Assembly: GCA_028714255.1 (NCBI GenBank)
Contig: JAQTMR010000001.1
Location: 186,001-250,000 of the forward strand
Source: Phycisphaerae bacterium
GTDB lineage: Bacteria > Planctomycetota > Phycisphaerae > Sedimentisphaerales > Anaerobacaceae
Reading direction: 5' to 3'
DNA length: 64,000 bases
Below, piece after piece: positions 1 through 64,000 of the stretch (position 1 is its first letter; each line of letters starts with the position of its first letter). Both the position numbers and the translations under genes were made by a program. The notes under the pieces are model-generated. The model saw only the letters and a list, made by a program, of their open reading frames with translations. It did not search any database and was not told the origin of the DNA.

Positions 1-1
1 A

Positions 2-2551
2 CTCGAAGTCGTCCGTGATGCGAAGAGCCAAAAGATAACCGTCTGCTTTATCGAAAATGTTGACGCTATGGGCGTACACACCGGCGACTCATACTGCACC
101 GCACCGATGCTTACCATCGACCCGGAACTGCAAAAACGTCTGCAGAAATACTCCTATGATATTGTTGACGCCATCGAGGTCATCGGCGGCACAAATATAC
201 AATTCGCTCACGACCCCAAAACCGACCGCGTAGTCGTAATCGAAATCAACCCAAGAACCTCACGCTCATCGGCGCTCGCCTCAAAAGCTACCGGCTTCCC
301 AATTGCTCTTGTCTCCTCGATGCTCGCCGGCGGCATGACAATGGACGAGATTCCATACTGGAGAGACGGAACCCTTGAGAAATATACACCATCGGGCGAT
401 TATGTGGTTGTCAAATTCGCCAGATGGGCGTTCGAGAAATTCAAAGGCGTCGAGGACAAGCTCGGAACACAGATGCAGGCCGTCGGCGAAGTAATGAGCA
501 TCGGCAAAAATTACAAAGAGGCATTCCAAAAGGCCATCCGCTCGCTTGAGACCGGCAGATACGGATTGGGTTTTGCAAAAAATTTCAATAAACTATCTCT
601 TGATGAGCTGATGAAACTCGTCAGCACCGCAACCAGCGAACGCCAGTTCATTATGTATGAAGCGCTCCGCAAGGGAGCCGATATCGATGCCCTGTGCGAA
701 AAAACGTATATCAAACGATGGTTCATCGAACAAATGGCCGAGCTTGTCCAGCTCGAAGAGGAAATCCTCAAATTTAAGGGAAAACAGTTACCCGACAAGT
801 TGCTAACACAGGCTAAAAAAGACGGCTTCGCAGACCGCTATCTTGCCAAGCTGCTCGGTATTACAGAAGATAAAATCCGCAAACAGCGCACGTCACTTGG
901 TGTTGTCGAGGCATGGGAGCCTGTACCCGTCAGCGGCGTGGAAAATGCAGCTTATTATTTCTCCACTTACAACGCACCTGACAGCGTTAGTGTAAGCAAA
1001 AACCGCAAGATAATGGTTCTGGGAGGCGGGCCGAACCGCATCGGCCAGGGAATCGAATTTGATTACTGCTGTGTACACGCCGCCTTCGCTCTGCGAGATG
1101 AGGGCTTTGAAACGATTATGGTCAATTGCAATCCCGAAACCGTCTCAACCGATTACGATACCTCTGATAAACTCTACTTCGAGCCGCTTACAGTTGAAGA
1201 CGTATTGAGCATCTATGAAAAGGAAAAACCCGAAGGCGTCATCGTCCAGTTCGGAGGTCAAACCCCGCTTAACATAGCAAGCGAACTCGAACAGGCAGGT
1301 GTCAAAATAATCGGCACCTCGCCGGATGCGATAGATTTAGCTGAAGACCGCGACCGATTCCGCAAAATGATGGAAAAGCTCGGTATCCCTATGGCCAAAT
1401 CCGGAATGGCAAGCAACCTTGACGAGGCCCTTGCTATCGCCAAACAGATTGGCTATCCGCTGATGGTTCGGCCATCTTATGTCCTCGGCGGACGCGGCAT
1501 GGAAGTCGTCCACGACAAGGAAATGCTGCAGCAGTACGTCACCGCCGCCGTTGAGATAACGCCGGAAAGACCCATCCTGATTGATAAGTTCCTCGAAAAC
1601 GCCACCGAAGCCGAGGCCGACGCCATTGCCGACGGCACCGATGCCTTTGTACCCGCGGTTATGGAGCACATCGAGCTGGCCGGTATCCATTCCGGCGATT
1701 CAGCCTGCGTGATTCCTCCTGTCAGCATCCCTAAAAAACATCTTGATACCATCCGTGAATACACCAGAAAAATAGCAATAGAACTAAATGTCGTCGGCCT
1801 GATGAATATGCAGTATGCCATTGCCAATGATGTTGTCTATGTCCTCGAAGCCAACCCGCGCGCATCGAGAACAGTGCCGCTGGTCTCCAAGGTCTGCGGA
1901 ATCTCGATGGCTCGGCTGGCTACACAGATTATGCTCGGGAAAAAACTCTCTGACCTCAACATAAAGCAAAGAAAAGTCCCGCACTTCGGCGTAAAAGAAG
2001 CAGTTTTCCCATTTAATATGTTCCACACCGTTGACCCAATCCTCGGTCCGGAAATGCGCTCCACCGGCGAAGTGCTCGGATTGGCCGATTCATACGGACT
2101 GGCTTTCTTCAAAGCACAAGAAGCTACCGGCCTGACGCTGCCTGACAAGGGTACTGTTTTGATAACCGTCGCCGACAATGATAAACCCGCGGTCCTCGAC
2201 ATAGCAAAAGCCTTCTCGCAACTCGGTTTCAAAATAAAGGCTACCGAAGGAACCCACAAGTTCCTCGCAGATAAAGGCATCGAAGCCGAATGTATTCGCA
2301 AAATGCACGAGGGCAGACCAAATATAGCTGATGCGATTAAAAACGCCGAGATTCAGCTAATAATCAACACCCCTGCCGGCAAGCTAAGCAAATACGATGA
2401 TTCTTACATCCGAAAGACAGCCATAAAATACAAAATCCCTTATGTTACAACTACTGCCGCTGCCGCTGCTGCCGTAAAGGGCATCGCTGCCCACCGAACG
2501 GCACCGGGTACCGTAAAGTCATTGCAAAGTTACCATTCAGTCATTAAATAA
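2..2551 (+). CDS. carB: Carbamoyl-phosphate synthase large subunit (3' part)
   Basis: This is the large, ATP-using subunit that makes carbamoyl phosphate from bicarbonate, ammonia delivered by CarA and two ATP, for pyrimidine and arginine synthesis in the cytoplasm. The reading frame is open from base 2, so the tracked ATG at 68 is internal and the gene starts upstream of the window. The 849 visible residues hold the end of the first ATP-grasp domain (EINPRTSRSSALASKATG), the oligomerisation domain, the second ATP-grasp half (GGGPNRIGQGIEFDYCCVHA, RPSYVLGGRGMEV, LEANPRASRTVPLVSKV) and the C-terminal MGS-like allosteric domain (ITVADNDKPAVLDIAKAF). About 225 residues of a usual 1070 are missing on the left, only because of the window edge. 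The next gene starts 154 bases downstream behind its own promoter. Identification is secure. Confidence 0.97.
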   Translation, partial: LEVVRDAKSQKITVCFIENVDAMGVHTGDSYCTAPMLTIDPELQKRLQKYSYDIVDAIEVIGGTNIQFAHDPKTDRVVVIEINPRTSRSSALASKATGFPIALVSSMLAGGMTMDEIPYWRDGTLEKYTPSGDYVVVKFARWAFEKFKGVEDKLGTQMQAVGEVMSIGKNYKEAFQKAIRSLETGRYGLGFAKNFNKLSLDELMKLVSTATSERQFIMYEALRKGADIDALCEKTYIKRWFIEQMAELVQLEEEILKFKGKQLPDKLLTQAKKDGFADRYLAKLLGITEDKIRKQRTSLGVVEAWEPVPVSGVENAAYYFSTYNAPDSVSVSKNRKIMVLGGGPNRIGQGIEFDYCCVHAAFALRDEGFETIMVNCNPETVSTDYDTSDKLYFEPLTVEDVLSIYEKEKPEGVIVQFGGQTPLNIASELEQAGVKIIGTSPDAIDLAEDRDRFRKMMEKLGIPMAKSGMASNLDEALAIAKQIGYPLMVRPSYVLGGRGMEVVHDKEMLQQYVTAAVEITPERPILIDKFLENATEAEADAIADGTDAFVPAVMEHIELAGIHSGDSACVIPPVSIPKKHLDTIREYTRKIAIELNVVGLMNMQYAIANDVVYVLEANPRASRTVPLVSKVCGISMARLATQIMLGKKLSDLNIKQRKVPHFGVKEAVFPFNMFHTVDPILGPEMRSTGEVLGLADSYGLAFFKAQEATGLTLPDKGTVLITVADNDKPAVLDIAKAFSQLGFKIKATEGTHKFLADKGIEAECIRKMHEGRPNIADAIKNAEIQLIINTPAGKLSKYDDSYIRKTAIKYKIPYVTTTAAAAAAVKGIAAHRTAPGTVKSLQSYHSVIK

Positions 2552-2588
2552 GACCTGAAATGCCCTTTTTATCGGGCATCAGGGCCGA

Positions 2589-2618
2589 TTGGACTTTACG
2601 CAAAATATTTCTTATACT
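2589..2618 (+). promoter_or_regulatory. Predicted sigma-70 promoter for the PilX-like gene
   Basis: TTGGAC and TATACT are separated by 18 bases, about 90 bases before the start at 2706. A short hairpin (TGCCC...GGGCA, 2561-2578) after carB lies just upstream but lacks a good T-run. The promoter is predicted from sequence only. Confidence 0.45.
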
Positions 2619-2705
2619 TTACTCGGTACAGGGAAGCGGCTTAAACTACCTTTGAAATAGGGATGTTTTTGGACCCTGCTTCACAGGTATTTTTTTGGGG
2701 GGGAA

Positions 2706-4436
2706 ATGAAACCCGTAAATAAATTAATCCGCAAGAAACAGCAGGGTGTGGTCCTTATCATATCCATGATATTTGTCCTTATTTTTGCCGCCCTGGCTGT
2801 TTCAATGGCCTCACTGTCCGGCGTCAACTTACAAATCGCAGACAATCAGCATAAGGTAAATTCTGCCCTCTCAGCCGCCCAATCAGGCCTGGAATGCGGT
2901 AAATATCTCATCGCGCAGACATCCCTAACTTTGGCCGATATGCCCGCAATGAACACCAGCCTCAACTATGTAACCACGGAACAGGCGAATACTGTATGGG
3001 CAACCCTTTGCTCACAGGTTCAGGACCAGCCATGGGTAGCTGGTAATGCAACCCAAACTGAAAATGAAATCATAACCCCTGCCATAAGCCTCGGCCAAGC
3101 AAACGCATCCTTTCAGGTCAGATTCTATCGAGATGGCAACTCCATTCAGCTTGAGGGAATAGGAACTGATGGACCGGTTGGAAGACAGGTCGGCATAAAT
3201 GCGACTATCACCAAAGACAACGAGGTTTTAAATTACGCCATTGCCAGCAGAGGCCGAATGTGGCTCACTGGTGACTCGACCGTACACGGTAATATTTACA
3301 GCGCATGGCAGTACCAGAATATCTCGCCCTTCAATATAACCAGTGATTCAACAGTCGAGGGGACCATTAATACCATTCTTAGTAATATTAATCCCAATAC
3401 AGGGGAACCCGGCCCCGACCTGTATGCGGACAAGTTTGATAGTTATGACAATCCCGTTCTCGATGCAGATGGAAATCGTGTTAAAATCAAGATGCCCTAC
3501 GACCTTGAGACACTGGATGCCATCGGTAATCCCGTCTATGACGAACTGGGAAACAAGGTAATCAGCCCTACAGACCAAATACAAGGCCAGTGTGATGGTA
3601 TCAACTATGGCGTCAACTACGGAGACAAGGCCGTCGATATGCCGGGAATGAAAATAAGCGATTACGATACCATCCCGTATAAAAATCAGACGACTGACCT
3701 TTCCACCGCCGGTATTCCCACTGTAACGGAATACTTTCCACATGCTGTAGGTAATTATAGCCTGCCGGCTTCGTATGGAAGCCAAAAGCTAACTCGCTAT
3801 AAATATGAAGGCCAGACATTCGAAAATAAAAGGGTATCTGCTTTCACAGTCTATTATAGCACCTTGAAAGCCACGCTTTTTAAGAACTGCACCTTTAACG
3901 GAATTCTATACTTGGACTGCGGCACGACCGGCACCACCTATAACAACGTGCGGTTTGAGAACTGTGTATTCAACGGCCCAATAATAACAAATACGCCCAG
4001 CTATTCATACGCCGATAGTACTACCTGGTGGAAGAAGAACTGTCTTTATTTTACGGGTGAAGAAACATTTCAAAACAGTACATCAATTCCCGCTACGATA
4101 CTTGCGCCTAATTTCAACGTCAATCTCGGCAATACCAACCCTGACAGCGGCGAAAATAATGTTCTTACCGGCGCAATCGTAGGCGGAATTGTGGATATTC
4201 GCGGCAATGCGGAAATTCAGGGTACGGTCATTTCGATGTATGATACCAGTGACTACTCGAGCGGATATGTCAGCAACATCGGAGCAACAGCAGACGACGG
4301 CGGTTCGGAAACAACCGAACCGGGCGATATTGGGGTCATTAGCATCACGCCGGACCCAGACAAGCTGCTGCCGAGCGGCATTATTAGCCCAATTGTCATT
4401 AAACCTTCGCAGGACACGTATTCAGAAGAAATATGA
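2706..4436 (+). CDS. PilX-like secreted protein with N-terminal pilin-type anchor
   Basis: The 576-residue product begins with a basic stretch followed by a hydrophobic helix (QQGVVLIISMIFVLIFAALA) and a QIADNQ/AAQSGLE segment typical of the PilX N-terminal family, minor components of type IV pili or type II secretion. The rest is Gly/Asn/Thr-rich with probable beta-structure. Segments such as FKNCTFNGILYLDC and VRFENCVFNGPII look like rungs of a right-handed beta-helix, and a late part resembles polymer-forming repeats (GAIVGGIVDIRGNAEIQGTVI). It is probably translocated and exposed at the surface. The start follows a run of seven G residues that can act as ribosome binding site. A small secreted protein gene follows 62 bases later. 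The exact role is unknown; a pilus or adhesin component is the best guess. Confidence 0.7.
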   Translation: MKPVNKLIRKKQQGVVLIISMIFVLIFAALAVSMASLSGVNLQIADNQHKVNSALSAAQSGLECGKYLIAQTSLTLADMPAMNTSLNYVTTEQANTVWATLCSQVQDQPWVAGNATQTENEIITPAISLGQANASFQVRFYRDGNSIQLEGIGTDGPVGRQVGINATITKDNEVLNYAIASRGRMWLTGDSTVHGNIYSAWQYQNISPFNITSDSTVEGTINTILSNINPNTGEPGPDLYADKFDSYDNPVLDADGNRVKIKMPYDLETLDAIGNPVYDELGNKVISPTDQIQGQCDGINYGVNYGDKAVDMPGMKISDYDTIPYKNQTTDLSTAGIPTVTEYFPHAVGNYSLPASYGSQKLTRYKYEGQTFENKRVSAFTVYYSTLKATLFKNCTFNGILYLDCGTTGTTYNNVRFENCVFNGPIITNTPSYSYADSTTWWKKNCLYFTGEETFQNSTSIPATILAPNFNVNLGNTNPDSGENNVLTGAIVGGIVDIRGNAEIQGTVISMYDTSDYSSGYVSNIGATADDGGSETTEPGDIGVISITPDPDKLLPSGIISPIVIKPSQDTYSEEI

Positions 4437-4498
4437 CCATAATAAATTACAGGTGTAAATAAACCAAGACTTTGAACTATTTCAAAAAGGGGAACAAA

Positions 4499-4750
4499 AT
4501 GAAAAAGCTGACCTTAAACATATTGCTGCTCATACTGATGCTGACAGCAGCTTCGGCAGGCGTACTGCAGGCAGCCGTAGTAAATGTGAGTCTGGCAGAC
4601 AATGGAATGAGTTACTTCGAACAAGACCCAAATGAGCCTGTACCAGAACCTATACCAGAGCCTGAATTTATCAGCAGCTTAATCAGGTGCCTTGACGAAG
4701 ACCCAAACGAGCCTGTGCCTGAGCCTGTACCCGAACCTGAATGTATTTAG
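4499..4750 (+). CDS. Small secreted protein with two PEPE repeats
   Basis: The product is 83 residues when started at 4499, where AAAAAGGGGAACAAA gives a good ribosome binding site; the tracked start at 4472 lacks one. A signal peptide is clear (KKLTLNILLLILMLTAASAGVLQA). The mature part contains a near-perfect duplication, DPNEPVPEPIPEPE and DPNEPVPEPVPEPE, separated by a short hydrophobic piece with a cysteine, and ends in PECI. There is no C-terminal membrane helix or basic tail, so it is not a classical PEP-CTERM protein in spite of the PEP words. It sits directly after the PilX-like gene and may be co-transcribed with it. No family was recognised. Confidence 0.6.
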   Translation: MKKLTLNILLLILMLTAASAGVLQAAVVNVSLADNGMSYFEQDPNEPVPEPIPEPEFISSLIRCLDEDPNEPVPEPVPEPECI

Positions 4751-4904
4751 TTAGAGGACATCCTTAAGCTGCGTTGTTTTTCCGGTGAACTTCTACGGAA
4801 GAGCTATGTACCCTTACAGCAAGACTTGATTTCTATCTCCCCTTCCGCACTTAAACTTCCGCCTTAGTTGCTATGCCCTGCTATGGCTTTTTTATTCCAA
4901 AAAC

Positions 4905-6863
4905 TTAATCCGACTTGTTCCAGTTATTTTCACCAATATACCCCGGCACAAGTTCCTTGATTTTACTCGTTATTTCACCGCAATTTTTTGTCTTGGCAAT
5001 ACTCACCAGCTCGTTTATCCCCGCTCTAAGCTTTTCCCGGTCTTTCACAATATTTTTCCATATAGCAATCTTCGGATGTTTCGTCAGCTGCATATCTTCG
5101 CCGGCGATTGAAAGCTCCTCGAAAAGCTTCTCGCCCGGCCGAATCCCCGTAAACTGAATCTCAATGTCTTCTTCAGGGCTGAAACCGCTGAGGGTAATAA
5201 GTTCTTTTGCCAAATCGACAATTTTTACCGGCTCACCCATATCAAGTACAAAAATTTCTCCGCCTTTTCCCATTGTTGCCGCCTGCAAAACAAGCTGGCT
5301 CGCCTCCGGTATGGTCATAAAATACCGCTTCATCTCAGGATGCGTAACTGTCACAGGGCCGCCCTCTGCTATTTGTTTCTTAAATATCGGTACAACTGAA
5401 CCTTCGGAGTCCAGAACGTTGCCGAACCGTACTGTCACAAGCTGTGTTTTGCTTGTTTTGCTCAAATCCTGGACATACATTTCAGCGATTCGTTTGGATG
5501 AGCCCATCATACTGGTGGGGTTAACAGCCTTGTCCGTGCTAATCATTACAAAATTAGTGCTGCCGTGGCGGTCTGCTGCATCAGCAATGTTCCGTGTCCC
5601 CACAACGTTGTTCTTAATAGCTTCTCCGGGATTTAGTTCCATCAGCGGAACATGTTTATGAGCTGCCGCGTGGATAACAACCTCAGGCCGATACTTCTCG
5701 AAAATCTCGTCAACGCGTACCTCGTCGGTGATGTCGCATATAATCGCCTTTATTTCCAGCGTCGGAAATCTATAGCGAAGTTCCCTGTCTATGTAAAACA
5801 GCGGGTTCTCCGCCTGCTCGACAAGCAAAAGCTGCTTAGGCCCAAAATTGCAGACCTGCCTGCACATTTCCGACCCGATTGAACCGCCGGCGCCACTGAC
5901 GAATATCACCTTGTTCTTTAGAAAAACCTCTATCGAATGAAGGTCAAGCTCAACAGCTTCTCTGCCCAACAGGTCGTTTATATCCACATCTCTAATCTGA
6001 GAGACCCGCAGTTTGCCCGAGGCAATATCTGAGATTGACGGCACCGTGTGGAAACGGATTTTAATTCCCTCGCATACCTGAATGACACGCCTTCGCTGAC
6101 GGTGCGTTGCTGACGGCATTGCGATTGCAATCTCTTCGATATTGTGGTCTTTGCATATCTTCGACAGCTCTTCCACTGTCCCCAGCACTGGCAGGCCGAG
6201 GATAAACGTCCCCTGCTTGCGGGCGTCATCGTCAACAAAACCGATTACCTCGTATTCAGTGACTTGCTTCTTGTGGATGTCCCCCAGAAGAGTAACGCCG
6301 GTATTACCTGCACCAACTATAAGAAGTCGTTTTAGCCGACCGCTTTCGACAGTGCGAAATTCCTCGTGGTACAGTCTTATCAGCATTCGCAGCCCCGCCA
6401 GCAGCAGAAACGTGGTGAATAGGTCTATCATGAATACGCTTTGCCCGACGAAAGTTACATTCTGTAATTTTTGGCGGATTGCAGTTGGGGCAAAAATCAA
6501 TGTGGCCCAAAGCGAAACTATCACCAAAGTGCTTACCAGCGAAGCTCGCAGAATTCCAACAAGGTCTGATATGCCGACGTATCGCCACCATCCACGATAC
6601 TGCTTGAAAAGTCCAAATATCACCGATTTGATGATGATAAAGAAAAACAGCAAAAGGGGATACTGCTCTATAAGCCAACTGCGCCTTATCTGCATATTGT
6701 TTGCAACAAGGAAGGAAAGCATCAAAGAAACGGTAAAAACAACTATATGCGCAAACACAATCAGGGTTTTACGATGACGTAACAACACAGTCGGGGGTGT
6801 TGATGACTCCGACGCGTCTTGATTTCCATTTTTAGGCTGTATATCTGCGTTCGAATCAGGCAT
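4905..6863 (-). CDS. Membrane-bound nucleotide-sugar 4,6-dehydratase (CapD/WbpM type)
   Basis: The 652-residue protein has about four N-terminal membrane helices (residues ~30-165), a Rossmann CoA-binding-like domain (LLIVGAGNTGVTLLGDI, ~185-200) and a C-terminal extended SDR domain beginning VSGAGGSIGSEMCRQ. The active-site block STDKAVNPTSMMGSSKR shows the Met-x-x-x-Lys variant of the SDR Tyr-x-x-x-Lys pair that is standard in the long WbpM/CapD/PglF group. Family members dehydrate UDP-GlcNAc or a related UDP-sugar at the inner membrane as the first step to deoxy-amino sugars for surface glycans or glycoproteins. Which sugar is used cannot be told. The gene stands alone, about 120 bases downstream of a membrane protein gene. 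It may serve the polysaccharide locus at 54-64 kb, though it is far from it here. Confidence 0.9.
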   Translation of the reverse strand: MPDSNADIQPKNGNQDASESSTPPTVLLRHRKTLIVFAHIVVFTVSLMLSFLVANNMQIRRSWLIEQYPLLLFFFIIIKSVIFGLFKQYRGWWRYVGISDLVGILRASLVSTLVIVSLWATLIFAPTAIRQKLQNVTFVGQSVFMIDLFTTFLLLAGLRMLIRLYHEEFRTVESGRLKRLLIVGAGNTGVTLLGDIHKKQVTEYEVIGFVDDDARKQGTFILGLPVLGTVEELSKICKDHNIEEIAIAMPSATHRQRRRVIQVCEGIKIRFHTVPSISDIASGKLRVSQIRDVDINDLLGREAVELDLHSIEVFLKNKVIFVSGAGGSIGSEMCRQVCNFGPKQLLLVEQAENPLFYIDRELRYRFPTLEIKAIICDITDEVRVDEIFEKYRPEVVIHAAAHKHVPLMELNPGEAIKNNVVGTRNIADAADRHGSTNFVMISTDKAVNPTSMMGSSKRIAEMYVQDLSKTSKTQLVTVRFGNVLDSEGSVVPIFKKQIAEGGPVTVTHPEMKRYFMTIPEASQLVLQAATMGKGGEIFVLDMGEPVKIVDLAKELITLSGFSPEEDIEIQFTGIRPGEKLFEELSIAGEDMQLTKHPKIAIWKNIVKDREKLRAGINELVSIAKTKNCGEITSKIKELVPGYIGENNWNKSD

Positions 6864-6871
6864 ATCTTACC

Positions 6872-6885
6872 AGCACTATAGTGCT
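6872..6885. promoter_or_regulatory. 14-bp perfect palindrome upstream of the dehydratase gene
   Basis: AGCACTATAGTGCT is a perfect palindrome ending 8 bases before the minus-strand start codon at 6863. It could be an operator or a small hairpin; no binding protein is implied by the sequence. Confidence 0.3.
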
Positions 6886-6984
6886 TTTTTCTGCGACTTC
6901 TTCACAACCCTAAGCTTAACAATAGCTTAAGCGTATGTCAAGAAATTATCACTACACGGCGGAACAGCGTATGGCCTTTTTGTT

Positions 6985-8304
6985 TTATCGCTGTGTTTCC
7001 GGTTTGGGTTGCGCCTGTGATTTTTCAGGCTCAATTTTGGTAGCGTTCGACTCCGTTTTGACACCGGCAGCGGCAGGGGCATAAATGTCCTCTAGGGCGG
7101 TATTGTCAACTCTGTTGCGCATAAGTGCATAGATTATTGTATTGGCGGAAAAATAAAAGCTTATCACAAAGGAAACTAATAAACCAATAACAATCAACAC
7201 TACTAAATAAACCAAAAAGGCAGCCAAAGATTCTGACCAGTTCAGTGTTGCCATGACTGGTGAGCCGCGCAATTCCATAAAACTGGGCTCCGGCCAGATC
7301 GCGGCAAGTTTGTTGACCGATTTATTACTATTGTTGACCCAGATGCCAAGCTGTAAAAACCAGCGAGTAATCCAGAGCAGCAAAAAGCTAAAGAATCGAA
7401 CAAATGTATAGCAAATTGCGCCGTAAATCACAGATGTCATAGTATAAAAACCCATCCGCCACGGTTTCGAATATACATAATTAAATGATCGGCTTATCGC
7501 ATCGAAACTGTCTGAGCCATCGTAGGCAACTGCAGGAAACATCAGGTTAAATCCCACAATCGTACCTGTTAAAATGACCGCTATCAATGTCCCTGCAATA
7601 AAAGCTGGAAGCATAAAAATACTCATTATCAGTTCACCTGCTCTTGGGATGTTAGCTATCAGCCCCAAAAGGAAAATAAAAAGACCGATGAAAATAACTA
7701 TCCCGGCCGGTGTCAAAGGTATCGCGTAAAAACTCAGGAATCTTTTTGAACTAAAGCACAACGCCTCGGCTATACCCGGTTTTTCATCCCGGGCAAATTG
7801 CAGCGCCGCGATTCGGCACAAACCGCCGCCCGCAACAGCAGTCACGGCAAGTGCTATTGCAAAGAATATTGTGCTGTAAATATAATGACACTTTATAGCC
7901 CAGCTTATTGCCCTGAAACCGTCTGAAATATTCTTCGCCACACCTGGCATATCGAACGCGAACAGCGACTCCATTAGTGCGCCGTGGAATCTTTCAGAAC
8001 CAAAATGCCAAAGTGTTGAAAATACCCCCCTGCGCTCACCATGTTCCCTGTAATATTCGATGTGTGATTTTAATCTATCAGGGTTGGATATATAAACTTG
8101 CAACTCCGTAATTCCACCCTGCGCCTTTGGGGATGCAACAACTGTTCTGCTGAAATCCATAATCCAGCCGGCCAGACATATAATCGCCAGTGCCCCGAAA
8201 GAAATTATCAGCTTGCTTGGCTGAATAGCCATACGGAAAGTCTGGAATACCCTGGGAAACGAAAAATTATTCAAAACCTGTGAAGTTCCTTTTACGTCGC
8301 CCAT
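6985..8304 (-). CDS. Polytopic membrane protein of unknown function
   Basis: The product has 439 residues from the ATG at 8304, which has AAAGGATGCAGA in front of it; the tracked start at 8367 adds 21 residues without such a site. It carries at least five or six hydrophobic segments, including LIISFGALAIICLAGWI, FFAIALAVTAVAGGGLCRIAA, AGIVIFIGLFIFLLGLI, FIAGTLIAVILTGTIVGF and FLVYLVVLIVIGLLVSFVI. A large extracytoplasmic loop (residues ~55-125) follows the first helix and the C-terminal tail is Ala/Pro/Glu-rich. No catalytic motif was seen. It lies about 100 bases downstream of yacG on the same strand and could be in the dksA-yacG transcript. Function unknown. Confidence 0.7.
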   Translation of the reverse strand: MGDVKGTSQVLNNFSFPRVFQTFRMAIQPSKLIISFGALAIICLAGWIMDFSRTVVASPKAQGGITELQVYISNPDRLKSHIEYYREHGERRGVFSTLWHFGSERFHGALMESLFAFDMPGVAKNISDGFRAISWAIKCHYIYSTIFFAIALAVTAVAGGGLCRIAALQFARDEKPGIAEALCFSSKRFLSFYAIPLTPAGIVIFIGLFIFLLGLIANIPRAGELIMSIFMLPAFIAGTLIAVILTGTIVGFNLMFPAVAYDGSDSFDAISRSFNYVYSKPWRMGFYTMTSVIYGAICYTFVRFFSFLLLWITRWFLQLGIWVNNSNKSVNKLAAIWPEPSFMELRGSPVMATLNWSESLAAFLVYLVVLIVIGLLVSFVISFYFSANTIIYALMRNRVDNTALEDIYAPAAAGVKTESNATKIEPEKSQAQPKPETQR

Positions 8305-8402
8305 TCTGCATCCTTTCAAAAAGCCCGCTGTCATCCACAAATATAATTTATTGCCGGTTGGTTTCAACAGATTTTGTAATATTTATCTTTGATTATTACA
8401 AC

Positions 8403-8597
8403 TTACTGCTCATCGTCAGAAGCATCCGGAGAAGAATCAGAAGATTTTGCAACTATCCTGTACTCGTCATCCAGCCACGCACCCAAATCTACGAACTTAC
8501 ATCGCTGTGAGCAAAAGGGGAAAAATTTCGCTTCTTCGGATTGTCTTTCAGGTGATACGCCGACTACTCTTTTGCAGATTGGACATCTGTGTTTCAT
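8403..8597 (-). CDS. yacG: DNA gyrase inhibitor / zinc protein YacG
   Basis: YacG proteins are about 60-residue zinc-binding proteins, shown in Escherichia coli to inhibit DNA gyrase by binding GyrB. From the ATG at 8597 the product has 64 residues with the full signature: CPICK near the start, then PFCSQRCKFVDLGAWLDDEYRI, giving the four zinc cysteines. A longer reading from 8666 would overlap the upstream dksA-like gene by 56 bases and adds sequence absent from the family, so the shorter start is preferred although no strong ribosome binding site precedes it. The acidic tail SSDSSPDASDDE is usual. It is tightly linked (14 bases) to the dksA-like gene. Confidence 0.85.
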   Translation of the reverse strand: MKHRCPICKRVVGVSPERQSEEAKFFPFCSQRCKFVDLGAWLDDEYRIVAKSSDSSPDASDDEQ

Positions 8598-8610
8598 ACT
8601 AATCAGAATA

Positions 8611-9072
8611 TCAATCTTGCGTTTGTTGCCCAGGCTCTGCCTGTTCCTGCTTTCGGGCATATTCAACGCAGTATCTCGCCCACGGCTGGGCTTCGAGCCG
8701 AGCCTTGGCTATTCGCCCGCCGGTGCCTTCGCATAAACCGTAAACGCCATTCTCGATGCGCTGCAGCGCATCATCAATTTCTTTCAGCAGTTTCCTTTCA
8801 CTATCCATCAACCCAAGCGTGAATTCCTGGTCGTAGTTATCAGTCCCGAGGTCGGCCATGTGGATTGGCATACTTGATAAATCCCCGGCTGCGTTCAGTC
8901 GGGATTTATTGAGGGTTTCATCTTCCATTTCGTTAACATTTGATAGAATTTCCTCGCGTTTTTCCAGCAGCATTTGTTTGAAATGCTCTATATCCGCTGC
9001 TGCCAAACGGCCTTTCTTCGTCCGATGCTGGCTTATTTCCCCCCTGGACGTCTTTTTGCGTTTCTCTGTCAC
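8611..9072 (-). CDS. DksA/TraR family protein with degenerate zinc finger
   Basis: DksA/TraR proteins bind in the secondary channel of RNA polymerase and alter promoter use, often with ppGpp. The 153-residue protein has a basic N-terminus, a long coiled-coil region (FKQMLLEKREEILSNVNEME ... LKEIDDALQRIENGVYG) and the C-terminal finger block YGLCEGTGGRIAKARLEAQPWARYC followed by VEYARK. Canonical members have CxxC twice; here only the first Cys of each pair remains (CEGT and CVEY), so zinc binding is doubtful. The start is GTG with AGAGG close upstream. It heads a likely operon with yacG. The family call is firm, but the regulatory role is inferred. Confidence 0.85.
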   Translation of the reverse strand: MTEKRKKTSRGEISQHRTKKGRLAAADIEHFKQMLLEKREEILSNVNEMEDETLNKSRLNAAGDLSSMPIHMADLGTDNYDQEFTLGLMDSERKLLKEIDDALQRIENGVYGLCEGTGGRIAKARLEAQPWARYCVEYARKQEQAEPGQQTQD

Positions 9073-9190
9073 TTTATACCTCTATTACGACTGACATATC
9101 TACAAGTGGATTATTGTAACATAAAAGCGTGTTATATGTAATATTTCTTTTGCCCTGATTATATACAGAAACAAACTCCTGCGGCTGTTT

Positions 9191-10036
9191 TTACTTGCTA
9201 TCGGCAGGCCTGGGGGTGATGATTTGGTTGTCTGCCGTAAGGCATCCCTCACGGGATTTTGCGAATTTACCTAAAGGGAGGAAAAAGTTTTCCTGTCCGA
9301 CTTTACCCGTGAATGTCCTGACCCCAAAAACTTTTTCAATTTGCTTCAGCGAAAAAACATCGGACGTTTTGCCGATATGATAGTTACCCCCGGCTTCAAG
9401 TAGCAGGGCTTCGTCTGCATACTGGATTGTAAGGTTAATGTCATGTGTCACGGCTACGATTGTTTTGCCGTATTCACGCTGCATTCTTTTGAGCAAATCG
9501 TATATGCCGACCTGATGTTTTATGTCGAGAAAACTCGTAGGCTCATCCAAAAGCAGAATCGGGGTATTTTGCGCAAGTGCCCTTGCGATGAAAACCCGCT
9601 GGCGTTCGCCGCCGCTGAGATGGTTAAGCGTCCGCTCTGCGAACCGGGCAGTATCGGTCATTTCAAGCGCATCAGCTATTGCCTTCTGGTCTGTCTCGCC
9701 CTCGAAGGCAAACGTACCTAAATAAGGGCTTCTCGCCATTGATACAATCTGCATCGCCGAAAATTCAAAGATGGGGACAAACTCCTGACGCACAACCGCG
9801 ACTTTTTTTGCTAAATGCCGAATCGAATATGATTGCAGCAAACAATCATCGATTTTTACCGCCCCTGCCGTCGATTTGAGCAATCCTGAAAGCAGATTAA
9901 GCAGGGTCGTTTTGCCGGAACCATTCGGACCTGCTATCGACAGAAAACTACCCTCATCAAGCCTGAAACTAATGTTCTTTAGTATCTCAGCCTGCGACTT
10001 ATAAGCGAAACAAAGATTTTCAACTTCTATACCCAT
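9191..10036 (-). CDS. btuD: ABC importer ATP-binding protein, cobalamin/iron-complex type
   Basis: This cytoplasmic ATPase powers a type II ABC importer. The 281 residues show Walker A (GPNGSGKTTLLNLLSGLL), the signature LSGGERQRVFIARALAQ, Walker B (ILLLDEPTSFLD) and the H-loop (VAVTHDIN). It overlaps the permease gene by 10 bases and is the last gene of mutL-btuF-btuC-btuD. The B12 assignment comes from the binding protein of the same operon and not from this subunit, which could equally serve haem or siderophores. Confidence 0.88.
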   Translation of the reverse strand: MGIEVENLCFAYKSQAEILKNISFRLDEGSFLSIAGPNGSGKTTLLNLLSGLLKSTAGAVKIDDCLLQSYSIRHLAKKVAVVRQEFVPIFEFSAMQIVSMARSPYLGTFAFEGETDQKAIADALEMTDTARFAERTLNHLSGGERQRVFIARALAQNTPILLLDEPTSFLDIKHQVGIYDLLKRMQREYGKTIVAVTHDINLTIQYADEALLLEAGGNYHIGKTSDVFSLKQIEKVFGVRTFTGKVGQENFFLPLGKFAKSREGCLTADNQIITPRPADSK

Positions 10037-11070
10037 CTTTGATACCCGACTTTTTTATTGTATCGCGCCAATAACAAAAGGAACACAGGACCTCCTATCA
10101 CTGCTGTTATAACACCGACCGGAAACTGAGCCGGTGCGATTATCACACGGGCAATCGTGTCGCAGATAACCACAAAAGCCGCTCCGACAAACGCGCTCGC
10201 CGGCAGCAACTGCCGATGGTCCGGCCCCAGAACCAACCGAACAGAATGCGGAACAATCAGGCCGACAAAACCAACCAGCCCGCTTAAGCCCACAGCCACT
10301 GCCGTAATAAATGAAGCCAGTGCAAACGCGGTGAAAGTAACCACGCGGGGATTTACGCCGAGCGATTGCGCATCCTTAGTGCCGAAAGTCAGAACATTCA
10401 GCTTTTGACAAATTGCGAATAATCCCAAAATGCCTGCCACAATAAAAACAGCGCTCGTCAGCAGAGTCGAGAAATCCCTTTCACCGATATTGCCCATAAG
10501 CCAGTATATCGTTGTCCGAAGCTGCTGGCTGTCAATCAGTGAGGTCAGAAGCATTATCACCGCCGAGAAAAACGCGTTTACAACAACGCCGGCCAAAAGC
10601 AGACTGGTTACGCCCGAACCGCCTGCCAAATGCCCAACCAGCCAAACAAGCCAGACTGTCCCCAGCGCAAACAAAAACGCAAAGACCGAGATTGAAGCCC
10701 CCGACCCGAAAACACTCAAACCACCCGCACCGAGCAGAACCGCCGTTATCACGCCCAGCGCAGCTCCGCTGGATATACCCAGAATATAAGGCTCCGCTAA
10801 TGGATTGCGCAAAATCGCCTGAAGCGCGACGCCGCTCGCCGCCAAAGCCGCCCCGACGAGCGCAGCGAGAATTATTCGCGGGATGCGGACCCTGACGTAA
10901 ATATCATAATCAATATTCGTCCCTGCGGCGATACCCGGACCATCTAAAACGGAACCGAGAGAAATTTTCTGCGTCCCGATAAGCGAACATACAAACATTA
11001 CTGCCGCCAGTAAAGCTGCACACAGGATTAGCCGGATTATCAAACGTCTTGGCGTAAGCAATTCCGTCAT
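10027..11070 (-). CDS. btuC: ABC importer permease, FecCD/BtuC family
   Basis: The 347-residue protein is a very hydrophobic permease of the BtuC/FecCD family, expected to have ten membrane helices and to work as a dimer. Typical blocks are RIPRIILAALVGAALAASGV near residue 60, LAEPYILGISSGAALGV, and GLVGFVGLIVPHSVRLVLGPDHR towards the C-terminus. The start codon overlaps the end of the binding-protein gene by four bases, showing translational coupling. The substrate is a cobalamin-like or iron complex. Confidence 0.88.
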   Translation of the reverse strand: MTELLTPRRLIIRLILCAALLAAVMFVCSLIGTQKISLGSVLDGPGIAAGTNIDYDIYVRVRIPRIILAALVGAALAASGVALQAILRNPLAEPYILGISSGAALGVITAVLLGAGGLSVFGSGASISVFAFLFALGTVWLVWLVGHLAGGSGVTSLLLAGVVVNAFFSAVIMLLTSLIDSQQLRTTIYWLMGNIGERDFSTLLTSAVFIVAGILGLFAICQKLNVLTFGTKDAQSLGVNPRVVTFTAFALASFITAVAVGLSGLVGFVGLIVPHSVRLVLGPDHRQLLPASAFVGAAFVVICDTIARVIIAPAQFPVGVITAVIGGPVFLLLLARYNKKVGYQRWV

Positions 11071-11993
11071 TTTGCCAATGGCTCCTGCTCCCCTTTTGAC
11101 CTAAGGCATTGCGCGACAGCCTCTACCCCCTGCCCGACGCGAGGACCAAGGCGAAGCACCGTATCGGGATTGATAACATAAATCCTTTTGTTCTTTACCG
11201 CAGACAGATTTACAAACCTGCCCCAGAATTTCTCCGCTGCTCCCTGCTGTTTTGCCATATCCTCTGTACCCATCGCCGATTGAATTATCACTTCAGCGTT
11301 ACAGCCGATTATTTCCTCGGTCGATATCGAAGGGTACTGGTCGCCCGTAGGAGCTATTGCGTTTTGCCCACCCGCCAGCTCGATTATCTCATTTACGAAG
11401 GTATTCACACCCGCCACCCGAACAGGCTCGGTCTGTATGACCCACAGCACCTTGACTTTTGCGAGCGAAGAGGACGATTCCCTGATTCGGTCAAGTTGTT
11501 CCTTTAGACCATCAGCAAGCTGCTCAGCTTTTTCAGAGCAGCCCGCAGTCTGACCTATCGACCGAATCGCGGCGAAAAGTTCATCGATTGACTCGACCCG
11601 CAGCGAAAGAACGTTTAACCCCGCCCTTTTGAGTACCTGGGCCGTCTCATTTTGCTGAAGGAATGTCTCGCAGACAACTAAATCCGGTTTGGCCGCGATG
11701 ATTACTTCCGTGTTAGGCTGCCAAAATGTCCCCACCTTCGGTTTTGCCTTCGCCTCAATGGGCCAGTCGCAATTATTGGATACCGCCGCCACCCTGTCAC
11801 CAAGCCCCAAAGCAAAGATTATTTCCGTAAGATTGGGCGAGAGCGAAACAATTCTTTGCGGCACGGCCGTTCCGCTTAAATCATCGGCTCGGCCGGGCGT
11901 TGCCTTTGATACCGCCTGCCGATAAAGCCCAAAAACGAGAACCATTAAGCCAATTAAGACGAGCAGTAACAGAATTGTTTTTTTGCGAATCAT
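11067..11993 (-). CDS. btuF: Periplasmic corrinoid-binding protein, BtuF-like
   Basis: The 308-residue protein has one N-terminal hydrophobic segment (KTILLLLVLIGLMVLVFGLY) serving as signal or anchor, with no lipobox. The mature part is a helical-backbone metal-receptor domain: RIVSLSPNLTEIIFALGLGDRVAAVS, then NNCDWPIEAKAKPKVG, which matches the CDYPPEA...VG region of cobalamin binders, and KPDLVVCE. It should capture vitamin B12 or a related corrinoid outside the inner membrane and hand it to the BtuC/BtuD pair downstream. It overlaps mutL by four bases (ATGA). Iron-siderophore binding is less likely but not excluded. No cobalamin riboswitch was recognised ahead of mutL. Confidence 0.8.
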   Translation of the reverse strand: MIRKKTILLLLVLIGLMVLVFGLYRQAVSKATPGRADDLSGTAVPQRIVSLSPNLTEIIFALGLGDRVAAVSNNCDWPIEAKAKPKVGTFWQPNTEVIIAAKPDLVVCETFLQQNETAQVLKRAGLNVLSLRVESIDELFAAIRSIGQTAGCSEKAEQLADGLKEQLDRIRESSSSLAKVKVLWVIQTEPVRVAGVNTFVNEIIELAGGQNAIAPTGDQYPSISTEEIIGCNAEVIIQSAMGTEDMAKQQGAAEKFWGRFVNLSAVKNKRIYVINPDTVLRLGPRVGQGVEAVAQCLRSKGEQEPLAK

Positions 11994-13771
11994 TTTCTTC
12001 CAAACTGTTTTTCGAGTTCAGCTGAAGTGAATTTTATTACCGTTGGCCTTCCGTGCGGACATCGGCTCACTCTTTCGGTCCTGTCCTTATCCGCAAGGAG
12101 TTGCTCTATTTCATTGTCGGAGAGCTTCTGTCCCGCCTTGATTGCCGCTTTGCACGCCGCCATATTCAACACCTCATCGAGCAGCCCTTCCGCATCGAGA
12201 CCGAGACCTTTATCAGTAAGTAAATCCAATAAATCCCGGACAAAATCCAGCGGCGATGCCTTTGACAATAAGCTCGGAAATGCCTGTATAGCGTAAGTCT
12301 TGGGGCCGAACGGCGTAATCTCTATTCCTAATTTTTCGAGCAGTTCTGTATTGGCACCGAGAGCATTGGCCTGTGCGTCTGTTAATTCGAAACTTTCAGG
12401 TATCAGCAGTTTCTGTGATTCGAGATTGCTTTCCCGCACCCGCCTGCACAATTCCTCATACATTATGCGTTCGTGAAGTGCGTGCTGGTCAACGATAATA
12501 AATCCGTCGTCAGCTTCTGCGATTATGAAGCTGTCGTGTATTTGCAAAAATTCTTTCGCCCCGACATACTGTGACTGCATAGTTTGGCTGTAAGTTTGCC
12601 CGCCTGCTGGATGCAGCAGAACGAATTGGTTTTTAGGTAGCACACCAAATTGCCGCTGCGTCTGAACAGTCTGGTGCTTCCTGAAGAATTCCGCCATCGC
12701 ACCGGCAACTTCCCCGCTTCGGTAGCCGGCAGACGAAACGCCTCCTTCTCCTGATGGCATCCTCGCCTGCATCTGCAGGTCTGTCCCCAAAAGTTTTTCC
12801 CGCAAAGCGCCGAGGACTTGTGAATGAACCAGATTGGCATTATAAAAACGCACCTCAATCTTGGTTGGGTGAACATTGACATCGTAATTTTCATAAGGCA
12901 TCTTAATAAACAAAAAAACAACGGGAAATCTGTTCGGCTCAATGCAGCCGCGATATGCCTCTTTGATTGCGTGCGAGATAAATTTATCGCGTATGAATCT
13001 GCCGTTCAGAAATACATATTGGAATTTGCTGTTCGTCCTCGAAATAGAGGGTTTGCCTAACAGAGCGGAAATATGCAGGTCTTTTTCACTGCTCTCGGTT
13101 TCAATTAAATCTTCGCCGAATTCATAAGAAGAAAACAGCTCAGCTATGCGCCCGCGAACGCCCTGCCCGCCCGACAGCAAATAAATCTCTTTACCGTTAT
13201 GATACAAAGCCATATCCAAACCATCGTTCGCAAGTGCGATGCGGATGAAATGCTCGGTGATATGTTCCATTTCGGTGTTAGCTGTCCGCAAAAATTTTCG
13301 TCTGGCAGGAAGTTTATAAAAGATGTCCCTGACCTGAATCGTTGTGCCGTAATCGGCGCTGGCCGGGCTGACATCGCTTTTGTCACCGCAGTCAACCTCA
13401 ACGCAACTGGCCCCGGGTGAATCTTTCATCCTGCTTACAGCTTTAACTTGCGATATCGAAGCAATGCTTGCCAAAGCCTCGCCCCTGAAACCGAGCGTTG
13501 ATATCCCCTGTAAATCTTCGCTTGTCTTTAGTTTGCTCGTGGCATGAGGCTCGAACGCGGCTGCGAGGTCGCCGCCGTCCATTCCGCAGCCGTCGTCGGT
13601 CACGGATATTAGTTTTCTGCCCCCGTCTTCGATGGATACGGTTATTTTTGTCGCCCCCGCGTCGATGCTGTTTTCCATCAATTCCTTGACCACGCTGGCG
13701 GGCCGCTCTATCACCTCGCCGGCGGCTATCATATTTATCATATTCTGGTCAAGAACCTTTATCTGTCCCAT
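11990..13771 (-). CDS. mutL: DNA mismatch repair protein MutL (endonuclease type)
   Basis: MutL couples mismatch recognition by MutS to strand incision. The 593 residues show the GHKL ATPase motifs (ELMENSIDAGA, DDGCGM, TLGFRGEALASI) in the first 110 residues and a C-terminal dimerisation/nuclease domain. The endonuclease motif DQHALHERIMYEE fits DQHA(x)2E(x)4E, and ACKAAIKAG, CPHGRP and the terminal FGRK are also present, so this should be a latent nicking enzyme as in bacteria without MutH. It is the first gene of a tight run that continues with the B12 importer, an unusual partnership. The start ATG is preceded by a weak ribosome binding site. Confidence 0.95.
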   Translation of the reverse strand: MGQIKVLDQNMINMIAAGEVIERPASVVKELMENSIDAGATKITVSIEDGGRKLISVTDDGCGMDGGDLAAAFEPHATSKLKTSEDLQGISTLGFRGEALASIASISQVKAVSRMKDSPGASCVEVDCGDKSDVSPASADYGTTIQVRDIFYKLPARRKFLRTANTEMEHITEHFIRIALANDGLDMALYHNGKEIYLLSGGQGVRGRIAELFSSYEFGEDLIETESSEKDLHISALLGKPSISRTNSKFQYVFLNGRFIRDKFISHAIKEAYRGCIEPNRFPVVFLFIKMPYENYDVNVHPTKIEVRFYNANLVHSQVLGALREKLLGTDLQMQARMPSGEGGVSSAGYRSGEVAGAMAEFFRKHQTVQTQRQFGVLPKNQFVLLHPAGGQTYSQTMQSQYVGAKEFLQIHDSFIIAEADDGFIIVDQHALHERIMYEELCRRVRESNLESQKLLIPESFELTDAQANALGANTELLEKLGIEITPFGPKTYAIQAFPSLLSKASPLDFVRDLLDLLTDKGLGLDAEGLLDEVLNMAACKAAIKAGQKLSDNEIEQLLADKDRTERVSRCPHGRPTVIKFTSAELEKQFGRK

Positions 13772-13841
13772 AATTGTCTCATTGTATTCATTTCTTTGTG
13801 GAATTCCAGCGTTTTAATTAAGACACCGATTAACATAGGAT

Positions 13842-14078
13842 TTACACTGAATTTTTTAAAATTAGTGTCTCCATGCCCTTTCGACCGCAATCAGGGCAGA
13901 CCTGGTGGCTAAAATCGACAGGATTCCATTTGACGTTTTCTAGCAAGCAGAGTAGGATTTCCGCTGGAGTTAAAAGATTTGGACAGAAAAGGATGGCTTG
14001 CGTTGACCAATTTATGCAGGCTGTATAATCGTTGGACGCATCGTAAAAGGGTGAGCTATGGCTTGGGATCAATGGCAA
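13842..14078 (-). pseudogene. Doubtful 78-codon frame ending in a CxxC motif
   Basis: This frame ends in HQVCPDCGRKGMETL, which resembles the short zinc ribbon at the end of some transposases such as the IS91 group. The rest has no recognisable family, and the frame overlaps the first 21 bases of the plus-strand gene at 14058. It may be a transposase remnant or chance. It fills most of the gap between mutL and the 14058 gene. Confidence 0.2.
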
Positions 14079-14558
14079 TACGAAGGAGACCGAAAAACGC
14101 TTGAGCAGTTTGTCCGCACTATGTTTGTTCGTCCAGAGATGAAGGAATTACTCAAGCAGTACTACTTTACTGAAGACCTTTCTGTTCTCCGGCAACTCGA
14201 TTTGCTCACCGGGGGTGATGGCACACCTACGAGCAATCTACAGATTATCCTTTCTCACAACAGGCGTCTTTTCGTGGATGCCGTACTGAATGTTCAAGAT
14301 TACCCAGACACACTCCGGCAAGAACTGACGCAAAAATATCCGGAGGTGATGCAACAACTTACAACCAGACACTCTGGCGTTGCCTCCAAACCTCCGGTGC
14401 TTCTGTTCGTAATCCTCGGAACTGCCATCGGAGCGACTCTGGCGCATTTTCTTGTCCATTTCATTTCATCACCTTGGAATGCAGTTGCAGGAGGCGTCTT
14501 TGGCGCCGTCTTGCTCGGAATCGGGTGGTCACGTGCATGGTCGCGGAAAATTACTTGA
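14058..14558 (+). CDS. Hypothetical protein with two C-terminal membrane helices
   Basis: The 166-residue product starts at an ATG with AAAGGGTGAGCT upstream. The first 110 residues are soluble, hydrophilic and helical (LKQYYFTEDLSVLRQLDLLTGG, NRRLFVDAVLNVQDYPDTLRQEL). They are followed by two hydrophobic helices (PVLLFVILGTAIGATLAHFLV and NAVAGGVFGAVLLGIGW) that should anchor it in the membrane. No known domain was recognised. It is isolated between mutL and gpmI among repeats and its sequence style looks less like its neighbours, so it may be an accessory gene. Confidence 0.55.
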   Translation: MAWDQWQYEGDRKTLEQFVRTMFVRPEMKELLKQYYFTEDLSVLRQLDLLTGGDGTPTSNLQIILSHNRRLFVDAVLNVQDYPDTLRQELTQKYPEVMQQLTTRHSGVASKPPVLLFVILGTAIGATLAHFLVHFISSPWNAVAGGVFGAVLLGIGWSRAWSRKIT

Positions 14559-14644
14559 TGCGGTCTGATTGCAAAGACATACAAATATTGTGTAACTGCT
14601 TGAAAAAGCTGGTGCAAAAGAATAATTTTCAGTTTACGGTGTAA

Positions 14645-14821
14645 TTATTTGGCTTTAGCCATTTTAAGGGCTTGTTTGGCTGAAACACGGCAGCATTTGC
14701 CATTACGGTTTATAATAACATATTGGCCAAGCAATGTTTTTTTTCTTAGCTCTTCCTGCACAGCTTGTCGGAGACATTTGCCGGCTTCTATCGCCATTTT
14801 ACTTGGTCGCTTTGTAGTCAT
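14645..14821 (-). CDS. Small basic protein, 58 residues (not in the ORF track)
   Basis: Reading the minus strand from the ATG at 14821 gives MTTKRPSKMAIEAGKCLRQA and onward to a stop at 14645-14647. The sequence is strongly basic, with a QEELRKK helix and a GQYVIINRNGKCCRVSAKQAL segment that could be a beta strand pair followed by a helix. The codon pattern looks coding rather than random. No SD of good quality is visible. It sits between the 14058 gene and gpmI, beside a palindromic repeat. The function is unknown; nucleic acid binding is possible from charge alone. Confidence 0.5.
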   Translation of the reverse strand: MTTKRPSKMAIEAGKCLRQAVQEELRKKTLLGQYVIINRNGKCCRVSAKQALKMAKAK

Positions 14822-14840
14822 CTGACTGCCTTGAAATTAC

Positions 14841-14867
14841 TGGATTCCCGCCTTTGCGGGAATGACA
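14841..14867. repeat. Palindromic repeat GGATTCCCGCC...GCGGGAATGAC
   Basis: TGGATTCCCGCCTTTGCGGGAATGACA is an inverted repeat of a type found widely between genes in many bacteria. A second, slightly diverged copy in the opposite orientation is at 52362-52388. Confidence 0.75.
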
Positions 14868-14875
14868 TTATTCGT

Positions 14876-14936
14876 GTATGTTCGTGTTAATTCGTGGTTA
14901 ATTTTTTATCTGCGTAATCAGCAATTAAACTTTTAT
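14876..14936. repeat. Degenerate intergenic word repeat (TTCGTGTTAATTCGTGGTTAATT)
   Basis: The stretch GTTCGTGTTAATTCGTGG followed by TTAATTTTTTATCTGCGTAATCAGC shares whole words with the non-coding block at 53375-53610 (TTATTCGTGGTTAATTTTC, CCGCGTAATCAGTGATT). It is therefore treated as a copy of the same non-coding repeat family, next to the end of gpmI. Confidence 0.5.
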
Positions 14937-16501
14937 TTTTCAAACAGCGACTCGCCGGTCATTTCTTCCGGCTTAGGCAGTTCCATCATTTCCAACAGCG
15001 TAGGCCCGACATCCGCCAGCCTTCCGCCCTGCCGTAACTTTCTGCCCTTATAGCGCTCATCGAATACAATCAAAGGCACATCACCCGTAGAATGACTCGT
15101 GAAAGGCTGGTTGGTTTCGAAATCCCACATTTTTTCGAAGTTGCCGTGGTCGGCGGTGACTATTGCCGCGCCGCCCATACCTTTAACTTTATCCAGGATT
15201 CTGCCTACGCACTGGTCCACCGCCTCGGCTGCTTTGACCGCCGCCGCCAACACGCCTGTATGACCGACCATGTCCGGATTGGCGAAATTTATTACTACTA
15301 CATCATATTTATTCGAATCCAGTCTTTCAAGCACCACATCGGCAACCTCGAAAGCCGACATCTCAGGCTTCAAGTCATAAGTCCGCACCCTCGGCGAAGG
15401 CACTATCTGCCTGTCCTCGCCCTTAAATGGCTTATCCGCATAATCGTTAAAAAAGAATGTAACATGCGCGTATTTTTCCGTCTCCGCACAGCGAAACTGC
15501 TTCAGTCCCAGCGAACCCCAGTATGCGCCTAAGATATTTTTCATCTTCGGCGGCTTCGGAAATGCCACCGGTGCCGGAATTGTTGCGTCGTATTCGGTCA
15601 TACATACGAAATATATATCAGGCTTGGTAGTCCTCGGAAAATCTTTGAAGTCAGGCTCGACAAACGCGCGGGTAATCTCACGAGGCCTGTCGCCGCGGAA
15701 ATTGAAAAATATCACGCCGTCGCCATCCTTGACAGTTGCTATCGGCTCGTTGTCCTCGTTCACAATACAGGTCGGCTCAATGAATTCATCCGTGACATCT
15801 CTCTCATAACTCTTTGCTACCGCCTCGGCCGCACCGCCGGCCTTAAGACCTTTACCTATCCTTATACAATCGTACGCCTTTTGCACACGGTCCCATCGGC
15901 TGTCACGGTCCATCGCGTAGAACCTGCCCATAACGCTCGCGATTTTGCCAGCGCCTATTTCCTGCACCTTCTTTTCTATATCAGCGATATAACCTGCACC
16001 GCTGTCAGGCGGAGAGTCCCGCCCATCGGTAAACGCGTGGATAAAAACTTCTTTTATATCATTCCTTTTCGCCAGTTCGAGCAGCCCGTACAGGTGGTCC
16101 AATAGCGAATGCACGCCGATATCACTGCAAAGTCCCATAACGTGCATCTTGCTGTTATTATCTTTCACGAACTTGATTAGATTCAGAAATTCCTTGTTTT
16201 CGAAGAACGACCCGTCGCGAATCGTCTTGCTTATTCTTACCGATTCCTGCGGTACAATCCTCCCTGCCCCGAGGTTTTGATGCCCCACCTCGCTATTGCC
16301 CATTGTTCCGTTCGGCAGGCCCACATCTTCGCCGCTCGTATGAATAAGTGTATTGGGAAATTCCGCCATCAGCATATCGTCCGTGGGCGTATTGGCCTGC
16401 TTAATGGCATTATATTTGTCCTCGGCACTATCAGGGTTATGGCCCCAGCCGTCACGGATAATCAGCACAAATGGCCTTCTTTTCAGAACTGCCTTCGCCA
16501 T
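14933..16501 (-). CDS. gpmI: 2,3-bisphosphoglycerate-independent phosphoglycerate mutase
   Basis: This glycolytic enzyme interconverts 3- and 2-phosphoglycerate with two metal ions and a phosphoserine intermediate. From the ATG at 16501 (AAAGG nine bases upstream) it has 522 residues, the usual family length; the tracked start at 16555 lies inside the leader hairpin. Visible motifs are the metal site at the N-terminus (VLIIRDGWGHN), the nucleophilic serine in GTMGNSEVGHQNLGAGRIV, the FTDGRDSPPDSG block, NFRGDRPREITRAF and ADHGNFEKM near the end. It is a single gene, divergent from the TPR lipoprotein gene. The hairpin with T-run in its leader may attenuate it. Confidence 0.96.
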   Translation of the reverse strand: MAKAVLKRRPFVLIIRDGWGHNPDSAEDKYNAIKQANTPTDDMLMAEFPNTLIHTSGEDVGLPNGTMGNSEVGHQNLGAGRIVPQESVRISKTIRDGSFFENKEFLNLIKFVKDNNSKMHVMGLCSDIGVHSLLDHLYGLLELAKRNDIKEVFIHAFTDGRDSPPDSGAGYIADIEKKVQEIGAGKIASVMGRFYAMDRDSRWDRVQKAYDCIRIGKGLKAGGAAEAVAKSYERDVTDEFIEPTCIVNEDNEPIATVKDGDGVIFFNFRGDRPREITRAFVEPDFKDFPRTTKPDIYFVCMTEYDATIPAPVAFPKPPKMKNILGAYWGSLGLKQFRCAETEKYAHVTFFFNDYADKPFKGEDRQIVPSPRVRTYDLKPEMSAFEVADVVLERLDSNKYDVVVINFANPDMVGHTGVLAAAVKAAEAVDQCVGRILDKVKGMGGAAIVTADHGNFEKMWDFETNQPFTSHSTGDVPLIVFDERYKGRKLRQGGRLADVGPTLLEMMELPKPEEMTGESLFEK

Positions 16502-16525
16502 AAACAGCAACCTTTCAATTAAAGC

Positions 16526-16551
16526 GACAAAAACGAGGCATTGCCTCGTTT
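16526..16551 (-). terminator. Hairpin plus T-run in the gpmI leader
   Basis: On the minus strand AAACGAGGCAATGCCTCGTTTTT forms a nine-base-pair stem with a three-base loop followed by T residues, about 25 bases before the gpmI start. It looks like an intrinsic terminator placed inside the leader, so it may be an attenuator. There is no minus-strand gene directly upstream that would need it. Confidence 0.5.
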
Positions 16552-16753
16552 GCATTCAGAGCCTGATAGGCCTCGCATTTTGCAGTCTATCACAAAACCG
16601 GGCCCCGTTGAAGTAACCGGATATGATATAACGCAGCGATAAATATGTCAAACATTTAGCAAAAACCCTGAAAAGCAAGAGGGTTTCCGTGCCGATAAAT
16701 CTGTAGTTAATGTGCAGAGTTTTGATTACCGGACAGAAAAAAGGAATGCTCAC

Positions 16754-17767
16754 ATGTCCAATAATATGGATGTCCGCTTTATAATCAAGTCTTATTTGAT
16801 GACTATGGTGGCCTTCTGTATAGGCATAACGGCTTTATTGTTCTCTGCCGGCTGCGGGCAGCAGCAACAATCGGTTGATTTATATGTTGACGCCGTAATG
16901 TACAAAGAGCTTAACCAAAATGAAACAGCCGTCGAAAAACTCAACTCGGCTGTAAAACTAAACAAAAATTTCTCGATGGCTTACTCCATGCTTGGCGAAA
17001 TTTACCAGGAGATGGAAGATTACGAAAAAAGCGCCGCCTCTTATGAAAAAGCTGCGGAACTGAACCCCTGGTCTTTCAAGGACTATTTCAGCCTCGGACA
17101 GGTTTACCAGATAATGAAAAACCCCGCCCAGGCAGCCGGTGCTTATGCCAAGGCCTGTGAAATTAAACCCGATTATCTGGAGGCACATATCAATGCCGCC
17201 AAATCCTACTATGAAATCGAAGATTACAGCAACGCCTTGATTTATGGCCATCGCGCCGAACAGCTCGACCCCAACATAGGCGAAATCCAGAAAATGCTCG
17301 GCAATATTTATGAATCGCGAAAAGATTATAAACAGGCCGCGGTATTTTATAAGCGCGCTCTGGAATTAGACACTAACAATCCCGATATTACCACTTCCCT
17401 CGCGGTCATGTATCTGAAAATCGGCGACAGCAACAGCGCGAAAGACTTGTTAACATCAGTAATACAAATCCAGCCTGACAATAACACTGCTTATAAACAT
17501 CTCGGATTCTGCTACTTACAGCTTAAAGATGTGGACAAAGCAATAGAAAGCTACGAGAAAGCAATCCAGATAAATGATAAGGATTGGGATTCGCATCGGG
17601 GACTCGGAATTGCTTATATATTAAAAGGAAAAAACCAGGACGTGATAACGGATGGCGCACTGAAGACAATGGCTCTCCAGCAGTGGCGCCTGTCTATGGA
17701 AATCAATCCCAAACAGCCCAATAGCGAAAAACTGCTTAACCTGATAGAATATTATTCGCAAAACTAA
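16754..17767 (+). CDS. TPR-repeat lipoprotein
   Basis: The product has 337 residues from the ATG at 16754 (AAAAAAGGAATGCTCAC upstream); the tracked start at 16712 is less likely. An N-terminal hydrophobic segment ends in FSAGCGQQQQ, a plausible though not perfect lipobox, so it is probably a lipid-anchored periplasmic protein. The rest is made of about seven consecutive tetratricopeptide repeats, for example AYSMLGEIYQEMEDYEKSAA, AHINAAKSYYEIEDYSNALI and AYKHLGFCYLQLKDVDKAIE. TPR arrays bind proteins, so an assembly or scaffold role is likely, but no partner can be named. The lspA gene, whose product processes lipoproteins, follows 120 bases later on the same strand. Confidence 0.8.
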   Translation: MSNNMDVRFIIKSYLMTMVAFCIGITALLFSAGCGQQQQSVDLYVDAVMYKELNQNETAVEKLNSAVKLNKNFSMAYSMLGEIYQEMEDYEKSAASYEKAAELNPWSFKDYFSLGQVYQIMKNPAQAAGAYAKACEIKPDYLEAHINAAKSYYEIEDYSNALIYGHRAEQLDPNIGEIQKMLGNIYESRKDYKQAAVFYKRALELDTNNPDITTSLAVMYLKIGDSNSAKDLLTSVIQIQPDNNTAYKHLGFCYLQLKDVDKAIESYEKAIQINDKDWDSHRGLGIAYILKGKNQDVITDGALKTMALQQWRLSMEINPKQPNSEKLLNLIEYYSQN

Positions 17768-17818
17768 GAAAAGCCGCTTTGCAAAAACATTCCCAAATGT
17801 TATAAATGCGAAATGGCA

Positions 17819-17872
17819 ACTATTTACCAATTACCAATTACTATTTACCATTTACCATTTACCAATTTCTAA
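17819..17872. repeat. Short tandem words TTTACCA / AATTACC
   Basis: The gap between the TPR gene and lspA contains ATTTACCAATTACCAATTAC followed by three more TTTACCA units. It is a degenerate heptanucleotide array with no coding sense. Confidence 0.7.
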
Positions 17873-17888
17873 GGATTATGCAGAATTG

Positions 17889-18452
17889 ATGAGGCAAGAA
17901 AATAACGCCCCGCCCGATTCAGCTCGGTCTCTTTTGAAGCATCGGCTTTCACTCCTGCCAGATTTGCCGGCTCAGCTTATTTTCTGGTCTATAGTGGTCC
18001 TCGGCATATCGCTGGACGTCTGGAGTAAGAAAGCCGTGTTTGACTGGCTCGAGAATCGAGACATCGTCCAAATCATACCCGGCGTCTTGCAATTGGTAAG
18101 GGCAGTCAACAATGGCGCAGCTTTTGGAATGTTCGCCGGGCACTCCTTTGGGCTGATTGCAATTTCATTCATAGCTCTAATAGTAATTTTTGCGGTTTTC
18201 CTCTTCGGCGGGGTCAGGCAAAGATTGGTTCACATTGCCCTCGGACTCTTCGCGGCAGGCGTTTGCGGCAATCTCTACGATAGAATATTTAACGATAGCC
18301 ACGTTCGTGATTTTATCGATGTTTATTATCGCGGGCACCATTGGCCCGCATTCAACGTCGCAGACAGTATGCTCTGCATCGCCGTCGGCTTGGGAATTAT
18401 TTCCTGCCTTTGGCCGCCCAAACAATCTTCCCAGCTTACGGAAACAACATAA
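17889..18452 (+). CDS. lspA: Lipoprotein signal peptidase (signal peptidase II)
   Basis: LspA is the inner-membrane aspartyl protease that removes signal peptides from prolipoproteins after lipid attachment. From the ATG at 17889 it has 187 residues with four hydrophobic segments. The conserved blocks are all present: LDVWSKKAVFDWL, VNNGAAFGMFAGH, GVCGNLYDRI with the first catalytic Asp, VRDFIDVY and FNVADS with the second. The N-terminus is about 30 residues longer than in compact homologues. The gene is followed at once by a clear terminator. Confidence 0.95.
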   Translation: MRQENNAPPDSARSLLKHRLSLLPDLPAQLIFWSIVVLGISLDVWSKKAVFDWLENRDIVQIIPGVLQLVRAVNNGAAFGMFAGHSFGLIAISFIALIVIFAVFLFGGVRQRLVHIALGLFAAGVCGNLYDRIFNDSHVRDFIDVYYRGHHWPAFNVADSMLCIAVGLGIISCLWPPKQSSQLTETT

Positions 18453-18461
18453 ATGTTTAGC

Positions 18462-18487
18462 CCTGCCGCTTGCGGCAGGAGTTTTTT
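18462..18487 (+). terminator. Intrinsic terminator after lspA
   Basis: CCTGCCGC and GCGGCAGG form an eight-base-pair stem with a TT loop, followed by AGTTTTTT. It lies between the lspA stop and the uup start. Confidence 0.8.
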
Positions 18488-18520
18488 AGCCACCTGCATT
18501 GCAGGGGGTTACCCAACAGT

Positions 18521-20410
18521 ATGGCAATAATAGGAATGCAGGATGTAAGCGTTGGTTTTGGCGGTCGCCCGTTGCTTGAACATATAAATTTGCAGTTCGA
18601 GGCAGGCGAGCGGATTTGTCTGCTCGGCCGAAATGGCGTGGGCAAATCGACGCTGATGAAGCTCATCACAGGCGAAGTTTCCCCCGAAAAAGGCGAAGTC
18701 TCACTTGTGCCGAAGCTTACGGTGACGTGCCTGACACAGGATGTGCCGGATAATCTAAGCGGAACGGTCTTTGAACTTGTTTCCGAGGGATTGGGCCAAT
18801 GCGGAAAGCTGCTCGCGCAGTATCATCTTGTCACCCATCAGCTTGCACTCGACCACAATAACAACTCGCTGCTGACCAGGCTCGATAAACTCCAGCACGC
18901 CCTCGATACCGAAAACGCCTGGCACATGGACCGCTATGTCGAGAACATCATTGAACACATGGAACTGGATGCCGATACCGAAGTAGCGAGCCTTTCGGCC
19001 GGGATGAAACGCCGCGTATTGCTGGCGCAGGCCATCGTTCGCAATCCGGATGTGCTCCTGCTCGATGAGCCGACGAACCATATCGATATCGATGCGGTGA
19101 CATGGATTGAGGATTTCCTCGCCGGCTATAAAGGAACGCTGATTTTTGTCAGCCATGACCGCGTATTCGTCAAAAAGCTCGCGACCCGTATCGTCGAGCT
19201 TGATAGGGGCCGGGCTGTAAGTTATTTTTGCGACTATGAAACATTCCTCGTTCGCAGGGACATCGCCAACCAGGCACAGGATGTCGAAAATTCCCTGTTC
19301 GATAAAAAGCTGGCCAAGGAAGAGATCTGGATTCGCAAGGGAATAAAGGCACGTCGGACGCGCAACGAGGGTCGCGTACGGGCGCTCAAGAAGATGCGTA
19401 ACGAACGGAGCCGGCGCAGAGAGAAAATCGGAAATGTCCGCATGCGGCTACAGGAAATCCAGCAATCCGGCAGGCTGGTCATCCAGGCAAAAGACATTTC
19501 ATTTGCATACCTGCCCGAAAAACCGATTATTTCGAACTTTTCTACGACCATAATGCGAGGCGACAAGGTCGGCATCGTCGGCCCTAACGGCTCAGGGAAA
19601 ACAACGCTCCTGCGGACGCTGCTCAAGGAACTCTCGGCCCGGCAGGGTACGATACGACATGGCACCAACCTCGAAATCGCGTATTTCGACCAGCTGCACG
19701 CCCAGCTCAATTATGAAAAATCCGTGTATGAAAATATCGCCGACGGCAATCAAACAGTAATGATTAACGGAAAATCCCGGCACGTCATCGGCTATCTTCA
19801 GGACTTCTTGTTTACGCCTGACCAGTCGCGAAGCCCCTTGTCGAATCTTTCAGGCGGAGAACGAAACAGGCTGCTGCTGGCGAAACTTTTTACCAGGCCG
19901 GCCAATATGCTCGTGCTCGATGAGCCGACAAACGACCTTGATATCGAAACGCTCGATTTGCTCGAAGAACTTTTGCTCGAATATCCCGGCACAGTCCTGA
20001 TGGTTAGCCACGACCGCCAATTTCTAAATAACGTAGTCACCAGCATTATAGCGCTCGAAGGTAATGGTGTTGTAAACGAATACGTGGGCGGCTACGATGA
20101 CTGGCTCCGGCAGAGAAAGATAGCTTCAAAACCCCAGCCGCAAAAGTCACCTACTAAAGAATTAAAAGAATCGCAGCCAAAAGAGCAGATGCGAAAATTA
20201 ACCTTCAAGGAAAAGAATGAACTCAAAGAACTGCCCGCCCTTATCGAAAAATTGGAAACCGAGCAGCGGCTGTTGTACGAAACGATGGCTGACCCTGCTT
20301 TTTATAAAAAGGGCCTAGAAGTTGCCGCAGTCACTACCCGGGCCGGGGAATTGAAAAAGCAGCTCGATGAAGTTTACGCCAGATGGCAGGAACTGGAGGC
20401 ACTGCAATAG
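18521..20410 (+). CDS. uup: ABC-F family ATPase, Uup type
   Basis: ABC-F proteins are soluble tandem ATPases that act on ribosomes or related particles and are not transporters. The start is taken as the ATG at 18521, giving 629 residues; the tracked start at 18470 runs through the lspA terminator. Two ABC domains are visible: GRNGVGKSTLMKLITGE, LSAGMKRRVLLAQAIVRNPD and LLLDEPTNHIDID, then GPNGSGKTTLLRTLLKE, LSGGERNRLLLAKLFTRP and LVLDEPTNDLDIE. The linker between them is rich in Arg and Lys. The C-terminal coiled coil (ELPALIEKLETEQRLLYETM ... AGELKKQLDEVYARWQELE) is characteristic of Uup. A small hairpin (CCTGCATTGCAGG) overlaps the G-rich ribosome binding site. Confidence 0.92.
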   Translation: MAIIGMQDVSVGFGGRPLLEHINLQFEAGERICLLGRNGVGKSTLMKLITGEVSPEKGEVSLVPKLTVTCLTQDVPDNLSGTVFELVSEGLGQCGKLLAQYHLVTHQLALDHNNNSLLTRLDKLQHALDTENAWHMDRYVENIIEHMELDADTEVASLSAGMKRRVLLAQAIVRNPDVLLLDEPTNHIDIDAVTWIEDFLAGYKGTLIFVSHDRVFVKKLATRIVELDRGRAVSYFCDYETFLVRRDIANQAQDVENSLFDKKLAKEEIWIRKGIKARRTRNEGRVRALKKMRNERSRRREKIGNVRMRLQEIQQSGRLVIQAKDISFAYLPEKPIISNFSTTIMRGDKVGIVGPNGSGKTTLLRTLLKELSARQGTIRHGTNLEIAYFDQLHAQLNYEKSVYENIADGNQTVMINGKSRHVIGYLQDFLFTPDQSRSPLSNLSGGERNRLLLAKLFTRPANMLVLDEPTNDLDIETLDLLEELLLEYPGTVLMVSHDRQFLNNVVTSIIALEGNGVVNEYVGGYDDWLRQRKIASKPQPQKSPTKELKESQPKEQMRKLTFKEKNELKELPALIEKLETEQRLLYETMADPAFYKKGLEVAAVTTRAGELKKQLDEVYARWQELEALQ

Positions 20411-20417
20411 AAATTTG

Positions 20418-20813
20418 CTACTGGGATGTCTTCTCGAAAATCTCCTCGGCAACATAAATAGGCGTATTGGATGCAACACCCAGCGCAATCGCATCAGATG
20501 GACGCGAATCTACTTTCACCGTTTGGCCGTTCGACTTTAAGTGTATCATCGCATAAAAAGTGTGGTTGCGAAGTTCATTGATAACTATCTTTTCTATCTT
20601 AACGCCGAGACTTTCAATTACACCGCCCAGTAAGTCGTGTGTCATTGGCCGCGGTGGCTTGATACCTTTTAGTCTGCGGTCGATTGCAAAAATTTCTACT
20701 ATCCCGATAACGATAGGAAAGCTCCGCTCGCCGTGCCGCTCCTTCAGCACAATTACCTGCTGGTCGGATGTCTCGTTAATAATTATTCGTGATAATTCGA
20801 CTTCAACGTCCAT
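20418..20813 (-). CDS. Bifunctional nuclease-domain protein (DUF151)
   Basis: From the ATG at 20813 the product has 131 residues beginning MDVEVELSRIIINETSDQQV, the normal start of the family; the tracked start at 20891 adds unrelated residues. It contains the conserved ERHGERSFPIVIGIVEIFAI, RPMTHDLLGGVIESLGVKI and VDSRPSDAIALGV blocks of DUF151, a family with reported RNase and DNase activity in plants and found widely in bacteria. It converges with uup, with only seven bases between the stop codons, and lies downstream of valS. Confidence 0.88.
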   Translation of the reverse strand: MDVEVELSRIIINETSDQQVIVLKERHGERSFPIVIGIVEIFAIDRRLKGIKPPRPMTHDLLGGVIESLGVKIEKIVINELRNHTFYAMIHLKSNGQTVKVDSRPSDAIALGVASNTPIYVAEEIFEKTSQ

Positions 20814-20950
20814 TTTTGGCAACGCTTTCCTTGCTATTAAACAGAGCCGCGACCGTAAGGGAGCGGTAAATCTATATCCCCTCCTGCACAATCCACGACT
20901 AAAAATTTTTAATCTTAATCAGCACAAATCAGCGATGCCAAGTTTACATC

Positions 20951-23900
20951 TTACAATTCTGAGAGATGTTTTTCAAGCTGTTTTAGCTGCTCCGTCAGCT
21001 CAGCCAGCTTATCTCTTGCCTGTGACACAACTTCCGGCTTGGCCTTGGCAATAAAATTCTCGTTATTTAACCTCGCCTCCGCGCTTCTTTTTGCCTTCTC
21101 TATCTCATCCTTTTGCTTCTGCAGCTTTGCGCGTTCAGCTTCTGGGTCTATTACATCGTGCATATAGAAAGACAATCCCTCTACTACCGCAACCGCCGCC
21201 TTGGCAGGCTTGGCAACATCGATTCCGGGCTCGAATCCCTTAAGACCCGCCATATTGCAAATCAACTCGGCATTCGTCTTTAAGACAGCAAGAACATCCG
21301 CCGATACCGACGCCGAAGCAGACACCATCTTGTTGTTGGCAATATTATATTTATTCTTCATGTCCCTAAACGCCCGAACCGGACTCTGGATAATTTCAAT
21401 CTGTCTTTCAATGTCTTTATTCACCAGAGAATTCAATTGCCCCGGCCATTCAGCAACAACCAATGCCTCTGCCTGTTTCGCTTCAGCAAGTCCCTCAAGA
21501 CCTCTTACGGGAGCTATTTCGTTTAGCTTTTGGAATATCCCCTCGGTAATAAAAGGCATAAATGGATGCAGCAAGCGCAAAACCTGGTCCAGCACAAACG
21601 CCAACACACTTTGAGCTATCGGCTTTTGCTGTTCATCCTGCATTCGAGGCTTTATCCATTCGAGATACCAGTCGCAAAAATCATTCCAGAAAAACTTGTA
21701 AAGCAGCGCTAAAGGCTCACTGTATTTAAAATCATCTAACTGTGCCGTCACATCGCCGGCAGTCTGCGCCAGCCGGGAAAGAATCCACTTATCGGTAATC
21801 GTCAATTTATCTTTGTCGAATTTACCGGCCTCGATACCTTCGAGATTCATCATCGCAAAACGCGATGCGTTCCAGAGCTTATTGCAGAAATTTCTGCCGA
21901 CGTCGAACTTAGGCGATGTATTCACCGTCCTGCCATCCGGCAGCTTCATCTTCTCCACAGGCATCCTGACGTCCTGCGTCTGCGTCGTCATACTTACCAG
22001 CGTAAACCGCATCGCGTCCGCCCCATGGCTGTCAATAGCCACAAACGGGTCAATCCCGTTACCCAGGCTCTTGGACATCTTCCGTCCTTCGCCGTCCTGT
22101 ATCATCGCGTGAATGAAAACGTCCTTAAACGGAATATCGCCCGCACAATATTGCCCCATCATCACCATACGCGATACCCAAAGCGTAATAATCTCACGCG
22201 CTGTGCAAAGCACATCCCCCGGATAGAAAGTCTTAAGTTCAGGTGTTTCGTCAGGCCAACCCATCGTACTAAATGGCCACAACGCCGAACTAAACCACGT
22301 ATCAAGCACGTCTTCATCTTGCTTTAAGGACACCAGTTTAACTTTTAATTTGAGAGCCTTTTTTAAGGCATCTGTAGAAAATTTATTTACAAATGTGCTT
22401 TTTAAATCTTTGTCCTCATCGTGGTTTTTAACTCTTTCCATGCCCAGAGACATTTTAGCAAGGAAATTCAGAGCCTCTTGTGCTTTTGGTGACTGAGCGC
22501 AAATGCGTAAAGCAAAGGAAGAATAATCTAATATTTCACCAAAATCTTCGTGATGTACATCATTTTCAATTTTGCACGATACTAAAAAGTCATCCAAAAG
22601 CTTAAGGTAGTCTTTCTTATAGGCATCGTCTGGTTCATATTCTGATTGAAAATGCGCAGTGTTGAAAGCTAACGACCACATCGGGATACGATGCCCCCAC
22701 CAGAGCTGCCTGCTGATGGGCCAGTCGCGTAAATTTTCCAGCCAGCTTTGATAAGTCTTTCCGTAACGGTCTGGAATGAATCTCAATCGGCCGTCAAGCA
22801 CTGGCTTCAATGCCAAACCGGCTAATGAATTCACCGGCACATCAGTTCCCTCAATCAGCTTTTCTGCGAGCGACGAGTCACAAGCCACAAGCGACGGAAT
22901 TGGTTTCTTAACCGCGATATACCACTGGTCGGATAGATATGGCTCGATAGGTACATGGCTGCGGTAACTGTGCCCGACTTCGTGGGTGTATTCGCGCACT
23001 TCTTCGAGAAGTTTTTCCTGTCTGAACCATTCGACAATCGCCTCTCGTGCCTCGAAACGGTCCATCCCGATTAGATTTTCCACATCTGGATTTTTTATCT
23101 GCTCCCAATCCGTCCAGCCGAACTTATCGCTGATAGAGCCGTCCGGAGCCATCACATTGATAACTTCCAGCCCCTGCCTCTGGCCAATTTCCCAGTCGTC
23201 GGGGTCATGGGCAGGCGTGACCTTCAAAAAGCCGGTAGAAAACTTCGCCTTTTCATCTTCACTTTCAGGATTCGCGAGAACGACATGCTCATCGGCAACA
23301 ATCGGGATAATCCTGCCCACTATTGGCAGCCGAACCTTTTTGCCGACAAGATATTTCGCTCGCCCGTCCGACGGATTCATCGCAACCGCCGTATCGCCGA
23401 GCATAGTTTCGGGCCGGGTCGTCGCCACGGTGACATGTTCTATTCGCTTGCCATCAATCTCAATCGGCTCAACAAGCGGATACCTCATATACCAGAAATG
23501 CCCCGCTACCGTTTCGTGTTCGACCTCATCGTCCGCCAATACCGTCTGCGTAGCCGGGTCCCAGTTAACTAATCGTTTGCCGCGGTAAATCAATCCGTCT
23601 TTGAATAGCTTAAAAAACGCGGCTCGCACGGCCTTGGCGCAAACCTCGTCCATTGTGAATCTCGTCCGCTCCCAGTCGCACGAACAGCCCATCGCCCTAA
23701 GCTGGTTGATAATCGTGGCCTCGTATTCGTCTTTCCACGCCTGTACCCTCGCCACGAATTTATCTCTCGCGAAATCTGTCCGTTTCTTCCCCTCTTCCGC
23801 CAAAATTCGTTTCTCAACGACCGTCTGGGTAGCGATACCTGCGTGGTCTGTCCCCGGCATCCACAGCGTATTGTATTTTTGCATCCGCCGGAACCGAATC

Positions 23901-24097
23901 AAAACGTCCTGCAAAGTGTTATTCAACGCGTGTCCGAGGTGCAAAGGTGCCGTAACGTTAGGAGGCGGAATCACAATCGTATAAGCTTTGCCCTTGCCCC
24001 CTGCTTCAGCGTGAAAATAGGCTCGCGAAAACCAAACTTCATTCGCCTGCTTCTCTATCTCTTTTGGTTCATAAACTTTAGAAAGTTCTTTATCCAT
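20951..24097 (-). CDS. valS: Valyl-tRNA synthetase with a large internal insertion
   Basis: ValS charges tRNA-Val and edits mischarged threonine. The 1048-residue protein has the class I HIGH motif (PPPNVTAPLHLGHALNNTLQD), the editing domain (TTRPETMLGDTAVAMNP, TPAHDPDDWEIGQRQGL), the KMSKS motif (GRKMSKSLGNGIDP), the anticodon-binding domain and the C-terminal coiled coil (EAERAKLQKQKDEIEKAKRS). Between HRIPMWS (about residue 470) and QDEDVLDTWFSSALWPF (about residue 592) there are about 119 residues, where typical homologues have some 35-50 residues. The extra part is helical and charged and has no CxxC knuckle. The gene stands between rho and the DUF151 gene. Confidence 0.96.
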   Translation of the reverse strand: MDKELSKVYEPKEIEKQANEVWFSRAYFHAEAGGKGKAYTIVIPPPNVTAPLHLGHALNNTLQDVLIRFRRMQKYNTLWMPGTDHAGIATQTVVEKRILAEEGKKRTDFARDKFVARVQAWKDEYEATIINQLRAMGCSCDWERTRFTMDEVCAKAVRAAFFKLFKDGLIYRGKRLVNWDPATQTVLADDEVEHETVAGHFWYMRYPLVEPIEIDGKRIEHVTVATTRPETMLGDTAVAMNPSDGRAKYLVGKKVRLPIVGRIIPIVADEHVVLANPESEDEKAKFSTGFLKVTPAHDPDDWEIGQRQGLEVINVMAPDGSISDKFGWTDWEQIKNPDVENLIGMDRFEAREAIVEWFRQEKLLEEVREYTHEVGHSYRSHVPIEPYLSDQWYIAVKKPIPSLVACDSSLAEKLIEGTDVPVNSLAGLALKPVLDGRLRFIPDRYGKTYQSWLENLRDWPISRQLWWGHRIPMWSLAFNTAHFQSEYEPDDAYKKDYLKLLDDFLVSCKIENDVHHEDFGEILDYSSFALRICAQSPKAQEALNFLAKMSLGMERVKNHDEDKDLKSTFVNKFSTDALKKALKLKVKLVSLKQDEDVLDTWFSSALWPFSTMGWPDETPELKTFYPGDVLCTAREIITLWVSRMVMMGQYCAGDIPFKDVFIHAMIQDGEGRKMSKSLGNGIDPFVAIDSHGADAMRFTLVSMTTQTQDVRMPVEKMKLPDGRTVNTSPKFDVGRNFCNKLWNASRFAMMNLEGIEAGKFDKDKLTITDKWILSRLAQTAGDVTAQLDDFKYSEPLALLYKFFWNDFCDWYLEWIKPRMQDEQQKPIAQSVLAFVLDQVLRLLHPFMPFITEGIFQKLNEIAPVRGLEGLAEAKQAEALVVAEWPGQLNSLVNKDIERQIEIIQSPVRAFRDMKNKYNIANNKMVSASASVSADVLAVLKTNAELICNMAGLKGFEPGIDVAKPAKAAVAVVEGLSFYMHDVIDPEAERAKLQKQKDEIEKAKRSAEARLNNENFIAKAKPEVVSQARDKLAELTEQLKQLEKHLSEL

Positions 24098-24249
24098 AAC
24101 TCGCTTGGCTTAGATAACAACTTATAAAAACTCCGACAAGACAATAAGATACCGGGATTTTATCTTAATAAAACCAAATGGATATGTAAAGCAGCAAACC
24201 GCGCATTCTCGCTCACTGCCGCAGCAATTCGTTTTGCACAACATTCAGC

Positions 24250-25728
24250 TTAGTCGATATTCATCGTCATCAGGAACTCTGCGTTGGTTCGGCATTTGGT
24301 AAGTCTGCTCTTGAGCAGTTCTACCCCTTCTACCGGATTCAGCTCGCTAAGCACCCTGCGGAGCCGATATACGAGTCCGAGCTCTTTCTCATCGAGCAGC
24401 AGCTCCTCCCTTCTGGTTCCGCTTCGGCTGATATCTATCGCCGGCCAGGTCCTTCTGTCAACGAGCCGCCTGTCCAGATGCAGTTCCATATTTCCAGTCG
24501 CCTTAAACTCCTCGAAGATAACCTCGTCCATCTTCGAGCCGGTATCAATCAGCGCCGTCGCGAAGATAGTCAGCGAGCCGCCGAATTCGACGTTTCTTGC
24601 CGCACCGAAAAATTTCTTAGGCATCTGCATCGCGCCGGCATCAACGCCGCCGGTCAGAATCTTGCCCGAATGAGGCTGCTCCGTATTATACGCACGGGCA
24701 AGACGTGTTATCGAATCCAAAAGGATAACCACATCCTGGCCGTACTCTACCATTCGCTTTGCCTTTTCAATCACGACCTCAGCCACCTGACAATGACGGG
24801 CGGCTGGCTCATCGAAAGTAGAACTGATAACCTCAACGTCACTGGCGGTTTTACGCTCCATTTCCGTAACTTCTTCGGGCCGTTCATCAATCAGCAACAC
24901 TATCAATTTCACTTCAGGATGATTCGTACTGATGGCGTTCGCAATCTTTTGCAGCAGGACCGTCTTGCCTGTTCGCGGTGCAGCGACAATCAAACCTCGC
25001 TGACCTTTACCCACCGGCGTTACCAAATCGACTATTCGCATATTCAATTCTTCCGGCACCGTCTCGAGTATTAAACGCTGCTCAGGATGCAGAGGCTTCA
25101 AGTCGCTGAACACCACTTTTTCCGCGAGGTTGTCCGGATTCTCGAAGTTAATCGCTTCCACCCGCAACAGGGCAAAATACTTTTCCGAATCCTTCGGAGG
25201 CCTGATTTGTCCCGATACGGTGTTCCCCGTCCGCAGGCCGAAACGCCTGATTTGAGAGGGCGAAACGTAAATATCGTCCGGGCTGGACAGGTAGTTGTAA
25301 CTCGGATTTCGCAAAAATCCGTAACCGTCCGGCAGAACTTCCAATACGCCTTCGCCATACAATAACCCGTTTTGGCGAATACGCTCTTTAAGGATTCTGA
25401 AAATCAAATCCTGCTTCTTTAACGCAGTGTATTCCTGTATATTCTCCTTCTTGGCGATTTCGTGCAGCTCTGAAACATTAAGTTTCTGCAGGTCCGTCAA
25501 ATACAAGCTGCCCTTCTTAATCCGCTCATACTTGGCGTGCGTAGATTCCTCTTCGCTTTGCTTGGACTGCTGTACTTCTTCCTCTGCCGTAGCAGCTTTG
25601 GGGGTGGTGTCGGCTGGTTCCGACCGGTCTGATATGTCCGGGCTGACTTCTTTATCGACAGCCTGGTCTTCGGCTTTTCTCTTTGTGCCTTTATATTTTC
25701 TTGGTTGTCTTGGTGAGGCCTTAGCCAT
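24250..25728 (-). CDS. rho: Transcription termination factor Rho
   Basis: Rho is the hexameric RNA helicase that ends transcription of untranslated RNA. The 492 residues start with a charged, low-complexity extension of about 75 residues rich in Lys, Glu and Ser, then the Rho N-terminal SAP-like domain ([21 protein letters not shown]), the cold-shock RNA-binding domain ([21 protein letters not shown]) and the ATPase ([52 protein letters not shown]). AAAAAAGGAGCAGTT precedes the start. coaE lies 144 bases upstream on the same strand. The N-terminal extension resembles those found in Rho of several phyla and may modulate RNA binding. Confidence 0.97.
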
Positions 25729-25871
25729 AACTGCTCCTTTTTTTCTTTTGCCAAATACTTATGATTTACTTAAGCAACATTACTGCTGGAGTTCTATAGG
25801 ATTTGGTTTTTGAACATTGAGTAGAAATTAAATTTAATATATTAAATGGGCGTTACTGCAACTATTCTTTA

Positions 25872-26480
25872 TTACCCATTATATAAGAAGAAGATATCAG
25901 TGACTTGCCCGGCCAATGCCGAGAAGCCAGAATTGTTATCAATGGTATTATCGGCGATGCTTTTCTTTTTGTCCAGAGAAATTTGAAATTTTTCTCTATA
26001 TTTTCTGCCCCCCTCCAAACCCGCTTTTTCCCCTCTCTCGGCCCGTATCCGCTCATCGCATTCGACAAAAATAAGCTTGTCGCACCTTTTTGCCCAGCCG
26101 ACCTCCATCAATAGCGGCATATCCAATACCACCGCCTTGACCCTGCCCTGACGCTTCGCCTTCTTTATGAGAACCTCAACACGCGCCAGAACAAGAGGAT
26201 GGATTATACCATTCAGCACCAAGAGCTTGTCCGCGTCAGCGAAGACTATATCAGCTACCTTGCTATGGTCGATTCTGCCCCAGCGGTCCAAAACGCCTTC
26301 GCCAAATGATGCGACTATTTTTTTTATAACTGCTTCCCTGTCAAGCAGTTCGTGCGCGATTTTGTCAGCGTCAACCACGCCGCAGCCGAGCTTGGCAAAC
26401 TCCGCCGCGACGGCGCTTTTGCCTGACCCGACTCCGCCTAAAATTCCTATTATTATTGGCTTCTTCTTCGGCTTGTTCAC
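25872..26480 (-). CDS. coaE: Dephospho-CoA kinase
   Basis: CoaE phosphorylates dephospho-CoA in the last step of coenzyme A synthesis. The 202-residue protein shows the P-loop GILGGVGSGKSAVAAEFAKLG, the substrate-binding VVDADKIAHELL, INGIIHPLVLARVE and VLDMPLLMEVGWAKRCDKLIFVEC. Length and order are normal for the family. It is probably co-transcribed with rho downstream. Its start lies about 40 bases from the REP repeat that marks the edge of the transposase unit at 26.5-27.3 kb. Confidence 0.93.
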   Translation of the reverse strand: MNKPKKKPIIIGILGGVGSGKSAVAAEFAKLGCGVVDADKIAHELLDREAVIKKIVASFGEGVLDRWGRIDHSKVADIVFADADKLLVLNGIIHPLVLARVEVLIKKAKRQGRVKAVVLDMPLLMEVGWAKRCDKLIFVECDERIRAERGEKAGLEGGRKYREKFQISLDKKKSIADNTIDNNSGFSALAGQVTDIFFLYNG

Positions 26481-26526
26481 AGCCCGGCAGTCTAACCGCT
26501 GTTCTAAAAACTGTCAATACCCGTAC

Positions 26527-26552
26527 GTAGGGGCGGACCTATGTGTCCGCCC
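26527..26552 (+). repeat. REP element, family A (GTAG type), copy 1
   Basis: GTAGGGGCGGACCTATGTGT followed by CCGCCC: the tetranucleotide GTAG precedes the palindrome GGGCGGAC/GTCCGCCC, the classic layout of REP sequences mobilised by REP-associated transposases. A direct repeat (ACGATTAACGACGATTAAC) follows it. Confidence 0.8.
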
Positions 26553-26880
26553 AAATACTTGACGATTAACGACGATTAACAGAAAATAAAGAAAGAAAGG
26601 ATTTAAACATTGAAATATAATCCGGACATCCATCATCGCCGGTCGATTCGATTAACAGGATATGATTATTCACAATCCGGATATTATTTTATTACCATTT
26701 GCACACGACAACGCCGGCTTCTGTTCGGAGAAATTAAAAAAGACCGGATGCTCTTGAATGATGCGGGCCAAATGATTGGTCGCTGGTGGAACGAATTAAA
26801 AAACAAATACCCCAATATCGAAATTGACAAATATGTGGCAATGCCCAATCATTGCCATGGCATCATATCTGTAAATGAAA

Positions 26881-26907
26881 CGGGCGAACACACCGGTTCG
26901 CCCCTAC
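26881..26907 (-). repeat. REP element, family A, copy inside the RAYT gene
   Basis: Read on the minus strand this is GTAGGGGCGAACCGGTGTGT followed by TCGCCCG, the same GTAG-plus-palindrome layout as the flanking copies, but embedded in the transposase reading frame without breaking it. Confidence 0.75.
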
Positions 26908-26918
26908 AATCGGCATCC

Positions 26919-26940
26919 GCAGACAAATTTGTCTGCCCTT
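26919..26940 (-). repeat. Second REP-like palindrome inside the RAYT gene
   Basis: GCAGACAAATTTGTCTGC is an 18-bp perfect palindrome and continues into CCTT; on the minus strand it reads GGGCAGACAAATTTGTCTGC, close to the GGGCAGAC/GTCTGCCC arms of the downstream copies. Confidence 0.6.
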
Positions 26941-27172
26941 CAATATCTAAAATGATTCAGTGGTTTAAAACAATGACAACTAATGAATATACCCAAAATG
27001 TCAAACAAAACCACTGGAAACCTTTCGACGGCAAATTATGGCAACGCAACTATTACGAAGAGATTATCCGAGACGAAACATCGTTACAGCGTATTCGTGA
27101 ATATATCATTAATAACCCTGCCCAATGGCAGCAGGATAAATTATTCACCCCGTAGAAACTGACCTTTCTATT

Positions 27173-27209
27173 GGGACAGACCTGTTGGGGCAGACCTATG
27201 TGTCTGCCC
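27173..27209 (+). repeat. REP element, family A, partial plus full copy
   Basis: A half copy GGGACAGACCTGTT runs directly into the full palindrome GGGGCAGACCTATGTGTCTG followed by CCC, just after the transposase stop codon. Confidence 0.75.
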
Positions 27210-27242
27210 TTGCCATAACCTTAATACACCTACCCAAAACCC

Positions 27243-27268
27243 GTAGGGGCAGACCTATGTGTCTGCCC
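27243..27268 (+). repeat. REP element, family A, copy with GTAG
   Basis: GTAGGGGCAGACCTATGTGT followed by CTGCCC is the best-preserved copy. It ends 15 bases before the stop codon of the minus-strand glycosyltransferase. Confidence 0.8.
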
Positions 27269-27282
27269 GCCTTACTTTACAG

Positions 27283-29070
27283 TTACACCTTTGCACAATC
27301 CGCCAAATTGTTGGATTTGTCGAGCACCTTTTGCAGTGCGGGCAGGAGGTAGATTCGGACAACGGTGTCCCAGCTCATATTTTTAGCCAGGGCATAGCCG
27401 GTCTTAATCATACTCTCTGCCTCGAATTCGTTTTTCGCCAGTCGCGAGCAGACCAGCATCGCAACCTTTTCGCTGATGCTGTGCTCTATATGAGTGCGCA
27501 CGGATTCGTCGATTTTGAGCAGGTCGGCAACGTTTGGCGAGGAATGGCCGTTCAAGCGGGTGTAATCTGCGATGACGAGGTTCCTGACGTCTTCTGCGCC
27601 TGTAATATCGAGTACGAAGCCGGCGCATCCGCAGACGCTGCTTACGACGCATATCCCGCCGAAGGTCAAAGGCTCAAGCTGGGCGATGCCGAACGGCTCA
27701 TAAATGCTCTGGCCGAACTCGACGTCGCTGCCTTTGCGGACATCCATAAACTCCATATCTTCGGGCATTCTCCTGCCGCAGCTGGGCCGGTCGAATCCGA
27801 ACTGGTTGATGAAGACGATTTTTATATTTTTGCTTTTTGCGTTGAAATGCTGAACGCCTGTATAGAAGGCGGCTTCCCCGCCGGACAGGTCCGGCATGCC
27901 TTCGCGATGTGCGACGGGCCAGTTATATTCGGATTCCATATTATAGATATCGCTGCCGCGTCTGCGTGAGACTTCGGTGGCGAGCAGGAACATCACGCCG
28001 GTCTTGTTCTGCGTTCTGAATTCCTGTTCTATCGTTTCGAGCACCTCTAAATCGCGCCAGAGGCCTTTGCTTTTCACCAGCCGGGTAACGTGCGTGAAAA
28101 TGTAATCTGGCTTATAGCCCAGGAGTGTTTCGCAATAGCGCTGCAGTTTTTCTTTGGAGCGCAATTTGTCGGCGAGAGTAATTTGATAAGCTGGTATGCC
28201 GTTATAGACAATATCGATATTCATTTTATCGAATTCAGGCGCCAAGAATCGCAGCTCGTCAACGACGTAATCGCCGACGGCGCATATAGCATCGCAGTGT
28301 TTGGATGCGTCCACGAGTACGTGCTTGAAGTAATGGCTCTGGTCGCCGAAGACATCCGCGATATGGAGGTTGTTTTCGCGTGCCTTTTTCATGGTATTGT
28401 AAAACATCGTGTCATGGCCGGGATTGCCTTCGACGATGCGGCGCATGGTTGCCACTTCGTGCGCGTAGAAAACGGTTTTGAAATCACACGTCGGTTCGAG
28501 CATGGCCGCCAGTGCTGTGGGCATTCCCATAAACTCGTGCGAGATTACGATTGTCGGGTCCTTAGCCGCTCCGATTGCCTTAAGAGCGGCGATTGCCGCC
28601 GGGGCAAGACGAACATACTGCTCGAATTCCCACAGGTTTTCATACATATTACTGCGGATTCCGAAGCGTTCGTACATTCTTCTTTTGAAATCGTTGACCA
28701 TATTTTTGTCGGCCTGCGTTACGTCGATGAGCAGCACTTCGGGCGAACTTTTTACGCCCGTGTGCTTGTCAATGAATGTTCGTCTGCCGTAAACGATGCC
28801 GACGTTATAATGACTTTCGATTTTTTGAAATGCCTCGAGGTATCCGGTTTTTACGAGTCCATCGACCGAGGAATAGAGCACTTCGCTATTTTCGCCGAGG
28901 CGACTGGATACGGGCCCTTCGGTTGAGAACAACGGGCCGACAAGAATTGACCTGCCGACCGATTCAAGATAGGAATTGCAGGTGAAGAAGCCCTGCAGGA
29001 CGGCGCCTATGCCGCCGATTTTGCCGACTATCTCGTGGGTAACGTGCACTACTGTCGTCTCATTAGCCAT
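27283..29070 (-). CDS. Glycogen-synthase-like glycosyltransferase (GT-B fold)
   Basis: The 595-residue protein has a glycogen/starch-synthase-type architecture. Near the N-terminus KIGGIGAVLQG resembles the K-x-G-G substrate loop, the first domain includes TVVHVTHEIVG and VISHEFMGMPTALAAML, and the C-terminal domain has THVTRLVKSKGLWRDLEVLE and the nucleotide-site block SIYEPFGIAQLEPLTFGGIC with the E-x7-E pair. It probably transfers glucose from a nucleotide sugar to a glucan or another acceptor, but the donor and acceptor cannot be set from sequence. An SD (GGAGAG) precedes the ATG. It stands alone between the REP unit and a zinc-ribbon gene; the window also encodes an alpha-glucan phosphorylase 16 kb away. 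Confidence 0.75.
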   Translation of the reverse strand: MANETTVVHVTHEIVGKIGGIGAVLQGFFTCNSYLESVGRSILVGPLFSTEGPVSSRLGENSEVLYSSVDGLVKTGYLEAFQKIESHYNVGIVYGRRTFIDKHTGVKSSPEVLLIDVTQADKNMVNDFKRRMYERFGIRSNMYENLWEFEQYVRLAPAAIAALKAIGAAKDPTIVISHEFMGMPTALAAMLEPTCDFKTVFYAHEVATMRRIVEGNPGHDTMFYNTMKKARENNLHIADVFGDQSHYFKHVLVDASKHCDAICAVGDYVVDELRFLAPEFDKMNIDIVYNGIPAYQITLADKLRSKEKLQRYCETLLGYKPDYIFTHVTRLVKSKGLWRDLEVLETIEQEFRTQNKTGVMFLLATEVSRRRGSDIYNMESEYNWPVAHREGMPDLSGGEAAFYTGVQHFNAKSKNIKIVFINQFGFDRPSCGRRMPEDMEFMDVRKGSDVEFGQSIYEPFGIAQLEPLTFGGICVVSSVCGCAGFVLDITGAEDVRNLVIADYTRLNGHSSPNVADLLKIDESVRTHIEHSISEKVAMLVCSRLAKNEFEAESMIKTGYALAKNMSWDTVVRIYLLPALQKVLDKSNNLADCAKV

Positions 29071-29265
29071 ATTAAATTTCTCTCCGTGTTGTAGCTGCAG
29101 TATTAATTTTTGTTAAACCGATTCTGTGTAAAATATAGGAAATAGATTCACTGCTGTCAAACTGGAGAAGTTCATCGGGACAGTAAATTTTATGGTCTGA
29201 AAAAAACGGGACGGATTCGCAGTTTAGGGACGTTTTTTTGAGACGCTGGAACCGCCGAGGCCGAT

Positions 29266-29772
29266 TTATTTAATTTTGGCTCTCAGGTCCCTTACCAGGC
29301 CTGCAAGTACATGCGGGGGGATATCAGCCAGTTCCGGCTCGGGTATTTCGCTAAGGGCCACGCCATCGAGAATTTTTAAGGCCCTTTGGCCGCAGTAGAT
29401 TATGGAAGGTTCAAGTCTCGCAGACTGCTCCAGGTCGGCTTCTGCCATCAGTCTTAAATAGTTGACTATGTTTCTCTTGAGCTCGTCATCACCTAACTGG
29501 TATACAGGGACGGCCCTTTCGGGCGAGTCTTCAAGTACCTCATCTTTTTCGCGCAATATTTCCTGTTCAATTCTGCGTGTTTCTGCGAGGAGTCTTTTTT
29601 GTTCTTCCAGCTCGGCTGAATCTACCGGCGCGAGTCTAAGTTCTTCTTCAGTATCGGCAGCGGGTACATATATTTTGCTGCCGCAGCCCGGGCACTTCCC
29701 CCATCTTCCACCGGCGTTGTCCGGGGCCTTTATCTCTTTATCACAATGCTCGCAACGGAAAGTTATAGCCAT
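29266..29772 (-). CDS. Zinc-ribbon protein with helical tail, unknown function
   Basis: The product has 168 residues from the ATG at 29772 (GGGAGG seven bases upstream). It begins with a zinc ribbon (FRCEHCDKEIKAPDNAGGRWG followed by KCPGCGSKIYVP), a type often found at the N-terminus of planctomycete and myxobacterial proteins of diverse function. After it comes a highly charged coiled coil (EEQKRLLAETRRIEQEILRE) and a helical C-terminus. No enzyme domain was seen. It lies 39 bases downstream of queF on the same strand and is probably co-transcribed with it. Confidence 0.7.
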   Translation of the reverse strand: MAITFRCEHCDKEIKAPDNAGGRWGKCPGCGSKIYVPAADTEEELRLAPVDSAELEEQKRLLAETRRIEQEILREKDEVLEDSPERAVPVYQLGDDELKRNIVNYLRLMAEADLEQSARLEPSIIYCGQRALKILDGVALSEIPEPELADIPPHVLAGLVRDLRAKIK

Positions 29773-29811
29773 TTTGTCGCCTCCCAATAATTTATTGCGA
29801 TTGTCTGTCAG

Positions 29812-30165
29812 CTATTTACTTTTTTTGTATTCTGCGGTTACCTCCGTGGTTATTCCGCCACGGGGAGTAAACCGCGAGGTAACTTTCATCTCGCGCGGCC
29901 TGCAGACGCCGGACAAATCATCCAATATGTCATTTGTCAGAGCTTCGTAAAAGATGCCCTTATTGCGGTAGCTTTGCAGGTAGAATTTGAGGCTCTTTAG
30001 CTCGATGCAAAGCTTGGCGGGGCAATACTCGATGAGAATCTCGCCGAAGTCGGGATGGCCAGTTCGAGGGCAGACACTGGTAAATTCGGGACATTTGATT
30101 GTTATCCAATAGCTGCGTTTGGGATTAGGGTTGTCGAATAATTCTATTTTCGGCTTTTTGCCCAT
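29812..30165 (-). CDS. queF: NADPH-dependent 7-cyano-7-deazaguanine reductase
   Basis: QueF reduces preQ0 to preQ1 in queuosine biosynthesis. From the ATG at 30165 (GCGAGGCACT upstream) the protein has 117 residues, the size of the short single-domain QueF type. The catalytic cysteine is in [16 protein letters not shown] and the family motif [14 protein letters not shown] follows. The tracked start at 30225 adds 20 unlikely residues. queC and queE lie on the other strand from 31009, with one secreted-protein gene between. Confidence 0.95.
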
Positions 30166-30271
30166 AGTGCCTCGCTTATGCAAATCCTTTACTGTCAATA
30201 TAACCCCGATTTCAGTTGGAAACAAGCGAAATCAGACAATATGGGGGAAAATGAGAGTTTTCTAAAAAACG

Positions 30272-30300
30272 TTGTATTGGACAGGTATTTTGGGTATATT
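30272..30300 (+). promoter_or_regulatory. Predicted promoter for the malectin-like gene
   Basis: TTGTAT and TATATT are 17 bases apart in the queF/malectin divergent gap, about 90 bases before the start at 30393. Weak -35, prediction only. Confidence 0.35.
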
Positions 30301-30392
30301 AGCGGCCGAGGTCCTGGACGATGGGTCCGGGCAGGGTTAAACGGCACAAAGAGTTGTAGTGCACTTGTTATTTTATGAAAGGAAGAGGCACA

Positions 30393-30989
30393 ATGAGTAA
30401 AAGATGGTTTATCGCAGGTTGTATCATCGCGGAACTGGTTTTAGTATTTTCGGGCTGTGGGATACTGCATGCAGAGACAGCAGATGCCAACGCAGCGACG
30501 GCAGCTGCCCCATTCGTTCTTCGAGTAAATTGCGGCGCAGTTGAGCCTTACACTGATGCAGCGGGGAACGTATGGCAGCCTGACCAGCTTCTTGAAGAAG
30601 GCAACACATGGGGAGCTGAAGACGGTATGACCGTTGACCGCGGCGAGTTGAATATCGAAGGAAGTGACGTAGCGAAGGTTTATGAGACAGAACGCTATAT
30701 GGTTTCTTCATACAAATTCCAGGTGCCCAATGGTAAATATACTGTGCGGATGCACTTCGCAGAGACATACGCAGGGATAGGCGGCGAAGAAGAAAGAGTC
30801 TTCTCTGTAAGCATTAACGGGGAAACCGTTGCTAAAGACATCGACCCCTTTAAAGATGGCGGTGGCCTGGAAAAACCCGTAGTCAAGGAAGTCAAAGGCG
30901 TGGCAGTAGCCAATGGCGAACTGGTTATCGGCTTTGAAATGAATATTGAAAATCCTGAGATTAACGGCATTGAAATAATTGCTGAGTAA
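30393..30989 (+). CDS. Malectin-like carbohydrate-binding lipoprotein
   Basis: The 198-residue product (start at 30393 with GGAAGAGGCACA upstream) has an N-terminal hydrophobic segment ending in VFSGCGILHA, a likely lipoprotein or signal peptide site. The mature part is a single malectin-type beta-sandwich: FVLRVNCGAVEPYTDAAGNVW, VYETERY, KFQVPNGKYTVRMHFAETYAG, then VFSVSINGE and the terminal NPEINGIEIIAE. Malectin domains bind di- or polysaccharides. It is probably exposed in the periplasm or on the outer surface. It precedes queC by 19 bases, so it may be read into the queuosine genes, although no functional link is evident. Confidence 0.82.
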   Translation: MSKRWFIAGCIIAELVLVFSGCGILHAETADANAATAAAPFVLRVNCGAVEPYTDAAGNVWQPDQLLEEGNTWGAEDGMTVDRGELNIEGSDVAKVYETERYMVSSYKFQVPNGKYTVRMHFAETYAGIGGEEERVFSVSINGETVAKDIDPFKDGGGLEKPVVKEVKGVAVANGELVIGFEMNIENPEINGIEIIAE

Positions 30990-31008
30990 TTTCTGATAGG
31001 AAATAGCG

Positions 31009-31716
31009 GTGGCGGAAAAAAGGGCAGTTGTTCTACTAAGCGGCGGCCTTGATTCAGCTACGACTTTGGCCATAGCCCGCAGTGAAGGTTTCTGTTGCTA
31101 TGCCTTGACCTGCGGTTATGGCCAAAGGCACCGCATAGAAATCGAAGCTGCGAAAAGGATAGCTGATTATCTTGGAGTAATCGAGCATCGCCGCATCGAT
31201 ATCGACTTGGCGCAGTTCGGCGGTTCAGCGTTGACCGATTCGGCGATTGAAGTGCCAAAGGACAGAGCCGAGCTGGGCAAATTCGGCCAGATACCGCTGA
31301 CATATGTACCCGCCCGCAATACGATATTTTTGAGCTACGCACTTGCCTGGGCCGAAGTGCTCGGCGCGTTCGATATTTTCATAGGCGTAAACGCAACCGA
31401 TTACAGCGGGTATCCGGACTGCAGGGCGGAATTTATAAAGGCCTTCGAGAAAACAGCCAACCTTGCCACTGCCTCGGCGGTCGAGCATAAGGGCCAATAC
31501 CATATTCGCACGCCGATTATAGAGATGACAAAGGGACAGATTATTTCGACAGGTACAAAGCTCGGCGTCGATTATTCTCTGACGCACAGTTGTTACGACC
31601 CGGACAAGCAAGGCAGAAGCTGCGGGCGGTGCGACTCATGCAGATTAAGATTAAAAGGCTTTGCTGAAGCTGGTCTTAAAGACCCGATTGAATATCAAGT
31701 GACGAGTAACAAATGA
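31009..31716 (+). CDS. queC: 7-cyano-7-deazaguanine synthase
   Basis: QueC converts 7-carboxy-7-deazaguanine to preQ0 with ATP and ammonia. The 235-residue protein has the PP-loop [17 protein letters not shown] at the start, the [16 protein letters not shown] region, the conserved [18 protein letters not shown] and the C-terminal zinc site [20 protein letters not shown]. The start is GTG with TAGGA upstream. Its end overlaps the start of queE by four bases. Confidence 0.96.
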
Positions 31717-32384
31717 AAGTGAGCGAAATTTTCTATTCGCTTCAGGGGGAAGGATTCCTAACAGGTGTTCCGAGCGTGTTTATTCGCCTGGCGGGATGTC
31801 CTTTACGCTGCCGATGGTGCGATACGAAATACGCGCAGGATAACAAGGCTGGGAGCGATTACAGCGTTGAAGAAATCGTGCAGAAAGTCGAGCAGCAGGA
31901 GAAAAGTAAATTCATCGTAATCACCGGCGGAGAACCTATGACAAATCCGGATTTGCCGGGGCTGGTGCAAAAATTAAAGGCATCCGGCAGGCATATAACG
32001 ATTGAAACAGCAGGAATTAAATTTGTGCCGGGGCTGGCCTGTGATTTGATGAGCATCAGCCCAAAATTGAGTAATTCCGTTCCGACAGAGGCAAAATTTT
32101 CAGATTCGATGCTGGAAATAACTGTTTTAAACAAGCTGATTGATAATTACAAATATCAATTGAAATTTGTAGTCGATTCACAAAACGACTTGCCGGAGAT
32201 ACAGCAGATAATAGAGAAAATAGGCGGCGTCGATACGGGAAAAGTAATGTTAATGCCGCAGGCAGCCACAAGGGATGAATTTTTAGCCAAATCGCCTATG
32301 GTTGAGGAAATGTGCAAGCATAGCGGATTTACATTTTCGTCACGTCTGCAGGTTCTGCTCTGGAACAACAAAAGAGGCACGTGA
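31713..32384 (+). CDS. queE: 7-carboxy-7-deazaguanine synthase (radical SAM)
   Basis: QueE makes the 7-deazapurine ring from 6-carboxytetrahydropterin with S-adenosylmethionine and a 4Fe-4S cluster. The 223 residues show [20 protein letters not shown], the cluster motif [14 protein letters not shown] (CxxxCxxC) and [13 protein letters not shown]. The ATG overlaps the queC stop (ATGA), so translation is coupled. No queD gene is in the window. The gene ends just before the tRNA-Leu promoter. Confidence 0.95.
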
Positions 32385-32393
32385 ACTTACCGA

Positions 32394-32422
32394 TTGACAG
32401 AAAATCATAAATAGTGAATAAT
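32394..32422 (+). promoter_or_regulatory. Predicted promoter of tRNA-Leu
   Basis: TTGACA and AATAAT are 17 bases apart and end 13 bases before the mature tRNA 5' end, the spacing expected for a stable RNA promoter. Confidence 0.6.
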
Positions 32423-32434
32423 AAACTTTGCTTC

Positions 32435-32517
32435 GCCCGGGTGGCGGAATTGGCAGACGCGCTAGCTTGAGGTGCTAGTGGGAATATCCCTTGCAGGTTC
32501 AAATCCTGTCCCGGGCA
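32435..32517 (+). tRNA. tRNA-Leu, anticodon GAG
   Basis: The gene is 83 bases, with the long variable arm of class II tRNAs. The acceptor stem pairs GCCCGGG with CCCGGGC and the discriminator is A. The anticodon arm is CTAGC-TTGAGGT-GCTAG, giving GAG at 32469-32471 for CUC and CUU codons. The T arm (GCAGGTTCAAATCCTGT region) is normal. The CCA end is not encoded. Confidence 0.97.
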
Positions 32518-32600
32518 ATCGGATTTGTCATTTTTATGATATTATTTTCTTGACTGTATCGGAGGAATAAGTATAGTACCACGATAAGATTTTTGCTTTT

Positions 32601-32656
32601 AAACCCCTGCTTTTTTCCTCTCTCCCCTCCCTCCGCAGAGCAGGGGTTTTTTTTAT
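32601..32656 (+). terminator. Terminator downstream of tRNA-Leu
   Basis: AAACCCCTGCT pairs with AGCAGGGGTTT around a pyrimidine-rich loop of about 27 bases, and is followed by T residues. The long loop is atypical but the stem and T-run are clear. Confidence 0.6.
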
Positions 32657-32976
32657 TGCTTAGGGCTCGACACGGCCCGGCGCCCAGGCATAGACGAGTT
32701 TTCGCTATTTGCCTTGGCTGCGGTCGTCTTTTCCCTCTTGATTCGTCTTCTCTTGAGAATATCATCCCGGACTTCCTGGATTGTATCTATATTTTTAGCC
32801 TTAGCCTTTTGGCCTTTGAAGGTATAAATCAAACTGCCTGTTACCAAAGCCACTATGAAGACCCATACAGAGAATCCGTAAGGACAGACAAGTCCGTAGT
32901 TTTCTATTGCGGTAAGACCGGCCAGGGCAATAGCCGCGATTCCACACCACATCGTAATAAGCTGCTTCTGGTTCAT
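32653..32976 (-). CDS. Small membrane protein, two helices, unknown function
   Basis: The 107-residue product has two hydrophobic helices (LITMWCGIAAIALAGLTAI and FSVWVFIVALVTGSLIYTF) and a basic, Lys/Arg/Ser-rich cytoplasmic tail (VRDDILKRRRIKREKTTAAK). AGGAG lies ten bases before the ATG. It starts 16 bases after the stop of the sigma-54 regulator and is thus the third gene of the kinase/regulator operon. It may be a membrane partner for the otherwise soluble kinase, but nothing in the sequence proves that. Confidence 0.7.
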   Translation of the reverse strand: MNQKQLITMWCGIAAIALAGLTAIENYGLVCPYGFSVWVFIVALVTGSLIYTFKGQKAKAKNIDTIQEVRDDILKRRRIKREKTTAAKANSENSSMPGRRAVSSPKQ

Positions 32977-32991
32977 AATCCAAATCTCCTA

Positions 32992-34371
32992 TCAAGTCAG
33001 GCCTAATCGCTCGGCCTCGGCGTCGAGTCCATATTGCTTCATTTTTTTGTATAAAGTTGTGCGGTTTATCTGTAATGCCTTGGCGGTTTCCTGCCTGTTC
33101 CAGTAGTTGGCTTCAAGGGCCTGACGAATGAGGTTTTTCTCCGGCTCAGCCAACGCATCTTTTAAGCTCATTGGTTTATACGCCTTTTGCCCCTGCTGGT
33201 GTTTGACAGAATCGGGCAAATCGAAAGGACCAATGAATTTATCTTTACTAAGCAGAACCGCACGTTCGATTGTGTTTTCGAGTTCGCGTATGTTGCCGGG
33301 CCAGGGATAACGCTCCAGATATTCCATCGCCTCATCGGTGATACCGAGCTTTTCTTTATTGTGCTGCGTACAATAGACCTGCAAAAAATACTTTGCCAGC
33401 AGCCTAATGTCCCCTACCCTATCGCACAGAGGCGGCAGTTCGATTGTTACCACATTTATCCGGTAATATAAATCTTCCCTGAACCTGCCCTGCTTAACTT
33501 CTTCTTTCAGGTCTCTGTTGGAAGCAAGCAATATCCGAGTGTCAACCGTTTCTGTTTTATTACTGCCGACCGCCTCAAACTGCCTTTCCTCGAGTACCCG
33601 CAGCAGTTTTGTCTGAAAGGCCGGTGAGGCGTTTCCGATTTCATCGAGGAAAATCGTGCCGGTATCGGCAGCCAGAAATTTGCCTTCTTTGTTGTTTACG
33701 GCGCCGGTGAACGCTCCTCTGACATGGCCGAACAATTCGCTTTCGAGCAGTGTTTCGGGCAATGCTCCGCAGCCGACCTCTATAAAGGGCTTGTCCTTTC
33801 GGCCCGAACGATGATGTATTGCCCTGGCGAGCATGCTTTTACCTGTACCCGAAGGCCCTGCCATTAGTATTGTCGTTTTGCTGTCGGCAACGGCATCTAC
33901 AAGCTCGAAAATTTTCGCCATTTTGTAATCGTGGCTGATTATATTTTCCAAACTGTATTTTTGTTCGAGCTGCAATCGCAAATTTTCGTTTTCGCTCATA
34001 AGCGATTGCTGTTTAATCGCCCTTTCCACCACCAGCCGGAGCTCATCATCGACTATCGGCTTGGTAAGATAATCGTAGGCTCCGCTTTTTATGGCTCTGA
34101 CGGCACTATCGATGCTGCCATAGCCTGTTATCGTAATTACCACTGTTTGCGGATAATTTTTCGCGACGATATCCAATAATTCGAAGCCGTCCCCATCCGG
34201 CAGATTAACATCCGTTATAACAAGACCATAATTTTGCTTCTCCAGCTCGGCAACCGCGGCCTTTACTGTTTCAGCGCCTTTGGTTTTGAATCCTTCGAGC
34301 GATAAAAATTCGCACAGCGAATCCAGTATGATTCTGTCATCGTCCACGATAAGAATATTTTTTGCTCTCAT
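32992..34371 (-). CDS. Sigma-54-dependent response regulator (NtrC family)
   Basis: This 459-residue transcription activator has a receiver domain with the phospho-acceptor Asp in [17 protein letters not shown] (about residue 54), a central AAA+ domain with Walker [17 protein letters not shown], the sigma-54 contact loop GAFTGA (in [15 protein letters not shown]) and ESELFGH, and a C-terminal Fis-type helix-turn-helix ([20 protein letters not shown]). It should activate sigma-54 promoters when phosphorylated by the kinase encoded 17 bases upstream. Its targets are unknown; no sigma-54 site was confirmed in the window. Confidence 0.95.
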
Positions 34372-34388
34372 AGTTTTCCTGTCAGCTT

Positions 34389-35147
34389 TTATGAAACGCC
34401 GGCTGTCATTGGCAAATATACGGTGAATATACTTCCGCCTCCGGGTGCGTTTTCAGCGGTCATCCGGCCGTTGTGTCTTTCAATTATGTCTTTGCATATC
34501 GCCAGTCCCAACCCTGTACCCTTGCCTCTGTCTTTCGTTGTGAAGAACGGCTCGAATATGACATTGGCATTTTCGGGAGCGAAGCCGACGCCCGTGTCAC
34601 GAAATTCGGCCACAACGGTATTATCCGCCTCAAGTCGCGTGGAGATGTGAAGCTGCCCGCCATCCGGCATCGCGTCCAAAGCGTTTTTTATGAGGTTGCA
34701 GAATACCTGAAATAAATTGCCGCTTCGGACTTCCGGTGTTTCCGGTGCGCAGCTCGATGATATCCGAACTTTCGAATTTTCCGCTTTTGCTTCCATTGTC
34801 TTTATGGCGTCCGCAATAATCTGCTCTACCCTGACATGTTCGAACGGCGCATAGGTACTGCGGGAGAATTCCAACAGCTCACTTACGATTTGAACCATTC
34901 TCATAAGTCCCTGCCGGCACTGCGTGAGGTATTCTTTGGCCTTTTCGAGATTTTCCTGCTCAACGATTCTCATCGCAAGATTGAGGTATCGCAATATCCC
35001 ATCCATAGGATTATTTAACTCGTGCGCCACTTTAGAAGTGAGCCTGCCGAGGGTAGCCAGTCTTTCAGTGTCCGCCAACCGCTTCTGGGCATTGGATTTT
35101 TTGATGATGTCTGCCTTTTCAGGTGGTATTTTTTCGCGGCCTGGCAT
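34389..35147 (-). CDS. Soluble sensor histidine kinase without sensor domain
   Basis: The 252-residue protein contains a HisKA dimerisation domain with the phospho-acceptor His in TSKVAHELNNPMDGILRYL and a complete HATPase domain (NLIKNALDAMPDGG, FRDTGVGFAPENA, GKGTGLGLAICKDII). The N-terminus is only about 30 charged residues, so there is no membrane segment, PAS or GAF domain. It is of the NtrB/ZraS catalytic type and clearly pairs with the NtrC-type regulator downstream. The signal must come through a partner protein or through the short N-terminus. Confidence 0.93.
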   Translation of the reverse strand: MPGREKIPPEKADIIKKSNAQKRLADTERLATLGRLTSKVAHELNNPMDGILRYLNLAMRIVEQENLEKAKEYLTQCRQGLMRMVQIVSELLEFSRSTYAPFEHVRVEQIIADAIKTMEAKAENSKVRISSSCAPETPEVRSGNLFQVFCNLIKNALDAMPDGGQLHISTRLEADNTVVAEFRDTGVGFAPENANVIFEPFFTTKDRGKGTGLGLAICKDIIERHNGRMTAENAPGGGSIFTVYLPMTAGVS

Positions 35148-35519
35148 AGTTCTACATTACCTCTTATGGATGTTGAAAAAAAACAACACGTCTGTTCTTT
35201 TTTCGGATTGAATGGAGTGCCTGTTTAGTAAAAAGCGTAACATTATACAGACTAAGCAACTAACCGGTTTTTTTCGGTCCTTGTGTTCAACTTAGACACC
35301 AAAAACGAACTTTCGGCGTTGTTATTTCACAACACTGCGGATGTCCCGCTGAGCGAATCTGTCATAAACAACAGTGGTGATGCCGTTTAACTTTATGGCT
35401 GGTAAGCAGTTGTAAAAGTAAAAATGGGCTATTTGCTCATCGCTGTTTTGGTATGTACTTTGCTCAACTATGCAAGTTAGTCGCAGAGAATAATCGAAAA
35501 CGGAGCAGAAAGGCAGGTG

Positions 35520-35843
35520 ATGGATAGCTCTGAAAAACGAAGGTTCAAGCGATTGCAAATAACGCTTGGTTTATCGTGCCGAAAAGTCGGCTCGACAGCA
35601 GATACGCTCTATAACGGCCGCACGATAAACGTAAGTCCGGGTGGTTTGTATTTCGAGACCACCGATGTTGCTTTTGAAAAAGGGAATCTCTTAAAGGTGG
35701 ATTTGACAATACCGCCTACGCCGGGCCTGCTTGAATTCGGCGGGAGGATTTCAGGTTTCGGCAAGGTCTTGAGAACCTGTTCGCATCACGGAAAGCATGG
35801 CGTTGCTCTCGAATTCTACCGGCCTCCAAAGCTCTGCACATAA
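35520..35843 (+). CDS. PilZ-domain protein
   Basis: The 107-residue protein is a single PilZ domain. The c-di-GMP motifs are present: RRFKRL (RxxxR-like) near the N-terminus and NVSPGGLYF (D/NxSxxG) further on. The ATG at 35520 follows AAAGGCAGGTG and is preferred to the GTG one codon earlier. It is likely a c-di-GMP receptor with unknown output. The ~370 bases between the kinase and this gene hold no convincing gene. Confidence 0.85.
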   Translation: MDSSEKRRFKRLQITLGLSCRKVGSTADTLYNGRTINVSPGGLYFETTDVAFEKGNLLKVDLTIPPTPGLLEFGGRISGFGKVLRTCSHHGKHGVALEFYRPPKLCT

Positions 35844-35927
35844 CGCTTGGTACAGCATTTTATCAGTCCTTCGACTATTCGCCGCTTAAAACTGCTCTTC
35901 TGGGTACGACAAGGAGTCATTTTTTTC

Positions 35928-35956
35928 TTGCATTTCTGTTCTTGATATGATATAAT
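35928..35956 (+). promoter_or_regulatory. Strong predicted sigma-70 promoter for the PEP-CTERM gene
   Basis: TTGCAT and a perfect TATAAT are separated by 17 bases, 100 bases upstream of the start at 36056; TATGATATAAT also gives an extended AT-rich -10. The remaining leader ends in AAGGGGAGG. Confidence 0.6.
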
Positions 35957-36055
35957 TGCATTTTATTTGGGGGTAGGGAAACTAATCGCGATTTCATTTC
36001 GTCTGTTCACCGTTCAGCGGAGTTTCTCTGCAAATTATTTAAGGGGAGGAAAAAA

Positions 36056-37045
36056 ATGAAAAATGCGAAAATAACAATTTGTTTGGCAGTTGTGTGTGTG
36101 ATGACAGCGATAAATTTCGCTTCTGCTGAACTCATACGAGGAATTGACATTGATTTTGTAACTGTTGGTAATCCGGGAAATCCGGGTGATACGAGAACCC
36201 CAACACCGGAATATGGGGCTCCTATGGTAGACCCGTACGGCTGTGGTGCAGTTAGTTACAATTACCGTATCGGCAAATACGAGGTTACCAACGCTCAGTG
36301 GAACGCTTTTACAGCCGCGGCCGGCGCCCCCACGGGCAATCATATCGATGCTTACGACGATAGTGCATATTTCACCGGAGCCCAGCAGCCGACCAATTGT
36401 GTAAGCTGGTATGAAGCAGCCCAGTTCTGCAACTGGCTGACCAGCGGCGATAAGAGCCTTGGTGCCTATCAGTTCAGCGGGGACAATTCAAACCCCGGTG
36501 ATTTTTTAGGTATCGACCGCGCAGCGGCCCAAACGACTTATGGTACGATTTATGTCATCCCAACCGAAACTGAATGGTATAAGGCTGCTTATCACCAGAA
36601 CGACGGAGTTACGAACAATTACTGGTTATATCCAACTCAGGGTCAGTGGGACCATCAGCCGACCAACGACCTGATCAATCCCGACCCAGGCAATAATGCT
36701 AATTTTTATTCGCACGGTTGGACCATTGGCAGTCCGGATTACCTGACTGATGTCGGGGAGTTCGAGAACTCCGGCAGCGCCTATGGCACATTTGATCAGG
36801 GCGGCAATGTCTGGGAATGGAACGAAACTCTTGTTGACGGTTCCTCTCGTGGCCTTCGCGGTGGGGGATATGACAACGACTGGTACGTCCCCTTAGGCAC
36901 TCTTCAGTCGGCCTTCCGGAACTACGCCGACCCGACATACGAGAATAAAAAGGCAGGATTCCGTATTGCCGAAGTTCCTGAACCGTGCAGTTTGGTTTTG
37001 CTGTCCATGGGCGGATTGGCCTTGCTTAGAAAACGCAGGGCATAA
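36056..37045 (+). CDS. SUMF1-like secreted protein with PEP-CTERM anchor
   Basis: The 329-residue protein has a signal peptide (KITICLAVVCVMTAINFASA), a formylglycine-generating-enzyme-like (SUMF1) domain (YRIGKYEVTNAQWNAFTAAAG, TNCVSWYEAAQFCNWLTSGD, GGNVWEWNETLVDGSSRGLRGGGY, KAGFRIAEV) and a C-terminal PEP-CTERM signal: VPEP, a hydrophobic helix and RKRRA. The signal marks it for sorting by an exosortase such as the one at 63.3 kb. The domain lacks an obvious catalytic cysteine pair near the C-terminal end, so a binding or structural role on the cell surface is more likely than enzyme activity. GGGGAGG precedes the ATG and a terminator follows. Confidence 0.9.
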   Translation: MKNAKITICLAVVCVMTAINFASAELIRGIDIDFVTVGNPGNPGDTRTPTPEYGAPMVDPYGCGAVSYNYRIGKYEVTNAQWNAFTAAAGAPTGNHIDAYDDSAYFTGAQQPTNCVSWYEAAQFCNWLTSGDKSLGAYQFSGDNSNPGDFLGIDRAAAQTTYGTIYVIPTETEWYKAAYHQNDGVTNNYWLYPTQGQWDHQPTNDLINPDPGNNANFYSHGWTIGSPDYLTDVGEFENSGSAYGTFDQGGNVWEWNETLVDGSSRGLRGGGYDNDWYVPLGTLQSAFRNYADPTYENKKAGFRIAEVPEPCSLVLLSMGGLALLRKRRA

Positions 37046-37080
37046 AAGACTCGAAAAAACAACGCCTGTTACAAAACAAA

Positions 37081-37109
37081 GGGCCGTGCGAATAACACGG
37101 CCTTTTTTC
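37081..37109 (+). terminator. Terminator after the PEP-CTERM gene
   Basis: GGGCCGTG and CACGGCC form a seven- to eight-base-pair stem with loop CGAATAA, followed by TTTTTTC. It separates the gene from the convergent dapF. Confidence 0.8.
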
Positions 37110-37135
37110 AATTCAGTATTCAGTAAAACGCCGTA

Positions 37136-38014
37136 CTATTCCTCCGGCCAAACGCCCTCGAAGACCTCGACGGCAGGGCCGGTCATATAGACGCAGTTAT
37201 CTTCCTCGCACCAGTTCAAATCCAGGTCGCCTCCAGGCAGATGCGCGGTGCATACTCTTTCCGTTCGCCCCGTAACCACCGCCGCCACACAGCAGGCGCA
37301 GGCGCCCGTTCCGCAGGCAAGGGTAATTCCGCTGCCCCGTTCCCACGTCCGCATAGTAAATTCCGCGGGGCCATCAACCTGAACAAAATGCACATTAGTA
37401 CGGTTGGGGAAAATACGCTGCTTTTCGATAACGGGGCCGAACTTTTCAAGCTCAATTGAACCGACTTCGTCACAGAAAAATACGGCGTGCGGATTCCCCA
37501 TCGATACGCACGTCATTACAAGCGCATGGTTTAGAAATTGCATCGGCTGTTCGATTACTTCTTTAAGCGGTAAATTGACCGGTATGTCCCCGGCGGCTAA
37601 TACGGGCTGGCCCATATTGACGCATACCCTTTGGACCTTGTTATTATTATCGATTATAAGCCCGACGGCTAAAACTCCGCTGCCGGTTTCTATATTCAGC
37701 GATATTGGACAGGCCGGCTGGCCGGGTACGGTAAAGGGCCCCTTGCCCTCGGCCAATTTGTGCTCGAAGGCATATTTGGCCACGCATCGAATACCGTTTC
37801 CGCACATTTCAGCTTCAGAGCCGTCGGCATTGAAGATACGCATTCGCACATCGGCTTTCTCCGAGGGACCTATCAGAATCAAGCCGTCCGAGCCGATGCC
37901 AAAGTGGCGGTCGCTGACAACCTGGGCCAACTCCACAGGGTCAGCGATTTCCTCCTCGAAGCAGTTGACATAAATATAGTCATTGCCAAGGCCGTGCATT
38001 TTCGTAAATCGCAT
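37136..38014 (-). CDS. dapF: Diaminopimelate epimerase
   Basis: DapF interconverts LL- and meso-diaminopimelate for lysine and peptidoglycan. From the ATG at 38014 (AAGGAGCGAAGT upstream) it has 292 residues; the tracked start at 38068 adds 18 residues without support. The two catalytic cysteines are in NADGSEAEMCGNGIRC and ITLACGTGACACC, and the N-terminus MRFTKMHGLGNDYIYV is typical. It lies 115 bases downstream of the sigma factor gene. Confidence 0.96.
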   Translation of the reverse strand: MRFTKMHGLGNDYIYVNCFEEEIADPVELAQVVSDRHFGIGSDGLILIGPSEKADVRMRIFNADGSEAEMCGNGIRCVAKYAFEHKLAEGKGPFTVPGQPACPISLNIETGSGVLAVGLIIDNNNKVQRVCVNMGQPVLAAGDIPVNLPLKEVIEQPMQFLNHALVMTCVSMGNPHAVFFCDEVGSIELEKFGPVIEKQRIFPNRTNVHFVQVDGPAEFTMRTWERGSGITLACGTGACACCVAAVVTGRTERVCTAHLPGGDLDLNWCEEDNCVYMTGPAVEVFEGVWPEE

Positions 38015-38129
38015 ACTTCGCTCCTTGCGTAAAAACCTTATTGTATGCGCAGCCGGGAATAAAATCAAGGTCTGTATGGCATATCGATGGTAAACAGCAA
38101 ACAGCTCAAAGGAAGCTACGAGTTACGAA

Positions 38130-38909
38130 TTACTCGACAGAGAATTCCTTTTTACGGCTGTTCATTTGCGCTTTCAGACGTGAAATAATGGACGAGTGCA
38201 TCTGTGAGACGCGGGACTCGGACAAATCCAGCGTTGCGCCGATTTCCTTCATTGTCATTTCTTCGTAATAATACAAGACGATAATCAGCCGCTCGGCCCG
38301 TGTCAGTCCTTTGGTGAGCAGGCTTTTCAGGTCCCGCTTTTGAGCTTCCGTCAGCGGGTCTTCGCTTCTCTGGTCTTTGATTACATCTATTTCGCGGATG
38401 TCTTTTTCGCCGTCGTTTTCGCTGTAGTTGGTGTTCAGGGAAACCAGACCGACTGCACTTGCATCCTGCCTGAGCCTGGTAAACTCTTCCATATTCATAT
38501 CCATCTCTTCAGCGGTTTCTTTTTCGGTGGGCTTTCTGCCGAGGTGTGTTTCGAGCGAATGCACCGCCTTTGTAAGCTGATGGGCGCGGGCACGAACCAG
38601 CCGAGGCACCCAGTCCATACTCCGTAACTCATCAAGGATTGCGCCTCTTACACGAGGCGAGCAATATGTCTCGAACTTCACGCCCCTTTCGGGGTCGAAG
38701 GCATTGATAGCATCCACCAGCCCAAAAGTGCCGGCACTGATAAGGTCATCCAGCTCTACCTTGTCAGGCAGTTTGCTGCGCAGCCGTTCAGCGGCATATT
38801 TTACCAGCGGCCTGTAGTGCTCCATAAGCAGATTGCGGAATTGGACATCGCCGGTTTTATAGAACTGCTCCCAGATTTGCTCTATCTCGAGTGGCTGCTT
38901 GGTCTTCAT
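38130..38909 (-). CDS. RNA polymerase sigma factor, FliA/WhiG type
   Basis: The 259-residue protein is a group 3 sigma factor: region 2 (LVKYAAERLRSKLPDKVELDDL, DAINAFDPERGVKFETYCSPRVRGAILDELRSMDWVPR), region 3 (LETHLGRKPTEKETAEEM) and region 4 (ERLIIVLYYYEEMTMKEIGATLDLSESRVSQMH). The pattern GAILDELRSMDWVPR is diagnostic of the sigma-28 group, which drives flagellar or developmental genes. GGAGG precedes the ATG. Only one gene with a flagellar look (39118-39537) is nearby, so the regulon is not evident here. Confidence 0.93.
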   Translation of the reverse strand: MKTKQPLEIEQIWEQFYKTGDVQFRNLLMEHYRPLVKYAAERLRSKLPDKVELDDLISAGTFGLVDAINAFDPERGVKFETYCSPRVRGAILDELRSMDWVPRLVRARAHQLTKAVHSLETHLGRKPTEKETAEEMDMNMEEFTRLRQDASAVGLVSLNTNYSENDGEKDIREIDVIKDQRSEDPLTEAQKRDLKSLLTKGLTRAERLIIVLYYYEEMTMKEIGATLDLSESRVSQMHSSIISRLKAQMNSRKKEFSVE

Positions 38910-39117
38910 AGGATTCCTCCATGAGATTCTATGACCCTGAAAAGTTTTATTAAGCCGGTTTTAAGTCCTATAAATGCCAGCATTCTTTAACCTTCTGATT
39001 ATCCCGCTCTATTTACATAGAAAACGTCCTGTACTTTCTTTATCGACTTTCCAGGCAGCAACTTTAGGAGAACCCATCAGCGAGTTTCTCAGAAAGTCTT
39101 TTCCTGTCTGCTGCACG

Positions 39118-39537
39118 TTATTCGAAGATTGAAATCATTTCCTGTTTTTGCCGGAGCAATACTGTTGCTACTCTTTGATTGAGCGAATTCTCCGAAAGCT
39201 TATTTATTTGAAACTCAAGATACTCGTTTCGATTCTCTTTGAGTAGTTTCTCGGCATAGCTGTCCACGGTCGGCTGGATATCCAGTTTGCCGGAGGCACC
39301 AAATTTGATGTTTCTGGTATCGCGGAACAGAAGACGCCGGCTTTGAATATGCTCACTAAGTGCATTGTTCATCAGGCTGCAAAACTCCTCCACCACCAAA
39401 TCCTTAGGAACAAAACCGGGACTGTTAATGTTGTTTATGTTAAGAGTGAGGATTTTCTGGCGACTCCGTGTGAACTCGATTATCTTAACGAGCAATTCGG
39501 AGATATTATCTGTTATCAACGAAGCTGTATTTTTCAT
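39118..39537 (-). CDS. Divergent FlgB-like (flagellar rod) protein
   Basis: The 139-residue protein starts after AAAAGGG. Residues 27-46, RQKILTLNINNINSPGFVPK, match the rod-protein signature in which R-x-x-x-L-x-x-N-I-A-N-x-x-T-P-G-Y is usual. The middle is degenerate, and the helical C-terminus (YLEFQINKLSENSLNQRVATVLLRQK) fits the C-terminal helix of FlgB. FlgB forms the proximal rod of the flagellar basal body. The match is to a motif only; an unrelated helical protein is possible. It lies between a MerR-type gene and the FliA-type sigma gene, all on one strand, which strengthens the flagellar reading. No other flagellar gene was found in the window. Confidence 0.45.
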   Translation of the reverse strand: MKNTASLITDNISELLVKIIEFTRSRQKILTLNINNINSPGFVPKDLVVEEFCSLMNNALSEHIQSRRLLFRDTRNIKFGASGKLDIQPTVDSYAEKLLKENRNEYLEFQINKLSENSLNQRVATVLLRQKQEMISIFE

Positions 39538-39616
39538 CCTTGAACCCTTTTATCCTTTTTCCTTAAGTTCCAACTTCCAGATATAAGGCTTTACCGGGAA
39601 TCGGCCTGTTCATTAT

Positions 39617-39922
39617 TCAGTTATTTTCAGCACTTGTGCCGTGTTCGGCCATTTTGCCGGCCGGCTCTTCTTTGGTTAAAATCCGTCTTATTTCCCAGAG
39701 AGTCTTTGTTTTCTTAAGTTCAATGATTCTTGATAATCTTTCAAAGACCGACTCGTCATACAATCGATGTCCGCCTTCGGTCCACTGCGACTCACGAATA
39801 AGTCCCATTATCGTGTAGTTATGAATAGTTTGCCGGGAAAAGGGAGTGCAATTAACCAATTCACCAATTCGATATAGCTTGGCGGGTATTTGCAACATTC
39901 GTTTTTTAACTTCTGTCTGCAT
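39617..39922 (-). CDS. MerR-type transcription regulator (short)
   Basis: The 101-residue protein has one winged helix-turn-helix of MerR type: LYRIGELVNCTPFSRQTIHNY, then GLIRESQWTEGGHRLYDESVFERL. A short helix follows (IIELKKTKTLWEIRRILTKEEP). There is no long dimerisation coiled coil or effector domain, so it belongs to the short form. The start is placed at the ATG at 39922. The 40-bp palindrome at 40087-40126 is about 165 bases upstream and is a candidate operator. Confidence 0.82.
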   Translation of the reverse strand: MQTEVKKRMLQIPAKLYRIGELVNCTPFSRQTIHNYTIMGLIRESQWTEGGHRLYDESVFERLSRIIELKKTKTLWEIRRILTKEEPAGKMAEHGTSAENN

Positions 39923-40086
39923 CACGAGAATTTTTTATTGGCCCATCAAGGTTCCGACGATTAAAAATTCAAAGGCCGAAAAAACAAAAATACAAAACTG
40001 ATGGCTTCCGTTTAAATAACCATCTCAATTCAAATTCAGCTTATTGACTCTTCTTAAATCAGCGGTTGCTAACCTATTTTAACATC

Positions 40087-40126
40087 AAAATGTATTTTAC
40101 ATTTTGCAAAATGTAAAATACATTTT
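40087..40126. promoter_or_regulatory. Perfect 40-bp palindrome, candidate operator
   Basis: AAAATGTATTTTACATTTTG and its exact reverse complement CAAAATGTAAAATACATTTT abut each other. Each half also contains an internal TTTACATTTTG/AAAATGTAAA pair. It lies in the 620-base gap between the MerR-type gene (minus) and the GGDEF gene (plus). Confidence 0.6.
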
Positions 40127-40314
40127 GCCTTATGTCAACTTTTTTCCATTTTTTTTGAAAAAAAATTTGACGAATCTCCCACGGAAGACAGTTTTTATCG
40201 GAGTCTGCCTAATTGACGGCAATAAGGTGATATTCCTTTGAAATTTATCGTTATTATCGGTGTTTTTCGTCAAATATTACTATCGCCACTTAAGCATTTA
40301 AAGAAACGTGATAC

Positions 40315-40500
40315 AATAAAGCACCGAAATGGGCAGGCCCGGCCTCGCAGACAACCTTAATGCGGAGCGAACCGCCCCACTGCCAGACCAGCCCGGACAA
40401 TCAATCATCCGATGCGATGGGAAGTTACAAATCCGCCTGAAACAGGCAAGGTTTTTGCCAAATGTCCCTCCTGAAATATCCGATACAAGGTAAGCGGACT
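40315..40500 (+). ncRNA. Possible structured leader upstream of the GGDEF gene
   Basis: After a run of AT-rich DNA with a possible -10 (TACAAT, ~40312) the sequence becomes GC-rich. It can form CTCGCA/TGCGGAG and GGCAG/CTGCC helices, then GCCTGAAACAGGC and GGCAAGGTTTTTGCC, which overlap at GGC and so compete. This is the layout of a regulated leader, but no known riboswitch class was recognised. Confidence 0.3.
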
Positions 40501-40545
40501 AAATAGTAACTGGTATGAATGAGGTAAAACTGTATCGCTATAATT

Positions 40546-41604
40546 ATGCACCAAGACAATAAGAGTTCCGATAATACCGATACCGCCCCTGCCGGCGGCA
40601 TCTCTTCGCTGGAGCGGATAACCCCACTGGCCCGGCAGATAAACTGCCTTGACATCGAACGGATAGCGAATGTCTGTATCGACAATATCCCCAAATTGAT
40701 TGGCGTGAGGTTCGCTTCGCTGTATATACTCGACGAAGCAAATAATATTCTGCACCTTCAGAAATATAATCATCCGTTTCTTATAAACAAAATAGTTTCA
40801 ATCAATCAAAGCCCGCCTTCGCCTATGGTTGTTGCGGTAAGAAGTAAAATGCTCGTACAGATACGGGACATAGACAGCCATAAAAGGCCTATCATCAGGA
40901 AATCTCAACGCGCTTTTTCTGGAAATTATGAAACCAAGAATTGCATTATCGCACCGCTTATTTGCCATGAAAAGGTAGTCGGCGTGCTTAATCTGGCGGA
41001 CAAAATAGAAGGCGACAGCTTCGATTGTGACGACATCGCACTTGTAGAACTGTTCAGCCAGCTGGTTGGCGCTTCCATAGGCAATATAAAGCTTTTTGAG
41101 AAGATGCAGCATCAAGCCGTAACAGACGGCTTGACGGGACTGGCAAACCACAAAACATTTTATGATATCCTCGAGAAAGAGCTGTGGAGAATGCGGCGAT
41201 ACGGCGGCCAAATTTCGCTGATTATGGTCGATATTGATAATCTCAAGAGGGTAAATGACGCTTACGGCCACCACGCAGGCGATAAAGTCATCAGAGAAAT
41301 CAGCAAAAAAATAAGGGCGTGCATCCGACAAATCGATACGGCAGCACGCTACGGAGGAGATGAATTCGCGGTGATTTTGCCCAATACTTCACTGGCTGAA
41401 GCGATTGTTGCCGCGGAACGTATGGTTGATTCGGTTTCAGGTTCACCGATAACGTGGAAAAAAGAGCAGATAGCCCTGTCTATCAGTGTCGGTGTCGGAG
41501 AATACGGCGCCGAGAACAGTCCCGAGGACATTACAAACCGTTCTGACAAGGCCTTGTATATGGCTAAGCAGGCGGGGAAAAACACAGTGAGAGTTTTTGA
41601 GTAA
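40546..41604 (+). CDS. GAF-GGDEF diguanylate cyclase
   Basis: The 352-residue cytoplasmic protein has a GAF domain at about residues 40-190 (FASLYILDEANNILHLQKYN ... NCIIAPLICHEKVVGVLNLADK) and a GGDEF domain at about 195-350 (VTDGLTGLANHKTFYDILEKE, ARYGGDEFAVILPN). GGDEF is intact, and an RxxD inhibitory site (RQID) lies five residues before it, so it should be an active, product-inhibited cyclase making c-di-GMP. The PilZ protein at 35.5 kb is a possible receptor. No convincing ribosome binding site is seen before the ATG. Confidence 0.92.
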   Translation: MHQDNKSSDNTDTAPAGGISSLERITPLARQINCLDIERIANVCIDNIPKLIGVRFASLYILDEANNILHLQKYNHPFLINKIVSINQSPPSPMVVAVRSKMLVQIRDIDSHKRPIIRKSQRAFSGNYETKNCIIAPLICHEKVVGVLNLADKIEGDSFDCDDIALVELFSQLVGASIGNIKLFEKMQHQAVTDGLTGLANHKTFYDILEKELWRMRRYGGQISLIMVDIDNLKRVNDAYGHHAGDKVIREISKKIRACIRQIDTAARYGGDEFAVILPNTSLAEAIVAAERMVDSVSGSPITWKKEQIALSISVGVGEYGAENSPEDITNRSDKALYMAKQAGKNTVRVFE

Positions 41605-41699
41605 ACCCCGGCGGGGTAAAACCTGCAATTACTTTGACAACATACCTTTTCGCAGGAACAACAAATAGCCTTCCGGGCTTTCACATTCATATCGAGATA

Positions 41700-41727
41700 T
41701 TGACAAGGGGACAAAAATTTGTATATT
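41700..41727 (+). promoter_or_regulatory. Predicted promoter of the SAP-like small gene
   Basis: TTGACA and TATATT are 16 bases apart and about 60 bases before the start at 41787. Confidence 0.5.
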
Positions 41728-41786
41728 GCAATGTTCCGGCAAGAGGTACTTTGACGATAGAGTTAAAATAACGAAGGGATGCGATT

Positions 41787-41978
41787 ATGAAAATCGAAGA
41801 AGTAAGAAAAAAAGCGAAAAAGCTGGGAATAACCAGCGGCAAAATGAAAAAAGCGGAACTTATCCACGCCATCCAGAAAGCAGAAGGCAATACGCCTTGT
41901 TTCGGAAGATCAAACAATGGCCAATGCCCCTACATTAGCTGCTGCTTTATAAAAGACTGCCTTAAAATACAACTGTGA
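41787..41978 (+). CDS. Small SAP/Rho-N-like protein with C-terminal cysteines
   Basis: The 63-residue protein begins with a helical MKIEEVRKKAKKLGITSGKM followed by KKAELIHAIQKAEGN, the helix-extended-loop-helix of SAP and Rho N-terminal domains that binds nucleic acid. A four-cysteine tail follows (CFGRSNNGQCPYISCCFIKDC), which could bind metal. Similar small proteins occur in deltaproteobacteria. GAAGGGATGCG precedes the ATG and a promoter lies upstream. Its cellular role is unknown. Confidence 0.8.
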   Translation: MKIEEVRKKAKKLGITSGKMKKAELIHAIQKAEGNTPCFGRSNNGQCPYISCCFIKDCLKIQL

Positions 41979-42166
41979 AACAACGGACAGGGCAGAAAAT
42001 TTCAAAAATTAAAAATCAATCCTTATTTGACAAATAACGCAGCAAGTGCCGATAAAACATTCAGGATACTTCTGAATGGAACAATAGGAATATCTGCGTA
42101 GAATTAGATAATAGACAAAAGAGGTATATTGGGAAAATTCGGGATAGGCGAGAAAGGAGCAAATGT

Positions 42167-42739
42167 ATGAAGGTAAAATTAATTGTGGCGGGTTTGTGTT
42201 TGGCGATTGTAATGGCCGGCTGCGCCACGGTTCCGAAAGGACCGGAGGCAAAAGCTGTTTTGTCCGCCGAGGCAAGCGAGGCTATCGCGGTATTCAAAGA
42301 GAGAGACCCCGATATACAGCGATTCTTTGACAAATCCTACGGTTACGCGGTGCTGCCGAAGGTCGCCAAAGGCGCTTTGTGGATAGGCGGAGCTTACGGC
42401 AGAGGCGAAGTCTATGAAAGAGGTGAAGACGGATACAAAATGATTGGCTACTGCAGTATGTCGCAGGCAACGCTGGGTTTCTCGTTTGGCGGCGAATACT
42501 TCCGTGAAATAATCTTTTTCAAAGACAAAAATGACTTGGAAGTATTCAAAACCGATGAGTACACGTTTTCTGTGCAGGTTACCGGCGTAGCCGCCAACGT
42601 CGGCGCGGCAGCGAAGGCTGATTATCAATCCGGCATGGCTGTCTTTATCACAACTGATAAAGGTCTGATGGTCGATGCGTCATTAGGCGGACAGAAATTC
42701 GACTATATGCTGTTTACAAGCGAAGAGATACGGAAATAG
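42167..42739 (+). CDS. SYLF/YSC84-domain lipoprotein
   Basis: The 190-residue protein has a lipoprotein signal (LIVAGLCLAIVMAGC). The rest is a SYLF lipid-binding domain: FFDKSYGYAVLPKVAKGALW, IGGAYGRGEVYE, QATLGFSFGGEYFREIIFFK and DLEVFKTDEYTFSVQV, ending in the conserved DASLGGQKF. SYLF domains bind phosphoinositides in eukaryotes; bacterial members are periplasmic or outer-membrane lipoproteins of uncertain role. AGAAAGGAGCAAATGT precedes the ATG. Confidence 0.9.
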   Translation: MKVKLIVAGLCLAIVMAGCATVPKGPEAKAVLSAEASEAIAVFKERDPDIQRFFDKSYGYAVLPKVAKGALWIGGAYGRGEVYERGEDGYKMIGYCSMSQATLGFSFGGEYFREIIFFKDKNDLEVFKTDEYTFSVQVTGVAANVGAAAKADYQSGMAVFITTDKGLMVDASLGGQKFDYMLFTSEEIRK

Positions 42740-42817
42740 CCTGCGAATCCTAAACCGCAAATAAATATCAAACTTGAGTTGTCCCCTGAAAGTTCTGGGA
42801 AACAGATGGGGGCCGTT

Positions 42818-44380
42818 TCATTTCGTATCTTTTTGCAGCTTGTATTCGACAGAATCCACCAGTGCCAGCCAGGATGCCTCGATGACGTTTTCAGAGACGC
42901 CGACCGTACCCCATACAGAGGTTTTGTCTCGTGATTCGATTATTACACGAACACGGGCGGCAGTACCGGCTTTGGCGTTGACCACACGGACTTTATAATC
43001 AATCAAGTGGATATCCCTGATGGCTGGATAGAGGTTTTCAAGGGCTTTGCGCAGAGCGGCATCGAGGGCATCGACAGGACCATCGCCTTCGCCGACAACG
43101 TGCTGAACTTTGTTACCAACCTTGATTTTTACGGTGGCTTCGTTAATCATCTCGCCAGTGGTTCGCCTTTCCACGGTAACATAGTATTTTAGAAGTTCGA
43201 AACAGGGCTTATACGTACCGAGTGTCTTTTTGACAAGCAGGTCGAAGGATGCGTTTGCAGCCTCGAATTGATAACCCTCATTCTCAAGCTCCTGGACACG
43301 GGTGAGAATTTTTTTGGCCAATCCTTTGTCCTGAGCTATTTTTGCTTTTTCCAACTCGGCCAGGACGTTCGATTTGCCGCTCAGTTCGGAAATAAGAAAT
43401 CTCCGTTCGTTTCCGACAAGGGCGGGGTCAATGTGCTCGTAAGAGCGTTTCTCTTTTCGCAGGGCGTCAACGTGCAGGCCCGCCTTGTGCGCGAAGGCGC
43501 TTTCTCCGACATAGGGCATATTCATTACGGGGTTGAGATTACCGAGTTCAAAAATGAAACGCGAGACCTCGGTAAGTGTTTTGATTTTTTCCGGGGCCAG
43601 ACAATCCAACCCCATTTTGAAAACGAGATTGGGGATGACGGTGCAGAGATTCGCGTTTCCGCAGCGTTCGCCGAGGCCGTTGATGGTACCCTGAACGTGT
43701 CCGGCACCGGCACGAACGGCAGCTAAGGTGTTGGCGGTGGCACAATCACAATCATTGTGGGTGTGAATACCGATTGATAGCGTTGGGAATTTTTCGCAGA
43801 CGGCTTTGGTAATTTCATAAATCTGGTCAGGCACCGAACCGCCGTTAGTATCGCAAAGTACAAGGACATCGGCGCCTGCCTCGGCGGCGGAAGCCAAAAC
43901 CTTCATTGCATATTCGCTATTTTCCCTGTAGCCGTCGTAGAAATGCTCCGCGTCGAAAATAGTTTCAACGCCCCGCTTTTTCAGGTATTCGACGGAGTCG
44001 CCGCAGAGCTGCAGGTTCTCATCGAGCGAACAGCCGAGGACGGTTTTTACATGCATATCCCACGTTTTTCCGACCAGGGTGGCTGCCCGCGCCTTGCAGG
44101 CGAGAATGGCCTTGATGGAAAGGTCATCTTCGACTTTAGTATCAGCCCTGCGCGTACTGCCGAAGGCCACAATTTTCGAATTCTTCAGGTCGAGCTTAGC
44201 TGCTTCGATAAAAAACTGCATCTCCTTGGGATTAGAAACAGCGAAACCTCCTTCGATGTAATCGAGACCAAGCTCATCGAGGCACTCGGCGACCGAGAGC
44301 TTATCTTCGAGGGAAAAGCTGACGCCTTCGGCCTGCATACCATCGCGAAGGGTGGTATCGTAAAGCTTTATTTTTCCCAT
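42818..44380 (-). CDS. cimA: Citramalate synthase (HMGL-like, leuA family)
   Basis: CimA joins pyruvate and acetyl-CoA to citramalate, an entry to isoleucine. From the ATG at 44380 (GGAGACGTAACT upstream) it has 520 residues; the tracked start at 44461 lacks support. Family motifs are LYDTTLRDGMQAEGVSFSLED at the N-terminus, ADVLVLCDTNGGSVP and the metal-binding HTHNDCDCATANTLAA, with the C-terminal LeuA allosteric domain after residue 380. The sequence resembles the long, Geobacter-type citramalate synthases more than 2-isopropylmalate synthase; the substrate split between these cannot be proved by eye. Confidence 0.85.
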   Translation of the reverse strand: MGKIKLYDTTLRDGMQAEGVSFSLEDKLSVAECLDELGLDYIEGGFAVSNPKEMQFFIEAAKLDLKNSKIVAFGSTRRADTKVEDDLSIKAILACKARAATLVGKTWDMHVKTVLGCSLDENLQLCGDSVEYLKKRGVETIFDAEHFYDGYRENSEYAMKVLASAAEAGADVLVLCDTNGGSVPDQIYEITKAVCEKFPTLSIGIHTHNDCDCATANTLAAVRAGAGHVQGTINGLGERCGNANLCTVIPNLVFKMGLDCLAPEKIKTLTEVSRFIFELGNLNPVMNMPYVGESAFAHKAGLHVDALRKEKRSYEHIDPALVGNERRFLISELSGKSNVLAELEKAKIAQDKGLAKKILTRVQELENEGYQFEAANASFDLLVKKTLGTYKPCFELLKYYVTVERRTTGEMINEATVKIKVGNKVQHVVGEGDGPVDALDAALRKALENLYPAIRDIHLIDYKVRVVNAKAGTAARVRVIIESRDKTSVWGTVGVSENVIEASWLALVDSVEYKLQKDTK

Positions 44381-44657
44381 AGTTACGTCTCCAAAGTCGG
44401 CGGCAGCGGTTGGCAACTGATAGTCTATAAACACATCCGCCAGACCGCCGGAGGCAGACAAAATGTCATAAACAGGCTGTCATTTTAGCCGGGCATAACA
44501 GGCAAGTAAAGGGGAAAATGATGCACCCGCAGGGCAGGTTTTTGAGAATGCCGCAATTTTTCTGCCGTAAAGTTGTTGCAATTAAAGCAGCAATCGAATA
44601 TAATTAAAGGTTTGTATAAATACTTAGAAAAGTGCAGTATATTTTACAGTAATCAAA

Positions 44658-45116
44658 ATGACTCTAACGAAAATTCTGCGGCAGAGTTGTGTTAAAGTTC
44701 CGCTCGAAAGCAAAGACAAGAAATCCGCAATAACAGAACTGGTGGATTTGCTTGACGCCAACGACCTGCTTATCGACAAAGAAGCCGTTCTACAAACGGT
44801 TCTGATGCGTGAGCAAACCCGCAGCACTGGAATCGGTTCGAGAATTGCCGTGCCGCACGGAAAGTGCAAAGCCGTCAAAGAACTGGTTATGTCGATTGGA
44901 ATAACGAACGAACCAATTGATTTTGAAAGCGTTGACGGAAATCCGGTAACAATCATTATCCTGCTGGTCTCGCCCGCTAACGAAACCGGCCCGCACATTC
45001 AGGCACTGGCCAAAATAAGCAAACTGATGCTTGATTCAGAATTCAAACAAGAGCTTGAAAAGACAACCTCATCTACAGAGGCTTATGAGCTTCTGTGTAG
45101 TAGAGAGAAGGACTGA
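44658..45116 (+). CDS. PTS IIA domain protein, nitrogen-regulatory type
   Basis: The 152-residue cytoplasmic protein is a PTS fructose/mannitol-type IIA domain of the PtsN (IIA-Ntr) kind. The phospho-acceptor His is in STGIGSRIAVPHGKCKAV; other conserved pieces are VLQTVLMREQTRSTGIG and IIILLVSPANETGPHIQALAKI. No PTS membrane component is nearby, so a regulatory role is likely rather than sugar uptake. It is divergent from cimA and convergent with the glucan phosphorylase gene. Confidence 0.88.
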   Translation: MTLTKILRQSCVKVPLESKDKKSAITELVDLLDANDLLIDKEAVLQTVLMREQTRSTGIGSRIAVPHGKCKAVKELVMSIGITNEPIDFESVDGNPVTIIILLVSPANETGPHIQALAKISKLMLDSEFKQELEKTTSSTEAYELLCSREKD

Positions 45117-45144
45117 AACAGCGCAATATTTCCGTCCGTCTTTA

Positions 45145-47760
45145 TTAACCGTTTGTGCCGCCTGCTGTTTCCCAGAGAATCAAACCCAACTCATAAGGAT
45201 TAACAAGGTCAGTATTTCTGGGCAAAACTCTCACTGCCACTCCATAACTGCCTGTTTCTGTACAGGAGACCGAGCCAACAAACCGATGTTCGCTGTCCTG
45301 ACCTACAGTTTCCTTGTAAAGCATTCTCACGGCTGAGCCATTTCTGATATTTCCCTGAGAATCCACCAGCCCGTGATAAAGCTCAACTGAAACATCATCC
45401 GGACTAACCTTAGGCAGTCTGACCAGGGCATTGATGGACAACTGCGAACCGACTTTAAGCTGGTGCCGCCTTAGATTGAACGGCACATTACCTTGCCCGT
45501 TGCCGAGCTGTATCTGCACATCTTTAATGGCAAATTCAGACCAGGCCTTTTTCATATTGGATTTCCACATCGAGAGCGCCTTGGCCCTTGTCATGGCCTC
45601 CGCGGTCAAATACTGCCATTTAGCTATAGCAGGGCCATAAAACTTCTGCGTATATTCGGCAACCATTCTGTGGGTGTTAAATTGCGGCGCTATCCGTTTG
45701 ATAGAGTTTTTCGCCCGGTGTATCCATGCCCTCGGCATATCATCTGCTGAACGGGTATAGTATAAAGGGACAACCTCGTTTTCGAGAAGATTATAGATTG
45801 CCTGGGAATCGACACTATCCTGATAATCAGGGTCCTTGTAATTCTGCTCTGCGCCAATGGCCCAGCCCCCATCAGAACTATAACCTTCACACCACCATCC
45901 ATCGAGGCAGCTCATATTCAGAACGCCATTCATTGCCGCTTTCATACCGCTTGTTCCGCTGGCTTCCATAGGCCTTCGAGGGTTATTAAGCCACACATCG
46001 ACGGCATGAACCAACATTCTGGCTACATCGATGTCATAATCCTCAAGAAAAATTATGCGCCGCTGAAGGCCATATTTTGTTGCAAAGCTGATAATCTGCC
46101 GCATTATCTCCTTGCCTGAACTGTCTTTAGGGTGGGCTTTGCCCGCAAAAATAAGCTGAACAGGTCTATCCGGGTTATTAAGCAGCTTCACAAGCCGCTG
46201 CGGGTCACTAAACAGGAGATTGCCTCTTTTATAGCTTACAAACCTTCTGGCAAAACCGATGGTTAATGCCTTAGCATCAAGAACCTCATCGGCCCAGTTC
46301 AATTCGGAATGGTAAGTGCCCCTGCGATTGAACCGCGTTTTAAGCTGGTTACGGACAAAAGCAACCAGCCTGTCCTTACACTGCTGATGTACCCGCCAGA
46401 ATTCCTCATCAGGAATCTGGTCGATGCCGTTCCAAATCGACTCATTAACAGGTTCGTCCGTCCAATCAGGCCCGAGATACCTTTCATATAAAGAATTCAT
46501 CTCATTCGACAGCCAGCTCTTAATGTGAACGCCGTTTGTAACAGAGATTATGGGCACTTCATCGACAGGAAGAGCAGGCCAAAGACTCGACCACATCTCA
46601 CGTGATACCTGCCCGTGCAATTTACTTACGCCATTTACATAACCGCTGAGACGTAATCCCAAAATCGCCATTTTAAACGACTCACTCGCATCATCGGGAA
46701 GAATTCTGCCCAGCGATAAAAACTGTTCTCTGCTTATCCCAAAAGCAGGAATGAAGTTGGTGAAATATTTGTCCATAAGCTCAACTGGAAATTCGTCGAG
46801 ACCTGCTTTAACAGGTGTATGCATAGTAAAAACGTTGCCGGCTCTGGTGGTTTCAACTGCTTCAGCAAAGGTCATATTCGTGCTTTTTTGTAACTCGCGG
46901 ATTCGTTCAAGCGCCATAAAGCCGGCGTGTCCCTCATTCATATGGCAGATGAGAGGCTCAATGCCCAGCGCCGCCAAGGCCCTTAAGCCGCCGATGCCCA
47001 GGATGATTTCCTGGCGTATGCGCATCTCAAGGTCGCCGCCATATAAACTGGTGGTAATCATACAGTCCGTGGATGAATTAGGTGAAATGTTGGTATCCAA
47101 CAGATATAATTTAACCCTGCCTACGGTAATAGACCAAATCTGTGCATACACCGTTCTGTCGGGGAATTCCACACCAATGGTCAACGGCTGGCCGTCACTT
47201 CCACGAATCAGGTCGATAGGCATATTATAGAAATCGTTTTCGAGATATACTTCCTGCTGCCAGCCATCGATGTCCAACTGCTGGCGGAAATAACCTTTTT
47301 GATAGAGAAGACCAACACCAACCAAAGGAATGCTAAGGTCTGATGCGCTTTTCAAATGGTCACCGGCTAAAATTCCCAGGCCTCCCGAATAAAAAGGCAG
47401 ACATTCATGAATACCGAACTCGGCACAAAAGTATGCAATAACAGGCTTGGTATATTTTGAATAATTCTTTTCAAACCAGCCTGACCCTTCAAGATATGAT
47501 TTGAGCTTTTCTTCCGCCCGCTGCAGTTCGGACAAAAACGCCTGGTTCTTGGCTAATTCGTCCAAACGCTGCTGAGGGAGACTGGCGAGAAGTTTGACCG
47601 GATTATGGCCGCAAGCCGACCATAAGTTACTGTCAATACGTTTGAACAACTCTATAAAACTGGTGTTCCAGCACCAGAATAAATTCCGTGCGATACTATC
47701 GAGAGCCTTCAACTTATCCGGCAAGGCGGGCAAAACTGCGAAACTACAAACTTTTGGCAT
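45145..47760 (-). CDS. glgP: Alpha-glucan phosphorylase (GT35)
   Basis: The enzyme splits alpha-1,4-glucans with phosphate to glucose 1-phosphate. The 871-residue protein has the N-terminal DUF3417-like part (LKALDSIARNLFWCWNTSFIEL), the catalytic core with FCAEFGIHECLPFYSGGLGILAGDH, CHMNEGHAGF and VSVTNGVH-like VPIISVTNGVHIKSWL, and the pyridoxal-phosphate lysine in MEASGTSGMKAAMNGVL. This is the long bacterial and archaeal type rather than the E. coli MalP type. It is a single gene. A second glycogen-related gene in the window is the glycosyltransferase at 27-29 kb. Confidence 0.93.
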   Translation of the reverse strand: MPKVCSFAVLPALPDKLKALDSIARNLFWCWNTSFIELFKRIDSNLWSACGHNPVKLLASLPQQRLDELAKNQAFLSELQRAEEKLKSYLEGSGWFEKNYSKYTKPVIAYFCAEFGIHECLPFYSGGLGILAGDHLKSASDLSIPLVGVGLLYQKGYFRQQLDIDGWQQEVYLENDFYNMPIDLIRGSDGQPLTIGVEFPDRTVYAQIWSITVGRVKLYLLDTNISPNSSTDCMITTSLYGGDLEMRIRQEIILGIGGLRALAALGIEPLICHMNEGHAGFMALERIRELQKSTNMTFAEAVETTRAGNVFTMHTPVKAGLDEFPVELMDKYFTNFIPAFGISREQFLSLGRILPDDASESFKMAILGLRLSGYVNGVSKLHGQVSREMWSSLWPALPVDEVPIISVTNGVHIKSWLSNEMNSLYERYLGPDWTDEPVNESIWNGIDQIPDEEFWRVHQQCKDRLVAFVRNQLKTRFNRRGTYHSELNWADEVLDAKALTIGFARRFVSYKRGNLLFSDPQRLVKLLNNPDRPVQLIFAGKAHPKDSSGKEIMRQIISFATKYGLQRRIIFLEDYDIDVARMLVHAVDVWLNNPRRPMEASGTSGMKAAMNGVLNMSCLDGWWCEGYSSDGGWAIGAEQNYKDPDYQDSVDSQAIYNLLENEVVPLYYTRSADDMPRAWIHRAKNSIKRIAPQFNTHRMVAEYTQKFYGPAIAKWQYLTAEAMTRAKALSMWKSNMKKAWSEFAIKDVQIQLGNGQGNVPFNLRRHQLKVGSQLSINALVRLPKVSPDDVSVELYHGLVDSQGNIRNGSAVRMLYKETVGQDSEHRFVGSVSCTETGSYGVAVRVLPRNTDLVNPYELGLILWETAGGTNG

Positions 47761-47975
47761 TTTTACGTCTCCAAATAAAAAAGGCGTGGCATCATAACCA
47801 CTTGTGCCGTAACATCTTACGCTCTTTTATGCCTAATATAATTACATACCGATACTGTTGTTTAATCGACAAATACAACGACCGGCTTAAGGGCAAAAAA
47901 CGCATAGAAATGGCGGGTTTGGTGGATTTTGATGGTCCGATATTTCTGATTTCTGGAGGTTAAAGGGGTTAAAAC

Positions 47976-48003
47976 CAAAAAGGCCTGCATAACAGGCCTT
48001 TTA
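47976..48003 (-). terminator. Terminator of the 48-kb RNA gene
   Basis: On the minus strand AAAAGGCCTG and CAGGCCTTTTT form a ten-base-pair stem around TTATG. The T-run is also present on the other strand as TTTT, so it can act in both directions. Confidence 0.75.
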
Positions 48004-48205
48004 GTGCAAGGCTTCACTCCGCTGGTGCCGTAAGAAAACTTTTGAAGAAAACCCATTATGTCCACGTGGGTAATCGTTGCTTGCGTCCGAAAGTCCTATC
48101 GAGTAGGCATTTTTCGAGCCGTCAAGACCTGACTTCCCTGAGTAACTGGGTATCGGTTTTTTCAAAATCATATTTTCTACACGCACACCGCAGGGGTCAG
48201 CCTGC
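48004..48205 (-). ncRNA. Probable rod-shaped non-coding RNA (6S-like layout)
   Basis: A sigma-70 promoter upstream and an intrinsic terminator downstream bound about 200 bases on the minus strand. The two ends can pair for most of their length: GCAGGCT with AGCCTTGC, GTGCGTG with the GGCAC region, AGAAAA with TTTTCT, TTTTGAA with TTCAAAA and AAAACC with GGTTTT, making a long interrupted rod with a branched head (GTCAGGTCTTGAC and CCCACGTGGACATAATGGG). This resembles the general plan of 6S RNA, which binds RNA polymerase, but I could not match conserved 6S bases. An open frame runs through it from TTG to just before the terminator, so a small mRNA remains an alternative. Confidence 0.5.
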
Positions 48206-48211
48206 AAATAT

Positions 48212-48240
48212 CTTATACTAAATCACGGCCCAAAAGTCAA
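48212..48240 (-). promoter_or_regulatory. Promoter of the 48-kb RNA gene
   Basis: Minus strand TTGACT (48235-48240), a 17-base spacer and TATAAG (48212-48217). This is among the best -35/-10 matches in the window, and transcription should begin near 48205. Confidence 0.7.
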
Positions 48241-48303
48241 GAAAATACCGGACAACTGAAACCACAAGACCTTTGCATTATTCGACCATTTACTTGAACG
48301 AAG

Positions 48304-49422
48304 CTATTTAAGGACATCAATCACCCCGTAAGGGTCGGTCGAAATCACACTGTTTGCGTACAGTTCCATAGCGCCGATATCCGCGGTTGCCTTGAAGATA
48401 CTTCCTCTATCTACGACTCTTATTATATAGGGCAGGTCGTCCCCGGCATCCATAGCAGGCATAGAAATGGTAACGTTAAAGCATGTCACTCCGAGCTTAT
48501 CGATAAAACATCTCAGCACATCAAAAATAACTTTTTTAACCTTATCGCTTTTCGAGGGATTGGACGCAATTATCACGGTCTCTTTTTCCTTTACCGGCGT
48601 AAGGCTGACGAAAACTTTTACGCCGCCCCGGCCATAGCCAAGATTGACCATCTTATGCGCTTCGAATAAATCGTCGAAATATTTTCCGCCCTTTCGTTTT
48701 TTCGCGTATTCCAGAGCAGCTCTTTGCAGCATTTCAATCCCTGCGTAATACCTGCCCCTGGCCATTAAAAGCTGCGCGTGGCCGTGCACCTGTGATGCGC
48801 CCGATTTTTCCAGACAATTCCACAGCAGAAAAGGATATTTGGCCCCCGCATCCAGCCGGTGTACCTTTTCAAACCACTTAAATCCTGTTTCAATATAATC
48901 GGAAAGCTCTTTCAGAGTAAATTTCAGGGGATTATGTTTTCCAAAATATATCATGCCGCTCCAGCCGTCGTATTTTGCAACATTGGCCCCGGTAACACAG
49001 TATTTGCCCTTGATTCTGCCGAATAAATCTTCGGGAGTGTATTTCGCAGGTTCGCAAAAATCGCAATTTCTCATCGACTCGCTGATATGCTCATCGACTC
49101 TCTGCCTTTCCTTTTCAATTTCCCCCCTCATAGAGGGCCTGCTCGCCCTGAGCCAGTTAAACAGAGCGCCATCCCCTGTCCATTTATTGAATGTCCTCAC
49201 CACTTTCTGGGTTTCGATTCTATTAACAACTTCGTCCTCGGTTTCTATAATCTCCCCGCCTTTATCTTTCGTGCCGAAATACTGCCTGACCTTGGCCCTG
49301 AACGAAGGTGGAATCTCTAACCTGCCCTCGACGCTGGAAATCTCGAAAATATCACAGAAGAGTTTCTTGTCCCCCTTTTTCAGTTTGCTTACCCTGCTCT
49401 CCAGCCCGACAATAGAATCCAT
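48304..49422 (-). CDS. GalT/HIT-superfamily nucleotidyltransferase-like protein
   Basis: The 372-residue protein resembles galactose-1-phosphate uridylyltransferases and ATP adenylyltransferases of the HIT superfamily. A CDFC pair (NCDFCEPAKYTPEDLFG) stands where GalT binds zinc, and the active-site motif is ASQVHGHAQLLM (HxHxQ), with LLWNCLEKSGASQVHGH before it. It probably transfers a nucleotidyl group from or to a sugar phosphate, but the substrate is open. The first 100 residues (FDIFEISS-like part, FRAKVRQYFGT) are unlike classical GalT. It lies downstream of pheT on the same strand with a gap of about 105 bases. Confidence 0.75.
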   Translation of the reverse strand: MDSIVGLESRVSKLKKGDKKLFCDIFEISSVEGRLEIPPSFRAKVRQYFGTKDKGGEIIETEDEVVNRIETQKVVRTFNKWTGDGALFNWLRASRPSMRGEIEKERQRVDEHISESMRNCDFCEPAKYTPEDLFGRIKGKYCVTGANVAKYDGWSGMIYFGKHNPLKFTLKELSDYIETGFKWFEKVHRLDAGAKYPFLLWNCLEKSGASQVHGHAQLLMARGRYYAGIEMLQRAALEYAKKRKGGKYFDDLFEAHKMVNLGYGRGGVKVFVSLTPVKEKETVIIASNPSKSDKVKKVIFDVLRCFIDKLGVTCFNVTISMPAMDAGDDLPYIIRVVDRGSIFKATADIGAMELYANSVISTDPYGVIDVLK

Positions 49423-49527
49423 TTGTGTTGTCCCTTTAATATTTCGCCTGCGCTTATGTGAATATCAGTATTGCAATTCGAAGCTTGGCGATAACAAAGA
49501 ACCGCCGAGGCTAATTATGATACACAA

Positions 49528-51552
49528 TCATACACTCCGCAGCTCGGCGCCGACGGATTCGGCCAGGCCCCGCAAAATATCCGCCTGGAAGCGGTCAACG
49601 GCCTCGTGGGTCAATGTGCCGTCCTGGTCTCTGAATACGAGCGTAAGCGTAAGGCTCTTTTTGCCGGAGGCAATGCCCTTGCCGCGGTATATACCCACAA
49701 AACGAATATCCTCCAATTCATCAGGAGCTTTTTTGTCCACCGCCACGGCGATATCGGCCCATCGAACCGAGTCATCAATGACAATCGAAAGGTCGCGCAC
49801 TATGGCGGGGAACTTCGGGATGGGTTTGACTTTTACGGGTCCAGCCTGCAAAACTGAAAGCGATTCAAAATCCAACTCTGCCGCGGCTGGTGTCACGTCT
49901 TTGAAATCGAATTTTTCCTTTACCGCCTTGGAAACAACGCCCGCGACGCCAATAACTTTGGAATCGACTAAGATTCGGGCGCCGGTTTGCGCCCAGACAA
50001 ACTCGGCAGGCTCGAAAACAACCTCAGCATCTTTATTGAGATTCTTTATCAGCCCATCTACCGCACCACGCAAAAGCTGGAAGTCATTACTATCACAGCA
50101 AATCGCCAGCTTGGTTTTCTCAATCGGCAGAACAGCTGTTTCGCCCTTTTGTGGATTTGGAATGAAAGTATCGGCGATTTCGAATATCCTGCAGTTGCTA
50201 TTTTTGACGTTAAGGTTAGTTTTAATAACAGAGAGTAAAGATGGCAAAAGCATCTGGCGGAGCAGGTTATCGCTTTTTCTGGTTACATCCTTAACGCTCA
50301 AATGCTCGCCGCCGTTTCCGGCAAACAGCTCGGCGATGGAATTATCGATGAAAGAGACGTTAATCGTCTCGTAGAAACCACAGCCGTTAAGATATGTCCC
50401 TATTGAACTTGTCAGCTTTTGACGGGAATCGACAGGGACAACCTGAATCTTAATTTTCTGTTCCGTGGGTATCCTGTTATAGCCGCAGATGCGTATGACT
50501 TCCTCTATCAGGTCAACTTCGCGGTATATATCGCTTCGCCACGAAGGGACGCAGCAGGTTATCGAATCGCCGTTTTGCTTTGGCTGGTAACTCAATCTCG
50601 ACAGGATTTCTATCGTTTCCTTAGGCGAAATCTCGATGCCGAGCAATTTATTCAAACGGGAAAGTCTAAGTGTCACCTCTTTTTTCGCCGGCTTCTTCGG
50701 GTAGATATCAATCACGCCCTTAACGACTTTTCCGCCTGCGACCTGCGTAATCAATTGAGCCGTCCGTTTCGAGGCCCAGTCCACCATTTCAATATCTACC
50801 GTCCGCTCGAATCTAAAAGAAGCCTCCGAAGCCAGGGCAAGTTTGCGAGCCGTCGGGCGAACACTAAGGGGAGCGAAATAGGCGTCCTCTAAAAGGATTG
50901 TCTTCGTCGTCTCGCTTACCTCGGTATCGGCCCCACCCATAACACCTGCTATCGCTACCGGCCCTTTGGGGTCGGCGATAATTAACATATCAGAAGCCAA
51001 CTTGCACTTAGAGCCGTCGATACTGACAAGCTCCTCGCCGGCTCGGGCGCACCTTACTATTATCTTGCCGTCGTTTATTTTTTTATAATCGAATGCGTGC
51101 GGAGGCTGTCCCGTCTCGAGCATCGCGTAGTTGGTCGCATCGACCACATTATTGACGCTTCGCAGGCCGACCGCTTCGAGTCGGCTCTTGAGCCAGTCAG
51201 GCGAAGGCCCGACTTTTACGCCCTCGATAATTCGGGCGGTATATCGGCCGCACTTATCAGGCTCGGCGACCTCGACGGCCGCGAGCGTGGTAATATCTTT
51301 TGTTGATTCGTCCAGTTCAACTTTTGGGATTTTCAATTCTTTGCCGGTAGCGGCTGCTAATTCGCGGGCGATACCTATTAAACTAAGGCAATCGCCGCGA
51401 TTGCTCGTTACTTCAATATCTATTACGGCATCGTTACCACAGGATTCGACGCCCTCGCAGGGCAGCCCCAGGCCGCTTAAAATCTCTACGATTTTCTCAG
51501 CGGATAAGTCGGTCTCGATATAATCATTTAACCAATTCAGCAAAATTTTCAT
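49528..51552 (-). CDS. pheT: Phenylalanyl-tRNA synthetase beta chain lacking the EMAP domain
   Basis: PheT is the large subunit of the heterotetrameric enzyme that charges tRNA-Phe. The protein starts in the usual way (MKILLNWLNDYIETDLSAEK) and has the B3/B4 editing core (IDIEVTSNRGDCLSLIGIARELAAA, DATNYAMLETGQPPHAFD), the B5 domain (RLSRLNKLLGIEISPKETIEI), the catalytic-like core and the C-terminal FDX-ACB anticodon domain (PKFPAIVRDLSIVIDDSVRW). At 674 residues it is about 120 shorter than usual, because the tRNA-binding OB domain normally found at about residues 40-150 is absent: GLPCEGVES leads straight to DIEVTSNRGD. pheS is not adjacent. Confidence 0.93.
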   Translation of the reverse strand: MKILLNWLNDYIETDLSAEKIVEILSGLGLPCEGVESCGNDAVIDIEVTSNRGDCLSLIGIARELAAATGKELKIPKVELDESTKDITTLAAVEVAEPDKCGRYTARIIEGVKVGPSPDWLKSRLEAVGLRSVNNVVDATNYAMLETGQPPHAFDYKKINDGKIIVRCARAGEELVSIDGSKCKLASDMLIIADPKGPVAIAGVMGGADTEVSETTKTILLEDAYFAPLSVRPTARKLALASEASFRFERTVDIEMVDWASKRTAQLITQVAGGKVVKGVIDIYPKKPAKKEVTLRLSRLNKLLGIEISPKETIEILSRLSYQPKQNGDSITCCVPSWRSDIYREVDLIEEVIRICGYNRIPTEQKIKIQVVPVDSRQKLTSSIGTYLNGCGFYETINVSFIDNSIAELFAGNGGEHLSVKDVTRKSDNLLRQMLLPSLLSVIKTNLNVKNSNCRIFEIADTFIPNPQKGETAVLPIEKTKLAICCDSNDFQLLRGAVDGLIKNLNKDAEVVFEPAEFVWAQTGARILVDSKVIGVAGVVSKAVKEKFDFKDVTPAAAELDFESLSVLQAGPVKVKPIPKFPAIVRDLSIVIDDSVRWADIAVAVDKKAPDELEDIRFVGIYRGKGIASGKKSLTLTLVFRDQDGTLTHEAVDRFQADILRGLAESVGAELRSV

Positions 51553-51611
51553 AAGGATAATACCTTAACTTCCAGACGCCCCGCTGTCAATACTTGATGT
51601 TTAAACAATAA

Positions 51612-51634
51612 ACCCCCAAGCAGGCTTGGGGGCT
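51612..51634. repeat. REP-like element, family B, copy 1
   Basis: ACCCCCAAGCAGGCTTGGGG followed by GCT is a near-perfect palindrome and the same family as the two copies after the transposase gene, but in inverted orientation. Confidence 0.7.
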
Positions 51635-51691
51635 AACCGGATATGGAGAATTGTTGCGTATCGGTTAACATAGGGGTACTATTATGAAAGT

Positions 51692-52147
51692 ATGGGGAAA
51701 ATGATTGGATATATGGTTACATGGACGACTTACGGAACATGGTTACAGGGAGATAAAAGAAGATACGTACAGGACGGCAAAATACTGCCGGCTGACACCG
51801 AACTCGAAGATGCAAACAAGCGTCTGCAAAAGTGTAATATTGTTCGTCTGACATCCATCCAGAAAAAAGTTGTTAACAATGCCATACTCGAAGAGGCAGA
51901 AAGAATCGGCCAGAAGATATTTGCGCTTGCGGTTTGCTCGAATCATGTACATCTTGTGGCCTGCAGGCAAAACGAGTCAATAGAAAGTGCCGTATCTCGG
52001 TATAAAAATGTTGCTACTGCCGCCTTGAAAAAAACGGGATTATTGAAAAGGGTTTGGACCCGCGGCTTTGACAAACAGTTCTGTTTTGATGATGCGGTGC
52101 TCGAAAAGAAAATCGAATATGTTCTGCGTCACAACAGAACTGTTTAG
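51692..52147 (+). mobile_element. REP-associated transposase of a second type, coding sequence
   Basis: The 151-residue Y1-type transposase has the typical N-terminus YMVTWTTYGTWLQGDKRRYV, the HUH motif in AVCSNHVHLVAC and a likely catalytic tyrosine in VSRYKNVAT, ending RGFDKQFCFDDAVLEKKIEY and VLRHNR. It belongs to a different branch of the family than the 26.6-kb gene. GGGGA precedes the second possible ATG at 51701. Palindromes of family B flank it. It sits at the left edge of an accessory patch between pheT and the PEGA gene. Confidence 0.88.
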
Positions 52148-52163
52148 TTTACGCTTTTCGTTT

Positions 52164-52277
52164 AGCCCCAAAGCCTGCTTTGGGGTCCATTCCTGCTTCG
52201 TGGTCTGTTTGTATTCGTTTCGTTTATGCTTCGGGGTCCGTTGTATTCGTTTAGCCCCCAGGCCCGCCTGGGGGTTC
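52164..52277. repeat. REP-like elements, family B, copies 2 and 3 with degenerate copies
   Basis: AGCCCCAAAGCCTGCTTTGG (52164-52188) and AGCCCCCAGGCCCGCCTGGG (52253-52277) are palindromes of the same family as copy 1. Between them are decayed units sharing TGCTTCGGGGTCC and TATTCGTTTAGCCCC words. Confidence 0.7.
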
Positions 52278-52361
52278 TTCAGGCTTTATTCCGGGGTTAC
52301 CCGCGTAAGGAACGCTTTATTTTATTGCCTCTTGCAAATTATTCGGCGAGTTAATGTCTCT

Positions 52362-52388
52362 TGTCATTCCTGCGAAAGCAGGAATCCA
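52362..52388. repeat. Palindromic repeat, second copy of the GGATTCCCGC type
   Basis: TGTCATTCCTGCGAAAGCAG followed by GAATCCA, the reverse orientation of the 14841-14867 element with compensating changes in both arms. Confidence 0.7.
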
Positions 52389-52399
52389 GAATGTTTAGC

Positions 52400-52455
52400 A
52401 GTCGCCGGAACGGCGACTACCCTTGCCTGCCTTGAGCAAAGTCGAAGGGAAGGCC
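52400..52455. repeat. Two further palindromic repeats side by side
   Basis: AGTCGCCGGAACGGCGACT (52400-52418) is a palindrome that reads GTAG-first on the minus strand. It is followed by CCTTGCCTGCCTTGAGCAAA and GTCGAAGGG, the reverse of the widespread CCCTTCGAC...GGCAGG repeat. Confidence 0.6.
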
Positions 52456-52493
52456 GCGGCAATCCCAATTCACCAATTCTCTAATTCACTACA

Positions 52494-53159
52494 CTACCGC
52501 CGGTCCTCTGAAATCCCTGTCCTGTGCAAGCGTATCGTAACCTCGACCCTGATTGCCTCGGCTGCACACCACAGAAGCCCATACTCGAATTGGTGAAACT
52601 GATAGGAACTATCCTCAGGCTGGGTGAACTCGAATATATATCTCCAGTCATGGAACAGGTTTTTTGACCGAGCCAGCACATCCGGAAGGGCCGGTGATAC
52701 TTTAGAATCGTCCCATGGTGGTTGCTCTGGCAGCGAACCCTTGGCGATCGTAAAACTCACGCGGCCATATAGTTGGCGCACTTGGTCAGGCAACGCCGTG
52801 TCATAAACGCCTTCGATAAGTTCCCTGATTGGTTGGGGTATCGCGTCATATAGAGTACGGAGATCATGCACTGGTGGCACTTGCGAGTCCAGTTGCGTTA
52901 GGAGGGCTTTAAAGTAGAGTTCGATGGCAAACCCTATATTTGTCGCACAGGCAACCATATCGCCTAATTCATTCGACATAACTTGTGAGGACTTTTCCTT
53001 TATTGCGCCTATCTCGGGAATGAATTCCTTTGCCAATCGCTGGAAAGCCTCGCCGCACACGAGGGCTGCCTGGGGGCCACGTTCCTTCTTTGCCGTAGGC
53101 CTCTTCGGTATCTTTGAATCCTTTTTCCCGTCTGTGCACATCTCGAAGATCAACCCCAT
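52494..53159 (-). CDS. HEPN-like protein, possible RNase or defence protein
   Basis: The 221-residue soluble protein is helical. The segment IELYFKALLTQLDSQVPPVH continuing DLRTLYDAIP matches the HEPN core helix and HDL turn, and RSKNLFHDWRYIFE contains an R-x5-H motif that fits the R-x4-6-H active site of HEPN ribonucleases. Many HEPN proteins are toxins or phage-defence RNases. No antitoxin (for example a MNT nucleotidyltransferase) is next to it. The start is uncertain between 53159 and 53141, and no good ribosome binding site is seen. It lies among repeats in the accessory patch. Confidence 0.5.
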   Translation of the reverse strand: MGLIFEMCTDGKKDSKIPKRPTAKKERGPQAALVCGEAFQRLAKEFIPEIGAIKEKSSQVMSNELGDMVACATNIGFAIELYFKALLTQLDSQVPPVHDLRTLYDAIPQPIRELIEGVYDTALPDQVRQLYGRVSFTIAKGSLPEQPPWDDSKVSPALPDVLARSKNLFHDWRYIFEFTQPEDSSYQFHQFEYGLLWCAAEAIRVEVTIRLHRTGISEDRR

Positions 53160-53374
53160 TAAATCTAAATCTGGAATCTACCGAAATTTAGGGGCACCAT
53201 ACCTATTTCCATTACAACATAAAGCCCGCGATTCCCGCTAACCAAAAATACCAAACACTTACCACTAACACTACGATGCTTCTCGTAGCATAAACCTCGG
53301 CGAAGTCCTAAAACGAAGACAAGCCTCCGCCGTTGCTCACCCTATTTTGCCCCATTTTCTAAATTCCTGCAAAT

Positions 53375-53610
53375 CTAAAAAATCCGTTTAATCCGCGTAA
53401 TCAGTGATTCAACCAAAACCACACCTACCTGCACACCCAAACCGGCTAATTTTAAAAAATTCTGACTTACCTCTAATTAATAAAAAACAGTGTCAATCTG
53501 TGTAAATCCGTGTCTAATTTCTCTGTGTTCTCTGTGAACTCTGTGGCTAAAAATTGTGTCCATTAGTGTTTATTCGTGGTTAATTTTCTCCGTGTCTTTG
53601 TGGCTATGAA
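53375..53610. repeat. Non-coding stretch of repeated words (TCTGTG, CCGTGT, TTCGTGG)
   Basis: No gene is seen between 53160 and about 53690. Much of the stretch consists of near-repeats such as GTGTCAATCTGTGTAAATCC, TCTCTGTGTTCTCTGTGAAC, TCTGTGGCTAAAAATTGTGT and TTATTCGTGGTTAATTTTCTC. Words are shared with 14876-14936. Confidence 0.6.
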
Positions 53611-53682
53611 ATTATGCCAAACAAACCCAAATGCACAGCATGGCTTACGCCATTTTTGGCTTTTGTTTTTCTGGTTTTAGTT

Positions 53683-53688
53683 TATAAT
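53683..53688 (+). promoter_or_regulatory. Possible -10 element of the PEGA gene
   Basis: TATAAT lies 40 bases before the start at 53728. The T-rich region upstream has no clear -35. Confidence 0.3.
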
Positions 53689-53727
53689 AGGCGTTTAAAC
53701 TGCGGCAAGAATTTAAGGATATTTATT

Positions 53728-54132
53728 ATGGCAAAATGGAATGTTGCAAAACTAACAATCGTCGGCTTATTAATCGCATCTGTCTTTCTCACCGGCTGTG
53801 TGGAACGAAAGCTGACAATCAATACCGAGCCGCAGGGTGCTATCGTGGTATTAAACGATGAGGAAGTAGGCACTTCGCCGGTTACGGTTTCGTTCGAATG
53901 GTATGGCGATTATAATGTGAGAATAACCAAAGAGGGCTTTGAGACCTTAAAAACACATCGAATGCTGAAAGGGCCCTGGTACGACAAGATGCCGTTCGAC
54001 TTCTTCGCTCAATTAGTTAACCCGATGAGAATCGTCGATTCCTACGAATGGACATTTACCCTCGACCCGCAAACACAACCCGATAGAGAGCAACTGCTAA
54101 AGGATGCTCAAGACCTGAAAAACCAGCTTTAG
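53728..54132 (+). CDS. PEGA-domain lipoprotein
   Basis: From the ATG at 53728 (AAGGATATTTATT upstream) the product has 134 residues; the tracked start at 53614 reads through non-coding repeats. The signal ends in the clear lipobox FLTGC. The mature protein starts with a PEGA domain (LTINTEPQGAIVVLNDEEVG continuing TSPVTVSF), a small beta fold typical of surface-layer-associated and cell-envelope proteins, and ends with a helical tail. Its stop overlaps the minus-strand epimerase stop by four bases. Confidence 0.85.
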   Translation: MAKWNVAKLTIVGLLIASVFLTGCVERKLTINTEPQGAIVVLNDEEVGTSPVTVSFEWYGDYNVRITKEGFETLKTHRMLKGPWYDKMPFDFFAQLVNPMRIVDSYEWTFTLDPQTQPDREQLLKDAQDLKNQL

Positions 54133-55079
54133 GCAGCACGCCAATCGCCCCTGTTGCGATACCAATCAATGGCTTTTTCAAGGCCCTGACGAAAAGACAC
54201 TTTTGGTGTGAAGCCGATTAGTTCTTTGGCAAGCGTAATATCGGCAAGAGAATGTTTTACGTCGCCCTGACGCGTCGGCTCATATATCGGCTTTACGTTT
54301 TTGCCGAGCAACTCATTGATTATGCCGATAACTTCGTTGACAGTTACAGCCGAGCCGCAGGCAATATTTAAAACCTCACCAGCGGTATGCTCGACCCTCG
54401 CAGCGAGCAAGTTAGCTTCAATGACATTATCAACATAAGTGAAGTCCCTGCTTTGCTCACCATCGCCATAAATGGTCGGCGGTTCATTATTCAAAACAGC
54501 AGTTACAAAAGCCGGTATCGCCGCTGCATACTGACTCGCCAAGTCCTGGAATGGACCAAAAACGTTGAAATACCGCAGCGAAATAGTCTCAAGGCCGAAG
54601 ACCTTGTAAAAAACCTGAGCATAATACTCGCCCGCAAGCTTAGCCGCCGCATAAGGCGAAAGCGGCTGAGGTAACATCGATTCGACCTTGGGCAAAGTTG
54701 CCACATCACCATAAACAGAAGAACTTGAGGTATAGACAAAACGTTTTACACCGGCATCGCGAGCGGCTAAAAGAAGTGTGAAAGTCGCGTCAAGGCAATG
54801 CCTGTGCGTGGCGGCAGGGTCATCAACACTGCGAGGCACCGATGGCAAAGCGCCCAGATGTAAGCAGAAATCAATATCCTTCATACAGCTGCGGGCGACC
54901 TCTTCGTCCCCCATATCAGCTTCTATAAACTCAATCTTATCCGAGACAGCGGCAAGATTGCTTTTTTTGCCTGTGAGCAGATTATCAACGACTCTTACGA
55001 AACACCCCTGCGAGACGAGCTTTTTGCAGATATTTGAACCAATAAAACCGGCTCCGCCAGTTACTAAAAACTTCTCCAT
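54129..55079 (-). CDS. NDP-sugar epimerase (extended SDR, GalE/WbpP type)
   Basis: The 316-residue enzyme has the NAD-binding motif LVTGGAGFIGSNICKKL at its start and the SDR active site with Ser in VYTSSSSVYGD and Tyr-x-x-x-Lys in LSPYAAAKLAGEYY. RYFNVFGPFQDLASQYAAAI and YGDGEQSRDFTYVDNVI are typical of UDP-glucose/UDP-N-acetylglucosamine 4-epimerases. It should supply a sugar nucleotide for the polysaccharide locus that continues on the same strand. The precise hexose cannot be told. The BY-kinase gene lies 92 bases upstream. Confidence 0.88.
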   Translation of the reverse strand: MEKFLVTGGAGFIGSNICKKLVSQGCFVRVVDNLLTGKKSNLAAVSDKIEFIEADMGDEEVARSCMKDIDFCLHLGALPSVPRSVDDPAATHRHCLDATFTLLLAARDAGVKRFVYTSSSSVYGDVATLPKVESMLPQPLSPYAAAKLAGEYYAQVFYKVFGLETISLRYFNVFGPFQDLASQYAAAIPAFVTAVLNNEPPTIYGDGEQSRDFTYVDNVIEANLLAARVEHTAGEVLNIACGSAVTVNEVIGIINELLGKNVKPIYEPTRQGDVKHSLADITLAKELIGFTPKVSFRQGLEKAIDWYRNRGDWRAA

Positions 55080-55170
55080 TAAAAAATCCTTTCGTAAAGT
55101 ATTAGGCGATTTCTTGCCTCGGGTGATTCAAAACTTGCCTGACGGCAGTCAATGTCCGATTCACAATTCG

Positions 55171-57402
55171 CTAAATTGAGTGAGCAAGCTGCAGCTTCTG
55201 ATATTCCTGATAAGATTTGAATTGCTCCTGGTAATAACCACCTTTCATTATTCTTACACCCAAGAGCACACAACCAACTAACGCAGCATCCATCGCTTTC
55301 AACTCGCTAATAGTCCTCTGAGCAACCCCTCTTCTTGTGGCGGCAGCATTGAATACCAGAACCGTGCCGTCAACAAGTCTGGCCAGTATCTTGGCAGCAC
55401 TTACCAATAATATCGGCGGGCCATCAACTATAATATAATCGTAGTTTTCACGCTGCTGTTCAACGAGCTGTTTCATTTGCGTCCCGCCGAGCAACTCTTC
55501 CGGGTTAGACGGTAACGGCCCTGAATCAATTACTGACAGGCCCTCAATACCACTGTCCCTTACGACCTCATGGTAACTACTACGACCCACAAGCAATGTG
55601 CTCAGTCCAAATTCAGCCTGCTCTGCTCCAACTGTTTCCCTCGGAAATACTGCATATAAAGCCGGCTGCCAAAAATTAGCATCTACAAGCAGGACTTTTT
55701 TGTTCTCAGCAACAAAAGTTGTTGCGAGATTAACAGCTACAGAAGTTTTTCCGTCCCCTGCCGAGCCACTGGCAACAAGCAAAACCTTCAAAGAATCCGC
55801 AGCGCCGGACAGCTTCAAATTGGTACGAAGCCGTCTGTAGGATTCGCTTATAATAGAATAAGGCGCCTGACGAACAACATGACAAAGGTCGATACCCCGA
55901 ACCTGTGCATCTTCGTCCGCATTTGGAATAATACCTAAAAGCGGAATATGTAGATACTTACTTACGTCCTTTGGCATCCGGACGAGGTCATTGAGCATCT
56001 CGATAAGGAAAGTAAGGCCTACGCCAAACATAAAGCCCAATATCGTTCCACCGGGTAAATAAAGCTGCCATTTCGGAGAACTTACGGCCAGCGGTACCGG
56101 AGCAGGCCCGACAAACTGCACTTTTGGCGTCTCCGGGTCCTCGAGTACTATCTTTAATTTTTCAAGCTGTTCTTTGACCGAATCAAGCATTAGTTTTCGT
56201 TCGTCTCTTATGCTTGCTCGCTGTTGGTATTGTATTCGGGCCAAATCAAGCTCTCTTTGTTTTGCAACAGCCTCCTGCCGCAACCTTTCCAACTCTGTAT
56301 ACTTTTGCTGCAATCCAGCTAATATGGTCCGAGCATTTTTGAGATTTGCCTGTCGGGTTTGCTCCGCTATTTCCGCTTTTCTGACTCGTCTTCTTTCTCT
56401 GAATTCGTTTATCAGCTCCTGAGCCTGGCGTACCTCTCGATGGTTTTCTCCAAACTTTGTAAGTCTGGATGCAAGTGACGCCTCCTGCAAAGCAATCTGT
56501 TGAGCAAGCATAGTCATAACAGGGTCGCCTTCTATTTGATTCTCGACCTGTTCATTAATAGGCCCCACTGCCAACTGCTCAAGACTTTCCATATCAGCCT
56601 GACGCTGTTTTATTTCCAGGTCCAACTCATTTTGCGCAAGCTCCAAATCATTCAATCGCAGGGTAATCGTATGCTGGAACCGCTGGTCCTGGGTTCCTTC
56701 AAGGTCAGTCAAATTCCATCTATCACGAACCTCGCCCAACGCCCTTTCGGAGGCATCCAAATCTCGTTGAATATTATCCCGCTGGTCTTGAAGCCTGGCC
56801 AGCTTCTCGGCTACGTCTGCTTTTTTCGTACTCCGCTGGGAAGTTATAAATAAATCCACCATTTCATTTACTATCAGGGCCGACTCTTTTGCATCTCCGC
56901 AAGTCATCGATACCACGATATAATCACCATCCCTTTGAGCACCAGCACGGAGACGCTTTTCCAAATCTCCGACAGCTTTTATAATACTCTTCTCCCTAAC
57001 CTGGCCAAATTGCTTAAACCATTTTGTTTCTTTAACCTTGTCTCTATCAATCAATTTTTGGAGGGTACTCTGCTGGGTCATAAGTGCAGCCATCGACATA
57101 CGATTACCGTATTGAATATCCTTGGCTACCTGACCTCCTACAATAGTCATAGGGTCTTTTTCTATAGGCGGTAACACTCTAATGAAGGTACTGGCTGTAT
57201 ATTTTGGAAAATACTTTTTTAATAAATACCAACCCGCGCCGCCGAAAATAAAACCCAATATAGTCAGAAAAATAATTAACAGCATATGACGACGCAGCAT
57301 CCCCATGATTTCTTTAGGCGTCAATGCAGCGACAGGCAGCATCGGTCTGGCACCAGCCACCCCTGTCATTCTATTTACAGCAGTTTGCTTTTGTTCTACC
57401 AT
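55171..57402 (-). CDS. Polysaccharide co-polymerase / BY-kinase (Wzz-Wzc type)
   Basis: The 743-residue membrane protein has an N-terminal Wzz domain with a first membrane helix (LLIIFLTILGFIFGGAGWYL), a long periplasmic coiled coil (residues ~180-400), a second membrane helix (LYLPGGTILGFMFGVGLTFLI) and a C-terminal tyrosine-kinase domain. Walker A is ASGSAGDGKTSVAVNLA, A' is VLLVDANFWQPA and Walker B is YDYIIVDGPPILL. The tail GGYYQEQFKSYQEYQKL is a Tyr cluster for autophosphorylation. Such proteins control chain length and export of capsular or exopolysaccharide. It heads the sugar genes downstream and follows the giant TPR gene. Confidence 0.92.
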   Translation of the reverse strand: MVEQKQTAVNRMTGVAGARPMLPVAALTPKEIMGMLRRHMLLIIFLTILGFIFGGAGWYLLKKYFPKYTASTFIRVLPPIEKDPMTIVGGQVAKDIQYGNRMSMAALMTQQSTLQKLIDRDKVKETKWFKQFGQVREKSIIKAVGDLEKRLRAGAQRDGDYIVVSMTCGDAKESALIVNEMVDLFITSQRSTKKADVAEKLARLQDQRDNIQRDLDASERALGEVRDRWNLTDLEGTQDQRFQHTITLRLNDLELAQNELDLEIKQRQADMESLEQLAVGPINEQVENQIEGDPVMTMLAQQIALQEASLASRLTKFGENHREVRQAQELINEFRERRRVRKAEIAEQTRQANLKNARTILAGLQQKYTELERLRQEAVAKQRELDLARIQYQQRASIRDERKLMLDSVKEQLEKLKIVLEDPETPKVQFVGPAPVPLAVSSPKWQLYLPGGTILGFMFGVGLTFLIEMLNDLVRMPKDVSKYLHIPLLGIIPNADEDAQVRGIDLCHVVRQAPYSIISESYRRLRTNLKLSGAADSLKVLLVASGSAGDGKTSVAVNLATTFVAENKKVLLVDANFWQPALYAVFPRETVGAEQAEFGLSTLLVGRSSYHEVVRDSGIEGLSVIDSGPLPSNPEELLGGTQMKQLVEQQRENYDYIIVDGPPILLVSAAKILARLVDGTVLVFNAAATRRGVAQRTISELKAMDAALVGCVLLGVRIMKGGYYQEQFKSYQEYQKLQLAHSI

Positions 57403-57468
57403 TCTAAATTTCTACCTGGCCCGTAGTTTTTCCTGTCTGCCATCTGTTATTTGTTATTTTTCACTTTG

Positions 57469-60400
57469 TTACTCAAGGCGTTCAATTGCCGCCTTTATTC
57501 GCCCAATAACTACTTCCGACGACTTCTCCGCGGTCGCTAATTCCAATGCCTGTCTATAAGCAGCAATGGCCTCATTTATAGAACCAAGCCCTTCTTTTAT
57601 CATACCTAAATGTTCATACACCTCCGACGGAGCAGAAATTCTGTTCTGCTCGTACTGTTGTAAAGCAGACTGCATAGATTCAGCGGCCTCCGACAATTTA
57701 CCGTTTTTATACAATGCATAAGAATAAGTTTCCATAAAACCCGGGTTATTCGGCACTATCTCACAAGCCTTTTTTGAATATTCAACTGCGTCGTCCAAGC
57801 GCACATCTGCTTCAGCCAACATATACGCAAGATTGTTTAATATCTCTGGTTCATTCGGCATTTTATCCAACAAACTTTCGTATTCAGTAATAGCCTTTTC
57901 AAGATAAGTATTATCGGAAGTCTTGCCATAAGCCAAAGTTAAAATTTCCGCTTTTCTCCCTATGTAATCGGCTCTTTCCGGGCTATTAGGTCCTATTATC
58001 TGCAGGCATTTGTCAATATAATCTACCGCATTGTTGTACTCGCCATTCATTTTTTTCAAATTAAATATAGCCATATTGGCAGCAAGTGAATCAGGGTCGG
58101 TTTTAAGTCTCTCTTCGCAATACTTCAGGGTTTCTTCCGCTCCGAGCAACCGGTACATTCTCTGCAAAATATTGTCTATCAAAACTTCGTCCGAACCGGC
58201 TTTGTCAACAGCCTTTCGAAGATATTGTATAGCTGTTCCCCTATCGCCGAGCTTTAGTTTTACCTCAGCCATCTTGACAAAAGTTATGGAAGCAAAATCA
58301 CCGTCAACATATTTCCCGGCCTCTTCAAAGAGCTTATCAAACTTGCCGCCTGCTATTAGTGTCCCCAGGTATCCATCAATCGCCATTGCACCACTGACAC
58401 TATTTCCCTGAACTTTCTGCAAGGCTTGTTTGTACAATTGTTCTGCTCTGTCAGTTTCGCCCATTGTAACAGCAAATGCCCCGGCTCGATTGTACCAGTC
58501 CACACTATCAGGGAATTTTTTAAGTGTCTCATCATAAAAACTTTTTAACGCTTCTTTTTTCTGAAGCTGCCAGTACAACTGCTCAAGCAACACTCTGGCT
58601 TGCATAGGAGCTTGTGGGTTGTCAATCAGCCCTTCAAGTTCGGTTATAGCATCTTCACCGCGGCCTGCTCGCTGATAAGCCCTTGCCAAAGCAAACCTGG
58701 TAAGCGGATCGGGCAACAGGGACTTGCTTCTTTTAAGATCGATAATTGCCTGACCATAATTTGCCGTCAAAAGATTTATTTGTCCTCTCAGCCGCCAAGC
58801 TGATGCATTATTTTGCTCAGCTTCAAGATATCGATTTGCCAACTCTAACGACTTTTCCAGTTGCCCCTGTTTCATGGACAACCATGCCTCAAGCAGCAGC
58901 GCCTTTTGCTCATCGGGGAACTTTTCCTTAAAGCTTTGCAATTTGTACTCGGCATCTTTGGTAAGTCCAACCTCAAGAAAAACCTGGATTTGAAAAAGAC
59001 GATTTTGCAGGCTGTCTTCAAGTGATAAAAGCTCCTCAGAATATCTCTTTACAGCTTCCGCATCGTTTGTTTTTTCTGCAACAAGCAAAAGGCCTTTGAC
59101 CGAGTTACTATCTTTTTGATCAGCCTGATATAGCTGTTCCAAAACATCCTTTGCGGCCTCAAATTGACCACCCTGGAAATAATGTGTCCAGAGCAACTTT
59201 TGGTCTTGCGATTCCTGCAGCAACTGCCTGGCTTTTTCATCCTGTCCGCTGACTCGAAGGTATTCTGCATAGTTAGTAAGCATCAGTCTGCTATTCGGGT
59301 CTATTTTTCTCGCCTGCTCGAAAGACGAAGCCGCAATAGCAAACAACGCATCCTTACGTTCCGCATTGTCATCGTTAGAAGCGAGTTTCGCCGCCATTCG
59401 GCCAAGCAGTACGGCATTCAGCAGACTTGGGTCGGTTTTCTGCAATCTCTGGCGAATCGCCAATGCCGCCAACGGTTGTACCGCAACCATATATTCAGCG
59501 TAAAAACTACGCAATTGCAAATCATCTGTGTTCAATGCCATCGCCCTGTTTAAAGCATCTCTGGCCTCGACTATCTGCTCAGAGGATATGTTATCGCCGA
59601 GTTTTTCATTACGCAGGTACAGTACAAACGCCAATCCTTTGGCAATATTCTTATCCATCGGGTTCAAAGATGCCGCTTTCTTGGCATCCTCGATAGACGC
59701 GTGCTCATTCCCGAGAACAGCATTGGCATTACTTCTCAACATAAAGGCACGGGAAAAGATAGGCTTTTGCTTCAAACACGCATCAAGTCTTGTCAATGCT
59801 TCGCTGTATTTCTTTCTGGCCAGAGCAAGACGGGCTATAAAAAACTGACCGTCACAATCATCGATATTCCCCTGTCGAGCTGCTTCTGTGATTTGCTTAG
59901 CAAGGTCCCAATTTTCCTTCTCAAGCATTATATCAAAAAGATAGTCCACCGCAAGACGCTGCGAGTCTGTTATGTCTCCGGCCAGAACAAAAGCCGGCTT
60001 CTCATCACCTTTCTGCGAAGCTTCTATTTTAAGGACTTTCTTGAATTCTTCTGCTGCTTCGTTTGGCTCGTTATGCTCCTGATAAAAGACTCCAAGTTTC
60101 ATAGACTTTTCTACCGGGTCAGGAATCCCTGATAAAACCTGCTCTTCTATTTCCTTACGCCCCTGTTGTGAAATCTTCCCGGGCTCGGGCTCGGAAAGAA
60201 TCTGTTTGTAAATTAGAATTGTCGTATTAGCAGGGAAATGCTCCAAAAATCGATTAACCAACTCTTTGGCTTGGTCGCTCTTGCCCTGTGCTATGTACCT
60301 ATCACAAGCAGCAGCAACGGAATCTTCCCCAACAGCATCAGGTTTCACCTGCAACAGTTTTCCTATCAATTTAGCTCTGAGCAAGCTATTGGTTTCCAGT

Positions 60401-62379
60401 TCAGCAATTTGTGGTTTATTAACATCTTGTTTTTCTTCGCCTGCGACGCTGGTAAAAATAACACCCAAATCTTTTTCCATCTCTTTTTGCTCGGCAACTC
60501 TTTGAAGCTGCTCGATTTTAGACTCCACCAGTGCCAGGTTAAGTTCAATCGTATTCGGGTCGTCCGGCTGTCTCTTGGCCAATTCTTCTTCAGCCTCGTT
60601 GAACTGCATTGCGGCAATATAAGCTTTGATACGAAGTATCTGGCTTCTCTGGCTGCTCCAGTATTCGTTCTCAAAAAAGTTCACACCACTTAAGGCCGCG
60701 CTGTAACCCCTTAGTTTCAACGCCATCTCCGCATAATCCAAAAGAGCTTCAGGTTTTATTTCGGCAATACCTGTTCTAAGTGCACTGCTCAGGTATTCCC
60801 TGACTGCACCAAGTTCAGAAGTGTCCTCAAAAATCTTTGCAAGAATGTAAGAAAGATGGGCATACGAATACCGCAAAATAGAAGGCGGAGCATCTTCTAT
60901 GCCGGAGGCTTTAAGTTGCTCGTAAGCCGCGTATAGTTTTTTAACAGCTATGCTTCTATTACCCTTGGCAAGCTCGAGCATCCCCTGCCACTGAACAACA
61001 TGCGGGTCCTCGCCACTGCCAAAAATCTGTTCAATTCCATGCACCATTTGCTCGGCATCAGCCAGCCATTTTTTAGTTTCCTCCTCAGTTCTCACCTCAC
61101 AGGGTTCGAGCACCTGCTCGATATAACAATTTGCAAGAAAGAGATACAACGAGATTCTATTCTTTCTATTTACACCTTCTCTCGGCCCAGGCTTGTCCTG
61201 CGCATCCGGCAATGTAAAGGCATTGTTGGCCAATTCTATTGCCCTATAGACGTCCGGCTTTTGCCCGTGGATAGAAAACCTTTGATAATGCAAATTGGCT
61301 GCATATATTGCGTAATCTACATTTTCCCCGTCTAATTCGACCGCTTTTTCAGACGCATCTACAGCCTTATCAAGGTATTCGCGGCCCAGTCTCGAATAGA
61401 ATCCTCTTAACGCCGAAAACGCCCGGGCATCTGAACCAAACTTCTCCACAAGTGATAGGTATTCGGGCTCGAGTAATTTAATTTGCTCTCTGCCGCTCTC
61501 TTGAGCAAGCACAGATTTCATTGCTAAAAGATTAATATGAGCCTCTACATTAGCGCCCGAAACTTCCACTGCCTGCGATAAAAGTTCCGTGGCCTGTTTT
61601 CTATTTTTATCCCTTCCCTCAACATCACCTTTTGAAGCGAGAATTTCTCCTCTCGTGACGAGCGTTTGCGCCAAATTACGATAGGTTTCAACATTTGTTG
61701 GTTCAAACTCCAGCGCCTTTTCCAAATCACTGGTTGCCTCCGACAGCGAAGAATTGGGGTCGGTCACTGCTCCCTGCCCTGCTATTTCGAGAAAAGCCCT
61801 GCCCCTGCACTGATACAAGTACGAACCCAACCGTCCCGCAACAGTTTCGGTTTTCTGCATTAGAGGATATTCCCACTGGGCGGTATCTTCCATAAGCAGG
61901 TTCGCATCATCTGCGATTTCTATAAACTCTGATACCTGCGACTCGACTTCCTGCCACAGCCAAACCTGATTCACGGCGCTATCAGCCATTAAGTAAACAT
62001 ACTGTAGCCGTCCGAATCGAGCACGGATATTCTTTGGCTCTATCTGGATTACAGTGTTCCAGCACCCAAGCACACTGCGCCACTGGTCGGTTTCCATATA
62101 AATATCCACAAGCTTGAAAAGCATTTCTATCTTGAGCGGATCGGTCTTCGACAGAGCGCGTGCCTTATGATAATTGTGTTCAGCCTTTTTGTACTCATCT
62201 TCTTTTATCTGTGCATCTGTCGCCTCACGAGCAGCCATAAGAGCCACATCACCATCTTTGATAAACTTCTCCGGGTCTCGGCTCAAATATAGAAACAGTA
62301 AAATAGCAGCCAGCACTAAAAATACAAAAGCCAGCGACCCGATAAGTGCGACCTTTTTATTCAATCTTTTTCTTGCCAT
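57469..62379 (-). CDS. Giant TPR protein of the exosortase/EPS locus
   Basis: From the ATG at 62379 (AAAGGAG eight bases upstream) the product has 1636 residues. A single N-terminal membrane helix (VALIGSLAFVFLVLAAILLFLYL) is followed by a periplasmic region made almost entirely of tetratricopeptide repeats, more than 25 by eye, for example AEHNYHKARALSKTDPLKIE, AWRLRGQINLLTANYGQAII and EYESLLDKMPNEPEILNNLA. The repeats are diverged from one another. Similar long TPR proteins (PrsT-like) accompany exosortase systems, where they may act as scaffolds for polysaccharide or protein assembly. It lies 92 bases downstream of the EpsI-like gene and 66 bases upstream of the BY-kinase gene, all on one strand. 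Confidence 0.85.
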   Translation of the reverse strand: MARKRLNKKVALIGSLAFVFLVLAAILLFLYLSRDPEKFIKDGDVALMAAREATDAQIKEDEYKKAEHNYHKARALSKTDPLKIEMLFKLVDIYMETDQWRSVLGCWNTVIQIEPKNIRARFGRLQYVYLMADSAVNQVWLWQEVESQVSEFIEIADDANLLMEDTAQWEYPLMQKTETVAGRLGSYLYQCRGRAFLEIAGQGAVTDPNSSLSEATSDLEKALEFEPTNVETYRNLAQTLVTRGEILASKGDVEGRDKNRKQATELLSQAVEVSGANVEAHINLLAMKSVLAQESGREQIKLLEPEYLSLVEKFGSDARAFSALRGFYSRLGREYLDKAVDASEKAVELDGENVDYAIYAANLHYQRFSIHGQKPDVYRAIELANNAFTLPDAQDKPGPREGVNRKNRISLYLFLANCYIEQVLEPCEVRTEEETKKWLADAEQMVHGIEQIFGSGEDPHVVQWQGMLELAKGNRSIAVKKLYAAYEQLKASGIEDAPPSILRYSYAHLSYILAKIFEDTSELGAVREYLSSALRTGIAEIKPEALLDYAEMALKLRGYSAALSGVNFFENEYWSSQRSQILRIKAYIAAMQFNEAEEELAKRQPDDPNTIELNLALVESKIEQLQRVAEQKEMEKDLGVIFTSVAGEEKQDVNKPQIAELETNSLLRAKLIGKLLQVKPDAVGEDSVAAACDRYIAQGKSDQAKELVNRFLEHFPANTTILIYKQILSEPEPGKISQQGRKEIEEQVLSGIPDPVEKSMKLGVFYQEHNEPNEAAEEFKKVLKIEASQKGDEKPAFVLAGDITDSQRLAVDYLFDIMLEKENWDLAKQITEAARQGNIDDCDGQFFIARLALARKKYSEALTRLDACLKQKPIFSRAFMLRSNANAVLGNEHASIEDAKKAASLNPMDKNIAKGLAFVLYLRNEKLGDNISSEQIVEARDALNRAMALNTDDLQLRSFYAEYMVAVQPLAALAIRQRLQKTDPSLLNAVLLGRMAAKLASNDDNAERKDALFAIAASSFEQARKIDPNSRLMLTNYAEYLRVSGQDEKARQLLQESQDQKLLWTHYFQGGQFEAAKDVLEQLYQADQKDSNSVKGLLLVAEKTNDAEAVKRYSEELLSLEDSLQNRLFQIQVFLEVGLTKDAEYKLQSFKEKFPDEQKALLLEAWLSMKQGQLEKSLELANRYLEAEQNNASAWRLRGQINLLTANYGQAIIDLKRSKSLLPDPLTRFALARAYQRAGRGEDAITELEGLIDNPQAPMQARVLLEQLYWQLQKKEALKSFYDETLKKFPDSVDWYNRAGAFAVTMGETDRAEQLYKQALQKVQGNSVSGAMAIDGYLGTLIAGGKFDKLFEEAGKYVDGDFASITFVKMAEVKLKLGDRGTAIQYLRKAVDKAGSDEVLIDNILQRMYRLLGAEETLKYCEERLKTDPDSLAANMAIFNLKKMNGEYNNAVDYIDKCLQIIGPNSPERADYIGRKAEILTLAYGKTSDNTYLEKAITEYESLLDKMPNEPEILNNLAYMLAEADVRLDDAVEYSKKACEIVPNNPGFMETYSYALYKNGKLSEAAESMQSALQQYEQNRISAPSEVYEHLGMIKEGLGSINEAIAAYRQALELATAEKSSEVVIGRIKAAIERLE

Positions 62380-62428
62380 GAATTTCTCCTTTCTTTCATG
62401 AAAAGCTGCAAACACAGTCGATTACGTT

Positions 62429-62477
62429 GATTAGTGAATTGGTTGACTAAAAAAACGGCCTGTTAATTCACTAATTC
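62429..62477. repeat. Inverted repeat GATTAGTGAATT / AATTCACTAATTC
   Basis: The 12-base arms are separated by 24 bases in the gap between the TPR gene start and the EpsI-like gene stop. Related words (CACCAATTCTCTAATTCACTA) occur at 52473-52490. Confidence 0.5.
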
Positions 62478-63259
62478 TCCGTGTTTCCTGCAGCTCCTTC
62501 CTTTTTCCAAATGGGCCAATGCTCCTTTTCCAAAATCGGCAAGATTATGTCTAAGAGCTTTTGGCTCGCCGTTATTGCCTCTTCTTTGTCGGGGTAAGTA
62601 TTCTCGCTACGTTTTCCTGCACTAAACCCCGTATTAAAAAACTTCCACTCAACTTTACAAAAATACGAATGCTTGCCTCGGATGTTCTTGTTAAGAATGA
62701 GTCTGGCATCTCCTCTGTTGTCAGCATAAATATTGTTAACACTAAAGAAGTACAAAATCGAAAATTTTTTGCTCTTCTGCCAGTAATTAGAATCCGTACC
62801 GGTAAAAACAAGGTATCTCGCCGGAATTTTGTGTGACCGGACTTCAAGTGATACGCTCTCAGATGCCAGTTTTTGAAACCCGCTGCCCATATAGCATTCT
62901 TCCGGCACATGCGGCACTTTATCCGGAAGCTCATAATAAGTGATAAATAAAGAACAATAACGAACAGGGCTGTCAGACGGCACATCAAGGTCCTCAAGTA
63001 CCCATTGAATATAATCCTCTGTACCAAGACTGTCAATAACCTCTCCGCTTTTGATTTTTTCTTTTGATATTACTTTGTAAGAAGGCAGACCTTTCTCGTC
63101 CAAAAGGTCCAAAGATTTTTTTAATGGCCAGGGTTCTTTCTTTAAGTATATACCCAAACTTTTTACCGCGACCGACATACCGCCGCCGGCCACCGCAAGT
63201 ATTGCAGCACATATCAAAAAGGCCGGCTGCATATAGGATTTAATGGATGCGTTACTCAT
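62471..63259 (-). CDS. EpsI-like exosortase-associated protein
   Basis: The 262-residue protein has one N-terminal membrane helix (PAFLICAAILAVAGGGMSVAV) and a periplasmic domain with the EpsI family block PDKVPHVPEECYMGSGFQKL. EpsI proteins (DUF3485) are encoded beside or fused to exosortases and are needed for exopolysaccharide or sorting function in some species. AGGAATA precedes the ATG. It is separate here and not fused to the exosortase, whose gene ends 39 bases upstream. The C-terminal tail is Lys/Glu-rich. Confidence 0.82.
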   Translation of the reverse strand: MSNASIKSYMQPAFLICAAILAVAGGGMSVAVKSLGIYLKKEPWPLKKSLDLLDEKGLPSYKVISKEKIKSGEVIDSLGTEDYIQWVLEDLDVPSDSPVRYCSLFITYYELPDKVPHVPEECYMGSGFQKLASESVSLEVRSHKIPARYLVFTGTDSNYWQKSKKFSILYFFSVNNIYADNRGDARLILNKNIRGKHSYFCKVEWKFFNTGFSAGKRSENTYPDKEEAITASQKLLDIILPILEKEHWPIWKKEGAAGNTEN

Positions 63260-63298
63260 TATTCCTGTCTGCTCTCAATTAACTACTGCAACTATCCG

Positions 63299-64000
63299 CT
63301 ATTTTTGACGACGAATTACAACATCCTCAGTAATACTCTCGTCCTGTTCAACAAACAAACTTGACATAAACCACGCAAGAAGACCATATAAACCAAAAGC
63401 CAACGGCAACATCGCCAAACCAAGCATGTCATGATAAATACCTTGCGCGTATTTGGGATTTACCATAATATAAATAAATCCGGTAGTAGTAACCCGAACG
63501 ATATTACAAAATATAGCTATCGGTATGGTGCTGGCTAACAAAACTATTCGCTGCCACACGGGTCTGTAGTGCAGATATGCCATGGCAACACCCAATGCCA
63601 AAAAGGCCATAAGTAATCGCATCCCGCTGCAAGCCTCGGCCACATTAAGCGGTGGGTCAAGTTTCTGGCCCAAATACTCTCCGGATATAACTACACCGTT
63701 AACCTCGGCTCTCATACCACTAACTATATTCAGCAAAAAAGCCGTGACCTGTGCGGCCAGCCTTTGCATCGGCATAGTCAAACTAAAATAATATCTTGTC
63801 GGCAATGGAACGGCAAAGACCAAATACGTAATCGGAAGCCATGTATATTTAATCAAACCCCAACCGCCCAAAAACAATACAATCGCACCAAGAATTGCTA
63901 TCATGGAAGTGGGACGAAAATATCCGTACCCAGATGGGCTGACTACATTAAAGAAATAAAACAAAATCCCCAAAATCATAAAAAGCAAGCCGAGGTAATT
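63299..64000 (-). CDS. Exosortase (5' end outside the window)
   Basis: Exosortases are multi-helix inner-membrane transpeptidases that recognise PEP-CTERM proteins. The 233 visible residues are mostly membrane helices. The catalytic cysteine is in NVAEACSGMRLLMAFLALG, the arginine in IFCNIVRVTTTGFI and the histidine in GIYHDMLGLAMLP. The frame stays open to the window edge, so the tracked start at 63988 (a TTG) is not the real one. The reading frame ends in a short hydrophilic tail (SLFVEQDESITEDVVIRRQK). The SUMF1-like PEP-CTERM protein at 36 kb is a candidate substrate. Confidence 0.9.
   Translation of the reverse strand, partial: NYLGLLFMILGILFYFFNVVSPSGYGYFRPTSMIAILGAIVLFLGGWGLIKYTWLPITYLVFAVPLPTRYYFSLTMPMQRLAAQVTAFLLNIVSGMRAEVNGVVISGEYLGQKLDPPLNVAEACSGMRLLMAFLALGVAMAYLHYRPVWQRIVLLASTIPIAIFCNIVRVTTTGFIYIMVNPKYAQGIYHDMLGLAMLPLAFGLYGLLAWFMSSLFVEQDESITEDVVIRRQK

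Follow-up and report, generated by a model that had tools for sequence, protein, structure and literature searches.

A diverged 6S RNA gene with its own promoter and terminator in a Phycisphaerae planctomycete

6S RNA and the locus under study

The 6S RNAs (SsrS; Rfam family RF00013), of which E. coli ssrS and the 6S-1 RNA of B. subtilis (bsrA) are described representatives, work by promoter mimicry, in that they sequester the housekeeping RNA polymerase, which is then released through the synthesis of a product RNA (PMC8876501). In the E. coli RNA the start site of this product is U44 (PMC8876501). A further RNA of comparable build is Ms1 of the Actinobacteria, which likewise resembles 6S RNA in structure and binds RNA polymerase (PMC9130861). 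It is with these RNAs that the present locus is compared. It lies in a stretch of 64,000 nucleotides, hereafter the window, from a Phycisphaerae bacterium (Sedimentisphaerales; Anaerobacaceae; assembly GCA_028714255.1, contig JAQTMR010000001.1, positions 186,001 to 250,000). We read this locus as the ssrS of a Phycisphaerae/Sedimentisphaerales planctomycete, with its own promoter and terminator, a promoter-mimicking rod and, by homology, holoenzyme binding and product-RNA release, and put the probability of this reading at about 0.96.

Layout and fold of the gene

Read on the minus strand from 48240 to 47978, the locus comprises a sigma-70-type promoter, then a rod-shaped RNA and then an intrinsic terminator; in other words, it is a free-standing RNA gene. 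The promoter is evident by direct reading as a −35 hexamer TTGACT (48235–48240) and a −10 hexamer TATAAG (48212–48217) with a spacer of 17, of which the TTGA and TATA portions are conserved in homologues. Indeed, an upstream promoter site scoring at least 9/12 is found in 50 of 71 homologues, as against 39 of 355 shuffles. A simple promoter scan did not list the TTGACT/TATAAG pair, because the −10 hexamer has no T at position 6. The RNA itself, of some 205 bases (about 48207–48003), is held between this promoter and a terminator at 48002–47978 (AAAAGGCCTGTTATGCAGGCCTTTT), the 11-pair stem of which (GGCCTG...CAGGCC) runs into a T-rich tail, and the stem, AAAGGYCTG/CAGGCCTTTT, is kept throughout the homologues. 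From the positions of promoter and terminator, the whole transcription unit would span about 230 nt (47976–48207, minus strand), its start being set 5–7 bases past the −10 hexamer and its end within the T-rich tail of the terminator. An earlier sequence-only reading had named a TTGACT-17-TATAAG promoter, a strong terminator and an RNA gene standing free between the two, and all three are upheld.

The rod has a minimum free energy of −65.3 kcal/mol (z = −3.07), and none of 200 shuffles is as stable. Its plan of closing stem, central open region or bubble, and apical stem is supported by covariation. In a set of 59 homologues, thinned so that identity does not exceed about 90%, 26 of the 44 predicted pairs show pair-keeping changes on both sides, 95.2% of cells are paired and 218 cells are compensatory, with no measure reached by any of 500 shuffles. 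When the partners are slid by 1–3 columns as a control, pairing falls to 38–46% and compensatory cells to 18–34; since the structure was itself drawn from this alignment, the test leans somewhat in its favour, but the gap between paired and slid columns far exceeds what such circularity alone should be expected to give. The pairing of the 5′ and 3′ halves as an interrupted rod, first noted from the letters of the stretch, is thus borne out both by folding energy and by covariation among homologues.

On the 5′ side of the central bubble, 55 of the 59 homologues carry the motif AACCGAT (48152–48158, minus strand, in the window). The same CCGAT is present in E. coli ssrS, where it ends exactly at nucleotide 44, that is, at the known start site, and therefore the product RNA predicted here begins AUCGGUUUUUUCAA, with the 3′ U of the motif (48152) as its start. 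This 14-mer would correspond to positions 48152–48165 of the plus strand, although its template would be the RNA and not the DNA. The commonest form of the predicted product within the order is AUCGGUUCUUUCAA. The E. coli counterpart would read AUCGGCUCAGGGGA, whereas the planctomycete AUCGGUUUUUUCAA is A/U-rich after AUCGG. A product RNA AUCGGUUUUUUCAA starting from U48152 is, as such, a concrete and testable prediction.

Assignment to RF00013 and rival readings

In a scan of a 401-base stretch against Rfam, run with laxer filters, RF00013 is matched over its full length (model positions 1–187) at 48199–48012 on the minus strand. The match scores 47.5 bits (E 1.3e-8) where the gathering score is 46.4, the margin over the cut-off for the window's copy being only 1.1 bits. 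The matches in five close relatives, which are also full length, score 54–63 bits (best 62.8), and when the window's locus and seven from relatives were scanned jointly, each of the eight was recognised as 6S, and six scored above the cut-off. A whole-genome search returned a single 6S match above threshold, which is the window locus. In a default scan of the whole window at gathering thresholds, tRNA was the only match and 6S was not reported, the gene probably having been missed owing to the fast filters; annotation pipelines that use such filters may overlook many 6S copies in the same manner. No Rfam family other than RF00013 reached its threshold in the 401-base stretch. Weak matches to STnc350, to the rimP leader and to the Thr leader fall over the terminator region and lie far under their thresholds, as does a match to DUF805b, which covers 20 bases within the 6S core on the opposite strand.

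The locus thus combines a score above the gathering threshold, a covarying rod, a product-RNA start site and an independent gene of ~180–200 nt with promoter and terminator, each of which speaks for membership of the 6S family. Although diverged, this RNA of roughly 190 bases is an ordinary 6S RNA and a clear member of the known family. The sequence-only reading had left the choice between a diverged 6S RNA and a new class, and it is the former that stands; a new class is not supported, given that RF00013 is matched at full length above its curated threshold.

The slightness of the window's own score over the cut-off, together with a general rod shape that is common to Ms1 (PMC9130861), could be taken to indicate a 6S-resembling RNA of some other kind, for example one that, like Ms1, binds the core polymerase without sigma. 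Such a reading is very unlikely in view of the scores that RF00013 attains at full length in relatives, the conservation of the product-RNA start motif and the fact that all other Rfam families stay below threshold in the 401-base stretch. It is also conceivable that the element is no separate RNA and acts in cis as a leader of glgP, which lies some 250 bases further on in the same orientation, in a gene order that is conserved. However, a terminator, itself conserved, is interposed between 6S and glgP, and elsewhere in the phylum 6S adjoins other genes, such that we regard a leader as exceedingly improbable. A short protein gene (48207–48001) is suggested by the frame at 48001–48207, which in the window is open for 68 codons (68 aa). 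Its product, however, has no Pfam match, and the frame holds an internal stop in 65 of 71 homologues and a frame-breaking indel in 70 of 71, by which the coding reading is refuted and its probability is practically nil. Conservation of this frame at the protein level is, in other words, the opposite of what the homologues display, in keeping with the earlier remark that the region holds no recognisable protein.

Distribution, neighbours and proposed mechanism

At the DNA level, a homologue of the 6S gene is present in 15 of 21 near genomes, a count that includes the genome of the window, and 74 of 118 genomes from the order carry one. Across 294 planctomycete genomes RF00013 gives 73 over its cut-off and 144 at E ≤ 0.001, both of which are lower bounds, as the window's own copy was missed by the strict filters in the same run. 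A model built from the window's homologues (R1) recovers loci throughout the phylum at coordinates that match the independent RF00013 matches; it did not extend the range, with distant planctomycete copies in 63 of 294 genomes as against 144 of 294 by RF00013. Named records with the strict gene pattern are nearly all MAGs whose titles read Planctomycetota, planctomycete, Phycisphaerae, Phycisphaerales or Sedimentisphaerales, the exceptions being one Gemmatales, one Candidatus Kuenenia and two of ‘uncultured bacterium’. One relative (genome G104, contig C1) has two 6S-like copies (L029/L049, at 1879745 and 2718341), each with glgP beside it; the second is partly N, and the two may possibly be a 6S-1/6S-2 pair or an assembly duplicate.

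The distribution of 6S RNA was reportedly surveyed by Wehner et al. in 2014. For Thermogutta, no 6S RNA was reported (PMC5673643), and the same paper cites from a survey its absence in Pirellula and Rhodopirellula. It is mildly surprising, in this regard, that 6S RNA should be so common in the Planctomycetota when the literature consulted names only absences (Pirellula, Rhodopirellula, Thermogutta). No claim is made that planctomycete 6S RNAs are new to Rfam or to genome annotation; what the gene does is to fill in the global RNA polymerase regulator for a deep and mostly uncultured phylum. We would also suggest, tentatively and at somewhat less than even odds, that the planctomycete 6S RNAs are a subtype of their own, marked by product RNAs rich in A/U and by a long-standing pheT linkage, and that the reported absences reflect limited search sensitivity and not loss.

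The succession pheT-6S-glgP, with all three genes on one strand, is a conserved one across the order: of about 64 loci listed, 43 have glgP downstream and 36 have pheT upstream, many of these loci being truncated and some coming from one record counted twice. Moreover, 6S adjoins pheT in several families outside the window's own (L116, L117, L118, L121, L126, L135, L136 and L141, loci found with RF00013), and therefore the linkage may be old. Between pheT and 6S the window holds a gene of 372 aa (48304–49422, minus strand). Its protein matches no Pfam family, nor does sequence comparison yield a relative in the PDB, so that the earlier name of ‘GalT-like’ is not confirmed, and a scan of genome contigs with the protein gave no match. 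Among 20 relatives the gene occurs in one other genome only (G005, 61% identity), and G001 and G002, which are of the same genus, lack it between pheT and 6S; it has the look of an insertion with a patchy distribution. At two loci of other planctomycete families (L120 and L132), 6S is followed by what by eye appears to be a RarA/MgsA-like ATPase, a neighbour also of Firmicutes 6S-1, and this hints at an old linkage. No zapA was recognised by eye among the translated frames flanking the 6S loci.

The position of AACCGAT at the U44-equivalent site suggests that the working cycle is the known 6S RNA cycle, and by analogy the mechanism is likely to be the known one, in which the housekeeping RNA polymerase is sequestered and is freed by product-RNA synthesis. 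Transcription would begin at the gene's own housekeeping promoter and stop at the intrinsic terminator, as sequence and conservation support, giving a folded rod, backed by covariation, whose central open region would resemble a melted promoter. By homology, when nutrients are low the RNA would tie up the housekeeping sigma–RNA polymerase holoenzyme and block promoters. As a 6S RNA it would also be expected to accumulate in stationary phase. Once NTPs are back, the polymerase would start a short product RNA at U48152 (AUCGGUUUUUUCAA...), the synthesis of which would refold the 6S RNA and release the enzyme.

In overall comparison, the RNA of the window resembles 6S/SsrS in its length and full-length model match, in its succession of closing stem, central bubble and apical stem, in the CCGAT at the product-RNA start and in having its own promoter and terminator. 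It is unlike in sequence, in which the window copy has diverged to near the cut-off, and in its neighbours, which are pheT and glgP where those of E. coli ssrS are zapA and fau. Ms1, by contrast, is a distinct RNA that binds the polymerase core, whereas the RNA of the window matches RF00013 and carries the 6S start-site motif.
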